Virus record (IMG/VR): IMGVR_UViG_3300006925_000010
Coordinates: 1 to 64,000 of that record
Source of the DNA: a virus
Direction: 5' to 3' (one strand)
DNA length: 64,000 nucleotides
Positions 1 to 64,000 of this stretch are shown here, one piece after another (within the stretch, counting starts at the first letter, position 1; every line of letters starts with the position of its first letter). The notes below the pieces were generated by a model. It saw only the letters and a list, made by a program, of their open reading frames with translations. It searched no databases and was not told the origin of the DNA. The position numbers and the translations under genes are program-made.

Positions 1-2127
1 TAACATTGCTATGCCCTTGCCAAACTCGGACCACTCCATATCTCTAAATGTATCAAATGCGTCAGAAACTCCCATCATTGCAATACCAACGCCTGCGGCG
101 GCTACACCAAATGCGGCCATTCCTACAGCACCCGCTCCAAATTTACCGCCTGTCTTAAGTGCTTTGGTGCCTGTATCACCGCCACCAAACAGTTTACTAG
201 TTAATTTTGATCCTAAACTTTGAACTGGGCCTTTTATTGCACCTGCAAACAATCCTGCAAATGCAGATTTAACCGACTTGTATGCGGCGGCTATTAGGAA
301 TGCATTTACAATAGTGCCAGACATGTCAAATACTTCTGCTTTTTTGCCAGTGGCTGGATCTGTCTCAGTATCTGTGTCAACTAAAATGTTTGTGAAAAAG
401 CCTAATACTGATGCCATAGTGTCTAACAACCCAATCACAACTTTAAAAGAAGTAATCCAACTGTCTATTGTGTCTCTAAATTTATCTTCATTGAAACCGT
501 TAATCCACTTAACTAATTCATCTGTTAGGTATGTGATATATGGTGTCAGTTTTTCACTGATTATTGTACTAACTTCGCCTATTTTACTTGATCCGTCTTC
601 GGCTTTCGCAAACAGGTCAGTGAATGCATCAGTGACCTTTCGCAGTTGATCATTTAAGATAGCAAATACTCCACTTTGCTCCCTGTTGAGAACTCTTCTT
701 CCTTTTTCATCTGTCTTTATTGTCTTACCGTCTTCTTCTAGTGCGTAAGTGACGTTGCTGAACCCGTCCATTATCTGAGATAACGGAGTTCCAAACGCGG
801 CGAGAACATTAGTAACAGAACCTGCTATACTGGCGTTAAGTTTATTGAATGCATTATTTACTGTGGCAGAGGCTTTTGCTAATTCGTTAACATCTGTGGC
901 GGCGGTGCCTGCTTGACTTACTTGTCCAATTGCCAATCCAAACTCCTGCCCTAATGCACCCATGTTTTCTACAATGGCTTTCATTTCAAGTTTCTGATTA
1001 GCATCGAGACCTTTTATAGCCGCCATTGCTGTGGCTGGGAAGGCTTTGATCATTTCTTCAGCCTCTTCATAACGTCCTTGTTCTTTCAGGGCATTAATCT
1101 TGACAATATCCCCAACTAGCTCAGTTCCATTTTGACCATCTATTAACTGTAGTATTTTATTTAATTCTGGGCCGGCATCTGTTCTAAATGCAACTGTTTC
1201 CAACATAGCATTTTGTATAGCATTGTTAACACCTTGCGAAAAGCCTGAGGCTCCAAGTTCTGAACCCATCGCCTTAAACGAATTGACAAAGTCTTGACTT
1301 CCGGCTCCCATGCCTTGTAATAACAAGGACACAGAAGCATTGTCTGTTAGTGTGGTTCTAGTAGCGCCTCTGATTTCATCAATACTTTTACCTAATATTG
1401 CTGTGGCTTTAAGTTGCATTTCATACAACTGTGCAGATTGCTTTGTTTGTTTCATAGCATCTATTTGCTGTAAAACACCAACTTGTCTAAGTATGTCTAA
1501 ATCTTCATTTAATAACGCACCTAGTTCTCTGAGTTCTAACCCGAATGCCGAACCTGCACCAGTTAATTTCTGAACTTCACTGGTCATCGCAATGAAATTC
1601 GATCTACCTGAAACAGCAATAATACCTGCGGCTTCATCAAATGTTTGTGATACTTCTTCAGCACTATAACCCAGCATCTGGAAGGAAGCCGCAAAGTTGG
1701 CGGCATTGCTAAAACCACCTCCGCCTAAGTCTAAACTTGTTCCGCCCCTAGAATCTTGTAAACTGGCGCCTACACCTCTAATGGCTTTGCCCATTGTTAA
1801 CAAAGCACCTGCGAACAGCGTCAATGATGCACCGGCAAATTTTAATGCTTTGGTAAACACCGTTGTTGACTCACCGATAGCCAGACCGCCTGCGCCACCG
1901 CCTGAATCTAAGCCTTGAATTGCCTTGATTAGGTCTTTATCGCCTTGAGCATCAGTTTTATTTCCCTCAGCAGTATTTTCGCTGAGTTTTTTCATCATCT
2001 CTTTTTGTTTATCAGTTGCGCCTACAAGATTATCTATAGCGTCTTTCATATCGGACAAGGTGCTTTCAGTTGCCCAAGCCGGGGCATTAAATCGTTGTCC
2101 GTCTAATTGAATGTCTATATCAGCCAT
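1..2127 (-). CDS. Tail tape measure protein, partial (3' end outside window)
   Basis: An open frame of 709 codons on the minus strand begins MADIDIQLDG at 2127 and runs off the left edge without a stop. It is rich in Ala and Gly and has long predicted helices plus hydrophobic stretches near residues 90-115 and in the last 120 visible residues (for example AGAVGMAAFGVAAAG), as expected of a myovirus tape measure, which sets tail length inside the tube. T4 gp29 is 590 aa, so this protein is longer. The neighbouring divergent gene is gp26/gp51, whose T4 counterparts map close to gene 29; this supports the call. A minus-strand late octamer lies 68 nt upstream. The exact family is inferred from composition, size and position rather than a signature motif. 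Confidence 0.7.
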   Translation of the reverse strand, partial: MADIDIQLDGQRFNAPAWATESTLSDMKDAIDNLVGATDKQKEMMKKLSENTAEGNKTDAQGDKDLIKAIQGLDSGGGAGGLAIGESTTVFTKALKFAGASLTLFAGALLTMGKAIRGVGASLQDSRGGTSLDLGGGGFSNAANFAASFQMLGYSAEEVSQTFDEAAGIIAVSGRSNFIAMTSEVQKLTGAGSAFGLELRELGALLNEDLDILRQVGVLQQIDAMKQTKQSAQLYEMQLKATAILGKSIDEIRGATRTTLTDNASVSLLLQGMGAGSQDFVNSFKAMGSELGASGFSQGVNNAIQNAMLETVAFRTDAGPELNKILQLIDGQNGTELVGDIVKINALKEQGRYEEAEEMIKAFPATAMAAIKGLDANQKLEMKAIVENMGALGQEFGLAIGQVSQAGTAATDVNELAKASATVNNAFNKLNASIAGSVTNVLAAFGTPLSQIMDGFSNVTYALEEDGKTIKTDEKGRRVLNREQSGVFAILNDQLRKVTDAFTDLFAKAEDGSSKIGEVSTIISEKLTPYITYLTDELVKWINGFNEDKFRDTIDSWITSFKVVIGLLDTMASVLGFFTNILVDTDTETDPATGKKAEVFDMSGTIVNAFLIAAAYKSVKSAFAGLFAGAIKGPVQSLGSKLTSKLFGGGDTGTKALKTGGKFGAGAVGMAAFGVAAAGVGIAMMGVSDAFDTFRDMEWSEFGKGIAML

Positions 2128-2155
2128 AATATGTATAAAGTACCATTTTAATGAT

Positions 2156-2163
2156 GATAAATA
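2156..2163 (+). promoter_or_regulatory. Late promoter octamer GATAAATA for gp26/gp51
   Basis: GATAAATA matches the T4 late consensus TATAAATA at seven of eight positions and lies 64 nt upstream of the gp26 start. The same variant is found before other structural genes here, which makes chance less likely. Only 31 bp separate it from an octamer on the opposite strand. Confidence 0.7.
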
Positions 2164-2194
2164 CTTTGTGGTTAAGTTAGTATCATCTTTATAC

Positions 2195-2202
2195 TATTTA
2201 TC
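2195..2202 (-). promoter_or_regulatory. Late promoter octamer GATAAATA for the tape measure gene
   Basis: The minus strand reads GATAAATA here, 68 nt upstream of the tape measure start codon. With the plus-strand octamer at 2156-2163 it forms a divergent pair in which each transcript starts on the far side of the other promoter, so the two RNAs would overlap at their 5' ends by some tens of nucleotides. Confidence 0.65.
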
Positions 2203-2226
2203 CTTTTTATTAACTGGAGTTTTAAT

Positions 2227-3087
2227 ATGGCAAATAAGAAAAGTAATAGCCCTTTAGCAGGGTTCTACAGAGCGCCTAAGATGTATACGCAAATACCTAC
2301 CGGTGGAAAATACTATGATGAGAAAATCATCGATTGGCCAACAACTGACGAATTGCCTGTTTTTCCTATGACTGCAAAAGACGAAATGATTATGAAGAAT
2401 CCTGATGCTTTGCTGAACGGTGAAGCAGTTGCACAGATTCTAAGTAGTTGTGTTCCTTGCATCAAAGCGCCAAGAAAAATGGTAAGCAACGATGTTGACA
2501 CATTGTTAATTGCTATCCAAGGTGCTACTTACGGCGATGAAATCAAAGTAACTGCAAACTGCCCTAAGTGTGAGCATGAGAATACTGGTGAAGCCAGTGT
2601 AGAAGATTGCTTAGATAGAATGGCAGTTGTTTCAGAGAATTATACATTCGAAACAACCCAAGGCCTATCAATTGATGTTAAGCCGTTCTTGTATGAAAAC
2701 ACAATACAAGCCGGTCTTGCTAATTTTAAATCAACAAGAAGTTTACAAGCACTACAAAAAGTAGAAGACGAAGAAGCTCAATTAAAAGCATTCAACGAAA
2801 ACTTTATGACTATTGCCGGTCTGAACTTTCAACTTGTAGTAGATAGTGTAAACAGCATCAGTGGAACTTCGCCCGACGGTGAAGCCTTTCTTGTTACCGA
2901 TGAAGAGAGTATTCAAGAATTCTTAGAAAACTGTGAGGCTTCTATAGGCACAGCAATCGAAGAAAAGATTGGAGAAATTAATAAAATAGGAATCAATAAA
3001 AAGTTTAGTTTACAATGTGAGGAATGCGAAGAAGTTTACGAGACTGAAATTGCATTTGATCCTGTAAATTTTTCCACGGCTTCTTAG
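2227..3087 (+). CDS. 26: Baseplate hub protein gp26 (T4_baseplate family)
   Basis: The protein contains the gp26-type block with PTGGKYY, PMTAKDE, NPDALLNGEA and SCVP near residues 22-80, typical of T4-like gp26. Two CXXC pairs, C112/C115 (CPKC) and C264/C267 (CEEC), probably bind a zinc ion. It is longer (286 aa) than T4 gp26 (208 aa). gp26 takes part in baseplate hub assembly; the pairing with gp51 next to the tape measure gene resembles the tape-measure chaperone pairs (lambda gpG/gpGT type), which is an inference. The gene has a late octamer 64 nt upstream and a GGAG ribosome site. Its 3' end carries a slippery heptamer that opens the gp51 frame. Confidence 0.88.
   Translation: MANKKSNSPLAGFYRAPKMYTQIPTGGKYYDEKIIDWPTTDELPVFPMTAKDEMIMKNPDALLNGEAVAQILSSCVPCIKAPRKMVSNDVDTLLIAIQGATYGDEIKVTANCPKCEHENTGEASVEDCLDRMAVVSENYTFETTQGLSIDVKPFLYENTIQAGLANFKSTRSLQALQKVEDEEAQLKAFNENFMTIAGLNFQLVVDSVNSISGTSPDGEAFLVTDEESIQEFLENCEASIGTAIEEKIGEINKIGINKKFSLQCEECEEVYETEIAFDPVNFSTAS
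3066..3072 (+). promoter_or_regulatory. Programmed -1 frameshift site, A AAT TTT
   Basis: In the gp26 frame the bases read GTA AAT TTT TCC. A AAT TTT fits the X XXY YYZ rule for tandem -1 slippage. The -1 frame opens only after a TGA at 3057-3059 and the zero-frame stop is at 3085-3087, so the heptamer sits inside the short window where a shift is productive. No convincing downstream stimulatory hairpin was found by eye. Confidence 0.7.
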
Positions 3088-3305
3088 CAAACGCAAAACC
3101 AGAGGCTATTCTTGAGTTAATTAACAGACTCCGCAAAGAAGCCGATATCCTAGAAAAAAGCCTAATAGAAATCGCAGTATATAGTGGTGGCAGTATTTCT
3201 TGGCTAGAAACTCAGATGATGTCTTTATCAGAAAGAGCAATCGCAGTAGAAGTAATTAACAAGTACAACAAAATCAAGTCTGGCAATCTCACAGACGAAT
3301 TTTAA
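3072..3305 (+). CDS. 51: gp51-like baseplate hub assembly segment, made as gp26-gp51 frameshift fusion
   Basis: After a -1 slip at 3066-3072 the frame continues for 77 codons from TTC at 3072 to TAA at 3303. The product would extend gp26 with FHGFLANAKPEAILELINRL and then a helical region containing SISWLETQMMSLSERA, ending NLTDEF. There is no ATG, GTG or TTG in this frame between the upstream TGA (3057) and the internal ATG pair in the middle of the conserved segment, so independent initiation would lose half the domain. T4 has separate genes 26 and 51 in this order; gp51 is a hub assembly factor. The call to gp51 rests on position, length and helical character. The fusion is an inference from frame and slippery site. 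Confidence 0.65.
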   Translation, partial: FHGFLANAKPEAILELINRLRKEADILEKSLIEIAVYSGGSISWLETQMMSLSERAIAVEVINKYNKIKSGNLTDEF

Positions 3306-3325
3306 TAGATAATCCTAACAATAGT

Positions 3326-3346
3326 AAGAGACACTTCGTGTCTTTT
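3326..3346 (+). terminator. Rho-independent terminator-like hairpin after gp26/gp51
   Basis: AAGAGACAC, loop TTC, GTGTCTTTT forms a nine-pair stem (one G-U) starting 21 nt after the gp51 stop. The U-run forms part of the 3' arm. A second, competing structure pairs 3344-3351 with 3389-3396 and is followed by six T; the two share bases 3344-3346, so only one can form fully. Confidence 0.6.
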
Positions 3347-3866
3347 CAATCTACATTCGTTCGTTCGTTTCACTCACCTCACTCACTTGATTGAAACTTT
3401 TTTAAAAAGTAATTATTAAGTAACATCGATTTCATGCAGATATCGAGGTCATATGAAGCCTACCTAAGTGGCTCCATATAAAAAATCGACCTCATGCGAG
3501 TATGCGTCGGACGTAAACGAAGACAGGTATTTATGTTTTGCACTTTGTTTGGCTCTGACCTTACCACACCTGTGTCGATTTTTAATTCCAACTCGCTTCA
3601 AGATGGAAATACAAAGTATTGCAATAACTTTTCAACTATTTAGACTTAACAAATGTTTCTTACCATTGGGTAGACATTTTAGCATCCGGCATCACCGGGT
3701 AGTGTTAAGAATCGCATAACAACCAATGCATAGGCTTACCATCTCACATCAGAATGGATTTCGCAACGGAATAATAGTTGGCCCGTCAACCGTGTGTGTT
3801 GTTTGTATGTTTTAAGAGTTAGACTTTGTGTCTGAGAATGCCATGTTTGTATTGTTCAACTAATAG
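3347..3866. other. 560-bp convergent intergenic region with strong hairpin, no convincing gene
   Basis: This is the only long stretch without a supported gene; it lies between the ends of gp26/gp51 (plus) and the GIY-YIG gene (minus). It holds three TTCG units at 3357-3368, a 15-nt palindrome at 3396-3410, and a strong hairpin at 3445-3493: outer stem GAGGTC/GACCTC, inner stem ATATGAAGCC/GGCTCCATAT with one mismatch, loop TACCTAAGT and an A-rich bulge. A degenerate direct repeat starts at ATCGATTTCATGC (3426) and ATCGACCTCATGC (3485). The longest open frame (3468-3719) has no ribosome site and an unphage-like Cys/Leu/His-rich sequence. A non-coding RNA or decayed insert is possible. Confidence 0.45.
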
Positions 3867-4289
3867 TTATCGGTCTTTCAATCCTTCACGTAAGATTTTT
3901 GAACCACCTACTCTAACATTGATAATACCATTGTAGTAATCGTCTGTAAGGAGCACTTTTCTATCAAATTGCTCTTTTGCTTCTAAGTAACTTGCAACAC
4001 CTCGGCTGGGGCAATAATGCAAAATTTCTCTTGTAAATTGATCTTCTCCTAGCTCTAAGACATCTGCATTTAGATGATCAGAACTGCCCCAATAGGTTTT
4101 CCAGTCACTTTCTTTGTAACCTCGTCTTTTATTTTTTTTGCCTTTTAAGGGAGGCTTGGTAGTTTTGAACTTAGCAAGTTTCTTACCAACGTACATCATG
4201 CCGTTTTGCTTGTTTGTGATTAGGTATACAAATGCTTCACAATCCTCTGGAAGTGTTTCTACTGTTTTACCGTTAAAAGTCCATTGCAT
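3867..4289 (-). CDS. GIY-YIG-type nuclease-like protein
   Basis: The N-terminal half carries a GIY-YIG signature in the form FVYLITN followed by MYVGKK (about residues 20-38), then PPLKGKK, a basic patch, and SDWKTYWGSS near residues 60-70. A conserved Glu in SYLEAKEQ (about residue 103) fits the catalytic glutamate. Small proteins of this layout are widespread in T4-like phages near gp46 and are usually annotated as Seg-like or putative endonucleases. It follows gp46 with a two-base gap, so it is the last gene of the recombination operon. It could be a free-standing homing nuclease or a fixed DNA-processing enzyme; the operon position favours the latter. Confidence 0.75.
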   Translation of the reverse strand: MQWTFNGKTVETLPEDCEAFVYLITNKQNGMMYVGKKLAKFKTTKPPLKGKKNKRRGYKESDWKTYWGSSDHLNADVLELGEDQFTREILHYCPSRGVASYLEAKEQFDRKVLLTDDYYNGIINVRVGGSKILREGLKDR

Positions 4290-4291
4290 AG

Positions 4292-6058
4292 TTATGTAAG
4301 ATATTCCGTGTCAGTGTTGTAAGCAGTAAATCCGCCTTCCTTAACTACTGTTAGAACATTATTTACACGGCCTACTAGTTCTTCCTTATGAGAAATGAGT
4401 AGAATGTTTTTGCCTTGCTCTCTATTCATCTTTTTTAGTATTGCTAGAGCGTTCTCTACGCCTGTTGTGTCCATTCCGCTGTCAATAAGCTCATCTACAC
4501 ACATCAAGTTCATAGGATGATTAAGACTTTCAAAAATATCTCTAAATGCCCATGATAGTCCTAATATAAGTCTGTTACGTTCACCTCTACTTAAATTATC
4601 AAAGTCTAAGTCTCTGCCGTATTCTGTTATCTCAACACCTAGATCACTTGCAAACTTAACATCATGAGGTAAGCCTAGTTTATCTAAGTAATATGCAAGT
4701 CTATGATTTAGATATGCAATGTTTTGATCAATAATTCTCTTACGAATAAAACTGTCTTTGCTTGTGAGCAACTTGTATAAGAAATCTTGATGATCTTTTA
4801 GTAATGTTAATTCGTTAATAGTTTCAAAGTCAACTTCTTGCAATCCTGTTTCTTGCAGAGTATGTACTTGCTCATCGTAAGGATTAACGTCCTCTGTCTT
4901 TTCTTTTAACTGAGACGCTAGTGTTTCTAGATTATGCTTATGCTCTAATGCACTTTCTAAGTCGTGATAAAATGTGTCTTCTATACCTGGTATTGTCCCA
5001 ACTTCATTGAGAGCCAATTCTAAGTCAACAATGCGTTGTTCTATCTCTTCTTTGTATCTTACTTCTTCAGCAAGTTTATCTTCTAAGTCTTTTGTGTATT
5101 CTTCGTGAGTATCTAGGTGTGCAGTACTTTGTTCACATGCAGGACAAACGCCCTCCTTTGCCTTTTGCACATTCCCTTCTAGTTCTTCTATTTTGGTTAT
5201 GCTTCTATTAAGCGATGTAACAGATCTAGTATGGTCTGTTTTTAATGCTGTAGCAGTTGCAGATTGCTCGGCAATAAGCGAGTTATCTTTGTGTCTTCTT
5301 ATCTCTACATCTATGTCCATTTCCATTAGTGTACTAATTGATTCGGTCATATTTTCAATTTTTTCTGTGTGAGTTTTATGCCAGGCCTTGCCTCGCATTG
5401 TAATCTCTTGTATATTTTTCTGTATACGTTTGTTACTAGCCTCTGTGGCATTAATTTTAATTTCTTCTTCTTTAATCTTATCCCTACTATCTTTAACTAG
5501 TTCTTTGAGTACTTCTGCCTTCTCACTAAGTTCGGTAATGCCTAACAACTGCTCAATCATTGCACGTTGGTCGTTATTCTTCATACCAAGGAAAGGTTCT
5601 GTATAGGTGTTTAGAGCAATTAAATGCTTGAACATTAAGTGCGGGAAGCCAATAATTTTCTCTATTTCTTTTTGTGTTTCTCTACTATCACCTTGCTGTT
5701 CTTGGTCTTCTTTTTCAGTACCGTTAATAAACAACTTTAAGGTATTAGGACGCCTGGCCCTTTCAATCCTATAGTCTATGCCCTTAATCTCAAAGTCCAC
5801 AGTAACAATCATGCCTTTACCGTTTGTTTTGTTAATTAAGTTATCTCGTCTAATATTTGTTAATGCTTCACCGTACAATGCATAACTTAATGCATTAATA
5901 ATAGTAGTCTTGCCTGTGCCATTCCTACTACCATCGCCGCCCATGTCTAAGTTATGACCTAGTACCAAGGTCAAATTAACATTATCAAAATTTACTGCTT
6001 GAGTTTGAGCACCAACGCTCATGAAATTCTTTGCAGATACATTTTTAATCTTTAGCAT
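4292..6058 (-). CDS. 46: Recombination endonuclease subunit gp46 (SbcC/Rad50-like ATPase)
   Basis: This is the ATPase half of the Mre11/Rad50-type complex that resects DNA ends for recombination-dependent replication. A Walker A motif GTGKTT has its lysine at residue 50. Long coiled-coil arms flank a zinc hook CPAC (C305/C308). The ABC signature LSRGERNRL is near residue 485, followed by Walker B MCVDELID and a switch histidine in LLISHKEE. Length 588 aa is close to T4 gp46 (560 aa). Three bases separate it from gp47 upstream, consistent with a coupled subunit pair. Complete and ordinary. Confidence 0.96.
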   Translation of the reverse strand: MLKIKNVSAKNFMSVGAQTQAVNFDNVNLTLVLGHNLDMGGDGSRNGTGKTTIINALSYALYGEALTNIRRDNLINKTNGKGMIVTVDFEIKGIDYRIERARRPNTLKLFINGTEKEDQEQQGDSRETQKEIEKIIGFPHLMFKHLIALNTYTEPFLGMKNNDQRAMIEQLLGITELSEKAEVLKELVKDSRDKIKEEEIKINATEASNKRIQKNIQEITMRGKAWHKTHTEKIENMTESISTLMEMDIDVEIRRHKDNSLIAEQSATATALKTDHTRSVTSLNRSITKIEELEGNVQKAKEGVCPACEQSTAHLDTHEEYTKDLEDKLAEEVRYKEEIEQRIVDLELALNEVGTIPGIEDTFYHDLESALEHKHNLETLASQLKEKTEDVNPYDEQVHTLQETGLQEVDFETINELTLLKDHQDFLYKLLTSKDSFIRKRIIDQNIAYLNHRLAYYLDKLGLPHDVKFASDLGVEITEYGRDLDFDNLSRGERNRLILGLSWAFRDIFESLNHPMNLMCVDELIDSGMDTTGVENALAILKKMNREQGKNILLISHKEELVGRVNNVLTVVKEGGFTAYNTDTEYLT

Positions 6059-6061
6059 AGT

Positions 6062-7078
6062 TTAAGTTTCTATTCCGTTATAGATATCAATAAGTCGTTG
6101 CCTATCAATTGTTGTAGAGTCAATGGTTTCTAATTGTGTAATAACAATTTGATCCACACTTTCAAATTTAATCTCGCCGCCTTCGTATGCTTCTTCCTCT
6201 TCTTTGATTGGTATGAGTTGAAGCTCTCTAACATTATACTGCTCTGCAAACTTTTCTCTAATAAAGTTTGCTTCTTCGTATGAAATGCTAATGTCTAGTT
6301 TTACTCTCGCATAAGTATATTCGTCTAATAGAGACTCATGCTGATCAAGTAACTCTTTGAGTGTAAAAGATTTATACTTAGGACATTCTAGCCAGTTTAC
6401 ATATTGAGGTTCTTTGCCCCACTCTAAAAACATAGCACCACGATCAACATCGCCTACATCGGCATAGTTATGTGGGAAAGCATTACCGATGTAATGTATA
6501 TTATTCTTATATTGTCTTTTATGAAAGTGTCCGCTAAACACATAATCAGGTTTTGATAGCATCTTATCATTTATGCCACCGTGGTCTGGCATTTCTACTA
6601 ATGCATTCATCTTAAAGTATGGTAACTCCAAGTGTGCAAACATGTACTTACATTCCATATTAGCAACTTGTTTATATTCGTCGCCACATAACCAAGGAAT
6701 AATTGCAACATCGCCTTCAAGAAAATGTTCATCAATCATCACAATGTTTGGTAAGTCTCTAGCAAACTCGATGCTGTTTAGATCACGTTTTTCTCTGTAG
6801 TATAAATCGTGGTTACCTAATATAACATAAACTTTTTCAAATGCATCATTTAACTTTTTTAAGTCTCTGATACTTTGATTCATAGTTGCAATGTTTACAC
6901 TTGCTCTATGATGATGCCAGTCACCTAGGAAAATACATGTTTCTGCATTTCTGGCTTTTGCTTCTGCAATAAACCAGTCTATAAATCTTTCACAGTCACT
7001 TAAATGTAATCTACTATTTTGTTTTAAGCCGTAGTGAATATCCGTAAAACACGCGGCGTTCTTAAAAAGTTGAGACAT
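6062..7078 (-). CDS. 47: Recombination endonuclease subunit gp47 (SbcD/Mre11-like nuclease)
   Basis: A calcineurin-like metallophosphoesterase with motifs in order: DIHYG (D13, H15), GDWHHH (D53), GNHD (N89-D91), and a GHFHKR metal-binding motif near residue 160. It is the nuclease partner of gp46 and works at DNA ends and forks. T4 gp47 is 339 aa; this protein is 338 aa. It lies between gp55 and gp46 with three-base gaps on both sides, so the three are one transcriptional unit. Confidence 0.96.
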   Translation of the reverse strand: MSQLFKNAACFTDIHYGLKQNSRLHLSDCERFIDWFIAEAKARNAETCIFLGDWHHHRASVNIATMNQSIRDLKKLNDAFEKVYVILGNHDLYYREKRDLNSIEFARDLPNIVMIDEHFLEGDVAIIPWLCGDEYKQVANMECKYMFAHLELPYFKMNALVEMPDHGGINDKMLSKPDYVFSGHFHKRQYKNNIHYIGNAFPHNYADVGDVDRGAMFLEWGKEPQYVNWLECPKYKSFTLKELLDQHESLLDEYTYARVKLDISISYEEANFIREKFAEQYNVRELQLIPIKEEEEAYEGGEIKFESVDQIVITQLETIDSTTIDRQRLIDIYNGIET

Positions 7079-7081
7079 AAA

Positions 7082-7954
7082 TTATTCAAAGGCTCCTTCA
7101 TCGCTTTTGCCGGATTCAATTGATTCACGAAGTATTCTCATTTCATCTTCGTGTTTTATTTGTCTACTATAACTTGGTAAGTGTCCTGTGTCAATCAAAA
7201 TATCATCCCTAATGCTTTGATTACGTTTCTCTAAGTTTAATACTCTTGTAAAACTGTTAATAACTGCCGCAGTATAATATGCAAAAGGATTATCTGACTT
7301 TGCTTCATTGAACTGTAGGCCCACTTGGCTAAGTTGAACTAATGCTTGTCCACGCATTTCGTCTACATAAGTGTACCCACGCCAGTTTGCTCTGTGACTA
7401 AATCTCTCTACAAGTTTTAAAAACATTGTGCCTAGTTTGTTTGTGATTCTACCTACACCAGGATTAAATTCTCCATTACTTAGACTGCCTTCCCAGTGAC
7501 TTCTTGCTACTTCTTTAAGTTCACCGTTTTGAAATGCATAATGTTTGAATGGAGGAAAGTTTACTTTTGCTTTTGTTTCTGCTTCGTTCCTAGGATTCTT
7601 TTTCCTGCCTGGCTCTAATGGAATATGATCCATACACATAACTCTAAAAGTTACGTCTTCATCTGAAATGGTGTCCAAGTCAACTGCAAATTCTTTTTGC
7701 TTAGGCTTATTTCTGTAGTCTCCTGTGCCGTGCTCTATCATTGCAACTGCATACGCTTCACTTTGTATCCTTGATGCTTGATTTTGTTTTGCTTCGAGAA
7801 TGGTCTTTTTATTAATACTTTTGACATCGTTTAGTATAATGTCGTTTTGAAAGTATTTCTCATCAGATAGCCAGCAAAAACTCATTTTACTTTTGTGTAT
7901 CTCTTTGAGAATATCTTTGTTGTTGAGGTAATTAACCTTCTTAGGTGCCGCCAT
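7082..7954 (-). CDS. 55: Late-transcription sigma factor gp55, long form
   Basis: gp55 directs host RNA polymerase to late promoters of the TATAAATA type. The first residues (NYLNNKDILKEI) match the N-terminus of T4 gp55 (NYVNNKELLQAI). The conserved core lies near residues 175-255, with FLKLVERFSHR, YVDEMRGQAL and NPFAYYTAAVINSFTRVL. T4 gp55 is 185 aa; here the two conserved parts are separated by an extra segment of roughly 120 residues (about 35-160) that I do not recognise. The presence of many (G/T)ATAAATA sites in the window fits its function. The gene has a GGAG ribosome site and a sigma70-like promoter, as expected for a gene expressed before late genes. Confidence 0.93.
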   Translation of the reverse strand: MAAPKKVNYLNNKDILKEIHKSKMSFCWLSDEKYFQNDIILNDVKSINKKTILEAKQNQASRIQSEAYAVAMIEHGTGDYRNKPKQKEFAVDLDTISDEDVTFRVMCMDHIPLEPGRKKNPRNEAETKAKVNFPPFKHYAFQNGELKEVARSHWEGSLSNGEFNPGVGRITNKLGTMFLKLVERFSHRANWRGYTYVDEMRGQALVQLSQVGLQFNEAKSDNPFAYYTAAVINSFTRVLNLEKRNQSIRDDILIDTGHLPSYSRQIKHEDEMRILRESIESGKSDEGAFE

Positions 7955-7985
7955 GTGTTCTCCAAAATTACGAATTTAAACAGTT

Positions 7986-8013
7986 ATTATACATTATACT
8001 TAACAAAAGTCAA
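7986..8013 (-). promoter_or_regulatory. Sigma70-like promoter for gp55-gp47-gp46 operon
   Basis: On the minus strand -35 TTGACT (8013-8008) and a perfect -10 TATAAT (7991-7986) are separated by 16 bp. The start point would be near 7979, about 25 nt before the gp55 start. A second TATAAT at 7998-7993 is too close to the -35. This is the type of promoter read by unmodified host polymerase, in contrast to the late octamers elsewhere. Confidence 0.7.
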
Positions 8014-8062
8014 GAAGAATTTGCATTATTCGTGAAAAATTATAACAGTACTTAATAATGTT

Positions 8063-8070
8063 GATAAATA
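8063..8070 (+). promoter_or_regulatory. Late promoter octamer GATAAATA for the baseplate operon
   Basis: The octamer lies 26 nt before the start of the gp48-like gene and is followed by a TAGGAG ribosome site. It is divergent from the sigma70-like gp55 promoter. Confidence 0.75.
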
Positions 8071-8088
8071 CTACTATAGGAGAAATAT

Positions 8089-8997
8089 ATGGGATTCGAT
8101 AGAGCAAAAAATGCCTTTAACGGGTTATTAAACAATAAAATTGCAGAAGCAAGTAGTAAGTTAGGAAATAAGAACCCTCTTGCAAAAACATTCTTTGATC
8201 GTATGGTTGGCTCTGCATTTCCAGGATACGGATTACCATCTAACCCAAACACAAATTTAACAGCAACAGAAATTAATGCTAGACTAGGTGCTTTATTGGC
8301 AGAAGCAGAAATAGTTGCTGGAGCCTCTGAAGCTCTCGATACAGACGAAACACTTAAGAATTCTTATGATTGGAGAGCAAGACTTAGACCTAAGAAAGGT
8401 GGAGAATCGTTGTTTTACCAAAAAACAACAGATAGCCCTGAATTTGACGACTACTTACTAAGACCTATCGAAGAGTCTGGTGGAATGGTTTGGCAGTATA
8501 CTCCAACTATTATGTATCAAGCACAAACAAATTACGGGCAGGCACACCACCAAGGCATGAATTATCAGATAAACACTTTTGAAAATTCTGTACCGCCTGC
8601 ATTGCCTGTTACAGCAGACTTTACTGCAAACAATATTTACGAAGCACGTTATCTGTTAGCAATTTTTACATTTTTAAAGATATGTGGTAAAGGAACATTC
8701 GGTGATTCAGCAGTGAAAAGCGGAGATTATGGTAGGCCACCACCTGTGTTACTATTTGAATATATGGGAGATCATATGTTTAATAAAGTACCAGTTGTTG
8801 TTACAAGTTATAGTATTTCTCTACCAGATGAAGTTGACTATGTTCCTGTAAAAGTTGGAACAACAGTTACGCATGTACCTACTCGTACAAACATAATGGT
8901 TAACTTAGAAGTAACATACACACCACAAAAACTTAGAAGGCAGTTTGATCTTAACAAACTTACTAGCGGTGAAGCATACAAGGATGGATTCATTTAA
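8089..8997 (+). CDS. Baseplate tail-tube junction protein, gp48/gp54-like
   Basis: A 302-aa protein with the features of T4-like tube-cap proteins: YDWRARLRPK near residue 100, then YTPTIMYQAQTNYG, a hydrophobic segment YEARYLLAIFTFLK near residue 185, and PPPVLLFEYMGDHMFN with PVVVTSYSISLPDEVDYV in the C-terminal third. gp48 and gp54 form the cap on which tube polymerisation starts. Cyanophage genomes often carry gp48 beside gp53, as here, so gp48 is slightly preferred; sequence alone does not separate it from gp54. Its stop codon overlaps the gp53 start (TAATG). Confidence 0.7.
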   Translation: MGFDRAKNAFNGLLNNKIAEASSKLGNKNPLAKTFFDRMVGSAFPGYGLPSNPNTNLTATEINARLGALLAEAEIVAGASEALDTDETLKNSYDWRARLRPKKGGESLFYQKTTDSPEFDDYLLRPIEESGGMVWQYTPTIMYQAQTNYGQAHHQGMNYQINTFENSVPPALPVTADFTANNIYEARYLLAIFTFLKICGKGTFGDSAVKSGDYGRPPPVLLFEYMGDHMFNKVPVVVTSYSISLPDEVDYVPVKVGTTVTHVPTRTNIMVNLEVTYTPQKLRRQFDLNKLTSGEAYKDGFI

Positions 8998-9299
8998 TGG
9001 CTACATATAAGAGAAATAGTTTTTTGCAAAATGCAACATACCGAGACAATCAATTTCTAGACGTAAATGTAGGTCTACCAAGCATTGGCAAAAGCATCAA
9101 TGACGAAACATTTGTAATAACACCTGAGTACGAAGAGAGGCCAGACAAACTAGCACATGTGCTATACGAATCATCTTCATTATGGTGGGTGTTTGCGGCA
9201 AGGAATCCGGATATTTTAAAAGATCCGTTGGGAGACTTTAAAGCAGGAACTACTATTAAGTTACCTGCGAGTACTTCTATACAGAATATAACAGGTTAA
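8997..9299 (+). CDS. 53: Baseplate wedge protein gp53
   Basis: A compact 100-aa protein with the gp53 core: RPDKLAHVLYESSSLWWVFAARN followed by NPDILKDPLGDFKAGTTIKLP. In T4 gp53 (196 aa) a LysM-like domain clamps neighbouring wedges in the baseplate; here mainly that core is kept. Overlaps the gp48-like gene by one base and is two bases from the next gene. Confidence 0.88.
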   Translation: MATYKRNSFLQNATYRDNQFLDVNVGLPSIGKSINDETFVITPEYEERPDKLAHVLYESSSLWWVFAARNPDILKDPLGDFKAGTTIKLPASTSIQNITG

Positions 9300-9300
9300 T

Positions 9301-11658
9301 ATGGCCACAGATATACCTAAATATGATGACCCATACGTAGGCGAAGTTTACGGCAACGTTCTCGATAACTTTGCTAACTCTACTTATTACGCAAAATTAT
9401 ACATGCTTAGATCATCATTAAGCCTAGCCGCTCACTCTGGTGTTGCCTCTATAGACCCTTCTCTCACAGGACCGCCCGGAGATCAAGTAATACTTGCACA
9501 AACAGGTGTAACTGCCGCAACCATAGACGATATAACTATAGAGTCGCTAACAGCAACAGACGGTCCAAATGCTATTGAATTAAAATTTACTGTCAAGCAA
9601 CCAGGGGCGGCAACATTCTTAGACCAACTGGCTCTGTCAAGGTTATACTTAGATCAAAAGAATACTGCAATACCGGTGGTGTTTTTAGAAATAGGATTTA
9701 AAGGATATACTGGAGATTTCGAAGATGAAGACTCCGAAGAGTCTGGAAAATTCGAATCAGATATTGCTGGACCATATCGATGGAAGTTACACATAACAGA
9801 TGTTAATGTAGAAGTAAATCAAGGCGGTAGTCAGTACGACTTCACAGCAATACCATCGAAGAGCTATTCGTTTACTAGTCCGTTGTTTAAACTGCCAACA
9901 AACTTTGCATCGGTTGGTAAGACAATCACAGAACATGTAACCAGTTTGCAAGAGCAATTAAACACCTACCACAAAGACGTACCAGATCATGCAGTTGCAG
10001 ATGAAGTTGAGTTTGACTTAACTGGACTTATAGGCAGTGAATCAAATGAAGATGGTACAAATAAGGCAGGTAAAATTACCAATGAGGATTTATATACCAG
10101 TGCTGATCAAGATGCTGACGACAGAAATAGACTACTAAACGAAACTTATGCAATAGGCGATGCAGTTGAAGGAAGGCAAGCATTTGTTGATGCTCCATTA
10201 GACGAAGGTGAAGAACCTGAGCAAGTTTTTGATCAAGACAAAATCATGGTACCAAAAGATATAACCATAGAAAAATATTTTGCAATCCTGTTAAGCATGA
10301 ATGAGGAGTTTCATCAGAAAATTTCTAGAAAGGAAACACTTGATGATCCTGGTTCAGAAATTAAAAAAGGCGAGGCATACGTTTATTGGTTTAAAATGAC
10401 AGCCAATCTCGAACAACTTGGATGGGATAAGAAAAGAAACAAGTATGGCCACAAAGTAACGTTCAAACCAATACTATATAAAAGTTCAAGAGATGATATT
10501 ATAGTTGATGCCAAAGAAGCCGAGGTTCCTGCCAAAGATTACGAATCAAGAGCTCAGCAAATAGTTGAAAGCGGTGGACTCAAAAAAGCATACAATTATA
10601 TCTTCACAGGACTTAATGATCAAATAAAAAGTCTCGATATAAAATACGATAACGGTATAGCATTAATTCTGCCACCGTCTGGCGGAGCAATAGGTTCTGC
10701 GGCAGTAGTGTTAGCAGAAAAGGCAGGAACAATAAAAGCAGATGAGGATGTAACATTAGACGGTGTAGTAGAAAATCTAATAGAAGCCAAGAAAGAACAA
10801 AATGACAAAGACATATTCAAAGACTTCATGGACGGCATTAACAAACTAAAGGATCTTGCAGAGAACGGATTAAATGGTATTGTTGATCAGCTCACTGATG
10901 CCACAGGCCTAGACATTGGCATAATATCAGGCGCATTAAAAGACAACAACGAACAAAATCAACAGGCATTAGAAGCGGCATTAGATGCCGCCGACTTAAA
11001 GAAGTTAAGAGAACAAAACGAAATCAATAACCCAACCGTTGAATCGTTTGAAGAGTATACAGCAGAAATGAGCCAATACCATTATGCTGTAGATTTAACT
11101 AACCCAATGGAACAAAGTAATAGTATAACTGCTGACCAATTAGAAAAACTTGGATACTTAACAGTAAAGGAAGTTCAAGACGCAGGAGCCGAAATATTGC
11201 CTAAAACTACGGCCACTGATGCAAGTGGTAAAGACCCTGGCAGTGATGCCGCAACAATTAAAAAAGGTAGTGTTTCTAATACATTGTTTGGATTCATAGC
11301 AGGACAACATCAAGCAGACTTGGCGTTTATGTTAGAACTAGATATGACATTGAGAGGCGATCCGTGGTATTTAGGAAATGACGGAGATAAGTCTACTAAC
11401 GAAGCTCAAGCAAACTATTACGGCGATGATAATCACATATACCTAACTATACGCTCACCAAAAACATTCGATTTGGACTGGAGAGACGAAGATAGTGATA
11501 TAAATACTGGTTATTGGAGAGGCGACGGTCTGTCAAGATCATTTGGTGGAGTATATAGATTGATCAGTGTAGTAAATTCTTTCTCTGGTGGTGAATACAC
11601 ATGCGAAGTAAATGCCCAAAGAATAGTACCTCCGATACCTAAAGGAACAGCAACGTAA
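9301..11658 (+). CDS. Large baseplate hub protein, probably gp27-like
   Basis: A 785-aa virion protein lying between gp53 and gp5. The N-terminal part has VFLEIGFKGYTG near residue 135 and SKSYSFTSPLFKLP near 190. The middle carries KAYNYIFTGLNDQIKSLDIKYD (about residues 430-450), and the C-terminal part LELDMTLRGDPWYLG (about 675-690) and YTCEVNAQRIVPPIP; such repeated beta-rich segments are typical of hub proteins of the gp27/gpD class. T4 gp27 is 391 aa, so this is twice as long, with an Asp/Glu-rich helical insertion around 480-570. The gp27 call rests on position beside gp5 and on these motifs, not on clear sequence match. Confidence 0.6.
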   Translation: MATDIPKYDDPYVGEVYGNVLDNFANSTYYAKLYMLRSSLSLAAHSGVASIDPSLTGPPGDQVILAQTGVTAATIDDITIESLTATDGPNAIELKFTVKQPGAATFLDQLALSRLYLDQKNTAIPVVFLEIGFKGYTGDFEDEDSEESGKFESDIAGPYRWKLHITDVNVEVNQGGSQYDFTAIPSKSYSFTSPLFKLPTNFASVGKTITEHVTSLQEQLNTYHKDVPDHAVADEVEFDLTGLIGSESNEDGTNKAGKITNEDLYTSADQDADDRNRLLNETYAIGDAVEGRQAFVDAPLDEGEEPEQVFDQDKIMVPKDITIEKYFAILLSMNEEFHQKISRKETLDDPGSEIKKGEAYVYWFKMTANLEQLGWDKKRNKYGHKVTFKPILYKSSRDDIIVDAKEAEVPAKDYESRAQQIVESGGLKKAYNYIFTGLNDQIKSLDIKYDNGIALILPPSGGAIGSAAVVLAEKAGTIKADEDVTLDGVVENLIEAKKEQNDKDIFKDFMDGINKLKDLAENGLNGIVDQLTDATGLDIGIISGALKDNNEQNQQALEAALDAADLKKLREQNEINNPTVESFEEYTAEMSQYHYAVDLTNPMEQSNSITADQLEKLGYLTVKEVQDAGAEILPKTTATDASGKDPGSDAATIKKGSVSNTLFGFIAGQHQADLAFMLELDMTLRGDPWYLGNDGDKSTNEAQANYYGDDNHIYLTIRSPKTFDLDWRDEDSDINTGYWRGDGLSRSFGGVYRLISVVNSFSGGEYTCEVNAQRIVPPIPKGTAT

Positions 11659-13088
11659 TGGCATATAATAGTAACAAACAAAATCAGAGAATGGACCAAG
11701 GCAAGTCCAAATACATTGCTAGTATTAGTAAACGTAATCTAAGTTTAATTTACCGGGCTGAAATTTGTAATGTTAAAGATCTAAGTAGATCAGGGCGATT
11801 TGAAGTGTTTATACCTGCACTAGATGGCAGTAGAGGTAATACTAACTCACATATACCTTGCACATATACATCACCATTTGCAGGTGGTACCAATGTAGAA
11901 GGACTAGGCTTAGATATCAAAGATCCAATTGGCACACAAAAAGCATATGGCATGTGGATGGTACCACCAGATGTAGGTAATGAAGTTCTTGTGGTATTTG
12001 CAGACGGTGTTGCCAGTCAGGCATGCATGATAAGTTGTATGTTCCCAGATAAATTAACACACATGGTACCTGGTATGCCAGCAGGAAAAAGTTATTCTGA
12101 TCCAAGTTTAATGATGCCTGTAGCAGAAAAGAATAGACGTGATGAAAAACCAACACACAACGATGCTGTTAGACCTGCACATTTAGACCTAGCAGAAGGA
12201 ATAACAGTTCAAGGATTGTTACAAGATCCTCTAAGAGGTGCAGGAACAAGCGGCTCAAGAAGAGAATCTCCAAGTGAAGTGTTTGGTATACTTACCCCTG
12301 GACCAAGAGATCCAAAAAACTTTAATAATAGACTAGGTGGACATCAGTTTATCATGGACGATAAACTAACAAATTCATTAATAAGACTTCGTACTAAGGG
12401 CGGAGTTCAAATACTGCTTGATGATACAACCGGCAGTATATACATGGTTAACAAACGTGGTAATGCGTGGTTTGAATTAAATGCAAACGGCGATATAAAC
12501 TTATTTGGACAAGGTTCTATAAACGTAAGATCAGAGCAAAACTTAAATTTACGAGCTGATAAAAATATTAATATTGAAGCAGGACAAAACGTAAACATGA
12601 AAGCCGCAGGTGACAGAAAAGCAGACGGGGACTATGCAGGCATTAATATATTAGGAGCATTGGGACTACCACCTAAAGGTATAGGTGGCAATATTAGATT
12701 TGAAGCGGCTGGCGAACTGTCAGGATTTGGTACTAGAAATGTGCAAATCACATCAGCAGGTGGAGACATAGACTTTAGTGCCGCAGGTAAGATTGCAAAT
12801 TCTGGTGCAAAGTTTGATGTATTTACAACAGGCATTTCTCAGACTTCTGGAGACGGAATTTCAATGATAACAACAGGTGCATTCCAGGCCATAGCGGCAA
12901 CAGGAGCAACATTAACTTCAGCGGCACCAGTGTCGTTGCTTGGTTCCACAGTATTACTAAACAGCGGCTCAGGAGCAATACCAATGCCAGCCATTCCGGC
13001 AGTACCGGCACCACAAATAGGCACAAACAAATTCAAAGATGCGGCGGCCAAGCCAGCAGAGTTTAAAAGACCTGAGGATGGAGAATAA
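11658..13088 (+). CDS. 5: Baseplate hub spike protein gp5 without lysozyme domain
   Basis: An N-terminal OB-fold region (RAEICNVKDLSRSGRFEVFIP, residues about 33-53; VPPDVGNEVLVVFADG near 97-112) is followed by a segment with GHQFIMDD and GGVQILLDDTTGSIYMVN, and then a repetitive beta-helix: FELNANGDINLFG, NLNLRADKNINIEA and similar repeats, as in gp5 and VgrG spikes. T4 gp5 carries a lysozyme domain between these parts; none is present here (476 aa versus 575 aa). A Pro/Ala-rich tail follows the spike. The next gene carries a lysozyme-related lobe, so the functions may be divided between two proteins. Confidence 0.85.
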   Translation: MAYNSNKQNQRMDQGKSKYIASISKRNLSLIYRAEICNVKDLSRSGRFEVFIPALDGSRGNTNSHIPCTYTSPFAGGTNVEGLGLDIKDPIGTQKAYGMWMVPPDVGNEVLVVFADGVASQACMISCMFPDKLTHMVPGMPAGKSYSDPSLMMPVAEKNRRDEKPTHNDAVRPAHLDLAEGITVQGLLQDPLRGAGTSGSRRESPSEVFGILTPGPRDPKNFNNRLGGHQFIMDDKLTNSLIRLRTKGGVQILLDDTTGSIYMVNKRGNAWFELNANGDINLFGQGSINVRSEQNLNLRADKNINIEAGQNVNMKAAGDRKADGDYAGINILGALGLPPKGIGGNIRFEAAGELSGFGTRNVQITSAGGDIDFSAAGKIANSGAKFDVFTTGISQTSGDGISMITTGAFQAIAATGATLTSAAPVSLLGSTVLLNSGSGAIPMPAIPAVPAPQIGTNKFKDAAAKPAEFKRPEDGE

Positions 13089-13090
13089 GC

Positions 13091-14485
13091 ATGGCTGATC
13101 CAATTTATGAAAAAGATGTAGGCGATGTTCTAACACCAGAAGAATTGTATCGAGCGATGGGCGGCAAGTCTAATAATACCACTGAAGGCGAGGACGGCAC
13201 TGAAGATGTTTCTGGTGAAGAAAGTGGATCTCAATCTTTGGCTCCAACTGGAGGCTTACGAACAGGAAAAATAGACGAGATAGATTCTATTTGCCAAACA
13301 ACATTAACCAGTGAACCGTATATAGGCCATGCAACAGCAGATCCTGTTAACGACTCAGCAAAAGAGCCAGCACAAGATCCCGCAGTAGAAGAATCACTGA
13401 ATCCAGCCTCTTCAAGTAACGAAGATGGTAAACCAGATGATGTACAAACAACAGAAGGCAGTAACGTAGGTGCAGGGTTCGTGGACAAGGCCGGCAATGC
13501 CATAGCATTATCTAGTAGTGCAATTCAATCAGCATCAGGTACACTTTCTGAAGGCCTCTCAACTGCTAATGGCATAATGCAGGACCCAGCAGGTGCGGCG
13601 GCTGGTGCTCTTACTGATGCCTTAGGCGGCAATCCTGTGTATGACGAAGCATTAGGAATTCTTAATAATTTTAACACAATGAATGCTGAGAAGTTAGTAG
13701 AAATAATGGGACTAGGAGGGATGATTGCTGGAATTAAAGCGGCATTACCACCAATAAGATTCCCTACATCAAATGCACTAATGGAAAAAATAATAGGCTT
13801 ACAAAAAGAACTATCAGCATTACAGGCTCAACTTAATCAATTTGGTTTAGATAAGTTAGGCTTTGACTTAGACTTACTGTCAGCAGATATGCAAAATATG
13901 AAGGGTTTAATTAACGATGCAATAGCAGTCGCCAAAGACGGGCAGGACTTAATAAACATTTTAAAAGAAAACGGAATCACAATGCCAGTTGATGGTGAAC
14001 GAATTTTTGAAGATGCATTTGGTAATAAACTAGTAGATTTTAGTGCTGGTTTAGGTCCAGTAGGTGCAACGTTAGGTTTAATCACAGACATGAATAAAAC
14101 ATATAATACCATAGCAGATGATATTGATGTACCTTTACATGAGAATGGCAGACTTGCAATTACCAGTTTTGCTCAAAGTGTGGGTCCTGAAGTTTTTGCT
14201 GGAAGCAGAGTCAGAGACTTCATTAATGCTGGTAGAAATGATTTGGTTGGCAGAGAAATGCAAAAATGGGTACTGAATAGACCAGGTGGTACAGTAGACC
14301 CAGTATTAGTAGGAAGAAGACAATACGAATCTCAATTTTTTCAAACTCCAGATGAAATGGAGATTAACTTTGGAGAATTAGCAGACGGTGGAACTACATG
14401 GGCCGAGTTAGCATACATGCTTAAAAGACAACGTGAAGAGTTCTATGTCAAGAAGACTTCTGAAGATGGACCAGCAGACAGTTAA
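13091..14485 (+). CDS. Baseplate protein with C-terminal GH24 lysozyme lobe, catalytic lobe missing
   Basis: The first 130 residues are acidic and low-complexity; the middle (130-340) is helical with several Ala/Gly stretches and LQKELSALQAQL coiled coil. Near residues 350-420 the sequence reads RLAITSFAQSVGPEVF, SRVRDFINAGR, EMQKW and DPVLVGRRQYESQFF. This matches the C-terminal lobe of phage lysozymes of the GH24 type, where the order is ALVSFxxNVG, STLLRxLNxG, W, and GLxxRRxxE. The N-terminal lobe with the catalytic Glu and the YxDxxGxxTIGxG motif is not visible. So this is either a wall-binding remnant or a structural protein. It lies immediately after gp5, which in T4 contains the tail lysozyme. 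Confidence 0.6.
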   Translation: MADPIYEKDVGDVLTPEELYRAMGGKSNNTTEGEDGTEDVSGEESGSQSLAPTGGLRTGKIDEIDSICQTTLTSEPYIGHATADPVNDSAKEPAQDPAVEESLNPASSSNEDGKPDDVQTTEGSNVGAGFVDKAGNAIALSSSAIQSASGTLSEGLSTANGIMQDPAGAAAGALTDALGGNPVYDEALGILNNFNTMNAEKLVEIMGLGGMIAGIKAALPPIRFPTSNALMEKIIGLQKELSALQAQLNQFGLDKLGFDLDLLSADMQNMKGLINDAIAVAKDGQDLINILKENGITMPVDGERIFEDAFGNKLVDFSAGLGPVGATLGLITDMNKTYNTIADDIDVPLHENGRLAITSFAQSVGPEVFAGSRVRDFINAGRNDLVGREMQKWVLNRPGGTVDPVLVGRRQYESQFFQTPDEMEINFGELADGGTTWAELAYMLKRQREEFYVKKTSEDGPADS

Positions 14486-14487
14486 TC

Positions 14488-14652
14488 TTACTTTTCGTTG
14501 ATTTTCTGTGTAAGTTCGTTAATTCTTTTATAAGCATTATATTTCATTTCTTGCTCATTAGCAACTTCTTGCTCTAAGATTTTAACTCTACTTTCCAGAT
14601 TCAATGCCATCTTTCTATAAACTTCTGCTTCTGTGTTTTCATGATTAGGCAT
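14488..14652 (-). CDS. Small coiled-coil protein, unknown
   Basis: A 54-residue frame beginning MPNHENTEAEVYRKM, mostly Glu/Lys-rich helix with heptad-like spacing (LESRVKILEQEVANEQE) and ending INELTQKINEK. It ends two bases after the plus-strand gene at 14485, converging with it. It lies downstream of a terminator and two palindromes. No function can be assigned; the composition and codon use look like a real phage gene. Confidence 0.5.
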   Translation of the reverse strand: MPNHENTEAEVYRKMALNLESRVKILEQEVANEQEMKYNAYKRINELTQKINEK

Positions 14653-14659
14653 ACATATA

Positions 14660-14678
14660 TTTACATAACTTATGTAAA
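14660..14678. repeat. Perfect 19-nt palindrome before the small coiled-coil gene
   Basis: TTTACATAA-C-TTATGTAAA is a nine-base perfect inverted repeat around one base, eight bases upstream of the minus-strand start codon at 14652. It could be a protein operator or an RNA hairpin that hides the ribosome site. Confidence 0.55.
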
Positions 14679-14680
14679 AT

Positions 14681-14695
14681 CCTATAGAATATAGG
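14681..14695. repeat. Perfect 15-nt palindrome CCTATA-GAA-TATAGG
   Basis: A six-base perfect inverted repeat around GAA, two bases from the 19-nt palindrome. Together they fill the gap between the terminator at 14697-14719 and the 54-aa gene. Confidence 0.5.
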
Positions 14696-14696
14696 T

Positions 14697-14719
14697 AAAA
14701 AAGGGCAGTTGCCTGCCCT
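14697..14719 (-). terminator. Rho-independent terminator of the 80-aa gene
   Basis: Read on the minus strand: stem AGGGCAG, loop GCAA, CTGCCCT, then six T. It begins five bases after the stop of the 80-aa gene. This is a canonical, strong terminator. Confidence 0.85.
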
Positions 14720-14723
14720 CTAT

Positions 14724-14966
14724 CTAGCCGGTTACCATCTTTCGCATTTCTGCAAATTCTGGTGGCACAACTTTGGAGTTGTATCGAAAATTACCAACAA
14801 GATTGATTGTATTAAACAAACAATACTTCTTGGATTTTGCATCATAGATGCCAAAGGTAACATAACGTTTTTTAGATTCGTAAATCTTAATAAAACTAGC
14901 ACCATTTCGATTACGTTCTTCCGCATGTGCCCAAATATCATTGAACACGTTAGAAAGGTGACGCAT
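14724..14966 (-). CDS. Small hypothetical protein, 80 aa
   Basis: The frame starts MRHLSNVFNDIWAHAEERN and contains FIKIYESKKRYVTFGIYDAKSKKYCLFNT, suggesting a small alpha plus beta fold. It has an AGGGGAT ribosome site a few bases before the start and its own terminator after it, so it is a real monocistronic gene. I do not recognise a family. It runs against the surrounding late genes, so it is probably expressed earlier than they are. Confidence 0.65.
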   Translation of the reverse strand: MRHLSNVFNDIWAHAEERNRNGASFIKIYESKKRYVTFGIYDAKSKKYCLFNTINLVGNFRYNSKVVPPEFAEMRKMVTG

Positions 14967-15106
14967 TTCTATCCCCTTTTCGTTAATTTTAGGGAGTAAC
15001 TACTAAAGTTACGGTATCACACAATGTATGTGCTTATATGTATTTAAACATAATACATGCATTTAGTCAACCTTTTTGGTAAAATAAAACCCATTATATT
15101 GATTCT

Positions 15107-15114
15107 GATAAATA
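15107..15114 (+). promoter_or_regulatory. Late promoter octamer GATAAATA at gp25 start
   Basis: The octamer begins 13 nt before the A of the gp25 ATG at 15120. With T4 spacing (octamer at -13 to -6) transcription would start at the start codon itself. Confidence 0.7.
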
Positions 15115-15119
15115 ACAGT

Positions 15120-15494
15120 ATGGCTAGATTAATAGGGTTCAGTACAGTAGATAAAGGTAAAGCACCGTTTCGTGTGCTTGGCAAAGAATGTGTGCTAAGA
15201 GATTTACAAAACGAGTTCTACACTAAGAAAGGTGAACGCCCAATGAGACCAAGTTTTGGTTGCATTATTTGGGACTTGCTTATGGACCCAGCAACTGGAG
15301 AAGTTGAAAAACTTGCCAAAGAAGATATACAACGAATTTTAAAAAGAGACCCTAGGGTAGCAGAGAAAAAAGTTAAGGTAATTGTACTAGATAATTCGAT
15401 TAGTGCAGAGGTTGTAATTGATGTTATTCCGTTCAACTCGGTAGAAACATTATTCCTAACTTATAATCAGCAAATAGAAGAAGGTATTAGTTAA
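15120..15494 (+). CDS. 25: Baseplate wedge protein gp25
   Basis: A 124-aa protein with the gp25/T6SS TssE-type fold: NEFYTKKGERPMRPSFGC (about residues 31-49), then DLLMDP, a helical part ending in RDPRVAEKKVKVIVLD, and EVVIDVIPFNSVETL. gp25 links wedges to the sheath end. T4 gp25 is 132 aa. The start at 15120 is chosen because the frame can also open at 15057, but that start would place the late octamer inside the gene and add hydrophobic residues not seen in gp25. The stop overlaps the gp6 start (TAATG). Confidence 0.9.
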   Translation: MARLIGFSTVDKGKAPFRVLGKECVLRDLQNEFYTKKGERPMRPSFGCIIWDLLMDPATGEVEKLAKEDIQRILKRDPRVAEKKVKVIVLDNSISAEVVIDVIPFNSVETLFLTYNQQIEEGIS

Positions 15495-18400
15495 TGGCTC
15501 AAAATAGACAAAACAACTTATTTGCCGCTGAAGATTGGAAAATAGCCTATAAGGCATACAGCGAAGTAAATTATCAAGCATACGACTTTGACACCATGCG
15601 TGGAGCAATGGTAGATTATGTTAAAACAAATTTCCCTGAAAATTTTAATGACTATATTGAAAGTTCAGAGTTTATTGCTATCATAGAACTATTAGCATAT
15701 CTATCGCAATCACTTGCATTTAGAATGGATATTAACACCAGGGAGAACTTTTTAGAAACAGCAGAAAGAAAAGACTCAGTATTTAAACTAGCAAGAATGT
15801 TAGGATACAATCCTAAAAGAAATATTCCAGCAAGTGGTTTAATGAAAATAACTAGCATTAAAACCTCTGAGCAACTTACAGACAGTTTAGGTAGAAATCT
15901 AAGTAGCAGAATAGTTTACTGGGACGATGCAAACAATCCAGACAGTTATGAACAGTTTATAACAATTTTAAATTCTGCAATGAGCAGTACTAATAGATTT
16001 TCTTCACCAATTAAAGCCGGCGCAGTTAATGGCATACCAACCGACTTGTATCAAATAAATACACCTATCAACTCTCCGATAAGTTATAACAATTCAGTGA
16101 GCGTAGGCGGAGTTAACAAGCAAATTGGTATTGTCAATCCAGATTTTACAGACAACAGTCATTTCTTTGAAAGACATCCTGATCCAACAAACTTATTTAA
16201 TTTGATTTATAGGAATGACGGCAAAGGCAATAACAGTAAAAATACAGGTTTCTTTGTTATGTTTAGACAAGGACAACTAGAGTCAGCAGATTTTAACTTT
16301 ACATCACCTATTGAAAGTAGAGTGCAAGATATTCTTGTTAGTAATATAAATGAGACTGATGTATATTTACAAGAAGTAAACAGCAACGGACAAGTATTAA
16401 ACAAGTGGGAAAAAATTCCTAACACAGTTGGTCAAACATTAAACTACAACAGCAAGAGTTTAGATACAAGAAATTTATATTCAGTAGAGAATGTAGGAGA
16501 CAGTAATGGTATTAGATTACGTTTTCCCGATGGTGAATTTGGAAACGTACCTGTAGGAATTTACAGAACATGGTATAGAGCAAGTGACCCGTCAAGATAT
16601 ACAATTAGTCCAGAAGAAGCAAAAGGTTTAAACATATCAATACCTTACACAAATGCCGCAGGCAAGCAACACCGATTAACAATAACATATAGTTTACAGT
16701 ACAAAGTAGGCAATAGTTCGCCGCCAGAAAGTTTAGCGGCAATCAAAGACAGAGCACCTAAGACATTCTATACACAAAATAGAATGGTGTCAGCACAAGA
16801 TTATAATGTGTTTCCAGAAACACAAAGTTCTAATGTTACAAAAATAAAAGCAATTAATAGAACACATTCTGGACACAGTCGCTATATAGACATTAACGAC
16901 CCAACAGGTACATATCACAATATTGATACGTTTGCCGATGATGCATTTATATATTCTAACAACACAAACTATACGCAAGAAATTATTGTTAACGATGCTA
17001 CAACGGCTTTAGAAGTTGTTTCGAGTATTATACCTAACGCACTAAAAGATAGAAAAGTAAATAATTTTGTTTACTATAGAATGAGAAATGCATGGACTAA
17101 TGCATCAACCGGTGGGTCTTATGCAAACTTTAGATTTCAAACACAAGATCAAGTTGTTTGGAATCCTCTTCCTTTAACAGACACCAGTAAGTCAGGATAT
17201 ATCAGTGAAGAATTTACTGATGGAAATAGGAATGTATTAATCAATACATTAACTGCAACAGCAATGTTTAAAGAAAACACATTCTTAAAATTTGTTGATC
17301 CATCAGACTCAATTGGTGGTTCTAAATGGGTAAGAATAGTAAACATAGAAAATGCAGGGCAATTGAGTGCTGGATTAAGTACCAGTATAGGACCAATAAC
17401 ACTAAGTGAAGATGTTAATGCTCTCTGGGAAGTTAAAGAAGTTATAGTATCTATGAGGAAATTATTTTTTCCTAGTGAGATATCTGGAAGTAATGGCATC
17501 GAAACAGCCATTAAGAACAGAGAAACATTTGGTATAGGGTATAACTTACTCAATGATACATGGTATAAAATACCTGGCTCAGAGCTAACAACAGCCGCAA
17601 AAACAGGTTCATATAGTTTAGATTCTTTAAATGCAGGCCCAAACAGTTGGGTTATACTCATGGAGTATAGTGCTATTGATGTTAATAACTACAAGTATAA
17701 AATGACGATTCGTGGCAACGAATATGTTGTACAAAGTGAATCAGACCTTAAATTTTACAATGTTAAATCAGTTAAAACATTAGGAAGTGATAATAAAAGT
17801 AACAAAGATACCGTTATCATAACCAGCACAAATACAAAGCCAGGTACATCAGAAACATTTGAGTGGAGCGGCATAAAGTGGGTAAATTCAGAAGTAGGAC
17901 TTGCTATAGAACCAATTGGTTTAGCAATCAACATTCCATTGAGGACTAGAGACACTAAGGCAGTAGACGTAGATACGCAATGGGTAAGTAACTTTGGGAT
18001 AATGAAAACATCAGGAACAACAGTTGCTGATCAGGTTGCATACAATAGATATGTAGAAGAAGCAGTCATAACATTAAACACTTTCCATCAAGCAGGTGGC
18101 ATAACAGCAGAGACAAATGTTGTTATAGCAAACAACATGGGTACCATACAAAGTTTGCCTAGCAAAATTACTATACCGTTTAACAGCACAACATTTGGTT
18201 CAAACTTTGTTGATACGTCTGAAGCAATACCGTACATTATATATAGACAAGTACCTAATGGGTTAAGTCTAGGTGCAGAGAAAATATTTAGAGCAAATGC
18301 ACAAGTTGTTACTGCAAACGGAGTATCAGGAACAGGCGCAGGCTTAGACGATACAGTTAAATCTTGGGGCACAGACGGAGCAAACCAAGATAGCTCACCA

Positions 18401-19708
18401 GACTTAGGAAGATTGTTTTTAAAATCATACGATACAGTAACAGGTGTAGGAAAATTAGAATACACAAGAGTACAAAATGGAGACTACCATTATTCCAGAG
18501 ACGGTTCTGCAAACCCTCCTTACAGAGATAAACTAGTCATACATTACGAGAATAGTAATGAAAAATTAGATAGGCCAATAGAATGGGAAGTAGTCGACAG
18601 TTTTAAAGAGACCGACGGATACACTGATAACAGAAAGATTGTTGTTGCTCCATTAGATACCGATAATGATTTAGTACCAGATAGACCAATACAGTTCCTA
18701 GAATATGTAGATGCAACAGACTATGTGTTCTTTGAGTATTATACAGATTTTGATGGTTATAGATATGATAAGCCGTGTAGCGGAATCATATACGACTACC
18801 GTAGAGAAGAAAGTTTAGATATTGATGATACTAGAGATATAATCTCACCAACTTCTTACAGAAAAGAAAGCAAGTTGAGTACTGCTAAATGGATTGTTGT
18901 TAAAAATAAAACAGTAGCACTACAGTTTGAAAACTTAGTTAACAGTAAAGGATTAATTGTAACTACTGCTGACGATATGAAAACATATCAACTAACACCG
19001 CTGAGTACAGTATCAACACAAATTAAATTAAGTGAAACAACTGATTACTTTGTTAAAAACGGAAGAGGCAGAACACAAAATACTGCCGCACCGTTTGTAG
19101 CACCCGGCACTATACGTTGGAATCATGTCGCACCTAGTGACGTGAGAATTGATCCAAGTATTAGCAACATTGTAGAAATGGTTGTGCTAACCACAAGTTA
19201 TTACACAGAAGTAAGAGAATGGCAAGCAAGACCTATTAGTACTTTCCCACTAGAGCCAACAAGTGATCAATTATCATCAGAGTTCTCAGGCCTTAACACA
19301 TACAAAAGTGCTAGTGACAGCCTAGTGTATAGAAGTGCTAAGTTTAAATTACTATTTGGTTCAACTGCTGACGAAACTTATCAAGCAAGATTTAAGATTG
19401 TTAAACTATCTGATCAAATTAGTGATAACGAATTGAAAGCACAAGTAATTAATGCTATTAATACATACTTCAATGTAGCAAATTGGGAATTTGGTGAGTC
19501 GTTTTACTTTACAGAATTAAGCTCGTACATACATCAAAGACTAGGTAGCAACATAGGAAGTATTGTTATATTACCTAAAAATACTGCTGGTAAATTTGGA
19601 GAAATGTTCCAAGTAAAAGCAGAGCCTAACGAATTGTTTATTAGTACAGCAACAGTTAATGATATTGAAATCGTAAGTAGATTAGACAACCAAACACTAG
19701 GATCATAA
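15494..19708 (+). CDS. 6: Baseplate wedge protein gp6, enlarged
   Basis: The N-terminus has the conserved gp6 block: VDYVKTNFPENFNDY, ELLAYLSQSLAFRMDINTRENFLETA and ARMLGYNPKRN (about residues 38-116). The C-terminus has a gp6/gpJ-type end with INTYFNVANWEFGESFYFTEL and IHQRLG. gp6 forms the backbone ring of the baseplate. It is 1404 aa against 660 aa in T4; the extra length lies in the middle (about 400-1200), rich in Thr/Ser/Asn and beta strands. Complete, with a three-base gap to the next gene. Confidence 0.9.
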   Translation: MAQNRQNNLFAAEDWKIAYKAYSEVNYQAYDFDTMRGAMVDYVKTNFPENFNDYIESSEFIAIIELLAYLSQSLAFRMDINTRENFLETAERKDSVFKLARMLGYNPKRNIPASGLMKITSIKTSEQLTDSLGRNLSSRIVYWDDANNPDSYEQFITILNSAMSSTNRFSSPIKAGAVNGIPTDLYQINTPINSPISYNNSVSVGGVNKQIGIVNPDFTDNSHFFERHPDPTNLFNLIYRNDGKGNNSKNTGFFVMFRQGQLESADFNFTSPIESRVQDILVSNINETDVYLQEVNSNGQVLNKWEKIPNTVGQTLNYNSKSLDTRNLYSVENVGDSNGIRLRFPDGEFGNVPVGIYRTWYRASDPSRYTISPEEAKGLNISIPYTNAAGKQHRLTITYSLQYKVGNSSPPESLAAIKDRAPKTFYTQNRMVSAQDYNVFPETQSSNVTKIKAINRTHSGHSRYIDINDPTGTYHNIDTFADDAFIYSNNTNYTQEIIVNDATTALEVVSSIIPNALKDRKVNNFVYYRMRNAWTNASTGGSYANFRFQTQDQVVWNPLPLTDTSKSGYISEEFTDGNRNVLINTLTATAMFKENTFLKFVDPSDSIGGSKWVRIVNIENAGQLSAGLSTSIGPITLSEDVNALWEVKEVIVSMRKLFFPSEISGSNGIETAIKNRETFGIGYNLLNDTWYKIPGSELTTAAKTGSYSLDSLNAGPNSWVILMEYSAIDVNNYKYKMTIRGNEYVVQSESDLKFYNVKSVKTLGSDNKSNKDTVIITSTNTKPGTSETFEWSGIKWVNSEVGLAIEPIGLAINIPLRTRDTKAVDVDTQWVSNFGIMKTSGTTVADQVAYNRYVEEAVITLNTFHQAGGITAETNVVIANNMGTIQSLPSKITIPFNSTTFGSNFVDTSEAIPYIIYRQVPNGLSLGAEKIFRANAQVVTANGVSGTGAGLDDTVKSWGTDGANQDSSPDLGRLFLKSYDTVTGVGKLEYTRVQNGDYHYSRDGSANPPYRDKLVIHYENSNEKLDRPIEWEVVDSFKETDGYTDNRKIVVAPLDTDNDLVPDRPIQFLEYVDATDYVFFEYYTDFDGYRYDKPCSGIIYDYRREESLDIDDTRDIISPTSYRKESKLSTAKWIVVKNKTVALQFENLVNSKGLIVTTADDMKTYQLTPLSTVSTQIKLSETTDYFVKNGRGRTQNTAAPFVAPGTIRWNHVAPSDVRIDPSISNIVEMVVLTTSYYTEVREWQARPISTFPLEPTSDQLSSEFSGLNTYKSASDSLVYRSAKFKLLFGSTADETYQARFKIVKLSDQISDNELKAQVINAINTYFNVANWEFGESFYFTELSSYIHQRLGSNIGSIVILPKNTAGKFGEMFQVKAEPNELFISTATVNDIEIVSRLDNQTLGS

Positions 19709-19711
19709 TAA

Positions 19712-22159
19712 ATGTCTGAGAAGAAAGTTTATCAAAAGTTACCCGCGGTACTTCAAACTACTGCTATTAAAAACTTTTTTGAAAGTACAGTTGAGCAGTT
19801 ATTCAGCAAGTCAAATGTAGAACCAATACAAGGATACATTGGATCACCGAGTAGTGATGATGTTAATGTGTCTGGAAAATTTCTTGCAGAACCTACAACA
19901 ACTAAAAGGTTTTATGGGCTAACTCCAGCAGTTAATACTATTAACACCACAACAGGAACAAGCGAAAACTTGTTCTTCTATGACGAACTAGTTGAGACTC
20001 TTGAGACATATGGTGTTAACACAAAAAATCATAATAAAATTTTCTCAGAAAAATTTGCATCATTTATACCGCCGATAAACATAGATAAGTTTACAAACTA
20101 CCAAGAATACTATTGGTATCATTATGGACCTACAGCAATATCTGTAGTAGGAACAGTTACAGATTATATAGATATTGATAAGGATATTATTGGTAGCACA
20201 ACATTTCAGCCTGCAGGAGGAAAAGCATTCCGTAACGGTATGATTGTTAAATTCTCAGGCGATTACGTCATTCCAAGTTCTAAACATAATATAGAATATG
20301 TTGTACAAGGTGTAGGCGAAAGTATTAACTTAGCAAAAAAAGAAATAAATTTAAGTGCAAGATATACATCAACAATGTACTCAGGTACAAGTATTGATCT
20401 AGAATACAAAGTAGCAGGATCAATATACGATACTGTTACATATACTGCCGCACAAACAGGTGACGCAATTACATCAGACGTAGGTGAGCCTGAATCGTAT
20501 ATCAAAGGTTGTAATGCACCTGGACTGAAAGCAGAAATAAAAACAGTCAATGTAGGCACACTAAGTAGGTACAATGGAACAACTTCTATAAGCGACGGCA
20601 CAACAACTATATCAGTTGATCATAGTTCAGCAGGACCAAGAAACATAGTAGAACTAGTTGAGCAGTTACAAGCACAATCAGGATACAGTAATTTAAAGTT
20701 TACAATTAGTGTAGCCGATAGAGCACCAGTAGATTATGTTGTACAAGAAAAAAATGCTGTCAACAACAACACCTGGAGTAGAATTAACTTTTGGTATCAT
20801 AAAAATAACTTTTTAGATGCAGGTGATTCTCTTCCTAGCAGATCGTTTCGTGCAAGTAGACCTATAATAGAATTCGAACGAGAGTTAGAACTTTACAATC
20901 ACGGCACACAAAAAGCCATTGCTGATGTTGATGCGGTTGCATACAACTTTACATATAAAGATTTAGATGGTAGTCCTTCAACTACTCTTGTCGACGGCTT
21001 AAACAAATTAAACTACGGCAACATTATTTTTAATAATGAAGTTACTGATATTGCAAAATATGTTTACAAGTTAACAAAAGTAGTAGGTGACCCTACTGTT
21101 AATGTTACATCAAGTGCAGGTGATGGCGCACAATTTCAAATAGTACTTTCTGGTAAAGGCAGAGACAGTAAGATTAGTGCTGTAACTATTGATACTGGTG
21201 GCACAGGATATCAACAAGGTGATACTATAACAATTGGCACATCAGAAAACAATCCATACGGCACAGGTGCTGTATTAACTGCTACAGTGACGTCCGGAGC
21301 AATAGTTGGGGTAACAGTAGTAGATGGTGGTACAGGGTACTACAAAGACGGACAGTACAGATTAGAACAAGTTGGCAACCCTGATACTAATCCTGTAGGA
21401 TCGGTAGAAGGTAATGCATTGTTTATTCCATTACTAGCAGAAGTAAATCAAACAATTTCAGTTATTGGTGGCGAAACACAAATTGGTAAAGAATTTCGTT
21501 GGGACGGATTACAGTGGATCATGTGCCAAGAGAAGACTCTACCTAATCAGGCTCCTTTATTTAATTTATATGATGGCTCAGGCACGTTATTGAATGATGA
21601 AGCAATATACCCAACATCAACATTTAAAGGCAACAAAATATTTGGGTACGCAACAGATGTGCCTACAACTAATGCTGTAAACATCAGCAAGAGTACAGTA
21701 AAAGATACAGAATTAGGAACAGAATTAGTGTATAAGCAATACAACGCACAAAGTGAAATACTTTTTGAGAACTTTATAGAAACTGAAACATATAACTATA
21801 CACCGTTTGGCAGTAACATTACAACAGGTGTAACATTAGGTGCATCAAATACAGGTGGCCCATATTCCATAAATGGATACTATCCTTTGTATGCTAAAGA
21901 AACATTAGCACAGGCGGCGGGTGACGGTACAGTACATGAGCATGTATTCTTTGGCAAAACGTTTTTTATGCCAAATGGATTAGAACTAGGAACTACATCA
22001 TTCCATGGAAATTACAACGGAACATTGAATTCTTCTGCAGAAGCAGTTGTCGAAACTCCAACAACCTCTACTGTAAATACCAGGAATTCTACAACGATAA
22101 ATACTAGTACAAGTACAACCGGGTCAAGTTCCGGTTCAGGTTATGGAGGCTCGTACTAA
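19712..22159 (+). CDS. Large baseplate/tail structural protein, N-terminal family of T4-like marine phages
   Basis: The first 130 residues (YQKLPAVLQTTAIKNFFEST, IQGYIG, NTKNHNKIF, FIPPINIDKFTNYQEYYWY) match the start of very large virion proteins that follow gp6 in T4-like marine phages, in the place of T4 gp7. A Gly-rich repeat of the GTGYxxGDTITI type lies near residues 490-555. Near residues 710-770 is a module (GPYSINGYYPLYAKET, HEHVFFGKTFFMPNG, FHGNYNG) that is repeated at the start of the next protein. The last 40 residues are a Ser/Thr/Gly-rich tail. The stop overlaps the next start (TAATG). It may be the separated front part of what is one protein in relatives. Confidence 0.7.
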   Translation: MSEKKVYQKLPAVLQTTAIKNFFESTVEQLFSKSNVEPIQGYIGSPSSDDVNVSGKFLAEPTTTKRFYGLTPAVNTINTTTGTSENLFFYDELVETLETYGVNTKNHNKIFSEKFASFIPPINIDKFTNYQEYYWYHYGPTAISVVGTVTDYIDIDKDIIGSTTFQPAGGKAFRNGMIVKFSGDYVIPSSKHNIEYVVQGVGESINLAKKEINLSARYTSTMYSGTSIDLEYKVAGSIYDTVTYTAAQTGDAITSDVGEPESYIKGCNAPGLKAEIKTVNVGTLSRYNGTTSISDGTTTISVDHSSAGPRNIVELVEQLQAQSGYSNLKFTISVADRAPVDYVVQEKNAVNNNTWSRINFWYHKNNFLDAGDSLPSRSFRASRPIIEFERELELYNHGTQKAIADVDAVAYNFTYKDLDGSPSTTLVDGLNKLNYGNIIFNNEVTDIAKYVYKLTKVVGDPTVNVTSSAGDGAQFQIVLSGKGRDSKISAVTIDTGGTGYQQGDTITIGTSENNPYGTGAVLTATVTSGAIVGVTVVDGGTGYYKDGQYRLEQVGNPDTNPVGSVEGNALFIPLLAEVNQTISVIGGETQIGKEFRWDGLQWIMCQEKTLPNQAPLFNLYDGSGTLLNDEAIYPTSTFKGNKIFGYATDVPTTNAVNISKSTVKDTELGTELVYKQYNAQSEILFENFIETETYNYTPFGSNITTGVTLGASNTGGPYSINGYYPLYAKETLAQAAGDGTVHEHVFFGKTFFMPNGLELGTTSFHGNYNGTLNSSAEAVVETPTTSTVNTRNSTTINTSTSTTGSSSGSGYGGSY
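21838..22026 (+). repeat. Copy 1 of an internally duplicated ~63-residue module
   Basis: Encodes a GPYSINGYYPLYA...HVFFGKTFFMPNG...FHGNYNG module near the C-terminus of the 815-aa protein. Copy 2 starts at 22175 in the next gene. The bases are clearly alignable but diverged, so the duplication is old. Confidence 0.7.
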
Positions 22160-25100
22160 TGGCGACAGTTAATTTTGTTGGCGCAACTAACACAGTTGGC
22201 CCGTTTGCGATTAATGGTTATTACCCACTTTATGCAACGGAGACAGCATCTAACACACATAATGGTGGTAACGGTACCTCCCACATGCATGTGTTCTTTG
22301 GACAAAATTTTTACATGCCAAATGGTCTCACACTTGGATCAACTTTTTTCCACGGTGACTACGACGGTTCACTAACAGCAGAATATAATCAGTCTGCTAC
22401 AACAAATAGTGCGTCTAATATTCAAGGTTATCATTACTATAAATTAGACAAAACTGCACCTGAGTATCACAATGCGTGGAGAATGATTGACTCGCCTACT
22501 AACCAACGAATCATAACATCATACTCGTTTACACAAATTGATATTGATGCAGGAATAAAGGAATTTTGGATAGGTTGCTATCCAGATGTTGATACTACTA
22601 GAGCATGTGGTTATGATATTATAATTAAAATAAATGCAATAGAAGATACCAATTTTACTTACGGTGCTGTAAACAGAGAAGGGTTTGTACAATTCCCAAC
22701 AACAAAAACATTTAAGGCTGGCGACTTTATAGAAATAAGTGCATCAGCAGAAAAAGGATTAGTAAATACAACCGGCGTAAGAAAATATGAATTACCACTA
22801 AGTTGGGGTCATAACACACTAAACGCTGATATTACTAACATATCATCGCCAGAGTTTACAGGACATTTTAAAAAGCACATAGAAGGACAGTCTTCGTTTG
22901 CTGGCGAGAGTCTAGGTAGTAACAACTACCAAGATAGTAAAAAAGTCGTAGGTGTAGAAGACGACATAGTACAAACAAACCAAGACACATTATTGGGTGC
23001 GTTCTTAGTCGATGATCAGCCTGCTAATTTAGTAGATGCAATAAGATTCAACGCAAACGAGTATACTAAATTTAAAAATCGTTTAAGACATGAGATAGAA
23101 AAGTTTTATACTGAAAAGGCAACAACAGGTCTAACAAACAATTATATATTAGAGCAAGTACTTAGAAATGTAACAAGTTTTAGAATAGGCAATGATGTTT
23201 TTAATAAAACTTATATTTTACCGTTTGGTGATAACTACACAAAAGAAGATTTTATAGTAACACTTGATACTACAGCCTACAACTTGTCTAACTACTTAGA
23301 TCTAGATAAAATTGAAAATAGTCTGCTAGTTTATTTGAACGACAAATTATTAGTTATTGAAAAAGACTATATAATCTCTAGTTTTAATCCTATACAGATA
23401 ACATTAGTAACACCGGCATCAGGCGGTGATTCATTGTGTACTAAACTATATAATGCAGAAAGAGATAGTGCCCAGTGCCCACCTACACCAAGTACAATGG
23501 GTATATTGCCTTTACATAGACCAGAAATAGTTACTGACAATAGTTTTAGTACTCCTATTTCAACACTTGTAGGACATGACGGTAGCAGACAAAAAGCATT
23601 TGGTGATTTCAGAGACGACATACTATTAGAATTTGAAACTAGAGTTTACAACTCAGCAAAAGCAGAATTTAGAACAGCAAACAGTTTACCGGCATACAGC
23701 AGTATTGATATACGTTGTGGTGCATTTAGAAACACAGGTTATAGTCATGGCGAGTTTTACGATCTTATTAGACATTATTTTGCCGCATGGACGGTCAACG
23801 AAAAACTAGATCCAATTGTAAATGAATTTTACGATGTTAACAACGACTGGACATGGAACTACAGTAATACTGAATTGCCAGGACACTGGAGAGGCTTTTA
23901 CGAATTTCATTACGATACAGTAAGACCAAATACGCATCCTTGGGAAATGTTAGGATTCACAGAGAAACCTTTATGGTTTGATGAAGAATATTACGTTTAT
24001 GCAATAGACGACATTGATAGATTGATACCTAGCATAAACTATAGTTCTACAAATACAAAACTTTGGAATGATCTAGAAGAAGGCATTATTAGGCAAGGAC
24101 CAAGAAAAAATACAGCATCTTATAAAATCAGTAATCCGTATAGACGTATTGGTTTAAGTAAAGTATTACCAATTGACGCTGATGCAAAACTAATTAGTCC
24201 TTATAAAATTAAGTCTACCGATACAACAACAATTACTGTTTCTTGGACTCCTTCAGAAGGTAGTGCTGATGACGTATTCCCATTTAGAAGTAATAGTTTT
24301 AGAAAACTTCAAGGCATTAATGTTACAGTAGCAGACAAATTATATGTTGAGAGTAACAACTTACCAACTGCTACAAAGAAAACAATAGAGCAAGTAACAT
24401 CGTTTGAGATTCCAAGACTTACACAATTAACTAATCAAGCGGCTTGGTCAGCATCTCCGCAAATAAAAGCAAAAGCAATTGGTGTGTTAGTTAACGGTGA
24501 TCCATTGATGAGTATTGACAGCAATACACAATGGGACACTGATAAAGACATTTTAGATGCAACGTGGATTTACAACAAAGCACAACAAAAAGATTTAACA
24601 AATCCTGTAATAACTCCAGAAGGCATAGCAACTCATTATACTATTGGCCCTGATGTTTTAGGTCTTACAGAATGGTCCACAACTACTGCATCACCTATTG
24701 TAGGTTGGGCATTTGACGGTTTACCAATTTATGGCCCTTATGGTTACAGTGATGCTTCAGATAATACTAGTAGCATTGTAAGAATAGAAAGCGGCTGGGA
24801 GTTAGATACTAGAACAAGAGGAACTGCTAACTCAGACGAAACAACGGGACCAGGCGGCAAGCCAACTGGACAATTTATTAAAGACTTTAAGATAAGTTCT
24901 AATGCAGGGTCAGGCGGTTATACAGATAGTTATAACTTACGACTTGCAGTTACAGCCGATAGTGCAACACCTATATATCACTATGTAGCAACAATAGATG
25001 CAAACGGTAAACCTGCTTTCCCTTATCACGTTGGTGGCGGAATTGTAGGCACAGACAGATGGGCAGGAAAGTTTAGAGCGGCATCAGTTGCAACAGGTAC

Positions 25101-28100
25101 TATCAGTTCGATAGATGTTATCGATGCTGGCGGCTTGTATACATCAGCGCCGAGCATTACAATTACAGGTGATGGTTCTGGTGCAACAGCAACAGCAGTT
25201 ATAACAGATAAAAAAATTACAAGTATCACAATTAATACCCCAGGTGCAGGCTATACTTATGCAACTGCAACAGTAACAGGCAATGGTGTAAGAGGAAAGG
25301 TTAGAGTAAACGTATTAGGAAAAGATAATTCAACATTTGCCGGAACTAGGAACCAAGGCGAGAATCCTGCTATAGGCAGTATTAAGTCTACTACATATTC
25401 AACAAAAATTGGTGTTGACGGCATATGGAAACTAGGAGACGGTGCACCAGTTGAAAATGCATTTAAGTACAGTTCAGCATTTGCCTTTGCACAAACAGAA
25501 GCATTATTACTTGCTAAGCCGGGTAGATTTGCTACAATATTCTCAGACCCAACACAACTAGAAAGACCTACAGTAAACAATGCACAGTTATTAAGTAAGT
25601 CAACTAAAAAACGTTGGAAATTCCTTGATACTACAGATTTCAAAATACACGGTGACGTAGATGTAAATTCTGGTAAGATGATTACTAATATTGGCTACAC
25701 ACAGTTTATTAACAGTTGGTTAAAATTTCAAGGACTAGATACAGTTTTAAATTTTGTTAATCCTTTAAGAACTCTTAATGTTAAACTTGCACACAGAATG
25801 AGTGGCTTTATAGACAAAGACACACTGACAGCAAGAACAGACCAATATAGTAATGACGGTAATGCAACCAGTTTAATTATTCCAAAAGAAAATATAACAA
25901 CTACATTACATAGCAGTAACTATAAATCAAGAAACTTTTACTCCGGTGTTATTATAGAAAAAACAAAGACTGGTTATAGGGTTAGAGGTTTTGATAAGAA
26001 CAGAGGATACTTTGAAATATTACAACCTGTAAAAACAGGAAAGACTGTAGAAGTAGAAGTAGGCGGCGAAGCCGAAGCATTTACTGTTTGGAAGCCGGGT
26101 GTAACTTATAACACAGGCAATATTGTACAGTATAGAAATAACTTTTACATAGCACCACTTAGAATTACGTCAGGCAATATATTTGATACAAAGGTATGGC
26201 AAAAACTTGCTAAACTTCCTCAGGTTGGTTCTGCAAGAGCAGTACACTATGTTGACACAAATAATGTTGTTGAAAGAGTGCCGTACGAAATAGAATATAC
26301 AACAGAACAAGAAGTATTTGATTTACTAATTGGTCTAGGCAAGTTCCAACAAAGCAAAGGATTTGAGTTTGGTGAGTACAGTAACGATATTGGCGAAGTT
26401 AGAGATTGGGCCTATAGTGCTAAACAATTCCTTTTCTGGACATCAGGTAAATGGGAAATAGGTAACACATTAGAATTATCTCCTTTAGCAAGTAAAATAA
26501 AATTTGTTGCTCCAAGAGGATTTATTGCTAAGATTAACAGATCTGACAGAGAGCAATTCACAATACTAGATCAAATAGGCGAGGGAATTGATCCTACTGA
26601 TTGTACAATAGTTAGAGAGGATAACTTTATAGAAGTTACTCCGCCGGAGAACAAACAGATATACAGCCTAATGCTTTATACAAAAGAAGTAGAACATGCA
26701 TTAGTGTTCGATAGCACAACAGACTTTAGTGATGTTATCTATAATCAAACATTTAATCAAAGACATAGACGTATTAGATTAAAAGGACAACGAACAGAAA
26801 ATTGGAAAGGTAAATTCCTCAGTGAAGGGTTTATTATAGACGGTGACGAACTATTGCCTAACTTAGATAACTTAGCAGAAAGTTTAGGACGTTATCATGA
26901 GTTTGGATTTATTCCAGTAGAGAAGCAAGTATACAACGCAAGTAGAGCCTTGTTTGGGTACACAGAAAGAGACTATCTAACAGAACTTGATATTCAAGAC
27001 GATGAGCAATTTGATTTCTATAGAGGAATGATACAAGGAAAAGGTACTAGCGAAAGTTTAGGACGTATTGCTAGAAGTAGTGCAGTTATTTCAGGCAACG
27101 TTAACATCTTTGACGAGTGGGCACTTAGAGTAGGAGATTTTGGTGATACAGATAACAACCAGAGTATCGAACTTAAATTAATTAAGTCTGATATAAAACA
27201 AGATCCACAACTTATAACATTAGATTTTCCAGAAGATGTAACAAACATAGTAAGCAGGATTGATATTATTGATCCTAACTATGCCTATAATTCTGTCCCT
27301 ACAATAGAGATATCACAACCACCAGTAGGCGGTGTTCAAGCAACAGCAACAGCATTCCTTGATAGTGATACTAACAAGTTACAAAAAATAACAGTAACTA
27401 ATTCAGGTAGTGGGTACGGAGAGATACCTACTGCTAGAGTATTAGCAAGTGACATTTTAATTAGTTCAGGAACAAGCACAATACCTAAGGTTGTTGCAAC
27501 TACAAGTAATTACTTTGACTTTACTCAAACAAGTGCAAGTATTATTATTGCTGATGGCATTTCTTCAAATGCCGCTGTTACAGTAAATGTTACAAACGGT
27601 GGTAGTGCTATTACTACAGCAAACGTATTAGCGGCTGTTAACGATAACGTATCAATTAATGCAAACGTGCAACTTAATTTAATACCGTCTGAAGTAATAA
27701 GCGGTAGTACAACTGTAACAAAATATACAGCACAATTTGTAGGTAACGACTTTTATTTACAAAGTGGTGCAAACTTTGGTCATGCCACAAGTAATGTACA
27801 TTATCAACCTACACAAAGATATGCAGTTTCAAGTGCAATGGCTGGCTCAACAAGTCAAACAACAATAGATGATGTAGAAGTATCTATTAATGATACTGCT
27901 ATTGCTAACTCATTATTTACTTACGATGCTGGAAGTGTAAACACATCAACTACAACAGTAACTTATCCTAGTTTAAACACAACGGCAACTAGAGCAGAAG
28001 GCGAAATACTATTTCCTGAGCAAAACAATAGTTTTACAATTACACTATCAACGCCAATTGATCTAAACAACTTAGAAGTAGACACAGACGGTGACTACAA

Positions 28101-31100
28101 ATTCATAGAGTTATACATTGGTGATGTACTAATAAGTAACTCAAAAAATTCTATATCGTTTGGCGACCACGACAACAATTCAGGTACAGCGGATCAAGAA
28201 TATATCACTGTAAACGGCACAATGTTTACTATTGCCGCCAACGGTGCAAGTATTACATTCCCAGATGTATCGAGACTTCCTGATAGTGTTAAAACAACAA
28301 TTAAAAATCCTCCTACGCAAACACAGGCGGCAGGCAAGCAACAGCAGTTAGTAAAAGTTATACCAACTGGCTCAGTAATTAAAGTCATTGAAGACCCTAC
28401 AGTACAACTTGATGCATCGCTGAAATCAGATATATCTGGTGCAAAATTAAATATTAGAGTAACAGCACAAGACGGTATTGCTGTGAGAATGGGCACCAAA
28501 CGAAACTATCTGATAACCGAAGATGATAAAAGCGACAACACAATTTTAATTGATATTGATGACGCAACAAGATTTATTAAAAAGCCAACAGGTGTTAAAG
28601 AAAACAATTTATGGCCTGTAACTAAGTTAGTAAATTCTACAGGTATATACGATAACAAATATGCAACTGTAAGAAATGCTGGTTATGTAAATAGCAGTAA
28701 TGTTACTTTCCAAGCATTTGATGTTGCAAGTATTCCAGACTTGTATGGAGATGATTTACTACTTACACCTACAACAAATGACTTGATTCATGTTGCTAAG
28801 AGCGAGAATGCAGACTGGAACGTATATAAGTTAACAAAAACAGATGCATCAGTACATTACTTAGAACGTCAAGACTCAGGCAAAGTGAATCTTATCACTA
28901 ACTTCAGTTTATTTAATTATCTCGACACAAACGAAATTGGTCAACCAAACACCGGAAGATACTTAGACTATGTGTTGTCCTTAGACAATCCTAACGTTAA
29001 TAATAATGTTGTTGTATGGACAAACGAAGAAGTTGTTGCTAGAAAAGAATCTAAGATTAAGGATTTTGAAGCACCACAAATGATACAAGCTCGTATAAAG
29101 AGCATAGGTCCAAGAGTAAACAAAACAATTTCAGCAGTTGCTCCACATTTTGGTAAAGCAATTACTGGCATTACTTTAACACCTAAGAACGACAGCGACA
29201 CAGTTGTGGCAACAGGTAATTTAAGCGACCTACAAGAACTTGATGCTTTTGAATTAGTGGACGGTGTAGGTGTTGTTACTAGAAATCCAGCAACAATATC
29301 CGGTCCGACAAACACTGACGAAATAACTGTAGATCCTATTAGGGTTGAAAGCATTGCAATAACCAATGGCGGTAGTGGCTACACAGCAAGACCAACTGTT
29401 TCTATAACAAATAGTGCAGGCGGTGATAATGCAACAGCAGTAGCAGAAATTAGTGGACCTATTACTAATTCAGTAACTATCGGTAACGCAGGTGCAGGGT
29501 ATTCCGCAGATAATATCTCAATAGTGTTTAGTCCACCAGAAAATGTAGATGCAACAACAGGATTATCAAACGTAGCAACAGCAACAGCCACACTAGGCTC
29601 AGACGGAGAAATTACTGCAATTACAGTAACTAATGTAGGTAGTGGCTATACGGCGGCTCCTACAATAACAGTTTTAGGTGACAGCACTGATAGAGCATTA
29701 CTAACAGCAACACTAAATGCATCCGTGGATAACATTGTTATCATTAACGGTGGTTCTGGATACAGCTCAGTAAGTCCAACAGTAGCAATAGCAGGTGGTG
29801 GCGGTTCTAGTGCAACAGCAACAGCAACAAAAACTACTGTAGCAACAACTCCTATAGCAAAACTATTTGCGGCGGCAGGTAACGATGCAACAAAAGTAAA
29901 AATTAAATTCCTTGCAGGGATTAAAGACTCATTAGAGTTTGACACATCTAGAACGGAACCAGAACAAGCAACACTCGATGCTATACTGTCTGTAAAAGAT
30001 GAGCCGTTCAAACTAAAAAGTTATAATAATACTACAGGAACATTTGTACTCAAACATTCATCATTTGCAGTTGCAAATGTATTAACCAATTTAGAAAATA
30101 TTGGATACGAATCTAAAGTTACAACAACATATACTCCAAGTGGTGCAAACTTCTTTGTAGCGGCAAACACTGGATTTAGAAGATTTGAGTTCCAAGACAT
30201 TACTGCAGGTGCAACAATCGGTTATTCAACTAATGTAACAATAAAGCACTTAAACAAAACTAAACTAACAGTAACTAATCACTCAATGAGAGTTGGTGAT
30301 GTTATTAGAGTATTTACAAATACTTTTAGTGGTGCTTACAAAATTGATCTTATAGTTGACGAAAACAATATTGTAATTAAGGCTCCATATATTCCAGGAT
30401 TCAGTTCTGGTTCTGTATACGGAGAAGGCATAGAAATAAAAACAATCGGTGCTCACGGCATATCACCAATATATGCGGCATCAGATAAAACAATTTCTGT
30501 TCACTTTGCAGATCCTAAGAGTTATAATAGAAAGTATATAATTGATCACGTTACACCTGAAAGTATTTTCATAAGTGGTAGATGGGCACCAGCAACAGGT
30601 ACTTCAACATATTATGAACACAAAGTTGGAACGGTAACTGGACAAACAGCATACAATGGGTCAAACCAATCTACTGCAACAAACATTATTAACGTTACTG
30701 ATGATTTAAAACTAAGCGAGTCATTATTAACATACACCGGAAACGGTCAGATAGTTCCACCACAGCATGTAACAACATCAGGAAATAAAGTTTATATACA
30801 ACCTGCGGCACTTCCAGCAGTAACATCGAGTGCAGTATATCCTCCAGTTGAAATAGCAGTAGTAAGACAACGTAGCAGAGACATGAACAGATACCCTCTT
30901 GTTACAACAGGTGATTTTGACACAGTTACTATTAACGGAAGCCAAATTAAAATTGATAATATTAATAGTGCAAGTGCAGTAGAAAGTTCTATAAACAGAC
31001 ACATGAAACTGAAAAGAGAGCATGTTAAAGCAAATCAGTCAGGTATCGAAATAGGCTTTGCTATGCTCAATGATCCTAATACACCACTGTATGACGGTAA

Positions 31101-34100
31101 AAAAGCAGGGGCATTGGCTAACTATAATCCTTACGTTCATGATCCAGAACTTATTGCTAAATTAAGTAACGGTGAACTAACGGTTGAAAGAGAAATAGAG
31201 TACCAAGCAACCGGCGAAGAAGACATAGATTATAACTTTAATAAAGGACCTGATAACCGCGGTCCTGTATTTGGCTTAACATATACTGACCAGGATACAA
31301 ATATATATTATGTTTGGAATCCTACAAGATCAAAATATATACCATACACAAATTTAGAAGGTGGAACAGAACCTAATAGGGAAGAAACACCAAGACCAAT
31401 GCCTAGTAATCATGTAACAGTTCCTTCTGGTGCTACAATATATGGACCATGGCAACCGTCTGTTTCGTTCACAATCAGCGATAATCCTTTAGAAAACATT
31501 GCTTATATAAAAGATACAGTTGTTTCTAAGGATGGTAAAGTATACAAAGCAACAGCAGATATTACATTTAGTAATAACATGGTATTTGAACCAGCACGTT
31601 GGACAGAAGTTGTAGGTAATAAGACATCTAACGATCCTGAAACATTCTTTGCAGATGATTATGAAGCAAGTATTGACCACTTGATACCAAAACTAATTCC
31701 TGGAACTGCAACAACAGTAGGTAGTGCGCCAGGTGTCAAACGTACAGTATACAACATGGAAGCAACACAAACTAAGACGTTGGCTGATTCAAGTACTGTT
31801 ACACTTCCAATGTTTAGACTGCATCCTAGCAGTGAAAACATATTCGAAGTTTATCAACTAGTTCAAAACGACGGTGCCGGTAGTGCAAACGGTCCTGTGT
31901 ATTATATATTATTAGACAAAGTAAATCCAGAACTAGTAAATGCAGAAATAGATTACAATGCAACAGTAAATGAATACAGCAGTTTTGGTAACTATAAAAA
32001 AACAGAATACTACTATGTAAATGAGATTATTCCTACAGTCGATGCAAATTTAAGAATTACAAATGCAAATGATCCTATAAGACTTGAAAGCACACTTAAT
32101 GTAGTTTCATTGCCACCAGTTGAACCAGCGACTTTTGTTGGATTACAATTTGTCGAAGAGCCTTTTGCTGTAAGTGGCGGCAATAGTTCAGATGCAATAG
32201 CAAATTTACAAAGCATACCAGAACTAAGTATAGAAGGAAATAATGTTGTAGTTAACAGTACTGGATTTAATAATTATCTTATGTGGACACCTGGACTAGG
32301 TCCAAGACAATGGAGACCAAATGCTGAAGGGCCTGGCTTCTTACCAGGAGTTAACGGTAACGATACACACTTTGGATATGGCAGAGGATATTACAGTCTC
32401 AATGACACACATTTGCCAGCAGACTATCCAGATATTGCATCATACTATCAAGAAGGTAGAACAGCATACAATGGCGTAATGCCTAGGTTTATGTACAGTA
32501 AGAAATTTACTGTGTCGCCTATTGCAGTAAATCATCCAGTAGAAACATTCACAGATGCAGAAGGTAATATTATTTCTCATGCAGAAGCAGACATTCTGGG
32601 ACTAGACGGTGTAGTAACACAACCAACTTATGTTCCTTCAACTGATGAGGATACAGGAAACACAGGCCTTAGACCAGAAGAAGTATTTGTTGCTTGTTTC
32701 TGGACAGAAGAATTCATATACGAAGATCAGTTAACAGGAGTTGATTATAACACAACATCTGCAAACGGTCAACCAACTCCAACTTACAGTAATTATACTG
32801 GAACAGTAGTAAGGGTAAAATATATTAGACTTACAGAGTTACCTGCAAATGCATTTACACAAAGATTAATACCTGATACAGGTTGGGCAGGAAGAGGATG
32901 GAACAATCTAGTTTCAGATAGTTTACCAGAACAAATAAACGAAGATAACATATTTGATTACTTTAATCCTGTGCCTACCGTAGGTGGCGCCACTGACAGT
33001 GACGACCCAGAAGTAACTATTGTTCTAGGGTTAGGTGACGGCGAAACAGCAGAAGATTCAGTTGCAATAACTAATACAGGACAATTAGCACCAGATAAAA
33101 AAGTTGCACATACAGTACCAGCAACACAACTTGGACCTATTCTAAACGGGGATTTCTTTAACGGATTGCCAGGACCGTGTGCAACATTACCTCTATTAAC
33201 TCCACCAGACGAGGATACTAGAGCATGTGATGACGTTCCTAATATACACGAATATCTTGCTATAGATAACTATAGTGCTCAGTTACGAGGCAATGATGTT
33301 ACAGTAACAGAAGAAGAAGCAATCGAAGTAGGGTTAGATCAAAGTGGAGAAGTAACATATAATGACAACATGTCATTCGATTACTCCAGAGGATTAAGCT
33401 CAGGTACATTTGCAGATACATACGATAATGCAAACTGGCAATTTGTGAATGTTAAAGTTTCAGGTTCACATCCATTGAGAGTATTCTTTGATTCCTTAGA
33501 AGGAGATTTAAAACACTTAGGTATAGTAGTAGTACAAAATAGTGAACCGTACTTTAGTGAACTTGGCGGAAAAGCAGACCTAATTGGAAATTGGGTTAGA
33601 TCAAGTAGTTCTAATAATAGACCACAAAAAGAAATAGACTGGTGGGCAAATGCTAGAGTTGTTGAGAGTACGTTAGTATCTGGTCAACCAATAGGAACAA
33701 GAGGTGATCAGGTTGCACAATACGGTGCGAATTCTATTGGTGCTGATAATAAGAAACGTGATAGTGTAGTAGATAGTTTGATAATCAGTCAGGACGATCA
33801 TAGAAACTTATTAGAAAAAGATTTTGATAGTAGTTCTAATAAGCCGATTAACTCAAATGAACATAGAGTAAGTGCCAATCATATACATACTCAAACAGGC
33901 CCATTTAGTGAACCAATAGAAGAGGATACCACTCTTAGTTATTCCGATGAAGGAGCCAATGCTACACGTTGGTTAGTAAATGATATTGGTGTTCGAGGAA
34001 TAGGATTTATTGGATCACAGGTTAATTGTGCATTAGGAGAATACGTTACTGTGTTCTTTAGACCAGATGACAGCATAACAAGATCAGATTTAGGAACTAA

Positions 34101-37100
34101 ATTACAATGGCAAGCAGTAATAGACTTCCATGGTGCAGTTGTTGATGGCTCTGAGTTAGGTGCCCCAGTACCACCATGTTTAGAAGGCCACAGTACTGCT
34201 TATGCTCAAGGAGCCAGGAGAAGATCATGGAGAGGCAGAAACAGTTGGGGTTACTTTGGACAACATAGATCTAGCAGAGAAAGATTTGATCCTAACAAAA
34301 CAAGCCAACGTAAGTGTCACTTAGATAATATTTATTTCCCGTATGGAAAATTACCTCAGCCTTATAACTCAAATGCATACACAGAGATGGCAGATGCTAA
34401 CTGGGGTTCGTGGACAACATGTCATAATGATAATAAATTTGCAGGCTGGAGAGAAAACCAAGAGTTAGCACAACGAACTATACTTTCATTGAATAAAACA
34501 ACTTTAAATACTTATTCAACAGATGAGATTAAGGGTTACTTTAAAGCACCATATACTGGTAGATACCAGGTAAACGGTTACAGTGATGACGGTATATGGG
34601 TATGGATATCAAGTGAATATACAAATACAACATACGCTGGCAAACCAGTTAGAAGAGGAGTCGACGACTTAGCAGGAATAGATGGTGACACCAGACACGA
34701 ATACTTTAAGGAAGATGGTTTTAGAGCTCAAGACAAATATAACTACCACAGAGATAATTGCTTATTGAGAACTGGTTGGTTAACAACTGACGATAATGTG
34801 AAGACTAACAAGCCTGGTGTACGATATGTAGACATGGAAGCAGGCAAGTACTACTTCATGAGAATTATAACAGGTAATAATAAAGGTCCTGGTTACTACG
34901 ATGCAACATGGACATGTAGAACTAATGTTTCAAACTTTACATTAACACAACAAGAGGCTGATGAAGGAAATCATCAATACACAAATGGTTCTGTAAAGAC
35001 AGGCAGATTTACATTCACCGGTAGAATATGCAATGTAGAGAATCCTGCAACAGGTTCATCAAATTCATCAAATTATGGTGGTAATGATAACCAAAACACT
35101 AATACAAGCGATGGTGTAAATGGCGAAGGCAATACAGGAGCCACTGGAGTAGGCGGTGGATGGTATAATAGATATTCACAGTTTGCTACTGACACCCAAG
35201 CAAGAAGATATGAAGCACTGGCAAGACAACAGGGCATATTTGATCAAAGAACATCAGCATTCACAGGCGCACAAATCCAAGCATGGAACGACGTAGGTGT
35301 TGCATGTCCTCCAGGAGCATCAGGCTCACAATGCGACCGTTCAACATCAGTTAGCGGTAGTTCTGATACGCCAGGAGTTGCACCAGGATATGTAGGTAAC
35401 TATGGGCAAATAGACGGAGAATGGATTACTTTGCCAGATGGTCAAAGAGTTTGGATTCCTCGTACAGATATCTATGAGAACATCAATCTAAATATAGGAA
35501 GTGTCTTTAACACAACAACACCAGGGCAACGATTCTTAACAGGATTTAATTTCTTACCTTATAGTATGAAACTACCTGTTAAAGCACCACTACTAGATAC
35601 TAATAGTTACGCATTCAGCGAAGGCGATCTTAGCCAGTCTGTAGCAATAAGCGGACAAGCACAAAGAGTAAGTGGCGGATTAGTTATACCTTTTGCTAAA
35701 AAGTTAACTCCAGTAAGTAGACAAACTTATGTGTTAAAGTCTGAGGAATCGTCAAGCGAACCGTGGGCAAAGAATTTAGAAAATAATAAAGATATTAACA
35801 AAACAACAAAGTATGTTAAGTATACTCCTAAAAAAATAGGCAGTACTGTTACAATTGGTGGAACAACAATAAACAATGTTACAAGTTCGGGTGCCGGGGA
35901 TTATTGGAACAAGACAAATAATAATACAACAACAGAATATACTGGACCTGCATACAGCGAGCCAGATGTTAATACACAAACTGACAGCGGCAGTACAGAA
36001 ACAGTCAATAATGCTAGTACTAATGATTCGAACACTATGGCAACGCAAAGACAAGAACTGGCAATAGCAGATGTTAACGATATCATCTACAACCAGATGC
36101 CAGTTATATCAATAGTTCCTAGACAACTAGATAATAACGGTAATTTTTATAATGGCGGTCCTACAGCAGAAGTATACCTCAGACAACCAACTCCAGAAGT
36201 TGACATTGACATAAATGACCTAATCGGAATTACAGACGGAACTGAGCTGTTGGTTAACGGCAGAAGAATTGTTAAACGTGGAACATCAGGAATAGATATT
36301 AAGACACAAATTAATTGTGCAAACATGGGTGTAAGTGCTGAAATAAACGAAGACACTAATACACTAACATTGATTAGTTGTAGTTCAAACCCAATGACTT
36401 TTGGTAACGGTTGCGGTGGCGGAACATTTAAACAAGTAGGTGACTTCCATGTTAATAGAGGTTTTGATCAAAGCAAAACTACCTCAGAAAGTTTTATTGC
36501 TCCATTTATAGGACCAAACACAGACTTGTACAAAACAGGTTCAGGTAATGCCACAGTTGCTATAGGCGGTGGTGGTGCAGGTGGTATTCCTGGTTTATCT
36601 GAAAGTATAAATGACTATAGACGTAAGCCAGATGGCAACTTAGAAAAATTCTTTAGACAACCTTCTGGATTGCCAGATGTTTACGAACTGCCTGCAAGAG
36701 TACCAATGGAAACCACAAACAAGAGTACTGGCGGTAGTAACTATAGAGTAGGCGATAGATTGAGATTAATAGGTGGTACACCTGAATCAGGTTTGTTAGG
36801 ACCTCTTAACTCAGAAGTATGTATAGAATCAGCAGGTTCAGGATATACAAATCCTGCAAACCTAACAGTTATATTCAATGAAAGCACAACCACACCAGGT
36901 GTAGGTGGTGCGGCTACAGTAACAGAACTAGACGAGAATGGCGGTATCGCAAATGTTGTAGTAATTAACCAAGGGGCGGCATATGATCCAAACAATCCGC
37001 CTACACTTACAATTCATGATACAAGTCCTTTACCTACTATAATTGATGTTAATGCAGGGTGGACTTCTAATATCACATTAACAGCAGGACAAGTAGCGGC

Positions 37101-40100
37101 TATAACAGAATCAATTCCAGTATCAAATGCTAATGGCACAAACTCAGACGATGTTGTAATTAACAAAAGATTTGTTAGAGCAATTGGTACATACGCAATG
37201 GGAGCCGAACAATCATATACAGTTGCATCATCTGATGTGAGCATTGTATCCGACGATTCAATGACTGACTCTGTTAAAATTACATTGCCTATAACAACAA
37301 ATCATATTAGACCAGACAGTTATGTTAAACTAAAATACTACCCTGGATCAACACTAGACGATTATTATATATCAGTAAACGGTGCTGTAACTAGTTCTAC
37401 TACTTTTGTATTAGACTCACTAAACGATGCTGGTGGACAACTGTTTATTAAAACAGGACAAGTTGTGTCTTATAACAATTCCGGTACTATGACAATACTT
37501 GGTTATGTAACTAATGTTAATACAAGTACTAAAACTGTAACATTAGACACAGCCGTTACATTAACTGATGATCAAACATTATACTTTGTAGATCCGCAAG
37601 AAAAACTATATTATATACCTAAGAAAACTGCTGGCGGTATTGAAACAGTAACTAACTCATACTTTGTTATTCAAAATTCAGCATTTAAAAACAGTAACTT
37701 TGTTACAAATTTATTTGGTGCTGGAGCAACAATAACTATTACAGGTAGGACACCATGGTATGAAAACTATAATGCTAATGGTAATCTTGTTGATACTATA
37801 GATCCATTTACACCTAAAAATAAAGCAAAACTTAGCATTGCAGTAGGCGACCCTACTGATAGAAGAAACGACGGACCGCTGAGAGTTGCTAAATTTATTG
37901 TTACAGATGTTAATGACACAGGTGGCATCACAGGTATTAAAATTATTGACAGAGGATTATATAAAGAATTCCCAACAGACCTCACAATGGGTATTCCTTT
38001 AGAATATGACTATGCATTACAGGGTGCAATGAGAATTAATACAGATATACCAGTAGCCGAGCAACCTGGACAAATACTAAACGAACAAAAGAATACATTA
38101 GGGTACGGTGATCCAAGTCACCCAGAGTTAGCATTATATGGTGGAGAACATCCAGAGTACCAGTATACACCATTTAAATCAACAGAGGCTTTATCACAAC
38201 GATTTGCAGGCGAATGGTTAGATGCTGACGAGCAGAGAAAATTAAATGAATTATCTGCAAAACAAAACGCTGGAATACAGTTATCAGATAATGATAGACA
38301 ACTATTAGATGTATTATTAGCAAAATTAGTAGACAATTTAGGATACGAACAGGGATATAAACACCCTGACTTTGAAGCATACCCAGAATTTATTTGGGAT
38401 GGCGCACACTTCCAACCTTACTCGGGTACACCTGGTGCTTATGATCCAACAACATTTATATGCATAGACCTTAGAAGTGCAGACCCAGGACAATACAAAG
38501 ATGATCCAAGTGGTTGGGCTAAACTACAATTTAATTTAGGTAACTTAATTTTAAAAACAAAGATTGTAGAAACAGATCCTAAAAAATATAACTTTGGTAG
38601 ATATAATCCTAATGAAACAGCAGGTGGTAGTGGTGCTAGAGTTTTCCTAACAGCACAAGAAATTCCTAACTGTACGGAACGAGGTACAGCAAAAGATCAA
38701 CTAGGACTACCAGATGAAGTAGATCAGATTATTGCTCCTAAATCATTAGCAAGAAACATTAATAATGGACTAAGAGGTGCAGGTTATCTTCCAGACGAGG
38801 CAAGAGCAGAATTCAATCCTAAAGGTAACATAGGCGAATTTAAGTTAATATCACCTCAATTCGATGGATTCAAAATTGATTCACCTAACCCAGGAACATT
38901 AGAAAAAATAGGTTTCCCAATCGGTGATTATAATAATGGCATGTTATGTATAACGGCACAACTAGAAAAAGACGATGGCACTAGATATACTGAAGCCGAA
39001 GCATTAGCAGACATACAACGACTATATGATACTAACGATGACTTAGGGTTATTAACAGCAACAGAATTAAAAGCCAGATTCCCAAGTTATGATGATGGTA
39101 GTCTCGACAATGCAAGTGTACTAACAATAGTATGTGCTGAAGTTATACAGCCGCCTTTAAGAGTTAATCCATTCGACAAATACGGAAAAGGCAAAATGGG
39201 TCCATTTGATGTATTAAGTCCAGGTAACCCAAATGCATTTGGATTAAACGATAACAATAGTATATTCGGTGATGGCACAATGGATGTGACCAGAGAAGTA
39301 TTTGCATATAGCATTTCAGATATGTTTGGTGGCAATGTTACTTTAAAAGGTGTTAAGTCACAGAATTCACCAATTAATATATTTGCTAGTAAAAGATTTA
39401 ATGCAAGGAACACAATTGACGAACTCAGTGTCATAGCAACAAATACATCAGCAGTACCAGGATTAACATCTGAAGCAAATGCATGGGTTGATAGTTATAC
39501 AAATACAAGACAAGCAATAATAGATAACGAGGCAGGTGTTACTGATTATACTAATACTGTATATAGTATGCCAGACTTTGTAGATGGTGGTTGGGCATAT
39601 TTAGAAAACGGTGTTCCACAGAGATGGCAGACACCATTAGTAGATGTTCACTTTATTAATAATGCACTAGTTTATAATCCAGAGACTGGTGACAAGATAT
39701 CTAATTTAGATTTTTGGGACCCGTTCAAAGGAATATTACCAGGCTATATACAGAATGAAATATCATTTATCAGCGAACACGATCCTGTAAGTTATAACAA
39801 TGCAAGAACTAACTTTGGCAGAAGTAATGTTGGTAAAGTTTGGTGGGACACTAGTACAATAAGATATAACTGGTATGAGCAAGGAACTGATCAAGAAAGA
39901 AATGCTCGTTGGGGTTCTGCGTTCCCAGGTAGTCAAGTCACAGTTTGCGAATGGATAGAAAGCAAAGCAAAACCTAGTAATTGGTCTGGCAACGGAACAC
40001 CACGTTGGTCTAACAAGTTTGTAACTGAAAGAAGATTAGATCCTAAAACAAATGAATATGTAATGTACTATTACTATTGGATTATGAACAGAACTATACT

Positions 40101-43100
40101 TGATAATAAAATAAAGAGATCTCAAGGTAGACAGTTAGACACTAGGACTATTGCAAGGTATATTTCTGATCCAGTAGGATACGGTTTAGACATGATAAGT
40201 TTTGCTAGTGATAAGAGCATACTGTTACATAACATCTCAGATATCAAAGAAGAAGAATCTCATTTACAAGTTAATCTAAGTAGAAACTTGAATCCTGAAG
40301 GTATTTCACATACTGCATGGAAACTCATGAGAGAAGGAGATTCTAGCAGTACAGTACCAGAACATCTAAGTGATAAATTGATTGATAGTTTGTGTGGAGA
40401 AAATGCAGAAGCATCACCAGTACCTGATCCTAAACTTAGCGAAGTAGAGAAATATGGTATTCAATTTAGACCAAGACAAACTATGTTCAATGATGTTAAG
40501 TCTGCAAGACGTATTATGGTTAGTGTACTAAACAGAATTCTAAGCAACATTAGAGTTAATTCAGCATACTCAGGATGGGATAAAACATTACCAACTGCAA
40601 GAGCATACTTAACAACCACAGACTGGTTTGCAGTAAGCAGAATAGATGCGGTAACAAACGAGTCAGTTAGATTCAACGATTCCATCAAGCCAGTATTTAA
40701 TGTAACAAGTGTATCTGAGCTTAGTGGGTTAAAAGATATTAAAGACGGAACTGTAGTACAAGTTAAGAGTAATCAAAATGATACTTCACAACTTTGGATG
40801 TACGATGCACCTACTAAGAAGTTTAAATTAGTAAGTGTTGTAAACGATACAGTTCAGTTGCCTAAGACAGTTTATACAGATAATACCAATCCAACATTGA
40901 GCAGTGAATTAAGATTAATACTTATTGCATTACGAGACAATGTATTTAATAATACATCACATTGGAACGAATTGTTCTTTGAAATGATGAAACATGCATA
41001 CATGGAGCAAAAACAATTAAGTTGGGCATTTAAAACTTCTTACTTATATATTGAGAAAGAAGAAAACGATCTAACAAACTTAAATGGATTTAAAGCAGAC
41101 AACTTCCAGAAAGTTCTAGACTACATGAACGAAGTTAAACCGTTTAGTGCAAAAGTCAGAGAGTACAAAGACGGTAAGAAGGCTCCTATAGATGTTATAG
41201 GACAAAACAATATAAGTGACTACGATAAGCCACCGTTTGTTGATTTAGTATCAGGAACTGTTAGAATACTAGATGAGAATGTAGAATTAGATACATGGAT
41301 TATGTCTAACTCTAAACAATACATTGATTATGTAACAGCAACCAAAGATGGCTTACAAACAAGTGATCCTGTTAGACGTGCAAATACAACAATTAGTTTC
41401 GATAGAACAAACTATCTATTAACAGAAAGTGCATGGGACGTTGCAAATGTATCTCTAGAATCTAGTATAGGTTATAACATTGCTAACTTGTCTGTACAAA
41501 CAAAACAACAAGTATCAGCAAATGCAAGTGTTAGAGCCGCAGACAAACTATTTAAGTTTGATGCAGAAGTACAAGCACAATTTATTGCAGAAGTTAATAC
41601 ATATTACAATGATGTAACAGCCGCTAGAAACACAGAAATAGTTGGCAACGGTACTGTAATGGCAGGACTTGTTACTAGTGGACAACTTAAAAACACATTA
41701 GCACTTATTAAAGAAAAAGTAGGTGGCAACTTTAGAGGTGAAACTTTAGATGCTACTAAGTTCTCAAGCATTGTTGATCAAGCAGATTACATGAGTGCTA
41801 TACAATCAGACTTTGGTTTCGACTCAGACTTGTTTGACGAAAATACAGATAACGACGATACTGTATTTACAGACAGCAGAGACTTAACAAATTATGGACC
41901 AGTAACAACATACGGCATAGGCGACACCAAATGGGACGATGTGAAACAAGTTGTTAACTATGAGGGTGTATTTGATTCAAACGCAAACCCTGTAACACTT
42001 AGAAGAAGTGGTGATTCATATGATGGATTTGACGGAGTAACATTCCAGAGAGTAGCATACGGTGAAGAAAGACCTGAAGAACTTGCATTGCTTGATCCTT
42101 TAGAAAGTGTAATATTTACAGTTACAACTTCAGACTTCTCAAGAGGAGAAGCAGGAAACGTTAGTGTATTTGATGACTTAGATACTGGTAATGCATCGTT
42201 GTTCCATTCAACAGCATCATTAACTGAAGATAATACAAGTGTTGCAATTATTAATGCAGGTATTGGTTATAAATCACCAACTGTAACAATAACAGATGCA
42301 TATGGTAACAACCCTACAACAACAGCAGTAGCAACAGCAAGTGCCAACGCACAAGGTAGTATAACTGCTATAACAGTTTCAAATGGTGGTGCTGGGTACA
42401 CAGAAATTAATTTAGCATTAACAGAAACATTAACTGAACAAACAAGTGCAGAGGCATTAGTGGACTCTAATACACTTTCACTAACAAGTGTTGCAAATGT
42501 ATTAGTTGGACAAATAGTTACAGTTAATAATATTGACATAAGCGAAGTTGCAAGTATTAATGGTACTACAGTAACATTAAACAGTCACTTGACAAGTGAT
42601 ATTGCAAGTGGAACAACTGTTACGTTTAGAGGACAAGACTTTGCTTATCAGTTAAATAATTTAGTTATTACTTCAACTGCTGGTGTTGACCCAGATGATG
42701 CTGATAACTTCTTTGCAGTTGATAATGTAGATGGTTGGGATTCAGCAACTGGCTTAGGACAAGCAGGTTCATTTGATACTGCTTTAACAGTAGTCCAAGA
42801 AAGACTGACAACAAAAGTGTCTCCTAATGCAAGAGAAGTCACATACAGAATGCATCATAGTTTATTTGGTGATGTAGACTACTTGCGTATAAGCGGAGAG
42901 GCAACTACAAAAATTACTAAGAAAATGACACTATCATCAACATCAATCACAGTAGACGATGCAAGTTTCTTACCAAACCCAACATCAATAGTACCTGGTA
43001 GTATATGGGTCGGAGATGAAAGAATACAATACGGTAGAAGAAGTGGTAAAGTATTGAGTGCTTTGACAAGAGGTGCATTCGGAACATCACCACAAGACCA

Positions 43101-43647
43101 CGCAGTTGATACAGCAGTATATAGTGCAGAACAGAACGAACATTTCAATCATTTGAATCCTTCAAGTAATGTATGGTTAGATACCGGTACAAGATATGGA
43201 ACTCCGCAATCGTGGGACAACGACGAGTGGGACGAAATAGAAGCGGCAAACATTGCAACAGCAGATGTTGGTGTAACAATCACTAATGTAACTTCAACAA
43301 CAGCAACACTAACAGCGATAGGTACAGGATATGCTAATGTTGTTATAGGTGAAGGTGTTAGAGTATTTGCTAATGCTAATGTTAGTTTATTTGAAGTAGT
43401 AGAAATATCAGCAAATAATAGCGGTGTGTGGACAATAACAGCAAGTAACCAAGACACATTAGATAATACATTATTTGTAGAAAATGGAACAGCAACATTG
43501 AGAAACTTTGTGTACGGAGCACAAAGCGACGATGATGACTTTGATTCAGCAAGTGTAACAGGCCAGTCAGCATTGAGTTTAGCAGATAGAGGAAACGCAG
43601 ACTTGGCAAACATAAACAGTATTATGAAGTTTTTACATAAACTTTAA
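22159..43647 (+). CDS. Giant multidomain virion structural protein, 7162 aa
   Basis: An unbroken frame of 21.5 kb. In order: residues 6-75 repeat the module of the preceding protein; 500-720 contain the WEMLGFTEKPLWFD block seen in large T4-like marine phage virion proteins; 770-955 resemble a YHYH domain (GLPIYGPYGY, HYVATID, PYHVGG); Gly-rich GGSGYT-type beta repeats lie near 984-1040, 1700, 2395-2560, 4888-4955 and 6694-6760; a PA14-like segment (GYFKAPYTGRYQVNGYSDDGIWVWI) lies near 4120-4250; a block beginning WWDTSTIRYNWYEQ lies near 5895. The C-terminal region has LTRGAFGTSPQDHA. No transmembrane or catalytic motif was recognised. Likely a baseplate-associated fibre or scaffold, possibly receptor-binding through the PA14/YHYH parts. 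Its length is extreme even for this family. Confidence 0.85.
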   Translation: MATVNFVGATNTVGPFAINGYYPLYATETASNTHNGGNGTSHMHVFFGQNFYMPNGLTLGSTFFHGDYDGSLTAEYNQSATTNSASNIQGYHYYKLDKTAPEYHNAWRMIDSPTNQRIITSYSFTQIDIDAGIKEFWIGCYPDVDTTRACGYDIIIKINAIEDTNFTYGAVNREGFVQFPTTKTFKAGDFIEISASAEKGLVNTTGVRKYELPLSWGHNTLNADITNISSPEFTGHFKKHIEGQSSFAGESLGSNNYQDSKKVVGVEDDIVQTNQDTLLGAFLVDDQPANLVDAIRFNANEYTKFKNRLRHEIEKFYTEKATTGLTNNYILEQVLRNVTSFRIGNDVFNKTYILPFGDNYTKEDFIVTLDTTAYNLSNYLDLDKIENSLLVYLNDKLLVIEKDYIISSFNPIQITLVTPASGGDSLCTKLYNAERDSAQCPPTPSTMGILPLHRPEIVTDNSFSTPISTLVGHDGSRQKAFGDFRDDILLEFETRVYNSAKAEFRTANSLPAYSSIDIRCGAFRNTGYSHGEFYDLIRHYFAAWTVNEKLDPIVNEFYDVNNDWTWNYSNTELPGHWRGFYEFHYDTVRPNTHPWEMLGFTEKPLWFDEEYYVYAIDDIDRLIPSINYSSTNTKLWNDLEEGIIRQGPRKNTASYKISNPYRRIGLSKVLPIDADAKLISPYKIKSTDTTTITVSWTPSEGSADDVFPFRSNSFRKLQGINVTVADKLYVESNNLPTATKKTIEQVTSFEIPRLTQLTNQAAWSASPQIKAKAIGVLVNGDPLMSIDSNTQWDTDKDILDATWIYNKAQQKDLTNPVITPEGIATHYTIGPDVLGLTEWSTTTASPIVGWAFDGLPIYGPYGYSDASDNTSSIVRIESGWELDTRTRGTANSDETTGPGGKPTGQFIKDFKISSNAGSGGYTDSYNLRLAVTADSATPIYHYVATIDANGKPAFPYHVGGGIVGTDRWAGKFRAASVATGTISSIDVIDAGGLYTSAPSITITGDGSGATATAVITDKKITSITINTPGAGYTYATATVTGNGVRGKVRVNVLGKDNSTFAGTRNQGENPAIGSIKSTTYSTKIGVDGIWKLGDGAPVENAFKYSSAFAFAQTEALLLAKPGRFATIFSDPTQLERPTVNNAQLLSKSTKKRWKFLDTTDFKIHGDVDVNSGKMITNIGYTQFINSWLKFQGLDTVLNFVNPLRTLNVKLAHRMSGFIDKDTLTARTDQYSNDGNATSLIIPKENITTTLHSSNYKSRNFYSGVIIEKTKTGYRVRGFDKNRGYFEILQPVKTGKTVEVEVGGEAEAFTVWKPGVTYNTGNIVQYRNNFYIAPLRITSGNIFDTKVWQKLAKLPQVGSARAVHYVDTNNVVERVPYEIEYTTEQEVFDLLIGLGKFQQSKGFEFGEYSNDIGEVRDWAYSAKQFLFWTSGKWEIGNTLELSPLASKIKFVAPRGFIAKINRSDREQFTILDQIGEGIDPTDCTIVREDNFIEVTPPENKQIYSLMLYTKEVEHALVFDSTTDFSDVIYNQTFNQRHRRIRLKGQRTENWKGKFLSEGFIIDGDELLPNLDNLAESLGRYHEFGFIPVEKQVYNASRALFGYTERDYLTELDIQDDEQFDFYRGMIQGKGTSESLGRIARSSAVISGNVNIFDEWALRVGDFGDTDNNQSIELKLIKSDIKQDPQLITLDFPEDVTNIVSRIDIIDPNYAYNSVPTIEISQPPVGGVQATATAFLDSDTNKLQKITVTNSGSGYGEIPTARVLASDILISSGTSTIPKVVATTSNYFDFTQTSASIIIADGISSNAAVTVNVTNGGSAITTANVLAAVNDNVSINANVQLNLIPSEVISGSTTVTKYTAQFVGNDFYLQSGANFGHATSNVHYQPTQRYAVSSAMAGSTSQTTIDDVEVSINDTAIANSLFTYDAGSVNTSTTTVTYPSLNTTATRAEGEILFPEQNNSFTITLSTPIDLNNLEVDTDGDYKFIELYIGDVLISNSKNSISFGDHDNNSGTADQEYITVNGTMFTIAANGASITFPDVSRLPDSVKTTIKNPPTQTQAAGKQQQLVKVIPTGSVIKVIEDPTVQLDASLKSDISGAKLNIRVTAQDGIAVRMGTKRNYLITEDDKSDNTILIDIDDATRFIKKPTGVKENNLWPVTKLVNSTGIYDNKYATVRNAGYVNSSNVTFQAFDVASIPDLYGDDLLLTPTTNDLIHVAKSENADWNVYKLTKTDASVHYLERQDSGKVNLITNFSLFNYLDTNEIGQPNTGRYLDYVLSLDNPNVNNNVVVWTNEEVVARKESKIKDFEAPQMIQARIKSIGPRVNKTISAVAPHFGKAITGITLTPKNDSDTVVATGNLSDLQELDAFELVDGVGVVTRNPATISGPTNTDEITVDPIRVESIAITNGGSGYTARPTVSITNSAGGDNATAVAEISGPITNSVTIGNAGAGYSADNISIVFSPPENVDATTGLSNVATATATLGSDGEITAITVTNVGSGYTAAPTITVLGDSTDRALLTATLNASVDNIVIINGGSGYSSVSPTVAIAGGGGSSATATATKTTVATTPIAKLFAAAGNDATKVKIKFLAGIKDSLEFDTSRTEPEQATLDAILSVKDEPFKLKSYNNTTGTFVLKHSSFAVANVLTNLENIGYESKVTTTYTPSGANFFVAANTGFRRFEFQDITAGATIGYSTNVTIKHLNKTKLTVTNHSMRVGDVIRVFTNTFSGAYKIDLIVDENNIVIKAPYIPGFSSGSVYGEGIEIKTIGAHGISPIYAASDKTISVHFADPKSYNRKYIIDHVTPESIFISGRWAPATGTSTYYEHKVGTVTGQTAYNGSNQSTATNIINVTDDLKLSESLLTYTGNGQIVPPQHVTTSGNKVYIQPAALPAVTSSAVYPPVEIAVVRQRSRDMNRYPLVTTGDFDTVTINGSQIKIDNINSASAVESSINRHMKLKREHVKANQSGIEIGFAMLNDPNTPLYDGKKAGALANYNPYVHDPELIAKLSNGELTVEREIEYQATGEEDIDYNFNKGPDNRGPVFGLTYTDQDTNIYYVWNPTRSKYIPYTNLEGGTEPNREETPRPMPSNHVTVPSGATIYGPWQPSVSFTISDNPLENIAYIKDTVVSKDGKVYKATADITFSNNMVFEPARWTEVVGNKTSNDPETFFADDYEASIDHLIPKLIPGTATTVGSAPGVKRTVYNMEATQTKTLADSSTVTLPMFRLHPSSENIFEVYQLVQNDGAGSANGPVYYILLDKVNPELVNAEIDYNATVNEYSSFGNYKKTEYYYVNEIIPTVDANLRITNANDPIRLESTLNVVSLPPVEPATFVGLQFVEEPFAVSGGNSSDAIANLQSIPELSIEGNNVVVNSTGFNNYLMWTPGLGPRQWRPNAEGPGFLPGVNGNDTHFGYGRGYYSLNDTHLPADYPDIASYYQEGRTAYNGVMPRFMYSKKFTVSPIAVNHPVETFTDAEGNIISHAEADILGLDGVVTQPTYVPSTDEDTGNTGLRPEEVFVACFWTEEFIYEDQLTGVDYNTTSANGQPTPTYSNYTGTVVRVKYIRLTELPANAFTQRLIPDTGWAGRGWNNLVSDSLPEQINEDNIFDYFNPVPTVGGATDSDDPEVTIVLGLGDGETAEDSVAITNTGQLAPDKKVAHTVPATQLGPILNGDFFNGLPGPCATLPLLTPPDEDTRACDDVPNIHEYLAIDNYSAQLRGNDVTVTEEEAIEVGLDQSGEVTYNDNMSFDYSRGLSSGTFADTYDNANWQFVNVKVSGSHPLRVFFDSLEGDLKHLGIVVVQNSEPYFSELGGKADLIGNWVRSSSSNNRPQKEIDWWANARVVESTLVSGQPIGTRGDQVAQYGANSIGADNKKRDSVVDSLIISQDDHRNLLEKDFDSSSNKPINSNEHRVSANHIHTQTGPFSEPIEEDTTLSYSDEGANATRWLVNDIGVRGIGFIGSQVNCALGEYVTVFFRPDDSITRSDLGTKLQWQAVIDFHGAVVDGSELGAPVPPCLEGHSTAYAQGARRRSWRGRNSWGYFGQHRSSRERFDPNKTSQRKCHLDNIYFPYGKLPQPYNSNAYTEMADANWGSWTTCHNDNKFAGWRENQELAQRTILSLNKTTLNTYSTDEIKGYFKAPYTGRYQVNGYSDDGIWVWISSEYTNTTYAGKPVRRGVDDLAGIDGDTRHEYFKEDGFRAQDKYNYHRDNCLLRTGWLTTDDNVKTNKPGVRYVDMEAGKYYFMRIITGNNKGPGYYDATWTCRTNVSNFTLTQQEADEGNHQYTNGSVKTGRFTFTGRICNVENPATGSSNSSNYGGNDNQNTNTSDGVNGEGNTGATGVGGGWYNRYSQFATDTQARRYEALARQQGIFDQRTSAFTGAQIQAWNDVGVACPPGASGSQCDRSTSVSGSSDTPGVAPGYVGNYGQIDGEWITLPDGQRVWIPRTDIYENINLNIGSVFNTTTPGQRFLTGFNFLPYSMKLPVKAPLLDTNSYAFSEGDLSQSVAISGQAQRVSGGLVIPFAKKLTPVSRQTYVLKSEESSSEPWAKNLENNKDINKTTKYVKYTPKKIGSTVTIGGTTINNVTSSGAGDYWNKTNNNTTTEYTGPAYSEPDVNTQTDSGSTETVNNASTNDSNTMATQRQELAIADVNDIIYNQMPVISIVPRQLDNNGNFYNGGPTAEVYLRQPTPEVDIDINDLIGITDGTELLVNGRRIVKRGTSGIDIKTQINCANMGVSAEINEDTNTLTLISCSSNPMTFGNGCGGGTFKQVGDFHVNRGFDQSKTTSESFIAPFIGPNTDLYKTGSGNATVAIGGGGAGGIPGLSESINDYRRKPDGNLEKFFRQPSGLPDVYELPARVPMETTNKSTGGSNYRVGDRLRLIGGTPESGLLGPLNSEVCIESAGSGYTNPANLTVIFNESTTTPGVGGAATVTELDENGGIANVVVINQGAAYDPNNPPTLTIHDTSPLPTIIDVNAGWTSNITLTAGQVAAITESIPVSNANGTNSDDVVINKRFVRAIGTYAMGAEQSYTVASSDVSIVSDDSMTDSVKITLPITTNHIRPDSYVKLKYYPGSTLDDYYISVNGAVTSSTTFVLDSLNDAGGQLFIKTGQVVSYNNSGTMTILGYVTNVNTSTKTVTLDTAVTLTDDQTLYFVDPQEKLYYIPKKTAGGIETVTNSYFVIQNSAFKNSNFVTNLFGAGATITITGRTPWYENYNANGNLVDTIDPFTPKNKAKLSIAVGDPTDRRNDGPLRVAKFIVTDVNDTGGITGIKIIDRGLYKEFPTDLTMGIPLEYDYALQGAMRINTDIPVAEQPGQILNEQKNTLGYGDPSHPELALYGGEHPEYQYTPFKSTEALSQRFAGEWLDADEQRKLNELSAKQNAGIQLSDNDRQLLDVLLAKLVDNLGYEQGYKHPDFEAYPEFIWDGAHFQPYSGTPGAYDPTTFICIDLRSADPGQYKDDPSGWAKLQFNLGNLILKTKIVETDPKKYNFGRYNPNETAGGSGARVFLTAQEIPNCTERGTAKDQLGLPDEVDQIIAPKSLARNINNGLRGAGYLPDEARAEFNPKGNIGEFKLISPQFDGFKIDSPNPGTLEKIGFPIGDYNNGMLCITAQLEKDDGTRYTEAEALADIQRLYDTNDDLGLLTATELKARFPSYDDGSLDNASVLTIVCAEVIQPPLRVNPFDKYGKGKMGPFDVLSPGNPNAFGLNDNNSIFGDGTMDVTREVFAYSISDMFGGNVTLKGVKSQNSPINIFASKRFNARNTIDELSVIATNTSAVPGLTSEANAWVDSYTNTRQAIIDNEAGVTDYTNTVYSMPDFVDGGWAYLENGVPQRWQTPLVDVHFINNALVYNPETGDKISNLDFWDPFKGILPGYIQNEISFISEHDPVSYNNARTNFGRSNVGKVWWDTSTIRYNWYEQGTDQERNARWGSAFPGSQVTVCEWIESKAKPSNWSGNGTPRWSNKFVTERRLDPKTNEYVMYYYYWIMNRTILDNKIKRSQGRQLDTRTIARYISDPVGYGLDMISFASDKSILLHNISDIKEEESHLQVNLSRNLNPEGISHTAWKLMREGDSSSTVPEHLSDKLIDSLCGENAEASPVPDPKLSEVEKYGIQFRPRQTMFNDVKSARRIMVSVLNRILSNIRVNSAYSGWDKTLPTARAYLTTTDWFAVSRIDAVTNESVRFNDSIKPVFNVTSVSELSGLKDIKDGTVVQVKSNQNDTSQLWMYDAPTKKFKLVSVVNDTVQLPKTVYTDNTNPTLSSELRLILIALRDNVFNNTSHWNELFFEMMKHAYMEQKQLSWAFKTSYLYIEKEENDLTNLNGFKADNFQKVLDYMNEVKPFSAKVREYKDGKKAPIDVIGQNNISDYDKPPFVDLVSGTVRILDENVELDTWIMSNSKQYIDYVTATKDGLQTSDPVRRANTTISFDRTNYLLTESAWDVANVSLESSIGYNIANLSVQTKQQVSANASVRAADKLFKFDAEVQAQFIAEVNTYYNDVTAARNTEIVGNGTVMAGLVTSGQLKNTLALIKEKVGGNFRGETLDATKFSSIVDQADYMSAIQSDFGFDSDLFDENTDNDDTVFTDSRDLTNYGPVTTYGIGDTKWDDVKQVVNYEGVFDSNANPVTLRRSGDSYDGFDGVTFQRVAYGEERPEELALLDPLESVIFTVTTSDFSRGEAGNVSVFDDLDTGNASLFHSTASLTEDNTSVAIINAGIGYKSPTVTITDAYGNNPTTTAVATASANAQGSITAITVSNGGAGYTEINLALTETLTEQTSAEALVDSNTLSLTSVANVLVGQIVTVNNIDISEVASINGTTVTLNSHLTSDIASGTTVTFRGQDFAYQLNNLVITSTAGVDPDDADNFFAVDNVDGWDSATGLGQAGSFDTALTVVQERLTTKVSPNAREVTYRMHHSLFGDVDYLRISGEATTKITKKMTLSSTSITVDDASFLPNPTSIVPGSIWVGDERIQYGRRSGKVLSALTRGAFGTSPQDHAVDTAVYSAEQNEHFNHLNPSSNVWLDTGTRYGTPQSWDNDEWDEIEAANIATADVGVTITNVTSTTATLTAIGTGYANVVIGEGVRVFANANVSLFEVVEISANNSGVWTITASNQDTLDNTLFVENGTATLRNFVYGAQSDDDDFDSASVTGQSALSLADRGNADLANINSIMKFLHKL
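22175..22369 (+). repeat. Copy 2 of the duplicated ~63-residue module
   Basis: Encodes NTVGPFAINGYYPLYATET...HVFFGQNFYMPNG...FHGDYDG at the N-terminus of the giant protein. It follows the overlapped stop/start by only 16 bases, so the two copies flank the gene junction. Confidence 0.7.
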
Positions 43648-43671
43648 AATTAAAAGGTGCTTTAATAAAGT

Positions 43672-43679
43672 GATAAATA
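43672..43679 (+). promoter_or_regulatory. Late promoter octamer GATAAATA for the fibre region
   Basis: The octamer begins 13 nt before the ATG at 43685. The sequence before it (TTAATAAAG) recurs before the octamer at 49450. Confidence 0.7.
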
Positions 43680-43684
43680 AAGGT

Positions 43685-44350
43685 ATGAGCAAGGATAAAT
43701 TAAAAGAAACGAAAAAACCAGAAACAAAACCTGATGATAATATGGGACTAAATGTTAGCGGACACATCTTAATAAGAGATGCAGAGACTAAAGAAGAACT
43801 GGTAAACAAAAGAAACGCAATTCATTACGGTAACATGGCGTACATTGTTGCTCAAGCATTGACTAATCAAGACGATGCATTTATTCACTACATGGCGTTC
43901 GGTAATGGTGCAACAAGTGTCGATACCGCTGGTAAAGTAGTTTATAAAACACCGAGGGTAACAGAAGGGTATGAATCAGGTGCAAACTTATATAGTAGAA
44001 CTTTTGCTAAGCCAGTTAGTACTGATGCAGAAAATCCATCAAGTGAACGAGCAACTAATAAAATCGAAGTTATCCCAGGTGTAAGTTATACAGATTTAAA
44101 GATTACATGTACACTAGGATACAGTGAACCAAACGATGCTGATGCATTCGATAGTAGTGTATCCAATGAAGGAAACTATGTTTTTGATGAACTAGCATTA
44201 TTTTCTAAGCCAACAGCAGATAGTTATGATGGATGGGCAAACGGTATCGATTCTAGTACTATGCTTACACATGTAATATTTCACCCAGTACAAAAAAGCA
44301 AAAACAGGGTAATAGAAGTTATCTACACAATTAGAATACAATTAAGTTAA
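43685..44350 (+). CDS. Virion structural protein of the T4-like marine phage type
   Basis: A 221-aa protein with VSGHILIRDAETKEELVNKRNAIHYGNM near its start and FIHYMAFGNGATSVDTAGKVVYKTPR after it. Proteins with this front part are common in T4-like marine phages next to fibre genes and are found in virions. The C-terminus is beta-rich (VIEVIYTIRIQLS). The start at 43685 is taken rather than GTG at 43670, because the late octamer overlaps the latter. A start at 43742 (MGLNVSGHI) is also possible. Confidence 0.7.
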   Translation: MSKDKLKETKKPETKPDDNMGLNVSGHILIRDAETKEELVNKRNAIHYGNMAYIVAQALTNQDDAFIHYMAFGNGATSVDTAGKVVYKTPRVTEGYESGANLYSRTFAKPVSTDAENPSSERATNKIEVIPGVSYTDLKITCTLGYSEPNDADAFDSSVSNEGNYVFDELALFSKPTADSYDGWANGIDSSTMLTHVIFHPVQKSKNRVIEVIYTIRIQLS

Positions 44351-44361
44351 GAGGATAAACT

Positions 44362-46704
44362 GTGCCATATATTATAGACAACAGAGCAGGACAAGCCATT
44401 ACTATTCCAGATGGTGCCCTCAACCAAGACTTTTCAATTGAATTAGTAGGTAGAAATTATACTAATTACGGTGAACCTATTGCAAAATCATTTATAGATT
44501 TACTTAATAACTTTGCTAATAATACAGCACCTACAAAACAAACTAACGGTCAAGTATGGTACGATACATCTAAAAAAGTACTTAGAATATACGATAGTGT
44601 CGGCGGCAACTGGGTTCCAATGACGCCATTGATAAGTGCGTCTGGTGTGCCAAGTGGTGAAAACGCAACATCTACAAGTTATTACGATCAAACAAATTCT
44701 AAATTTTATATTAACGATGGAACAGGTTATAAAGTTATAGGTTTAGCAGGTGAAACTAACACAAGTTTCTCAGGTGAAACAGCAGTTTCGTCTCCTACAC
44801 GATACGGAACAAGACTAAGAAATATTTTCTTAGAAGACTCTTCATCAGTACCAAGAGCCGTTACAGCAATAGTAACAACAAACAGTTCAGGTGCCGCTCC
44901 AGGCTTCACAAACGAAGAACAGATAGTTGCAATCTTTAGCGGACACGCAGAGTTTACTGCAGGTGATATCACAAGTTCAACAGAAGGTGAAGCAGTAAAT
45001 TACTATACGCAATTAACAGCAACTGGTGGCATTGGTGCAACTATTAAGCCAGGCTTAAACTTAAGAGCAGACAACGACTCATTAATTAAAAATTCTAGCA
45101 GAGCATTTAGAAGTGATTCTGCATACAGTTTAAACACAGGTAGTTTTGGTTCAGACTCATCTAACATATCAGCAAGTGCGGTATTCCATAATGCATCAGA
45201 TTCTATTCCTAACACCGATAACGTAATTGACTTAGGAACAAGCAGTAAGAGATTTGCAGAAGGACACGTTACTAGTTTAACATCGACAAATATTTTAGCA
45301 TCTGGTACAGCATCATTGGGTGCATCCGGAACACCATTTACAAATGCTTACCTTACAAGTGTAAACATTGCAGGGGCAGTAACATTTGCAGGGGCAAACA
45401 ATTTAGGTACAACAAGTGCTAGAGCAGGAACTGGTTTCTTTTCTGGATTGGATACTTCAGCATTTAAACTAGGTACACAAGTATTCCCTGCTTCAGACGG
45501 AGCAAGTGGACAACAATTATTCACAGATGGGTCAGGTGCTTTATTTTGGAGAGACCCTGTAAGTTCCATTACAAATATATTTGCAAGAGGTGGTACAGTA
45601 AGTTCTAATACAACAGCAGTAGTAAATGGAGTATCAGAAACTACATTCGCTATTGATATTGGAGCCGGTCCAGGCGTAACAGTACTAGACGACACTATTC
45701 AAGTTGACATAAGCAGTTTCACATCTGATAACTTGCCAGAGGGAACATCAAACTTATACTACACTAATGCAAGAGCACAGGCGGCAATTAGTGTTATTGA
45801 TAGTGGAGGCTTAGGCAGTTTATCAGAATCAGGTGGTGCAATAACTTACGCAGGACCTAGCACAACCGACATTAGAGATCAGTTTAGTGCTGGAACAGGT
45901 ATTAGCATATCAAGTGGTCAAATATCTACAGACGACAGTAATATTTCACATGATAACTTATCAGGCTTTGTGTCAAACGAACATATAGATCATAGTGCTG
46001 TATCTATAACAGCAGGTACAGGTTTAACAGGTGGTGGAACAATAGCATCTAGCAGAACATTAAATGTTGCAGGTGGCTACGGTATTACAGCAAATGCAAA
46101 TGACATAGAAGTTGCAAATAGTGATATCAGAGCATTGTTTACTCCAGGAGTTGGCATTAGTATTAATGCCAGTGGAGAAATTTCTAACACAGGTGTATTA
46201 AGTGATCCAGACACCACAGACTTTGTCACCAAAGCAGGTACGCAATCAATTGGTGGTGCAAAAACATTTACAACTGCCATTACTGCAACAGGTGGTATTA
46301 GTATGGGAGCGGCAGATGTAGCCTACACCGGCACATTGGTATTCACTGGAGGTAGTGGATCAGTATCATTTGGAACGGGTGGTACTATAAGTGCAACGGG
46401 TGACATCACAGCATTCTCTGATCGTAGATTAAAAGAAAATATAGAACCTATTGATAATGCACTAGAAAAACTTCAATCAATTAATGGTGTAACTTTTAAT
46501 ACCATAGGCCAAGAAAAACGTCAAGCAGGACTAATTGCACAAGATTTACAAAAAGTATTACCAGAAGCAGTTCACGAAAACGAAGATGGCATGTTAAGTG
46601 TTGCATATGGTAACACAGTTAGTTTACTTGTTCAAGCAATCAAAGAACTGCAGGCGGAGGTGGCTGAGTTAAGGCAGGAGTCATCATCCAATGCCAATAA
46701 GTAA
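44362..46704 (+). CDS. Tail fibre protein with S74 self-cleaving chaperone domain
   Basis: A GTG start follows an AGAGGAT ribosome site. The first 85 residues (YIIDNRAGQAITIPDG, LVGRNYTNYGE, NGQVWYDTSKKVLRIYD) are shared with the 899-aa protein at 49496, so both probably attach to the same site. The middle is repetitive and Gly/Ser/Thr-rich. The last 100 residues form an intramolecular chaperone of the peptidase S74 type, with SDRRLKENI carrying the Ser/Lys dyad (S686/K691), then AGLIAQDLQKVLPEAV and a C-terminal coiled coil. It assists trimer folding and is then cut off. Overlaps the next gene by 14 bases. Confidence 0.88.
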   Translation: MPYIIDNRAGQAITIPDGALNQDFSIELVGRNYTNYGEPIAKSFIDLLNNFANNTAPTKQTNGQVWYDTSKKVLRIYDSVGGNWVPMTPLISASGVPSGENATSTSYYDQTNSKFYINDGTGYKVIGLAGETNTSFSGETAVSSPTRYGTRLRNIFLEDSSSVPRAVTAIVTTNSSGAAPGFTNEEQIVAIFSGHAEFTAGDITSSTEGEAVNYYTQLTATGGIGATIKPGLNLRADNDSLIKNSSRAFRSDSAYSLNTGSFGSDSSNISASAVFHNASDSIPNTDNVIDLGTSSKRFAEGHVTSLTSTNILASGTASLGASGTPFTNAYLTSVNIAGAVTFAGANNLGTTSARAGTGFFSGLDTSAFKLGTQVFPASDGASGQQLFTDGSGALFWRDPVSSITNIFARGGTVSSNTTAVVNGVSETTFAIDIGAGPGVTVLDDTIQVDISSFTSDNLPEGTSNLYYTNARAQAAISVIDSGGLGSLSESGGAITYAGPSTTDIRDQFSAGTGISISSGQISTDDSNISHDNLSGFVSNEHIDHSAVSITAGTGLTGGGTIASSRTLNVAGGYGITANANDIEVANSDIRALFTPGVGISINASGEISNTGVLSDPDTTDFVTKAGTQSIGGAKTFTTAITATGGISMGAADVAYTGTLVFTGGSGSVSFGTGGTISATGDITAFSDRRLKENIEPIDNALEKLQSINGVTFNTIGQEKRQAGLIAQDLQKVLPEAVHENEDGMLSVAYGNTVSLLVQAIKELQAEVAELRQESSSNANK

Positions 46705-49423
46705 AACTAGCGGAATTTCTCTTTCAGAAATAAATTCATTTTTAAGCAAAGGCAATAATATTAGTGCTTACTATGATGAATTTTATTTAGATACAAAAAG
46801 AAATACATCAAAAATATTTACACCAGATAGGCCTATTAATTTTGGAGCATTTGACAACCTTGATAAACTTCCAGACGCAGATGTAATACTTCCACTAGTT
46901 GAGTTAACCAGTCAAAGAGGTAGTGGTGATTACTTTAAGGGCGACGGTGCAGATATTACACTATCAGTTGTATTAAAAGCAAAGAAAAGTAGTGAGCCTC
47001 AACCAGTATTATCTTTTAGACCAGAACAAAGACCACAAAGTACAGTAATAAAATGGTACGAAACAACAGGTGGCGCATTTACAGAAATAACAAGTAACGT
47101 TACCCAAACTATGGCTCTCCCTACGTCTTGGAGGTTTAGTTTTGAATTTATGGGATTCGGCAGGAGTCCTAAGCAACCCGAATATGTATTTCGTTCAGTG
47201 TTAAAAATACCAAAAGACACCACAGGGACAAGAACATTTGTTGCTAGGGCAGAAGTATTCACATATAATATTGAGACCGACGAAGTGGCAGGTTCGGCAA
47301 TTACAACATTTGACCCATATAAGATTTCTATTCAAGAAGCAGGTGAACCAGTAGTAAAAGCAACAGTTAATATGCCAGGCACTAATACATCAGGAACAAT
47401 TATAACTTACACAGATGGTTCAGCAACGTCATATCCGGCACTAGGTGTAGGATTCAATTATACATTTAGTGAAGGTGAATCACCAGGCTATATAAAAACA
47501 GATAGATCGGAATCACATGTAAGTTATGTGTCATACAATGGCGGCGCATTTGTGGCTTCTACCGCTAATGGTGTTGGACCATATGGCCCGTTTCATCAGA
47601 GTCACGATCCTACTAGAAGTCCTAAAGAGTTTGGCTATTGGGTAAGAGCTCCTATCAAATATACTGTTCCGGGCGAGTATCGTTTCAAATTAATATCATC
47701 TGTAAGTAATACATTTACAAAACCAGACGGAACAACAGGTTATGTCATTACAGCAACAGATGAAGCCATTCACACAGCCACAATTGGAAGTAAAACAGTT
47801 GATAATGCCGTACCAACATTATTAGGTTGGACAATTAATGAAGATTCTATATCAGAGGATGGCGGAATAGCAACAGCAACATTATCTACACAACATGCTA
47901 TAGGAGAAGAGATAACACTTGCCGCTAGTGAAAACTTTGGAATTAATCTCAAAACATGGAAGGTGCAGAAAATAACTGCTAACTCAATGACATTTAAGTT
48001 CACGTCAAAGGCAAGGAATCACGGCGATAACAGAACATTAACATTATATGCTACACCTAAGGGCAACGACTGGGACGATACTACTAGGGTAAGTGATACT
48101 GTTACATTAACTAATTCCGGTGCACCTACACTATTGGATGGATATGGCATGAATGGTGTCAACTCAGTAAATGAAGGCAGTTCGTTTACTTACACATTAA
48201 AAGGTGTAAACTTTCAAGAAGAGGATTATACATGGACAACTACATTCCCAGCCGCGTCAGTGGTTAACACTAGCGGTTCGTTTTCAACTCCTTATGCAGG
48301 CAATTATTATACTGGTAATTATCACGGCACATTCACAGTTGATACGGTAGTAAGAACAGACCACTACGAAGATGTAACAGGTGGACAAATTAAGGTTTAT
48401 AGGAATGGCCAGTTATATACTCAAAGTGGTGCAAAACTAAAAATTAAAAACACAACAGCACAACCAGTGACATTACCGTCTTCATCTGGATTGGCTCCGA
48501 TAGTACATAACAAGATAACGAGAGATACACTCAACGAACCATGGTATGGATTAGGAGGTGTTAGTATTACACTTAATAAAGATAGTACATGGTCTTCCTC
48601 ATCCGGGCAAACAGGTACTTACGCAACACCGGCGCCATTAGAAGGTGACTGGATTCCAGTAATTTCGGAGGCTGGGCCTATAGCAAAAGCCATCTTCCAA
48701 GAAGATCAGATAATTAACATAAAACCTAGTGGCTACTTTGCCTTTACACAGCAATTTAGTCAGAGTAGTGCAACATTGAACGTTAGAGGAGTAGCGGCTC
48801 AAAGTATTATAGGCCATGGTAGTTGCACATTTACATACATTTTTAAAAATACAGTTTCAAAAGAAACAAGGACCGGAGGGGTACTTAATTTGTCCGTATT
48901 TGTACACGCAATACCTTCAAGACAAATTGGAGTTCAGGTAGTGAATAATTTTGAAGGGGAGCAACAAATCTACGGCGTTGACGTTGACCCAGAGATAGTT
49001 GAGGAAGTTCATCCGGCACGTGGCGGTCTAATTAGAGATTATTGTGGCAAGAATAATATAAAATGGGGGGCTTATCATGACGGCAATGGCGGTCATTATG
49101 CTCGTATTATAGAACGTAATTCAGTTGATTGTGGATATGTAAATCCATATACTGATAGTGGGATTAAGCCAACAGAAAGACATGAAGAATCAATTGATGT
49201 TACTACTCCAAGTTATGCCGCAGGTGGAACAGTTACTAACGAAGTTAACCAAAATATATATAATGCAAAACTTGCCGAAATTGACGAAGAAGCACGCCAG
49301 CAGGTGCTAGACTCCATTGCTAAGAACGGATTACCCGATTTAACTAACGTGTTAGCCGGCATAACAGTTGATATAAGCAAGATAAAGATCGATATAGGTA
49401 GCATAAACATAGGTAGTATATAA
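46691..49423 (+). CDS. Large fibre-like virion protein, 910 aa
   Basis: Starts MPISKTSGISLSEINSFL and has a beta-rich body with Ig-like features (residues about 360-560, including SISEDGGIATATLST and SVNEGSSFTYTL). The C-terminal 160 residues contain YCGKNNIKWGAYHDGNGGHYARI, VDCGYVNPYTDSGI and a short repeated end (VDISKIKIDIGSINIGSI). No catalytic motif is seen. It lies between two S74-type or related fibre genes and overlaps the first, so a fibre or fibre-attached adhesin is likely. AGGAG lies ten bases before the ATG. Confidence 0.7.
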   Translation: MPISKTSGISLSEINSFLSKGNNISAYYDEFYLDTKRNTSKIFTPDRPINFGAFDNLDKLPDADVILPLVELTSQRGSGDYFKGDGADITLSVVLKAKKSSEPQPVLSFRPEQRPQSTVIKWYETTGGAFTEITSNVTQTMALPTSWRFSFEFMGFGRSPKQPEYVFRSVLKIPKDTTGTRTFVARAEVFTYNIETDEVAGSAITTFDPYKISIQEAGEPVVKATVNMPGTNTSGTIITYTDGSATSYPALGVGFNYTFSEGESPGYIKTDRSESHVSYVSYNGGAFVASTANGVGPYGPFHQSHDPTRSPKEFGYWVRAPIKYTVPGEYRFKLISSVSNTFTKPDGTTGYVITATDEAIHTATIGSKTVDNAVPTLLGWTINEDSISEDGGIATATLSTQHAIGEEITLAASENFGINLKTWKVQKITANSMTFKFTSKARNHGDNRTLTLYATPKGNDWDDTTRVSDTVTLTNSGAPTLLDGYGMNGVNSVNEGSSFTYTLKGVNFQEEDYTWTTTFPAASVVNTSGSFSTPYAGNYYTGNYHGTFTVDTVVRTDHYEDVTGGQIKVYRNGQLYTQSGAKLKIKNTTAQPVTLPSSSGLAPIVHNKITRDTLNEPWYGLGGVSITLNKDSTWSSSSGQTGTYATPAPLEGDWIPVISEAGPIAKAIFQEDQIINIKPSGYFAFTQQFSQSSATLNVRGVAAQSIIGHGSCTFTYIFKNTVSKETRTGGVLNLSVFVHAIPSRQIGVQVVNNFEGEQQIYGVDVDPEIVEEVHPARGGLIRDYCGKNNIKWGAYHDGNGGHYARIIERNSVDCGYVNPYTDSGIKPTERHEESIDVTTPSYAAGGTVTNEVNQNIYNAKLAEIDEEARQQVLDSIAKNGLPDLTNVLAGITVDISKIKIDIGSINIGSI

Positions 49424-49449
49424 TAAATATGTGCGTAGTTAATAAAGAT

Positions 49450-49457
49450 GATAAATA
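49450..49457 (+). promoter_or_regulatory. Late promoter octamer GATAAATA for second fibre gene
   Basis: Lies 46 nt before the ATG at 49496. A second octamer-like site, AATAAATA at 49422-49429, is followed by GTGCGTAGTT, which also follows the octamer at 59317. Confidence 0.7.
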
Positions 49458-49495
49458 ACAATAATGAAAAACAATTTTAATGAGAGTAGACTATA

Positions 49496-52195
49496 ATGTC
49501 ATATGATATAACAAATACAGACGGTACGTTAAGTTATTCCGTTGCTGACAACCAGGTAAACACTAGTCAGTTTTCACTTGCATTAGTAGGACGTAATACA
49601 GCAAATTATGGACAATACTTTGCTCAAAATACCATTAGGCATTTAGAAAATTTTGCTGGTATTTCTGCACCTACTCCAGGTACTAAACTGATAGGTCAAC
49701 TATGGTTTGACAAAGGCGAAGATATACTTAGAGTATGGGACGGCACAAACTGGAAACGTGCAGGCGTTGTAGTAGGAAACACAAGACCAACAGACGGTGA
49801 AGGCTCAGGTACACAATTCTTTAACTTGGGTACAGAAAAATTAGAAATACACAACGGCACAGCCTTTGTAGAAGCAAACTACCCAGGAGAAGTAACAACA
49901 GACTATTCCTCAGATGCAACTAATGGTTCACCAGCACATTATGGTGCAAGACTAAGAACATTATTTTTAAAAGATTCCAACGGTAAGACATTACCAGTAT
50001 TAGCATTAGTATATACTAAATCAGGCTCAACTGGTAACGCAGGTACAACAACAGTAAACGGGCAGAAAGAAACAATAATGACATTGTTCTCTGATCATCC
50101 TTCGTTTACGATAGCAAACCCAACAGCAACAGCAGTTGGTACAGAAACAATTGATTACTATCCAGAACTTACAGGTACTGGTGGTATTGCATCAGCAAGA
50201 ACAGGTAGATCAGCAGGTGTTATATTACCTGGATCTAATCAACGTGCTGAATACGAAGCGTCTCAAACAGCAAACTTCTCAACATTATATGCAACATCAA
50301 TTGGTGATGCATCTAATCCAGTTTCATCTGGACATGTTGATACATTAACAGTTAATACCCAATTAAATATTCCAGGTGCGGCCGCTGTAACCGGCGACTT
50401 AACTGTAGGCGGAAGTATAGGTGTAACAGGCGATGTTACAGGTACAACAAGTACAGCCACATTTGCAAACATTGTTGTTACAGCAGGTTCTATATTAAGT
50501 GGTGATACAACAATCAATGGTAACCTAACACTTAATGGTGTTAACACACAGACGTTAGGTACTGATGCACAAAAAGTAGAAACTATATTTGGTAACGCAA
50601 TTGATACACAAAGTTTAACAGTAGATGGTACAGCCACTATTGCTACACTAAATTCAACATCAATGACCGTATCAAGTTTAGCAACACTAACAAGTGCAAC
50701 CATTTCAGGAACAACCACATTAAATGGCGCAGTCAACTTAGGTGATGATAGTGCAGACTCTATTACAGTTAACGGTACAACATCGTTTGTGGGTGCAACC
50801 ACATTTAACAGTGATATAGTATTAAGTTCAGGAACAGACTTAACTATCAGTAACGGTCAATTAATACTAGCAGGTTCAAGTAGTATCACTGGTGCGGCAT
50901 CAAACATATTAATTGATAATCAGGGTTCATTAAACAATCCTAGATTTATTACATTTGTAAATGGTTCTACTGATGATACACAATATAAATTAGAGAATGA
51001 CGCAGGTCTTTCATATGTTCCTCAAACAAATACATTATCTACCACAGCAATTACGGCATCGGGAACATTAACGTTCGGTACGTTAAGTGACGGCTCATTA
51101 TCAGTAACTGCTTTTATTGACGATGATTCAATGGCAACAGCAAGTGCTACAACATTAGCATCATCAGAATCTATTAAAGCATACGTTGATGCACAAGTAA
51201 CAGCATCAGATGACGACTTAACTATATCAGGCGATTCTGGTTCAGGAACAATTAATTTAGATACCGAAACATTAGGAATTAAAACAGGTGCTGGTTTAAC
51301 ATCGGCGGTGTCTGGTAACGATGCAACTATCACTTTAAATACAACATTAACTGGCATGTCTAGTATTACTTCATCTGCGTTAGTAGGTGATTTAACAGGT
51401 GACGTTACAAGTTCAGGAACAAGTAGTTTTAATAATGTTACTTTATCAGGCTTACTAACTGGTATCTCTACAAAAGCACAACAGATTAATTTAACAGCAG
51501 AAAATAGTTCCGGATCACAACATTCTATATTATTTAGTCCAGGTGCAACAGGTTACGAAGCAATCAAAACTGACACTGGATTGTATTACACACCTAGCAC
51601 AAATACACTTACAGCAAGTGTATTTGATGGTACAGCAGACGTTAGCACTAAGCAAACATTAACTGCTACTAATACATCAACTTCAACACATTACCCATTA
51701 TTTGCAGATGCGGCAACAGGTGACGAAGACGTTAGAACTGATACAGGGTATACCTATGTTCCAACATCAGGAACATTAACAGCAACCATATTTAACGGTG
51801 AAGCAGTAACGGCTCGTTATGCGGATTTGGCTGAGATATATTCAGCAGATGCAGACTACGAAGCAGGCACAGTTGTGAAACTGGGCGGCAGTGAAGAAAT
51901 TACAATGACACTATCACACAACGACACTGAAGTATTTGGTGTCATCTCAACTAATCCTGCATACTTGATGAACAAAGATGCAGAGGGTTTACCAGTTGCA
52001 TTAACAGGTCGTGTACCAGTTAAGGTAATTGGACCAGTAAGCAAAGGCGACAGGCTGGTATCAAGTGATGTTCCAGGTGTTGCAAGAAGTATTGGTAACG
52101 ATACATACGATGCTAGAGCAGTTATAGGCCGTGCATTACAAAACAAACAAAATAGCGACGATGGCGTTATAGAAGCAGTCATCGGTGTAAAATAG
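49496..52195 (+). CDS. Second tail fibre protein, paralogue of the S74 fibre N-terminus
   Basis: Residues 1-85 (LALVGRNTANYGQYFAQ, IGQLWFDKGEDILRVWDG) match the N-terminus of the fibre gene at 44362. The middle is a long Thr/Ser/Gly repeat region (for example DLTVGGSIGVTGDVTG), typical of a beta-structured shaft. The C-terminus differs from S74: ARYADLAEIYSADADYEAGTVVKLGG (about residue 773), FGVISTNPAYLMN, ALTGRVPVKVIGPVSKGD. This end is found in other phage fibres and is probably also a chaperone or tip domain. The two genes may give alternative or combined fibres. Confidence 0.85.
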   Translation: MSYDITNTDGTLSYSVADNQVNTSQFSLALVGRNTANYGQYFAQNTIRHLENFAGISAPTPGTKLIGQLWFDKGEDILRVWDGTNWKRAGVVVGNTRPTDGEGSGTQFFNLGTEKLEIHNGTAFVEANYPGEVTTDYSSDATNGSPAHYGARLRTLFLKDSNGKTLPVLALVYTKSGSTGNAGTTTVNGQKETIMTLFSDHPSFTIANPTATAVGTETIDYYPELTGTGGIASARTGRSAGVILPGSNQRAEYEASQTANFSTLYATSIGDASNPVSSGHVDTLTVNTQLNIPGAAAVTGDLTVGGSIGVTGDVTGTTSTATFANIVVTAGSILSGDTTINGNLTLNGVNTQTLGTDAQKVETIFGNAIDTQSLTVDGTATIATLNSTSMTVSSLATLTSATISGTTTLNGAVNLGDDSADSITVNGTTSFVGATTFNSDIVLSSGTDLTISNGQLILAGSSSITGAASNILIDNQGSLNNPRFITFVNGSTDDTQYKLENDAGLSYVPQTNTLSTTAITASGTLTFGTLSDGSLSVTAFIDDDSMATASATTLASSESIKAYVDAQVTASDDDLTISGDSGSGTINLDTETLGIKTGAGLTSAVSGNDATITLNTTLTGMSSITSSALVGDLTGDVTSSGTSSFNNVTLSGLLTGISTKAQQINLTAENSSGSQHSILFSPGATGYEAIKTDTGLYYTPSTNTLTASVFDGTADVSTKQTLTATNTSTSTHYPLFADAATGDEDVRTDTGYTYVPTSGTLTATIFNGEAVTARYADLAEIYSADADYEAGTVVKLGGSEEITMTLSHNDTEVFGVISTNPAYLMNKDAEGLPVALTGRVPVKVIGPVSKGDRLVSSDVPGVARSIGNDTYDARAVIGRALQNKQNSDDGVIEAVIGVK

Positions 52196-52226
52196 GTAAA
52201 TAGTAGTATAAATTAGGAGTTAACAA

Positions 52227-53192
52227 ATGGCATCAGGATCAAGTTATACAGTATCAGGCGGAACTACAATGACAGGAGTCGTTGCAGGAGACGTTATCGA
52301 TGATGCAGATTTCAATAATGCTAGAACAAACATTAATACATTAATGGGCAATGCCGCAGACGTTACAACAGGAACATTTACTGCATCAAGTACATACGGA
52401 TGGGGTCAAGGTGGTGCAGGTGTTAGTGCCGCGTCAGCCGGTAGCACAGTTCAAGATACAGGTGCTGGTGGTTTTAAAGACTTACAGGACGATGTGCAGG
52501 CAATGTGTGCATTTTTAGGAATTACTGTTAGAGCAAATGTTGGAACTGACGTAACAACATCAACAACAATTAATGCAACAACTTGGACTAACTTGATGTT
52601 AAACGTACAAGATTGTTGGAATGGCAGATTTTCACCTAGTTCACGAACTATCTCAACAGATGCAAGTAAAACTTTTACTAGTTCATGGACTGGCACATTA
52701 AACCAAGAAACATCATGGACATTTGCAAATGAAGCCTCTACTAGAGCATTCTTTAATGGTGGTGGTAGATTAGGTGTTTCAGGTTCATATACAGGTTCAT
52801 CAGGTGATCAGTTTACAGCACATGCAAACAGAATGAGTGGCATGGGCGATTTTTATATGGGACATGATAACATATCGGCAAGTGCCGGTACTAGTCAAGG
52901 CAAAGGTTTCTATGAATTAACAACATCATATGCAGAACTTTGGTCATACTACGGTGCAAGTTCACCTTACTCAAATGACTATATTAAAGTTTTTGGTAAG
53001 GTAAATTCAACAACTAATCCAACTGTAGTAACATTAAAAACAACATTAGTTGACGCAACAGATAACGTTATCGACGCCGCGGCAACAGGTACACTAACTC
53101 TTAACTGTAGAAGACATCAACCAGATGCAAGTGGTTCAGGGTTTAGTTTTGCAGTACCAACAGACAGCATGGGCAATATTACAGGCTCATAA
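52227..53192 (+). CDS. Virion structural protein, 321 aa
   Basis: Starts MASGSSYTVSGGTTM, with a short N-terminal helix (DDADFNNARTNINTLMG) and then a Gly/Ser/Thr-rich, beta-dominated body with TYGWGQGGAGV and FSPSSRTIST. The C-terminus has a jelly-roll-like pattern (DYIKVFGKVNSTTNPTVVTLKTTL). Similar proteins are annotated as virion proteins in T4-like marine phages. It has a TAGGAG ribosome site; a weaker octamer-like TATAAATT lies just upstream (52209). It ends 20 bases before a strong terminator, closing the structural region. Confidence 0.65.
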   Translation: MASGSSYTVSGGTTMTGVVAGDVIDDADFNNARTNINTLMGNAADVTTGTFTASSTYGWGQGGAGVSAASAGSTVQDTGAGGFKDLQDDVQAMCAFLGITVRANVGTDVTTSTTINATTWTNLMLNVQDCWNGRFSPSSRTISTDASKTFTSSWTGTLNQETSWTFANEASTRAFFNGGGRLGVSGSYTGSSGDQFTAHANRMSGMGDFYMGHDNISASAGTSQGKGFYELTTSYAELWSYYGASSPYSNDYIKVFGKVNSTTNPTVVTLKTTLVDATDNVIDAAATGTLTLNCRRHQPDASGSGFSFAVPTDSMGNITGS

Positions 53193-53212
53193 TAAGAAAC
53201 ATTCTTATTAAA

Positions 53213-53240
53213 AAGCCAGTTCTAGTAACTGGCTTTTTTT
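53213..53240 (+). terminator. Strong terminator closing the structural genes
   Basis: Stem AAGCCAGTT, loop CTAGT, AACTGGCTT, with seven T. It is directly followed by the late octamer at 53246. The same terminator-plus-promoter unit recurs at 53731-53770. Confidence 0.9.
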
Positions 53241-53245
53241 ATGGC

Positions 53246-53253
53246 TATAAATA
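53246..53253 (+). promoter_or_regulatory. Late promoter TATAAATA before the DUF805 gene
   Basis: A perfect T4-type late octamer lies 45 nt before the ATG at 53291 and just after the terminator of the preceding operon. Confidence 0.75.
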
Positions 53254-53290
53254 ATATCTGTATAACACATTTAGTTGTGCAAGGAAATAT

Positions 53291-53710
53291 ATGAATATAT
53301 TAAATCACATTACTAATAACTTGAAAACAGTTTTAGTGGATAGATGGAAAGACTTCAGCGGAAGAAGTAATAGACCAGAGTATTGGTTCTTTAGTTTGTA
53401 TGCATCAATTATAATGTTTGTGCTTATGGGTATAGACAACTTAATTGGTTTTACATTCTGGAATTGGATTGACCCTTTTGGATCACCTAACACAGGTATC
53501 CTTGGAGCAATCTTTTTATTAGGAACACTTCCAGCAAGTTTGGCTGTAACAGCCAGAAGGCTACATGACAGAGGTCATAGTGCATGGTGGATTATCGGAT
53601 TATTTGTTCCAGGATTAAACTTTATTGTTTTTTACTGGTTAGTAAGAGCGGCTAAAGATACACCTGAAGCAAAGAAATATGTAAACCCTTACGGTAAATT
53701 ACCTAAGTAA
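53291..53710 (+). CDS. DUF805 inner membrane protein
   Basis: A 139-aa protein matching the bacterial DUF805 (YhaH-like) family. The diagnostic N-terminal FSGRSNRPEYWFFSL lies near residues 17-31 and the motif TARRLHDRGHSAWW near 85-98. Three to four membrane segments are visible (for example SIIMFVLMGIDNLIGF, ILGAIFLLGTLPASL, WIIGLFVPGLNFIVFYWLV). The family's function is unknown; it sits in the bacterial inner membrane. It has its own late promoter, an AAGGA ribosome site and its own terminator, and near-identical flanking repeats. This looks like an acquired moron gene. It might alter the host membrane late in infection, which is inference. Confidence 0.88.
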   Translation: MNILNHITNNLKTVLVDRWKDFSGRSNRPEYWFFSLYASIIMFVLMGIDNLIGFTFWNWIDPFGSPNTGILGAIFLLGTLPASLAVTARRLHDRGHSAWWIIGLFVPGLNFIVFYWLVRAAKDTPEAKKYVNPYGKLPK

Positions 53711-53730
53711 GTTTTCATAACGCATTAGAG

Positions 53731-53756
53731 GCCAGTTATAAATACTGGCTTTTTTT
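53731..53756 (+). terminator. Terminator of the DUF805 gene with a late octamer in its loop
   Basis: Stem GCCAGT, loop TATAAAT, ACTGGC, with seven T. The loop plus the first base of the 3' arm spells a perfect late octamer TATAAATA (53737-53744). The stem and T-run match the terminator at 53213. Confidence 0.85.
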
Positions 53757-53762
53757 GTGACT

Positions 53763-53770
53763 TATAAATA
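53763..53770 (+). promoter_or_regulatory. Late promoter TATAAATA for the 123-aa gene
   Basis: A perfect octamer lies 33 nt before the ATG at 53796 and 7 nt after the T-run of the DUF805 terminator. Confidence 0.75.
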
Positions 53771-53795
53771 GTACTATATACATACAGGATCATAT

Positions 53796-54167
53796 ATGGC
53801 GGCTAAACTACAGACAGCATTAGAGTTTTCTAACTACAGACAGACACTAAACAACCAAAAAGAAGTATTAAAAGCAAAAACAGAAAGTTTGCTAAGTTAT
53901 AGTATTAATGGTGGTACATTTACTATTGATCGAGAACTTATTACTTTTGTCAAAGTTTTAATTGACGATAAGCACACTGATGCTATACTATTAGATATTT
54001 ACAATCATCCTATTGCAATAGACTTACAAAACTTTTACGGTGAAATAATGAGTAGATATTTTGAAGTAACCAATGACTATTATGTAGAGTATGAAAACAT
54101 AAGAAAAGCAAGGAAAGTATCTTCTGTATTAGACTTAAATAATCCAGGAAGTGATAGTGGCGAATAG
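53796..54167 (+). CDS. Small conserved phage protein, unknown function
   Basis: A 123-aa protein starting MAAKLQTALEFSNYRQTLNNQKEVLKAK; it has SLLSYSINGGTFTIDRELITFVKVLI near the middle and an acidic C-terminus. Similar proteins with a LEFSNYR and YSxNGG pattern occur in T4-like marine phages, from memory; no function is known. No membrane or catalytic motif is seen. It overlaps the start of the following glycosyltransferase by 11 bases. Confidence 0.65.
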   Translation: MAAKLQTALEFSNYRQTLNNQKEVLKAKTESLLSYSINGGTFTIDRELITFVKVLIDDKHTDAILLDIYNHPIAIDLQNFYGEIMSRYFEVTNDYYVEYENIRKARKVSSVLDLNNPGSDSGE

Positions 54168-55116
54168 CAGTCGTGGGGTAATAATGTTTGCCCACAACAA
54201 TACAGAGATAGACTACATAAAGTTAGCATACGTTAACAGCCTGCTAATACAAAAGCATATGGGCTTAGATAGAACACAGATTACTGTAGTTACTGATCCT
54301 CATAGCCTCGAACACGGTAAAAAAACAATTGGTATTAGAAAAATGCAACAAGCATTTAAGAATACCGTTGTAGTAGAAAAAGACATAAAGTTTAAACAGA
54401 GTAATGTTAGAACATACAAAGACACCAGTCACACAGCAAAGCAATTACAGTTTTACAACGTTAATCGTTGTGATGCATACGATATATCACCGTACGACGA
54501 AACGTTGCTTATAGACGTTGATTATATTATACAAAGCGATTCTCTTAATCAAGTATGGGGTCATAACAACGAACTTATGATGAATTGGGAGTTCCAGGAT
54601 ATACTTAATGATAGAAAGTTTCCTGCATTAGATAGACTAGGCCCTACTGGTATAACAATGTATTGGGCTACAGTAGTTTACTTTAAAAAGTCCTCATACG
54701 CAGAAACGTTTTTTAACTTTGTTAAACATGTTAAAAATAACAAAGAATACTACGGTGACTTGTACAGATGGTATGGCACGTTATACAGAAACGATTATAG
54801 TTTTAGTATTGCGGCACACATGATAAGTGGCTATCAAGACAAAGGTGTACCCCAACTACCTCACAAATTATATAAAACGTTTGATACAGACGATGTCGAG
54901 GAAGCCATCAGCGACAATGATTTATTACTGTATCTAGAGAAAGTTAGAAGTCCAGGAGACTTTATTCTTGCAAGATGGAAAGGAGTTGACTTACATATAA
55001 TGAACAAGTGGGCTCTAAATAGAATAAGCGAAACAATGATAAAACACTTAATTACTGCAAAAAGACCTGCTAAGAAAATAGCAAAAGAAGTAGAGATAGA
55101 ACATGTGGATGCATGA
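54157..55116 (+). CDS. GT-A-type glycosyltransferase-like protein 1
   Basis: A 319-aa protein opening with a Rossmann-like strand (SRGVIMFAHNN), a helix TEIDYIKLAYVNSL and a DVD motif in YDETLLIDVDYII near residue 120, as in glycosyltransferases of the GT8/GT-A kind where DxD binds metal and nucleotide-sugar. It is related along its length to the protein at 55951 (same opening SRG, same YDET-LDxD block). GTG at 54157 is chosen as start because AGGA lies seven bases before it and the opening strand aligns with the paralogue; ATG at 54184 would cut the strand. Donor and acceptor are unknown. Confidence 0.65.
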   Translation: MANSSRGVIMFAHNNTEIDYIKLAYVNSLLIQKHMGLDRTQITVVTDPHSLEHGKKTIGIRKMQQAFKNTVVVEKDIKFKQSNVRTYKDTSHTAKQLQFYNVNRCDAYDISPYDETLLIDVDYIIQSDSLNQVWGHNNELMMNWEFQDILNDRKFPALDRLGPTGITMYWATVVYFKKSSYAETFFNFVKHVKNNKEYYGDLYRWYGTLYRNDYSFSIAAHMISGYQDKGVPQLPHKLYKTFDTDDVEEAISDNDLLLYLEKVRSPGDFILARWKGVDLHIMNKWALNRISETMIKHLITAKRPAKKIAKEVEIEHVDA

Positions 55117-55246
55117 TTGTGCTGTTGGCGGACCGACAGCAACAGAGTCTGACCAACCTTGCAATTGGTGTAATATCACGCAAGAAGACATTATGGATAA
55201 GGAAATAAACACAAACCACGATACACTGGAACCCGTAGATGAGTAA
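55103..55246 (+). CDS. Very small protein, 47 aa, Cys pair
   Basis: A 47-residue frame, MWMHDCAVGGPT...DQPCNWCNITQED, with a CNWC pair and an acidic end (TLEPVDE). It overlaps the preceding gene by 14 bases and the next by 8, in the tight packing of this region. The CXXC might bind metal or act in redox. No family recognised. Confidence 0.5.
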   Translation: MWMHDCAVGGPTATESDQPCNWCNITQEDIMDKEINTNHDTLEPVDE

Positions 55247-55418
55247 GTCAAAGGCACCAGAACTAGGAGATATGATAGAACATATCTGTGCCCTTAACGG
55301 TAAGTTTGAGGGCAAGGTTGTACAACTATTAGCAATGCAATTTGTTTACGAAACCAAAGAAGGTAATCGTAGATTTTGTTTGTTTAAAGAACAATGGAAA
55401 AAGTTAGATGAAGACTAG
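55239..55418 (+). CDS. Very small protein, 59 aa, unknown
   Basis: Starts MSKSKAPELGDMIEHICAL, contains GKFEGKVVQLLAMQFVYET and ends RFCLFKEQWKKLDED. The strand-rich middle suggests a small barrel, but this is a guess. It overlaps both neighbours (8 and 11 bases), which supports translation. Confidence 0.5.
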   Translation: MSKSKAPELGDMIEHICALNGKFEGKVVQLLAMQFVYETKEGNRRFCLFKEQWKKLDED

Positions 55419-55860
55419 GTATTACATACTCGCAGGTATAGTTTACACATTGGTTGTAGGCTTTGTTGTGAATGCTGTAACCTACAGAGTGACATACGAA
55501 GAAGTTAAGGAAAAATGCTTAGTAGACGGCTGTATATCTGTATATGAATACACAGGCGAAGTAGGTGGTGAGGAGTGGGAAGAACTAATTCTCATTGCCG
55601 AAGAGGCTGAAGAAGAAGCAGAAATGTGGAAGGCAGATGCCGACGCAAAATGGGAAAGTGACGAGAATCCATACTACAACACAGCATCTGATCAATCTGA
55701 TGCCGCAATATATGTTAATATGTTTATGATGTTAGCAGACCCTATAAACTGGTTGTTCACATTTATAATTGCTACATTTATAGCAGGATTCTACTTAGCA
55801 TTTTATAGTTGTAAACTTGCTATAGAAAGATATTTTAGGGGAGACCATGGGGAAGATTAG
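55408..55860 (+). CDS. Two-helix membrane protein with acidic loop
   Basis: A 150-aa protein with a membrane helix near residues 5-26 (YYILAGIVYTLVVGFVVNAV) and another near 112-136 (INWLFTFIIATFIAGFYLAFY). The connecting segment is very Glu/Asp-rich. A signal anchor with the loop outside the cytoplasm is likely. Two membrane helices and small size are compatible with a holin or membrane-modifying role, but no family was recognised. Overlaps the next small gene by 14 bases. Confidence 0.6.
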   Translation: MKTRYYILAGIVYTLVVGFVVNAVTYRVTYEEVKEKCLVDGCISVYEYTGEVGGEEWEELILIAEEAEEEAEMWKADADAKWESDENPYYNTASDQSDAAIYVNMFMMLADPINWLFTFIIATFIAGFYLAFYSCKLAIERYFRGDHGED

Positions 55861-55951
55861 ACAATGGATCGGTCGTTGGTTTGATTATCACTTAGAAAGA
55901 AGTATGCAACGACATGCAAATAAGCAATGGAAAAATAGGAAAAAGCAGTAA
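55847..55951 (+). CDS. Basic 34-aa peptide
   Basis: MGKIRQWIGRWF followed by HLERSMQRHANKQW and a Lys/Arg-rich end. It is amphipathic and strongly basic. Start overlaps the membrane protein gene by 14 bases and its TAA overlaps the next ATG (TAATG), so it is well placed for coupled translation. Peptides of this composition can bind membranes or nucleic acid; no function is assigned. Confidence 0.4.
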   Translation: MGKIRQWIGRWFDYHLERSMQRHANKQWKNRKKQ

Positions 55952-56814
55952 TGAGCAGAGGTTATATAGTTATAGCACAGAACAATAGCACGACTGATTA
56001 TCTAAAGCAGGCGTATGCATTAGCTCTGAATTTAAAAGCAACACAGACGACTGTAAGCAGTCTAACAGTATGTGTTGACCCTGCTACTAGAGACATGATT
56101 AAACCTAAACATACTAAAGTTTTTGATAACATAGTAGACATTCCTTGGGCAGACGATGCCGAAAACGACGAATGGAAAATTAATAATAAGTGGAAATACT
56201 ATTACATGACTCCGTATGATGAGACAGTAATACTTGATACTGATATGCTATTTCCTACAGATGTAAGTCATTGGTGGGATATTATGTCACAACGTGATGT
56301 TTGGGCAACAACAAAAGTTAGAACATATAGGGGCGAAGTAGTAAACAGCGATTACTACAGAAAATATTTTGTTGCAAATGATTTACCTAATGTTTATACA
56401 GCATTCTTTTATTTTAAACAAAGCGATCTAGCAAGTGAACTGTTTGCAATGACTGAGATTATATTTCAACATTGGCAAAGATTCTTCCATAGATACATGC
56501 CCAAAGGTAAACCAGACTGGTTGAGCGGCGATGTTGCATTTGCACTTGCTATACAATTACTAGACATTGAACAAGAATGTACAAGGGAAAACATAGATTC
56601 GGTTCCTACTTTTATACATATGAAAAGCCATATACAAGAAGTAAGAGGTGCCGCACTTAGTGAAACATGGACTGAGAGTTTACCAACATACTATAACGAT
56701 TGTAAGAACTTTAAGATAGGAAACTTTCAACAGCAATTACCGTTTCACTATGTTGAAAAAGAATGGTTAACTGATAAAATGATAAAGCAAATGGAGGATT
56801 CGTATGCCGGCTAA
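55951..56814 (+). CDS. GT-A-type glycosyltransferase-like protein 2
   Basis: A 287-aa paralogue of the protein at 54157: MSRGYIVIAQNN, a helix with DYLKQAYALAL, and DTD in YDETVILDTDMLF (near residue 92). Later residues include PNVYTAFFYFKQSD and WLSGDVAFALAIQLL, in the place where related transferases bind the acceptor. The C-terminal 30 residues are basic and acidic mixed. The two paralogues may build successive linkages of one glycan. Confidence 0.65.
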   Translation: MSRGYIVIAQNNSTTDYLKQAYALALNLKATQTTVSSLTVCVDPATRDMIKPKHTKVFDNIVDIPWADDAENDEWKINNKWKYYYMTPYDETVILDTDMLFPTDVSHWWDIMSQRDVWATTKVRTYRGEVVNSDYYRKYFVANDLPNVYTAFFYFKQSDLASELFAMTEIIFQHWQRFFHRYMPKGKPDWLSGDVAFALAIQLLDIEQECTRENIDSVPTFIHMKSHIQEVRGAALSETWTESLPTYYNDCKNFKIGNFQQQLPFHYVEKEWLTDKMIKQMEDSYAG

Positions 56815-57517
56815 AAAAACAACAAAGAAGGCAGAGATAGAAAAAGTACAACAAGAGAATATTGTATCGGACGCCGCACTAGAAAGAAAAAAGAGATTCC
56901 TTGCAGAAAAAGAGAAAGCAGGTGGAATTGATAAACTTGTTCAGACTCACAAAGAAAAGCCGTGGGTTATATATTTTACAAAGGCAGGAGAAATTGTTTG
57001 CTTTACACAGAACGAAGTAGATGTTAAAGACGATTGGCAAACATACGACTTCTCACAAGAACAATTAAAGATACTTATTGACAATATGGATGACTTGTTT
57101 AAGTATAGAATTAATGTTGATCCTACTGTGGATAACTTGTATAGTATTCAGTTAAAAGAAATAAACACTATCTACACAGAGTCTGAGAAAGACTTCCTCA
57201 ACGAAATTGAGTACGGCAAAAGCACTTCGTTTGATGTAAAGGTTGCTGTTAACTCTGCTGAACTTGTTATTACCTTAAGCAACAAAGCAAAGGAAGTATA
57301 CAAAGATGTATATCCTATTAGTGCAACTGTAAAAGGACAACGGCTGTTAAAATTCTTCTTAACAGCAGAACACGACCCACATGTAATGTTTCATTACGAA
57401 ATCATAAGCCTAGCAGAACTTATTACAGAAAAGAAAGTTGTTAGACAATTACCCGGAGACTTGCGCCACTGTAGTGTGTATACTGTAAAACTGTTTGATA
57501 AATATCAGAGAGCATAA
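56804..57517 (+). CDS. Unknown protein of the glycosyltransferase cluster
   Basis: A 237-aa protein with a Lys/Glu-rich helical N-terminus (residues 1-45), then WVIYFTKAGEIVCFTQNEVDV and repeated beta hairpins to the end (SLAELITEKKVVRQLPGD). Overlaps the preceding transferase by 11 bases. No known family recognised; the similar spacing and position suggest a part in the same pathway or complex. Confidence 0.6.
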   Translation: MPAKKTTKKAEIEKVQQENIVSDAALERKKRFLAEKEKAGGIDKLVQTHKEKPWVIYFTKAGEIVCFTQNEVDVKDDWQTYDFSQEQLKILIDNMDDLFKYRINVDPTVDNLYSIQLKEINTIYTESEKDFLNEIEYGKSTSFDVKVAVNSAELVITLSNKAKEVYKDVYPISATVKGQRLLKFFLTAEHDPHVMFHYEIISLAELITEKKVVRQLPGDLRHCSVYTVKLFDKYQRA

Positions 57518-57531
57518 CAGGACACATTTAT

Positions 57532-58542
57532 ATGGCAAAGCAAGATGTCACAGAACTAGATATATTCTATATTTCATACGACGAGCCAAACTGCGAAGAG
57601 CATTGGGCAGACTTATTAAACAAAGTACCTTGGGCAAAACGTGTCCACGGTGTTAAAGGCTTTGATGCCGCACATAAAGAATGTGCAAACCAATCTGAAA
57701 CAGAACGTTTTATCACAGTAGATGGTGATAATATTGTTATGCCTGATTTCTTTGAACAAGCTCTTGACTTTCCAGAAACTGATCACGACGGTAATGATAT
57801 TGCTGAAAGTATTTTTAGTTGGAATGGTAAAAATATTCTCAACGGATTAGTATATGGTAATGGTGGACTTAAATGTTGGCCTACAGAGTATACCAAAACA
57901 ATTAACACACATGAGGCCGCAACTGACGGCGAGGGCATGGAGTTTTGTTGGAAGTTAAATTATATACAACTTAACGACACGTTCTCAGAAGTACACCAAA
58001 CAGCCAGTCCTTTTCAAGCCTTCAGAGCAGGGTTCAGAGAGGGTGTTAAAATGAGTTTGGACCAGGGCACAAGGGTGAAGCCAAGTGAATTCAAAGACAA
58101 GATATGGTATGGAAATTATAATAGATTACAGACCTGGGCTAACATAGGCACTGATGTTACTAACGGCTTATGGGCTATATACGGTGCAAGACTTGGTTGC
58201 CAAATGGCAGTACTAAGCGATTGGGACGTTAATTTAATATCAGACTACGACTGGTTTAAAAGTTTCTTCTATGACGACGTGGCACCTAAGTTTGACGGCT
58301 TAAACGACATGAAGTGTAACTATACCAAGCAACAATGGCAACAGGAATTATTATATAAAGAGGTATGCAGATTAGGGCACGAACTCAATGAAGAGATAAA
58401 CGACATGATGTTGTTCAATCCTAACGAACAAATGTGTAGATTCTTTAAGAAAACTTATGTTAACCCTAAACGCTGGGGAGTAATGATCAGAGAAAAACAA
58501 ATACAGGACTTGTTAGAAAAAGGCCTCATCGGCTCATCTTAA
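57532..58542 (+). CDS. GT2-like glycosyltransferase-related protein
   Basis: A 336-aa protein with LDIFYISYDEPNCEEHWADLL near residue 9 and FITVDGDNIVMPDFFEQAL near residue 62; the DGDN motif is the DxD equivalent of the GT2 fold. GLVYGNGGLKCWP and ATDGEGMEFCWKLNY follow at about 103-140. Proteins of this type occur in T4-like marine phages as putative glycosyltransferases. The rest (EVHQTASPFQAFRAGFREGVKMSLD and the C-terminal helices) has no recognised motif. Immediately followed by the next gene. Confidence 0.6.
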   Translation: MAKQDVTELDIFYISYDEPNCEEHWADLLNKVPWAKRVHGVKGFDAAHKECANQSETERFITVDGDNIVMPDFFEQALDFPETDHDGNDIAESIFSWNGKNILNGLVYGNGGLKCWPTEYTKTINTHEAATDGEGMEFCWKLNYIQLNDTFSEVHQTASPFQAFRAGFREGVKMSLDQGTRVKPSEFKDKIWYGNYNRLQTWANIGTDVTNGLWAIYGARLGCQMAVLSDWDVNLISDYDWFKSFFYDDVAPKFDGLNDMKCNYTKQQWQQELLYKEVCRLGHELNEEINDMMLFNPNEQMCRFFKKTYVNPKRWGVMIREKQIQDLLEKGLIGSS

Positions 58543-59325
58543 ATGAAACTATACGCCAATATAGGCATAGGGCACGAAAACGACATAGATGTTTTAAAGC
58601 AACGAGTTGTTAGTGCCGCACAATGCAATGCTGATGCAGTTATAATAGGCAAAAGCACACCTGTAAAAACAGTACCAAGTAACAAAAAGTATGTGCCTAT
58701 ACAAAGTAAGTGGGGGACTATGGCATACTTAGAAGTTGCAAAACGCTCTGAAGTATCTAAAGAAAACGCATTAACACTAACTAACTTCTGCAAAGAGATT
58801 GGTATACCATTAATATGGAGTGTGACTGACAATCAAGCAGGTGCATGGGTGAGAGAGAATTGCGACAGTAGTACAATCAAGGTCCACTACGATGCAATAG
58901 ATCCTATAGAACTTATACAATATTGCAAAGAAAACTTTGAACATGCTATATACAGTCATGTACACATGGACGATATTTTACAATATTACACAAATACTAA
59001 TAAACGCAGAAACATCACAATATATTATACAACAGATCAGTTTCCGCCTAAAGTAGAAGACTTACAACTAGGTAATATAGACAAACTAACGAAAAAATGG
59101 CCTGATGTTAGAATTGCATACGAAAGCAGAGAAGCAGGCATATTCCCAGGAGTAGCAGTTGCATACAAGGGAGTCGACTTTATAGAAAAATATTTAGGCG
59201 ACGATGACAGCGACAATCCATCAATACTAACACCAGAACAGTTTTATGATTTTTGGAATACCATGAATATACTGTTTGAAGCCGACCAAGTAAAAATAGA
59301 AGAGGATCTTCAACCTGATAAATAA
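58543..59325 (+). CDS. NeuB-like (sialic acid synthase family) protein, degenerate
   Basis: A 260-aa protein with the start of a NeuB TIM barrel (IGIGHENDIDVLKQRVVSAA, compare NeuB IGINHxG...AxxMVDAA). The later stretch runs TTDQFPPKVEDLQLGNIDKLTKKWPD and AYESREAGIFPGVAVAYKG...IEKYLGDD, aligning with LHCT, SDHT and ERHF of NeuB. Both metal-binding His positions (LHCT and SDHT) are replaced here (Y and R), and the ERHF His is Tyr. The C-terminal SAF domain is absent (260 aa versus about 350). It therefore may not catalyse the usual PEP condensation. It stands between a transferase and a nucleotide-sugar dehydrogenase. Confidence 0.65.
   Translation: MKLYANIGIGHENDIDVLKQRVVSAAQCNADAVIIGKSTPVKTVPSNKKYVPIQSKWGTMAYLEVAKRSEVSKENALTLTNFCKEIGIPLIWSVTDNQAGAWVRENCDSSTIKVHYDAIDPIELIQYCKENFEHAIYSHVHMDDILQYYTNTNKRRNITIYYTTDQFPPKVEDLQLGNIDKLTKKWPDVRIAYESREAGIFPGVAVAYKGVDFIEKYLGDDDSDNPSILTPEQFYDFWNTMNILFEADQVKIEEDLQPDK
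59317..59324 (+). promoter_or_regulatory. Late promoter octamer GATAAATA for the dehydrogenase gene
   Basis: The octamer spans the end of the NeuB-like gene and lies 49 nt before the ATG at 59366. It is followed by AGTGCGTAGTT, which also occurs after the octamer-like site at 49422. Confidence 0.6.
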
Positions 59326-59365
59326 GTGCGTAGTTTAAAACTATGACAGACAACAGGAGAAGAAA

Positions 59366-60694
59366 ATGGCCTCAATCGGATTTATTGGGGTGGGCAAGTT
59401 AGGACAAGCCTGCGCCGAGATGGTTGCCGAAGTACATGATGTTGTTGGTTATGATGTTAACCCAGTAGAGCCTGAAAACTTTACAATGGTTGATAAGTTG
59501 GAGAACGCAGTTAAAGGACAAGACATTGTTTTTATTGCAGTACCAACGCCACATGACCCGCAGTATGATGGAAAAGCACCTACCAGCCATTTACCAAACA
59601 AGGACTTCGACTACTCGTTAGTACGACAGGTTCTCTCAGAGGTAAATGAGGTTGCGTCAAGCGATCAATTGGTAGTGTTAATATCGACGGTATTACCAGG
59701 AACAGTTAGGAGAGAATTAGAACCTTTAATTACTAATGCTCGTTTTATTTACAACCCATACTTAATTGCTATGGGCACAGTAAAATGGGATATGGTTAAT
59801 CCAGAAATGGTAATGATAGGAACTAGCGATGGGAGTGAAACGGGAGACGCAAAGGTTCTCGTAGATTTCTACAAAACAATAATGCAAAACGAACCTAAGT
59901 ACGTTATAGGTACATGGGATGAATGTGAATGCATTAAAGTATTTTACAATACATTTATATCAGCAAAGGTATCTCTAGTAAACATGATACAGGACGTTGC
60001 AGAGAAACAAGGTAACATAAACGCAGAAGTTGTTTGTGATGCATTGGCTAACAGCGACAGACGTATTATGGGACCAGGGTACATGAAACCAGGAATGGGA
60101 GACGGAGGTGCTTGTCACCCACGTGATAACATTGCATTGCGTTGGATGGCTGAGGAATTAGAACTAGGATACGACTTGTTTGATGCTGTAATGCTTTCAC
60201 GAGAAGTACAAGCAGAGAACATGGCAAAACGTTTAATGGAGTTAGCAGGTACAATCTACCCTACAACAAAAACATTAATACCAGTCATGCCTATTATTAT
60301 AGTCGGTAAGGCTTACAAGCCTTTAGTGGAATATGATGCAGGTTCGAGCAGTATGTTAGTAGGACACTACATAACAAAAGCAGGATTTGAATTACATTAC
60401 TATGATGAGAAAACAGGTGACGTACCGTTAGATGATATACTCAGTAGACCATGCGTATACTTACTAGCACATAATCCAGAAATCACTTACGGTGATCAAT
60501 TAGATACTGTGCCTGGTTGGTATAACGGCAAACACAAACGTACAGATTGCGATAATGCTTTATCTGTTTCTACAGGAAACGGAACAGAGCTACAGTTTGC
60601 ATCAGGAAGTATTGTGTTGGACCCATGGCGTAAAACACCCGACATAGCAGGTGTGCAAGTTGTACACTATGGTAATACTAGGGGAAATGTGTAA
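59366..60694 (+). CDS. Nucleotide-sugar (UDP-glucose/GDP-mannose type) dehydrogenase
   Basis: A 442-aa protein of the UDP-sugar 6-dehydrogenase family. The N-terminal NAD site is GFIGVGKLG (residues 5-13). The central domain has SAKVSLVN with the catalytic Lys/Asn pair, and the thiol nucleophile lies in GDGGACHPRD, a variant of GFGGxCxPKD. The third domain has IVGKAYKPLVEYDAGSS. Two features differ from usual enzymes: the NPEFLREG motif with its glutamates reads NPYLIAMG, and the GFG before the catalytic Cys reads GDG. It could oxidise a different sugar. A strong terminator follows 8 bases after the stop. Confidence 0.85.
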   Translation: MASIGFIGVGKLGQACAEMVAEVHDVVGYDVNPVEPENFTMVDKLENAVKGQDIVFIAVPTPHDPQYDGKAPTSHLPNKDFDYSLVRQVLSEVNEVASSDQLVVLISTVLPGTVRRELEPLITNARFIYNPYLIAMGTVKWDMVNPEMVMIGTSDGSETGDAKVLVDFYKTIMQNEPKYVIGTWDECECIKVFYNTFISAKVSLVNMIQDVAEKQGNINAEVVCDALANSDRRIMGPGYMKPGMGDGGACHPRDNIALRWMAEELELGYDLFDAVMLSREVQAENMAKRLMELAGTIYPTTKTLIPVMPIIIVGKAYKPLVEYDAGSSSMLVGHYITKAGFELHYYDEKTGDVPLDDILSRPCVYLLAHNPEITYGDQLDTVPGWYNGKHKRTDCDNALSVSTGNGTELQFASGSIVLDPWRKTPDIAGVQVVHYGNTRGNV

Positions 60695-60701
60695 GATAAT
60701 C

Positions 60702-60721
60702 AGTGGGGGTTCGCCCCCACT
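60702..60721 (+). terminator. Strong terminator with TTCG loop after the dehydrogenase
   Basis: Stem AGTGGGGG, loop TTCG, CCCCCACT, followed by ATTTT. The stem lies before the start of the first radical SAM gene, so it separates the two groups or limits read-through. Confidence 0.8.
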
Positions 60722-60735
60722 ATTTTAGGAATAGT

Positions 60736-62178
60736 ATGAGTGAACGAATAGAACGAATTGAAGAGATAGACAAGTTACTTACTTCTGAGATAAGCGGGAC
60801 CTTTTGTCTTGCAAAATGGCATCACACTACAATTTATTTACATAGAGGACAGACGCATAGTTGCTATCACCCTAAGCCACATGACATTCCTTTACAAGAA
60901 TTAAAATACGACCCGAGCGTACTACACAACACACCGCAGAAGATTGATGAGCGTATAGAAATGTTTAACGGTGAGAAGCCAAGTGGTTGTCAATACTGTT
61001 GGAACGTTGAAGAACTAGACGAAGGCAAAGGACCAAACGAAGATAAACATGTTAGCGACAGGCATCAAAGGAATTCAAGTATATACACAGAAGATAGACT
61101 AAACGAAATTTTATACAATCCACCAGACTACAAGATTAATCCAGAGTATGTAGAGATTGCATTCAGTAACGAATGTAATTTTAAATGTGGCTACTGTCAC
61201 CCAATGCATAGTAGTTTATATAGACAAGAGATTAAGAAACACGGACCATACAATATGGTTAGCAATCACCAAGCAGACATTGACTGGTTTGACATATACG
61301 AAGAGGACTCGCCTTATGTAGAAGCATGGTGGAAGTGGTGGCCTGAAGTGAGCGAAACGTTAAACATACTTAGGATAACAGGCGGAGAACCAATACTACA
61401 CAAAACAACATGGAAACTATTTGAAGAACTCAGTGAAAACCCTAAGCCTAATATAGAAATTAATATTAATACAAACTTAGGTTATACAAGTAGACGTGTT
61501 GAAAGATTAGTTGATGCTGTTAAAGACTTAACAGAAAATAATAAAATACGTGGCTTTAAAATGTTTAGTTCTATTGACACTTGGGGCAAACGTGCTGAAT
61601 ATATTAGAACAGGTTTAGACATTGAACTTTGGGAAAAGAACCAGGACATATACTTACGTGGTGTTAAAAGTCATATAACACACATGGTAACATTCAATGT
61701 GCTAAGTGTTACAACATTTAAAGAGTACTTGAAAAAAGTATTGGAGTGGCGCAAAACATACGAAGATATAATCCCTAACAACTTAGGTAGTTCACCTGAT
61801 GTTAGAAAGATTAGGTTTGATACTCCTTACTTAAAAGAGCCTCTACAATACGATATGCACATATTACCTAAAGAAGAATTCTTACCATACTTTGATGACA
61901 TATTAGATTTTATTAAAGAGAATATTGTAGAAGATGATCGCACAATGTTTAGTGGATTAGAGTATGAACGTTTTAGACGAGTACGAGATTATTTTGTAAC
62001 TACACAATACGATGATGAAAAGATACGAAGGGGTAGAATAGATTTCTACAAATGGTTTAACGAATACGACAAACGCAGAGACACAAACTTCTTAGAAACT
62101 TTTCCAGAGATGGAAGGCTTTTATAGAATGTGTGAAAAATTGAATGAAGACGACATTCAAATAGTAGATGTAAGTTAA
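60736..62178 (+). CDS. Radical SAM protein 1, N-terminal twitch type
   Basis: Starts MSERIERIEEIDKL at 60736, chosen because an upstream in-frame GTG at 60703 would lie inside the terminator. The N-terminal 100 residues hold Cys at FCLAKW (C24), HSCYHP (C43) and GCQYCW (near 88-91), a twitch-like auxiliary cluster motif. The core has the radical SAM motif C147-X3-C151-X2-C154 (CNFKCGYC) and ITGGEPI near residue 214. The C-terminal half is a TIM-barrel-like body with no further recognised motif. The family is known from phages and marine bacteria with unknown substrate. TAATG overlap with the next gene. Confidence 0.85.
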   Translation: MSERIERIEEIDKLLTSEISGTFCLAKWHHTTIYLHRGQTHSCYHPKPHDIPLQELKYDPSVLHNTPQKIDERIEMFNGEKPSGCQYCWNVEELDEGKGPNEDKHVSDRHQRNSSIYTEDRLNEILYNPPDYKINPEYVEIAFSNECNFKCGYCHPMHSSLYRQEIKKHGPYNMVSNHQADIDWFDIYEEDSPYVEAWWKWWPEVSETLNILRITGGEPILHKTTWKLFEELSENPKPNIEININTNLGYTSRRVERLVDAVKDLTENNKIRGFKMFSSIDTWGKRAEYIRTGLDIELWEKNQDIYLRGVKSHITHMVTFNVLSVTTFKEYLKKVLEWRKTYEDIIPNNLGSSPDVRKIRFDTPYLKEPLQYDMHILPKEEFLPYFDDILDFIKENIVEDDRTMFSGLEYERFRRVRDYFVTTQYDDEKIRRGRIDFYKWFNEYDKRRDTNFLETFPEMEGFYRMCEKLNEDDIQIVDVS

Positions 62179-63464
62179 TGGCTAGAAAAATACCAGTACA
62201 TAATATTACAGCAGACGAGGCTCTTAGTAATAATTCTTTTTGCATGTTACCTTTTGTACACATGCACATAACACCTGATGGCAAGCCATTACCTTGTTGT
62301 ATAGGAAACATGAAGTACTCTCATTCAATAGGCAGAAAAAATCTATCTATAGAAGAAATGGTTAATTCAGATTTTATGAAAAATCTTAGAATGAATATGA
62401 TTAACGGAATTAGGCACGAAGTATGCAGTGGTTGTCATAAGATAGAAGACTCGGGCACTGGTACATATAGTTTTAGAAATACTGCTAATGAGAAGTACAA
62501 GAAACATGCGCCAAGAGTATTAAGACGAACAACCAAAGACGGACACTTAGCAGACTTTAAAATGAGATACTTTGATATTAGACTCAGCCATGTTTGTAAT
62601 ATGAAGTGTCGAACATGTAATAGTGGTTACAGTAGTTTATGGGAAGCCGAAGATAAGAAGCAAGGCATTAACATAACGTTTGACATGATGCATGATCGTA
62701 ATCCAACAACGTTCGAAGAAATACTAGAGCATGTACCTTACATGGAAGAATGTTACTTTGCAGGTGGTGAACCAATGGTTGACGACTACCATTACTACCT
62801 ACTAGAAGCATTAATAGACCAAGGACGAACAGATGTAAGACTTAGTTACAATACCAATTTGAGTAGACTAAAGTTTAAAAACTACAATGTTTTAGAGTTG
62901 TGGGAGAAGTTTGATCACCCAGTAAATGTTTATAGCAGTATAGACCATTGTGAAGAACGAGCAGAATATATTAGAAATGGCACTAAGTGGAATGATATCG
63001 AAACAAATATTAAAAGGCTATTGCTGGAACCAAATGTAAATTTGCAAATTAGTTCTACTGTGAGTATGTTAAACTATGTAACACTAGAGCAGTTTTTTAA
63101 GAAGATGTTAACAACAGGTCTTATGCCTGGTGGTGATTGGCAATTAAATCCTGTATCAAATCCCGAGTGGATAAGTGTATTTAACTTGCCACAAGAGATG
63201 AAAGATGCAGGTAGGCAAGGCATTAATAATATTATTGAGTATCTTACTAGCAAAGACAAACTAGTTAGAACATATAAAAAGAGAAACTATAATTTTGAAC
63301 ATACTATAAACAATATTAAATCGTTTCCTGACTTAGTAGACAGCAGTGGTGTAGACTTTAATGATGTCCGCCCAGAGTTTGTATGTGAAACTAGAAGACT
63401 TGACCAGTTACGCAAAGAAACATTTGTTGAGGTGTTTCCTGAACTGAGGACTATGTATGAGTGA
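62178..63464 (+). CDS. Radical SAM protein 2, N-terminal twitch type
   Basis: A 428-aa protein: FCMLPFVHMHITPDG (C22), PLPCC (about residues 39-40) and CSGCHK (about 79-82) form the N-terminal auxiliary cluster; the radical SAM motif is C140-X3-C144-X2-C147 (CNMKCRTC). GGEPM starts at residue 196. The N-terminal block FCMLPF...PCC resembles the SPASM/twitch core that in other enzymes stands at the C-terminus, so this is the inverted arrangement. It overlaps both neighbours and is surely co-translated with them. Confidence 0.88.
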   Translation: MARKIPVHNITADEALSNNSFCMLPFVHMHITPDGKPLPCCIGNMKYSHSIGRKNLSIEEMVNSDFMKNLRMNMINGIRHEVCSGCHKIEDSGTGTYSFRNTANEKYKKHAPRVLRRTTKDGHLADFKMRYFDIRLSHVCNMKCRTCNSGYSSLWEAEDKKQGINITFDMMHDRNPTTFEEILEHVPYMEECYFAGGEPMVDDYHYYLLEALIDQGRTDVRLSYNTNLSRLKFKNYNVLELWEKFDHPVNVYSSIDHCEERAEYIRNGTKWNDIETNIKRLLLEPNVNLQISSTVSMLNYVTLEQFFKKMLTTGLMPGGDWQLNPVSNPEWISVFNLPQEMKDAGRQGINNIIEYLTSKDKLVRTYKKRNYNFEHTINNIKSFPDLVDSSGVDFNDVRPEFVCETRRLDQLRKETFVEVFPELRTMYE

Positions 63465-64000
63465 TTATATAGACTTACACGACATAGACAAAGAACACTT
63501 GCTAACAGAAAGTAAAACATTTTGTATGTTTCCGTGGATACACTTAAATGCAACACCCAAGGGGGATATCTATCCTTGCTGTAGTAATGACTACACGAAT
63601 CCAATTGGTAATGCAAGAGACATGTCTCTTAAAGAAGCATTTAACACAGACTATATGAAAGAGTTAAGACTAGCAATGTTACAGGATAAAAAATCTGATA
63701 TATGTAATTTTTGTTATAGTCACGAAAAAGCAAGTCCACATAGTTTTAGAACATATAGCATGGATAACTTTTCAGACTCGTTTGATGACGTATTAGCAAT
63801 GACACACAAAGACGGTACAGTTGATGAGCTAAACATGAAATATTTTGATATTAGGTTTAGTAATATATGTAATTTTAAATGTCGTAGTTGCGGTACAGAG
63901 TTTAGTAGCCAATGGGCATTAGAAGATAAAAAAACATATAACCCAGATGGGCCTGTTATTATACACGTTGACGATGATAAAGGAACTGTACTGAAAGAAA
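63457..64000 (+). CDS. Radical SAM protein 3, N-terminal twitch type, partial (3' end outside window)
   Basis: Starts MSDYIDLHDIDKEHL, eight bases before the end of the preceding gene. Visible: FCMFPWIHLNATPKG, IYPCC and CNFCYSH (N-terminal auxiliary cluster) and the radical SAM motif C138-X3-C142-X2-C145 (CNFKCRSC) in 181 codons before the edge. It is more similar in its front part to protein 2 than to protein 1. Whether the gene is intact beyond the window cannot be said. Confidence 0.85.
   Translation, partial: MSDYIDLHDIDKEHLLTESKTFCMFPWIHLNATPKGDIYPCCSNDYTNPIGNARDMSLKEAFNTDYMKELRLAMLQDKKSDICNFCYSHEKASPHSFRTYSMDNFSDSFDDVLAMTHKDGTVDELNMKYFDIRFSNICNFKCRSCGTEFSSQWALEDKKTYNPDGPVIIHVDDDKGTVLKE

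Follow-up and report, generated by a model that had tools for sequence, protein, structure and literature searches.

The window analysed here is a stretch of 64,000 nucleotides of DNA from a marine virus of bacteria. Its plus strand carries a gp26-like gene at positions 2227-3087, which encodes a protein of 286 amino acids (the short form, TAC-N) and ends at the TAG stop codon 3085-3087. The protein matches the Pfam family PF12322, T4_baseplate, with an E value of 4.5e-14 and 53.1 bits against a cut-off of 24.5, as well as phrog_150 (baseplate hub; E 2.4e-16), and the profile of the marine gp26 clade is homologous to T4-like gp26 (probability 96.3, E 1.6e-9). On the same strand, the gp51 frame occupies positions 3060-3305, in -1 relative to gp26, and comprises 81 codons plus a stop codon at 3303-3305. 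It is opened by the TGA at 3057-3059 and shares with gp26, which is closed by its TAG, an overlap of 28 nucleotides (3060-3087, plus strand). Inside this overlap and in the phase of the upstream gene lies a slippery heptamer of the form X XXY YYZ, namely A AAT TTT at 3066-3072 on the plus strand, whose AAT and TTT are codons of gp26. A -1 join at this site would leave positions 3072-3305 of the plus strand as the translated part of the gp51 frame (77 codons and a stop, beginning FHGFLANAK), so that the coding sequence of the putative long form, TAC-NC, would span 2227-3305 and by arithmetic yield 282 + 77 = 359 amino acids. A preliminary description of this DNA had placed the join at this heptamer within the 28-base overlap, and had reported that the gp51 frame holds no start codon between the TGA at 3057 and an internal ATG pair. 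Position and phase of the join proved exact, the coordinates hold, and the other sequence facts that it gave for the window were correct as well. No ATG, GTG or TTG occurs in the frame ahead of this pair (3216 and 3219), and a start there would drop more than half of the conserved gp51 domain.

On the minus strand, a divergent neighbouring gene at 1-2127, cut by the end of the record, encodes a protein without a Pfam or PHROG match. This protein shows weak similarity to a structural protein encoded at the same place in phage PA5oct (BLASTP, 23% identity over 315 columns, E 1e-5 in a single comparison), and for the gene at the corresponding place in RaK2 one annotator's note reads similar to tape measure protein. 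On these similarities the neighbour may encode the tape measure protein. The preliminary description had drawn support for a chaperone function from an adjacent tape measure gene; this adds little, because the gene lies on the opposite strand and its identification is weak. Downstream of the gp51 stop codon, an element of about 80 nucleotides (3324-3405) contains the hairpin AAGACACTTCGTGTCTT, followed by TTTCAATC and GATTGAAA around TTCG, and CACTCAC repeats. Many of the more distant relatives share it at about 72-85% conservation, some of them with the element and gp51 on different strands, and it is possibly a terminator between convergent genes. The whole intergenic stretch of 561 nucleotides (3306-3866) is 83-98% conserved in near relatives, has no Rfam match at the gathering score, and gives fold z values of -1.83 on the plus and -1.71 on the minus strand. 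The best PHROG of the following open reading frame (3867-4289) bears the label NAD synthetase, and families of homing endonucleases rank after it; since the frame reads, in our view, like a GIY-YIG protein, the NAD synthetase label looks doubtful. Further along the window, one frame stays open for 7162 codons (22159-43647), and at 60703-63999 there are three successive frames with CxxxCxxC motifs, which by this motif resemble radical SAM proteins.

The modelled gp26 protein is folded (pLDDT 82.3) with a low-confidence tail from residue 279 on, which in the model is where the gp51 extension would attach, and the gp51 domain is predicted to form four helices (pLDDT 86.2). Comparison of the gp26 model with the PDB by Foldseek gave nothing at E <=0.001 (best E 0.2), and profiles of gp26 searched against the sequences of solved structures reached best E values of 0.26 and 0.015, both with unrelated proteins; neither route gave a significant match of gp26 to a known fold. 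Strong Foldseek matches were found to predicted viral proteins, some of them named baseplate or baseplate hub, and VIA-align returned partial matches with Z up to 6.0, which according to the tool's own warning may mean a common arrangement only.

Relatives of the locus were collected from viral contigs. Two protein scans yielded 41 and 78 loci, with several contigs common to both, and in all 121 entries with a gp51 match from these scans the gp51 frame lies in -1 and overlaps the gp26 frame. The entries include the window, its own record and Salicola phage SCTP-2, a few being cut by contig ends, and reduce to 83 distinct stretches and then to 57 non-redundant sequences (56 of the marine clade, below 90% amino acid identity, plus SCTP-2). 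With two further scans the full census reached 304 loci, named phages being excluded and counted separately: of 320 loci inspected, gp26 was matched in 307 and the match extended to residue 260 in 306, and two were dropped in which the -1 frame ran off the contig. In one locus, L040, gp26 is present and the junction is absent at the contig end. The 304 loci hold 122 distinct junctions by a long key, which contig ends can split, and 107 by a shorter key.

Every one of these 107 junctions carries at least one slippery heptamer in phase. A AAT TTT is in phase in 106 of them (121 of 122 by the long key) and T TTT TTC/T in 96; in the remaining 11 the sequence there is TTTTTCC, each time with A AAT TTT retained, the single junction without A AAT TTT (L324) keeps T TTT TTC, and none lacks both. 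The -1 frame is open for 62-96 codons beyond the gp26 stop in all 304 loci. Two loci, L290 and L162, lack the usual gp26 stop and end about 27 nucleotides further on, with a short form about 9 residues longer; their heptamer is still in phase, and T TTT TTC ends 39 nucleotides before the end of the stop codon, where in most junctions the distance is 12. Since three of the four scans used patterns that touch the junction, one of them requiring the run AAATTTTT itself, conservation of the heptamers was also counted in the junction-independent scan, which used peptides from the interior of gp26 only. Among its 40 loci (32 distinct), A AAT TTT was found in 32 of 32 and T TTT TTC in 25 of 32 distinct junctions. 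To explain the distribution of TTTTTCC on the gp26 tree, no fewer than three changes (gains or losses) are required; as these may be one gain and two losses, independent origins of this state are not claimed.

At the codon level, GTA, AAT and TTT are identical in all 56 non-redundant marine-clade junctions, in agreement with the expectation of the preliminary description that the slippery bases would be conserved when the junction was aligned among related phages. From the codon usage of gp26, this heptamer would be predicted for V-N-F in about 14% of cases and the other heptamer for N-F-F in 36%. The constancy of GTA is part of the heptamer signal, because the heptamer begins with the third base of this codon. 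CCT precedes GTA in 54 of the 56 sequences; TTC is used in 48 of 48 where phenylalanine is kept, and TCC stands in the remaining 8. Mean codon sharing over the last ten gp26 codons is 0.86, where 0.45 is expected, in comparison with 0.53 (expected 0.49) over 23 other conserved gp26 codons. Two of these 23 columns reach 0.83 and 0.86, so that high codon sharing alone is not unique to the slip site, and the codons past the slip are also limited in change because they are read in two frames. Conservation at the junction is one of nucleotides and not of the protein alone, and exceeds chance. Beyond the junction, the -1 frame evolves as a protein, since differences in 222 pairs with >=60% identity concentrate at third codon positions (4309, 2806 and 8331 at positions 1, 2 and 3). 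The gp51-frame protein of the window is 33-76% identical in 16 relatives.

The junction was also inspected in 21 named phages, comprising jumbo, cyanobacterial and other T4-like phages. In 18 of them T TTT TTC/T is in phase at the same place and the -1 frame is open for 53-74 codons past the stop: SCTP-2, Phosso, PA5oct, Atu_ph07, 121Q, Vibrio 2.275.O, RaK2, GAP32, Sf-FS3, S-SM1, MED4-213, ACG-2014f, S-CAM8, pf16, IC12, phiAS5, BUCT608 and Va3. Within this wider family the window and its near relatives stand out, since T TTT TTC is missing from them and A AAT TTT is retained. A canonical heptamer is absent from the other three, Vibrio K355 (L140), EP75 (L142) and Cygsa01 (L132), in which the -1 frame is still open for 52-57 codons past the stop. 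In K355 and Cygsa01 an ATG overlaps the gp26 stop (TAATG), each of the three genomes has one PF12322 copy, and these phages possibly represent a third route to the extension domain.

In T4 itself, genes 26 and 51 are separate and divergent. At the place of the junction T4 gp26 reads GAG TTC TTT GAG, with the T run broken and the -1 frame closed. T4 gp51 is a second PF12322 protein (residues 1-201, E 3.9e-52) that aligns with gp26 at 20% identity over 161 columns (E 2e-6, single comparison). At the C-terminal end (147-246) it matches phrog_634 as well as the short gp51 known from cyanophages and others (probability 97.1, E 5.7e-11). By these comparisons T4 gp51 is a paralogue of gp26 that contains the extra domain, all in a single frame. 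The gp51-frame protein of the window has no phrog_634 and no Pfam match, and is not directly assigned to either. The marine gp51 domain matches T4 gp51 weakly (hhalign probability 34-41, E 3e-4 to 4e-4, over 33-34 C-terminal columns) and the jumbo-phage set with a probability of 99.3, the latter set giving only low probabilities with the T4-like (39) and the T4 set (22). The link between marine and T4 gp51 would thus run, weakly, through gene position and the jumbo-phage set.

The number of PF12322 copies follows these arrangements. Two are present in five of five phages with a T4-like gp51 or gp26 (T4, Aeromonas 31, RB43, Proteus phiP4-3 and an Acinetobacter phage), the four other than T4 having been picked for a match to T4 gp51 or gp26. 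One copy was found in 20 of the 21 named single-locus phages, including Va3 and phiAS5, which are also listed as Straboviridae; SCTP-2, whose gp26 was found by tblastn, has none over the threshold. The 339,794-base marine record of locus L091 has one copy, as does the 79,570-base record of the window, which may be incomplete. With two copies in these five and one in single-locus phages, the role of the frameshift can be taken over by a pair of genes. The earlier proposal that gp26 and gp26-gp51 act as the T4-like equivalent of the lambda G/GT pair is well supported by sequence for the marine locus, but T4 itself uses two divergent genes.

Other origins of the gp51 product were weighed against programmed frameshifting. 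One alternative is that gp51 is a separate gene, translated by coupling or from a non-standard start near the gp26 stop, and in part of the family start codons are at hand. An ATG of the -1 frame lies within 6 nucleotides of the gp26 stop in 10 of the 21 named phages (Phosso, Atu_ph07, 121Q, Sf-FS3, S-SM1, ACG-2014f, BUCT608, Va3, K355 and Cygsa01) and is used by the public record in eight of these, all except Atu_ph07 and K355, so that a separate gp51 start is possible in those ten. Among the 122 marine junctions, 25 have some start codon between the opening of the frame and about +45, of which 16 are a GTG at +23. Against this, no start was found over that interval in the other 97 or in the window before 3216, the RaK2 frame has none until 69 nucleotides past the stop, and the PA5oct frame has no ATG, GTG or TTG anywhere. 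Moreover, a separate gene would not need a frozen heptamer, and we consider this explanation improbable. The preliminary description had taken an independent gp51 start in relatives as evidence against a fusion; the window, most marine junctions and PA5oct favour the fusion, and the ten named phages with an ATG near the stop leave room for a separate start. The lack of a usable independent start holds in the window and is not a rule of the wider family.

The site is also a homopolymer run, and slippage of RNA polymerase on A3T5 could give a mixed mRNA population. The window has no more than T5, however, and the heptamer-bearing phages seen have T5-T7, where runs known to cause transcriptional slippage are longer. 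What is kept is the in-phase heptamer and not the length of the run, the 11 T5 variants among the 107 junctions all retaining A AAT TTT, which makes polymerase slippage very improbable, more so than a separate gene. Barely credible is a frame split by sequencing or assembly error, or a gp51 frame that is a decaying remnant. Beyond the T run nothing speaks for it; the same arrangement occurs in 107 of 107 distinct junctions and in isolated phages, and the excess of third-position substitutions in the -1 frame does not fit a remnant. A sequencing error in the T run, named earlier as a possible refutation of the frameshift, is therefore untenable.

Programmed -1 frameshifting very probably yields both a short (gp26) and a long (gp26-gp51, 359 amino acids) tail assembly chaperone, as the preliminary description had proposed; conserved heptamers, frozen codons and a protein-like -1 frame lend this good support. 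Most ribosomes would read gp26 through to the TAG at 3085-3087 and release the short form. In a smaller share of them, tRNA-Asn paired to AAT and tRNA-Phe paired to TTT (3067-3072) would slip simultaneously one base back onto AAA TTT, and translation would go on with TTC CAC GGC and end at 3305, giving the 359-residue form with the helical gp51 domain as its C-terminal extension. In the window's protein the lysine after the junction is followed by proline, and the long FSLQCEECEEVYETEIAFDPVNFFHGFLANAKPEAILELINR would be expected from trypsin. Together, the short and long forms would bind the tape measure protein and bring in subunits of the tail tube. We infer the occurrence and rate of slippage, the tape measure partner and the chaperone role, the last because of a proposal reportedly made for T4-like phages in 2022 by Vladimirov and others.

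Stimulators of frameshifting were sought on both sides of the site. No stable RNA structure was found 3' of it by fold z in 57 sequences at 40, 60, 80 and 110 nucleotides (mean z -0.37, -0.84, -0.89 and -0.63, with at most a fraction of 0.14 of the sequences under -2). The window's own values range from 0.90 to -0.71, and a downstream RNA structure is unsupported there as a stimulator. Inspection of the window by eye showed no Shine-Dalgarno-like sequence within 20 nucleotides upstream of the site. Known frameshift stimulators were thus not identified by either approach.

In the marine clade A AAT TTT lies inside A AAT TTT TTC, which forms two overlapping in-phase heptamers, and a slip on either would give the same fusion protein. 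It is conceivable, at somewhat short of an even chance, that this doubling provides redundancy, in that either heptamer could be lost and not both, and that T TTT TTC was handed over to A AAT TTT with the product unchanged; together with the duplicated genes of T4 and the arrangement of K355 and Cygsa01, one gene family would then have at least three routes to the long chaperone or its extra domain.

Comparison with known systems would place the locus among the frameshifted tail chaperones. In phage lambda, the tape measure protein is held by gpG and gpGT, which also bring in the tail tube subunits, the slippery site is G GGA AAG, and the tape measure gene lies downstream of G/GT on the same strand. 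What the marine locus would share with lambda is a tape measure chaperone made in a short form and, by frameshifting, in a long form with the same N-terminal part, and this comparison is well supported by sequence; its nearby candidate tape measure gene is divergent and of weak similarity. With T4 it shares a homologous gp26 and the combination of a short protein and a longer one with an extra C-terminal domain, whereas in T4 the two genes are divergent, the frameshift site is absent and gp51 is in one frame. T4 gp26 and gp51 are listed as hub assembly chaperones, the function of gp51 being given as unknown. Some T4-like phages have a short gene beside a longer gene that is a fusion, according to one report (PMC10885494). 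For the tail assembly chaperone of Pakpunavirus Adele, another paper deduces a -1 frameshift on the same basis as here, namely a -1 frame that is always open and a T-rich motif that does not vary, the motif there being GTTTTT in Vandenendeviridae (PMC12846349). Among open-licence PubMed Central papers, none on this marine clade was found.

That all marine relatives examined keep a frameshift site lends support to the 2022 view of gp26/gp51 as the T4-type tail assembly chaperones, and the family offers a natural series in which short and long forms come from one heptamer, from another heptamer, or from two genes. It also corrects annotation, as the -1 frame after gp26 is unannotated in the records of PA5oct (L124), RaK2 (L146) and S-CAM8 (L137). 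Vladimirov, Gautam and Davidson are said to have proposed in 2022 (Virology 566:9-15) the TAC-N/TAC-NC tail assembly chaperones of T4-like phages, with a gp26-like short form, a long form made by -1 slippage on a T run, and T4 26 and 51 as separate genes, a scheme with which the present reading agrees. Frameshifting in T4-like phages had therefore already been proposed; to this the present analysis adds an uncultured marine clade with jumbo phages as relatives, a census of its junctions, and a doubled slippery site whose second heptamer, A AAT TTT, is the sole one left in the window.
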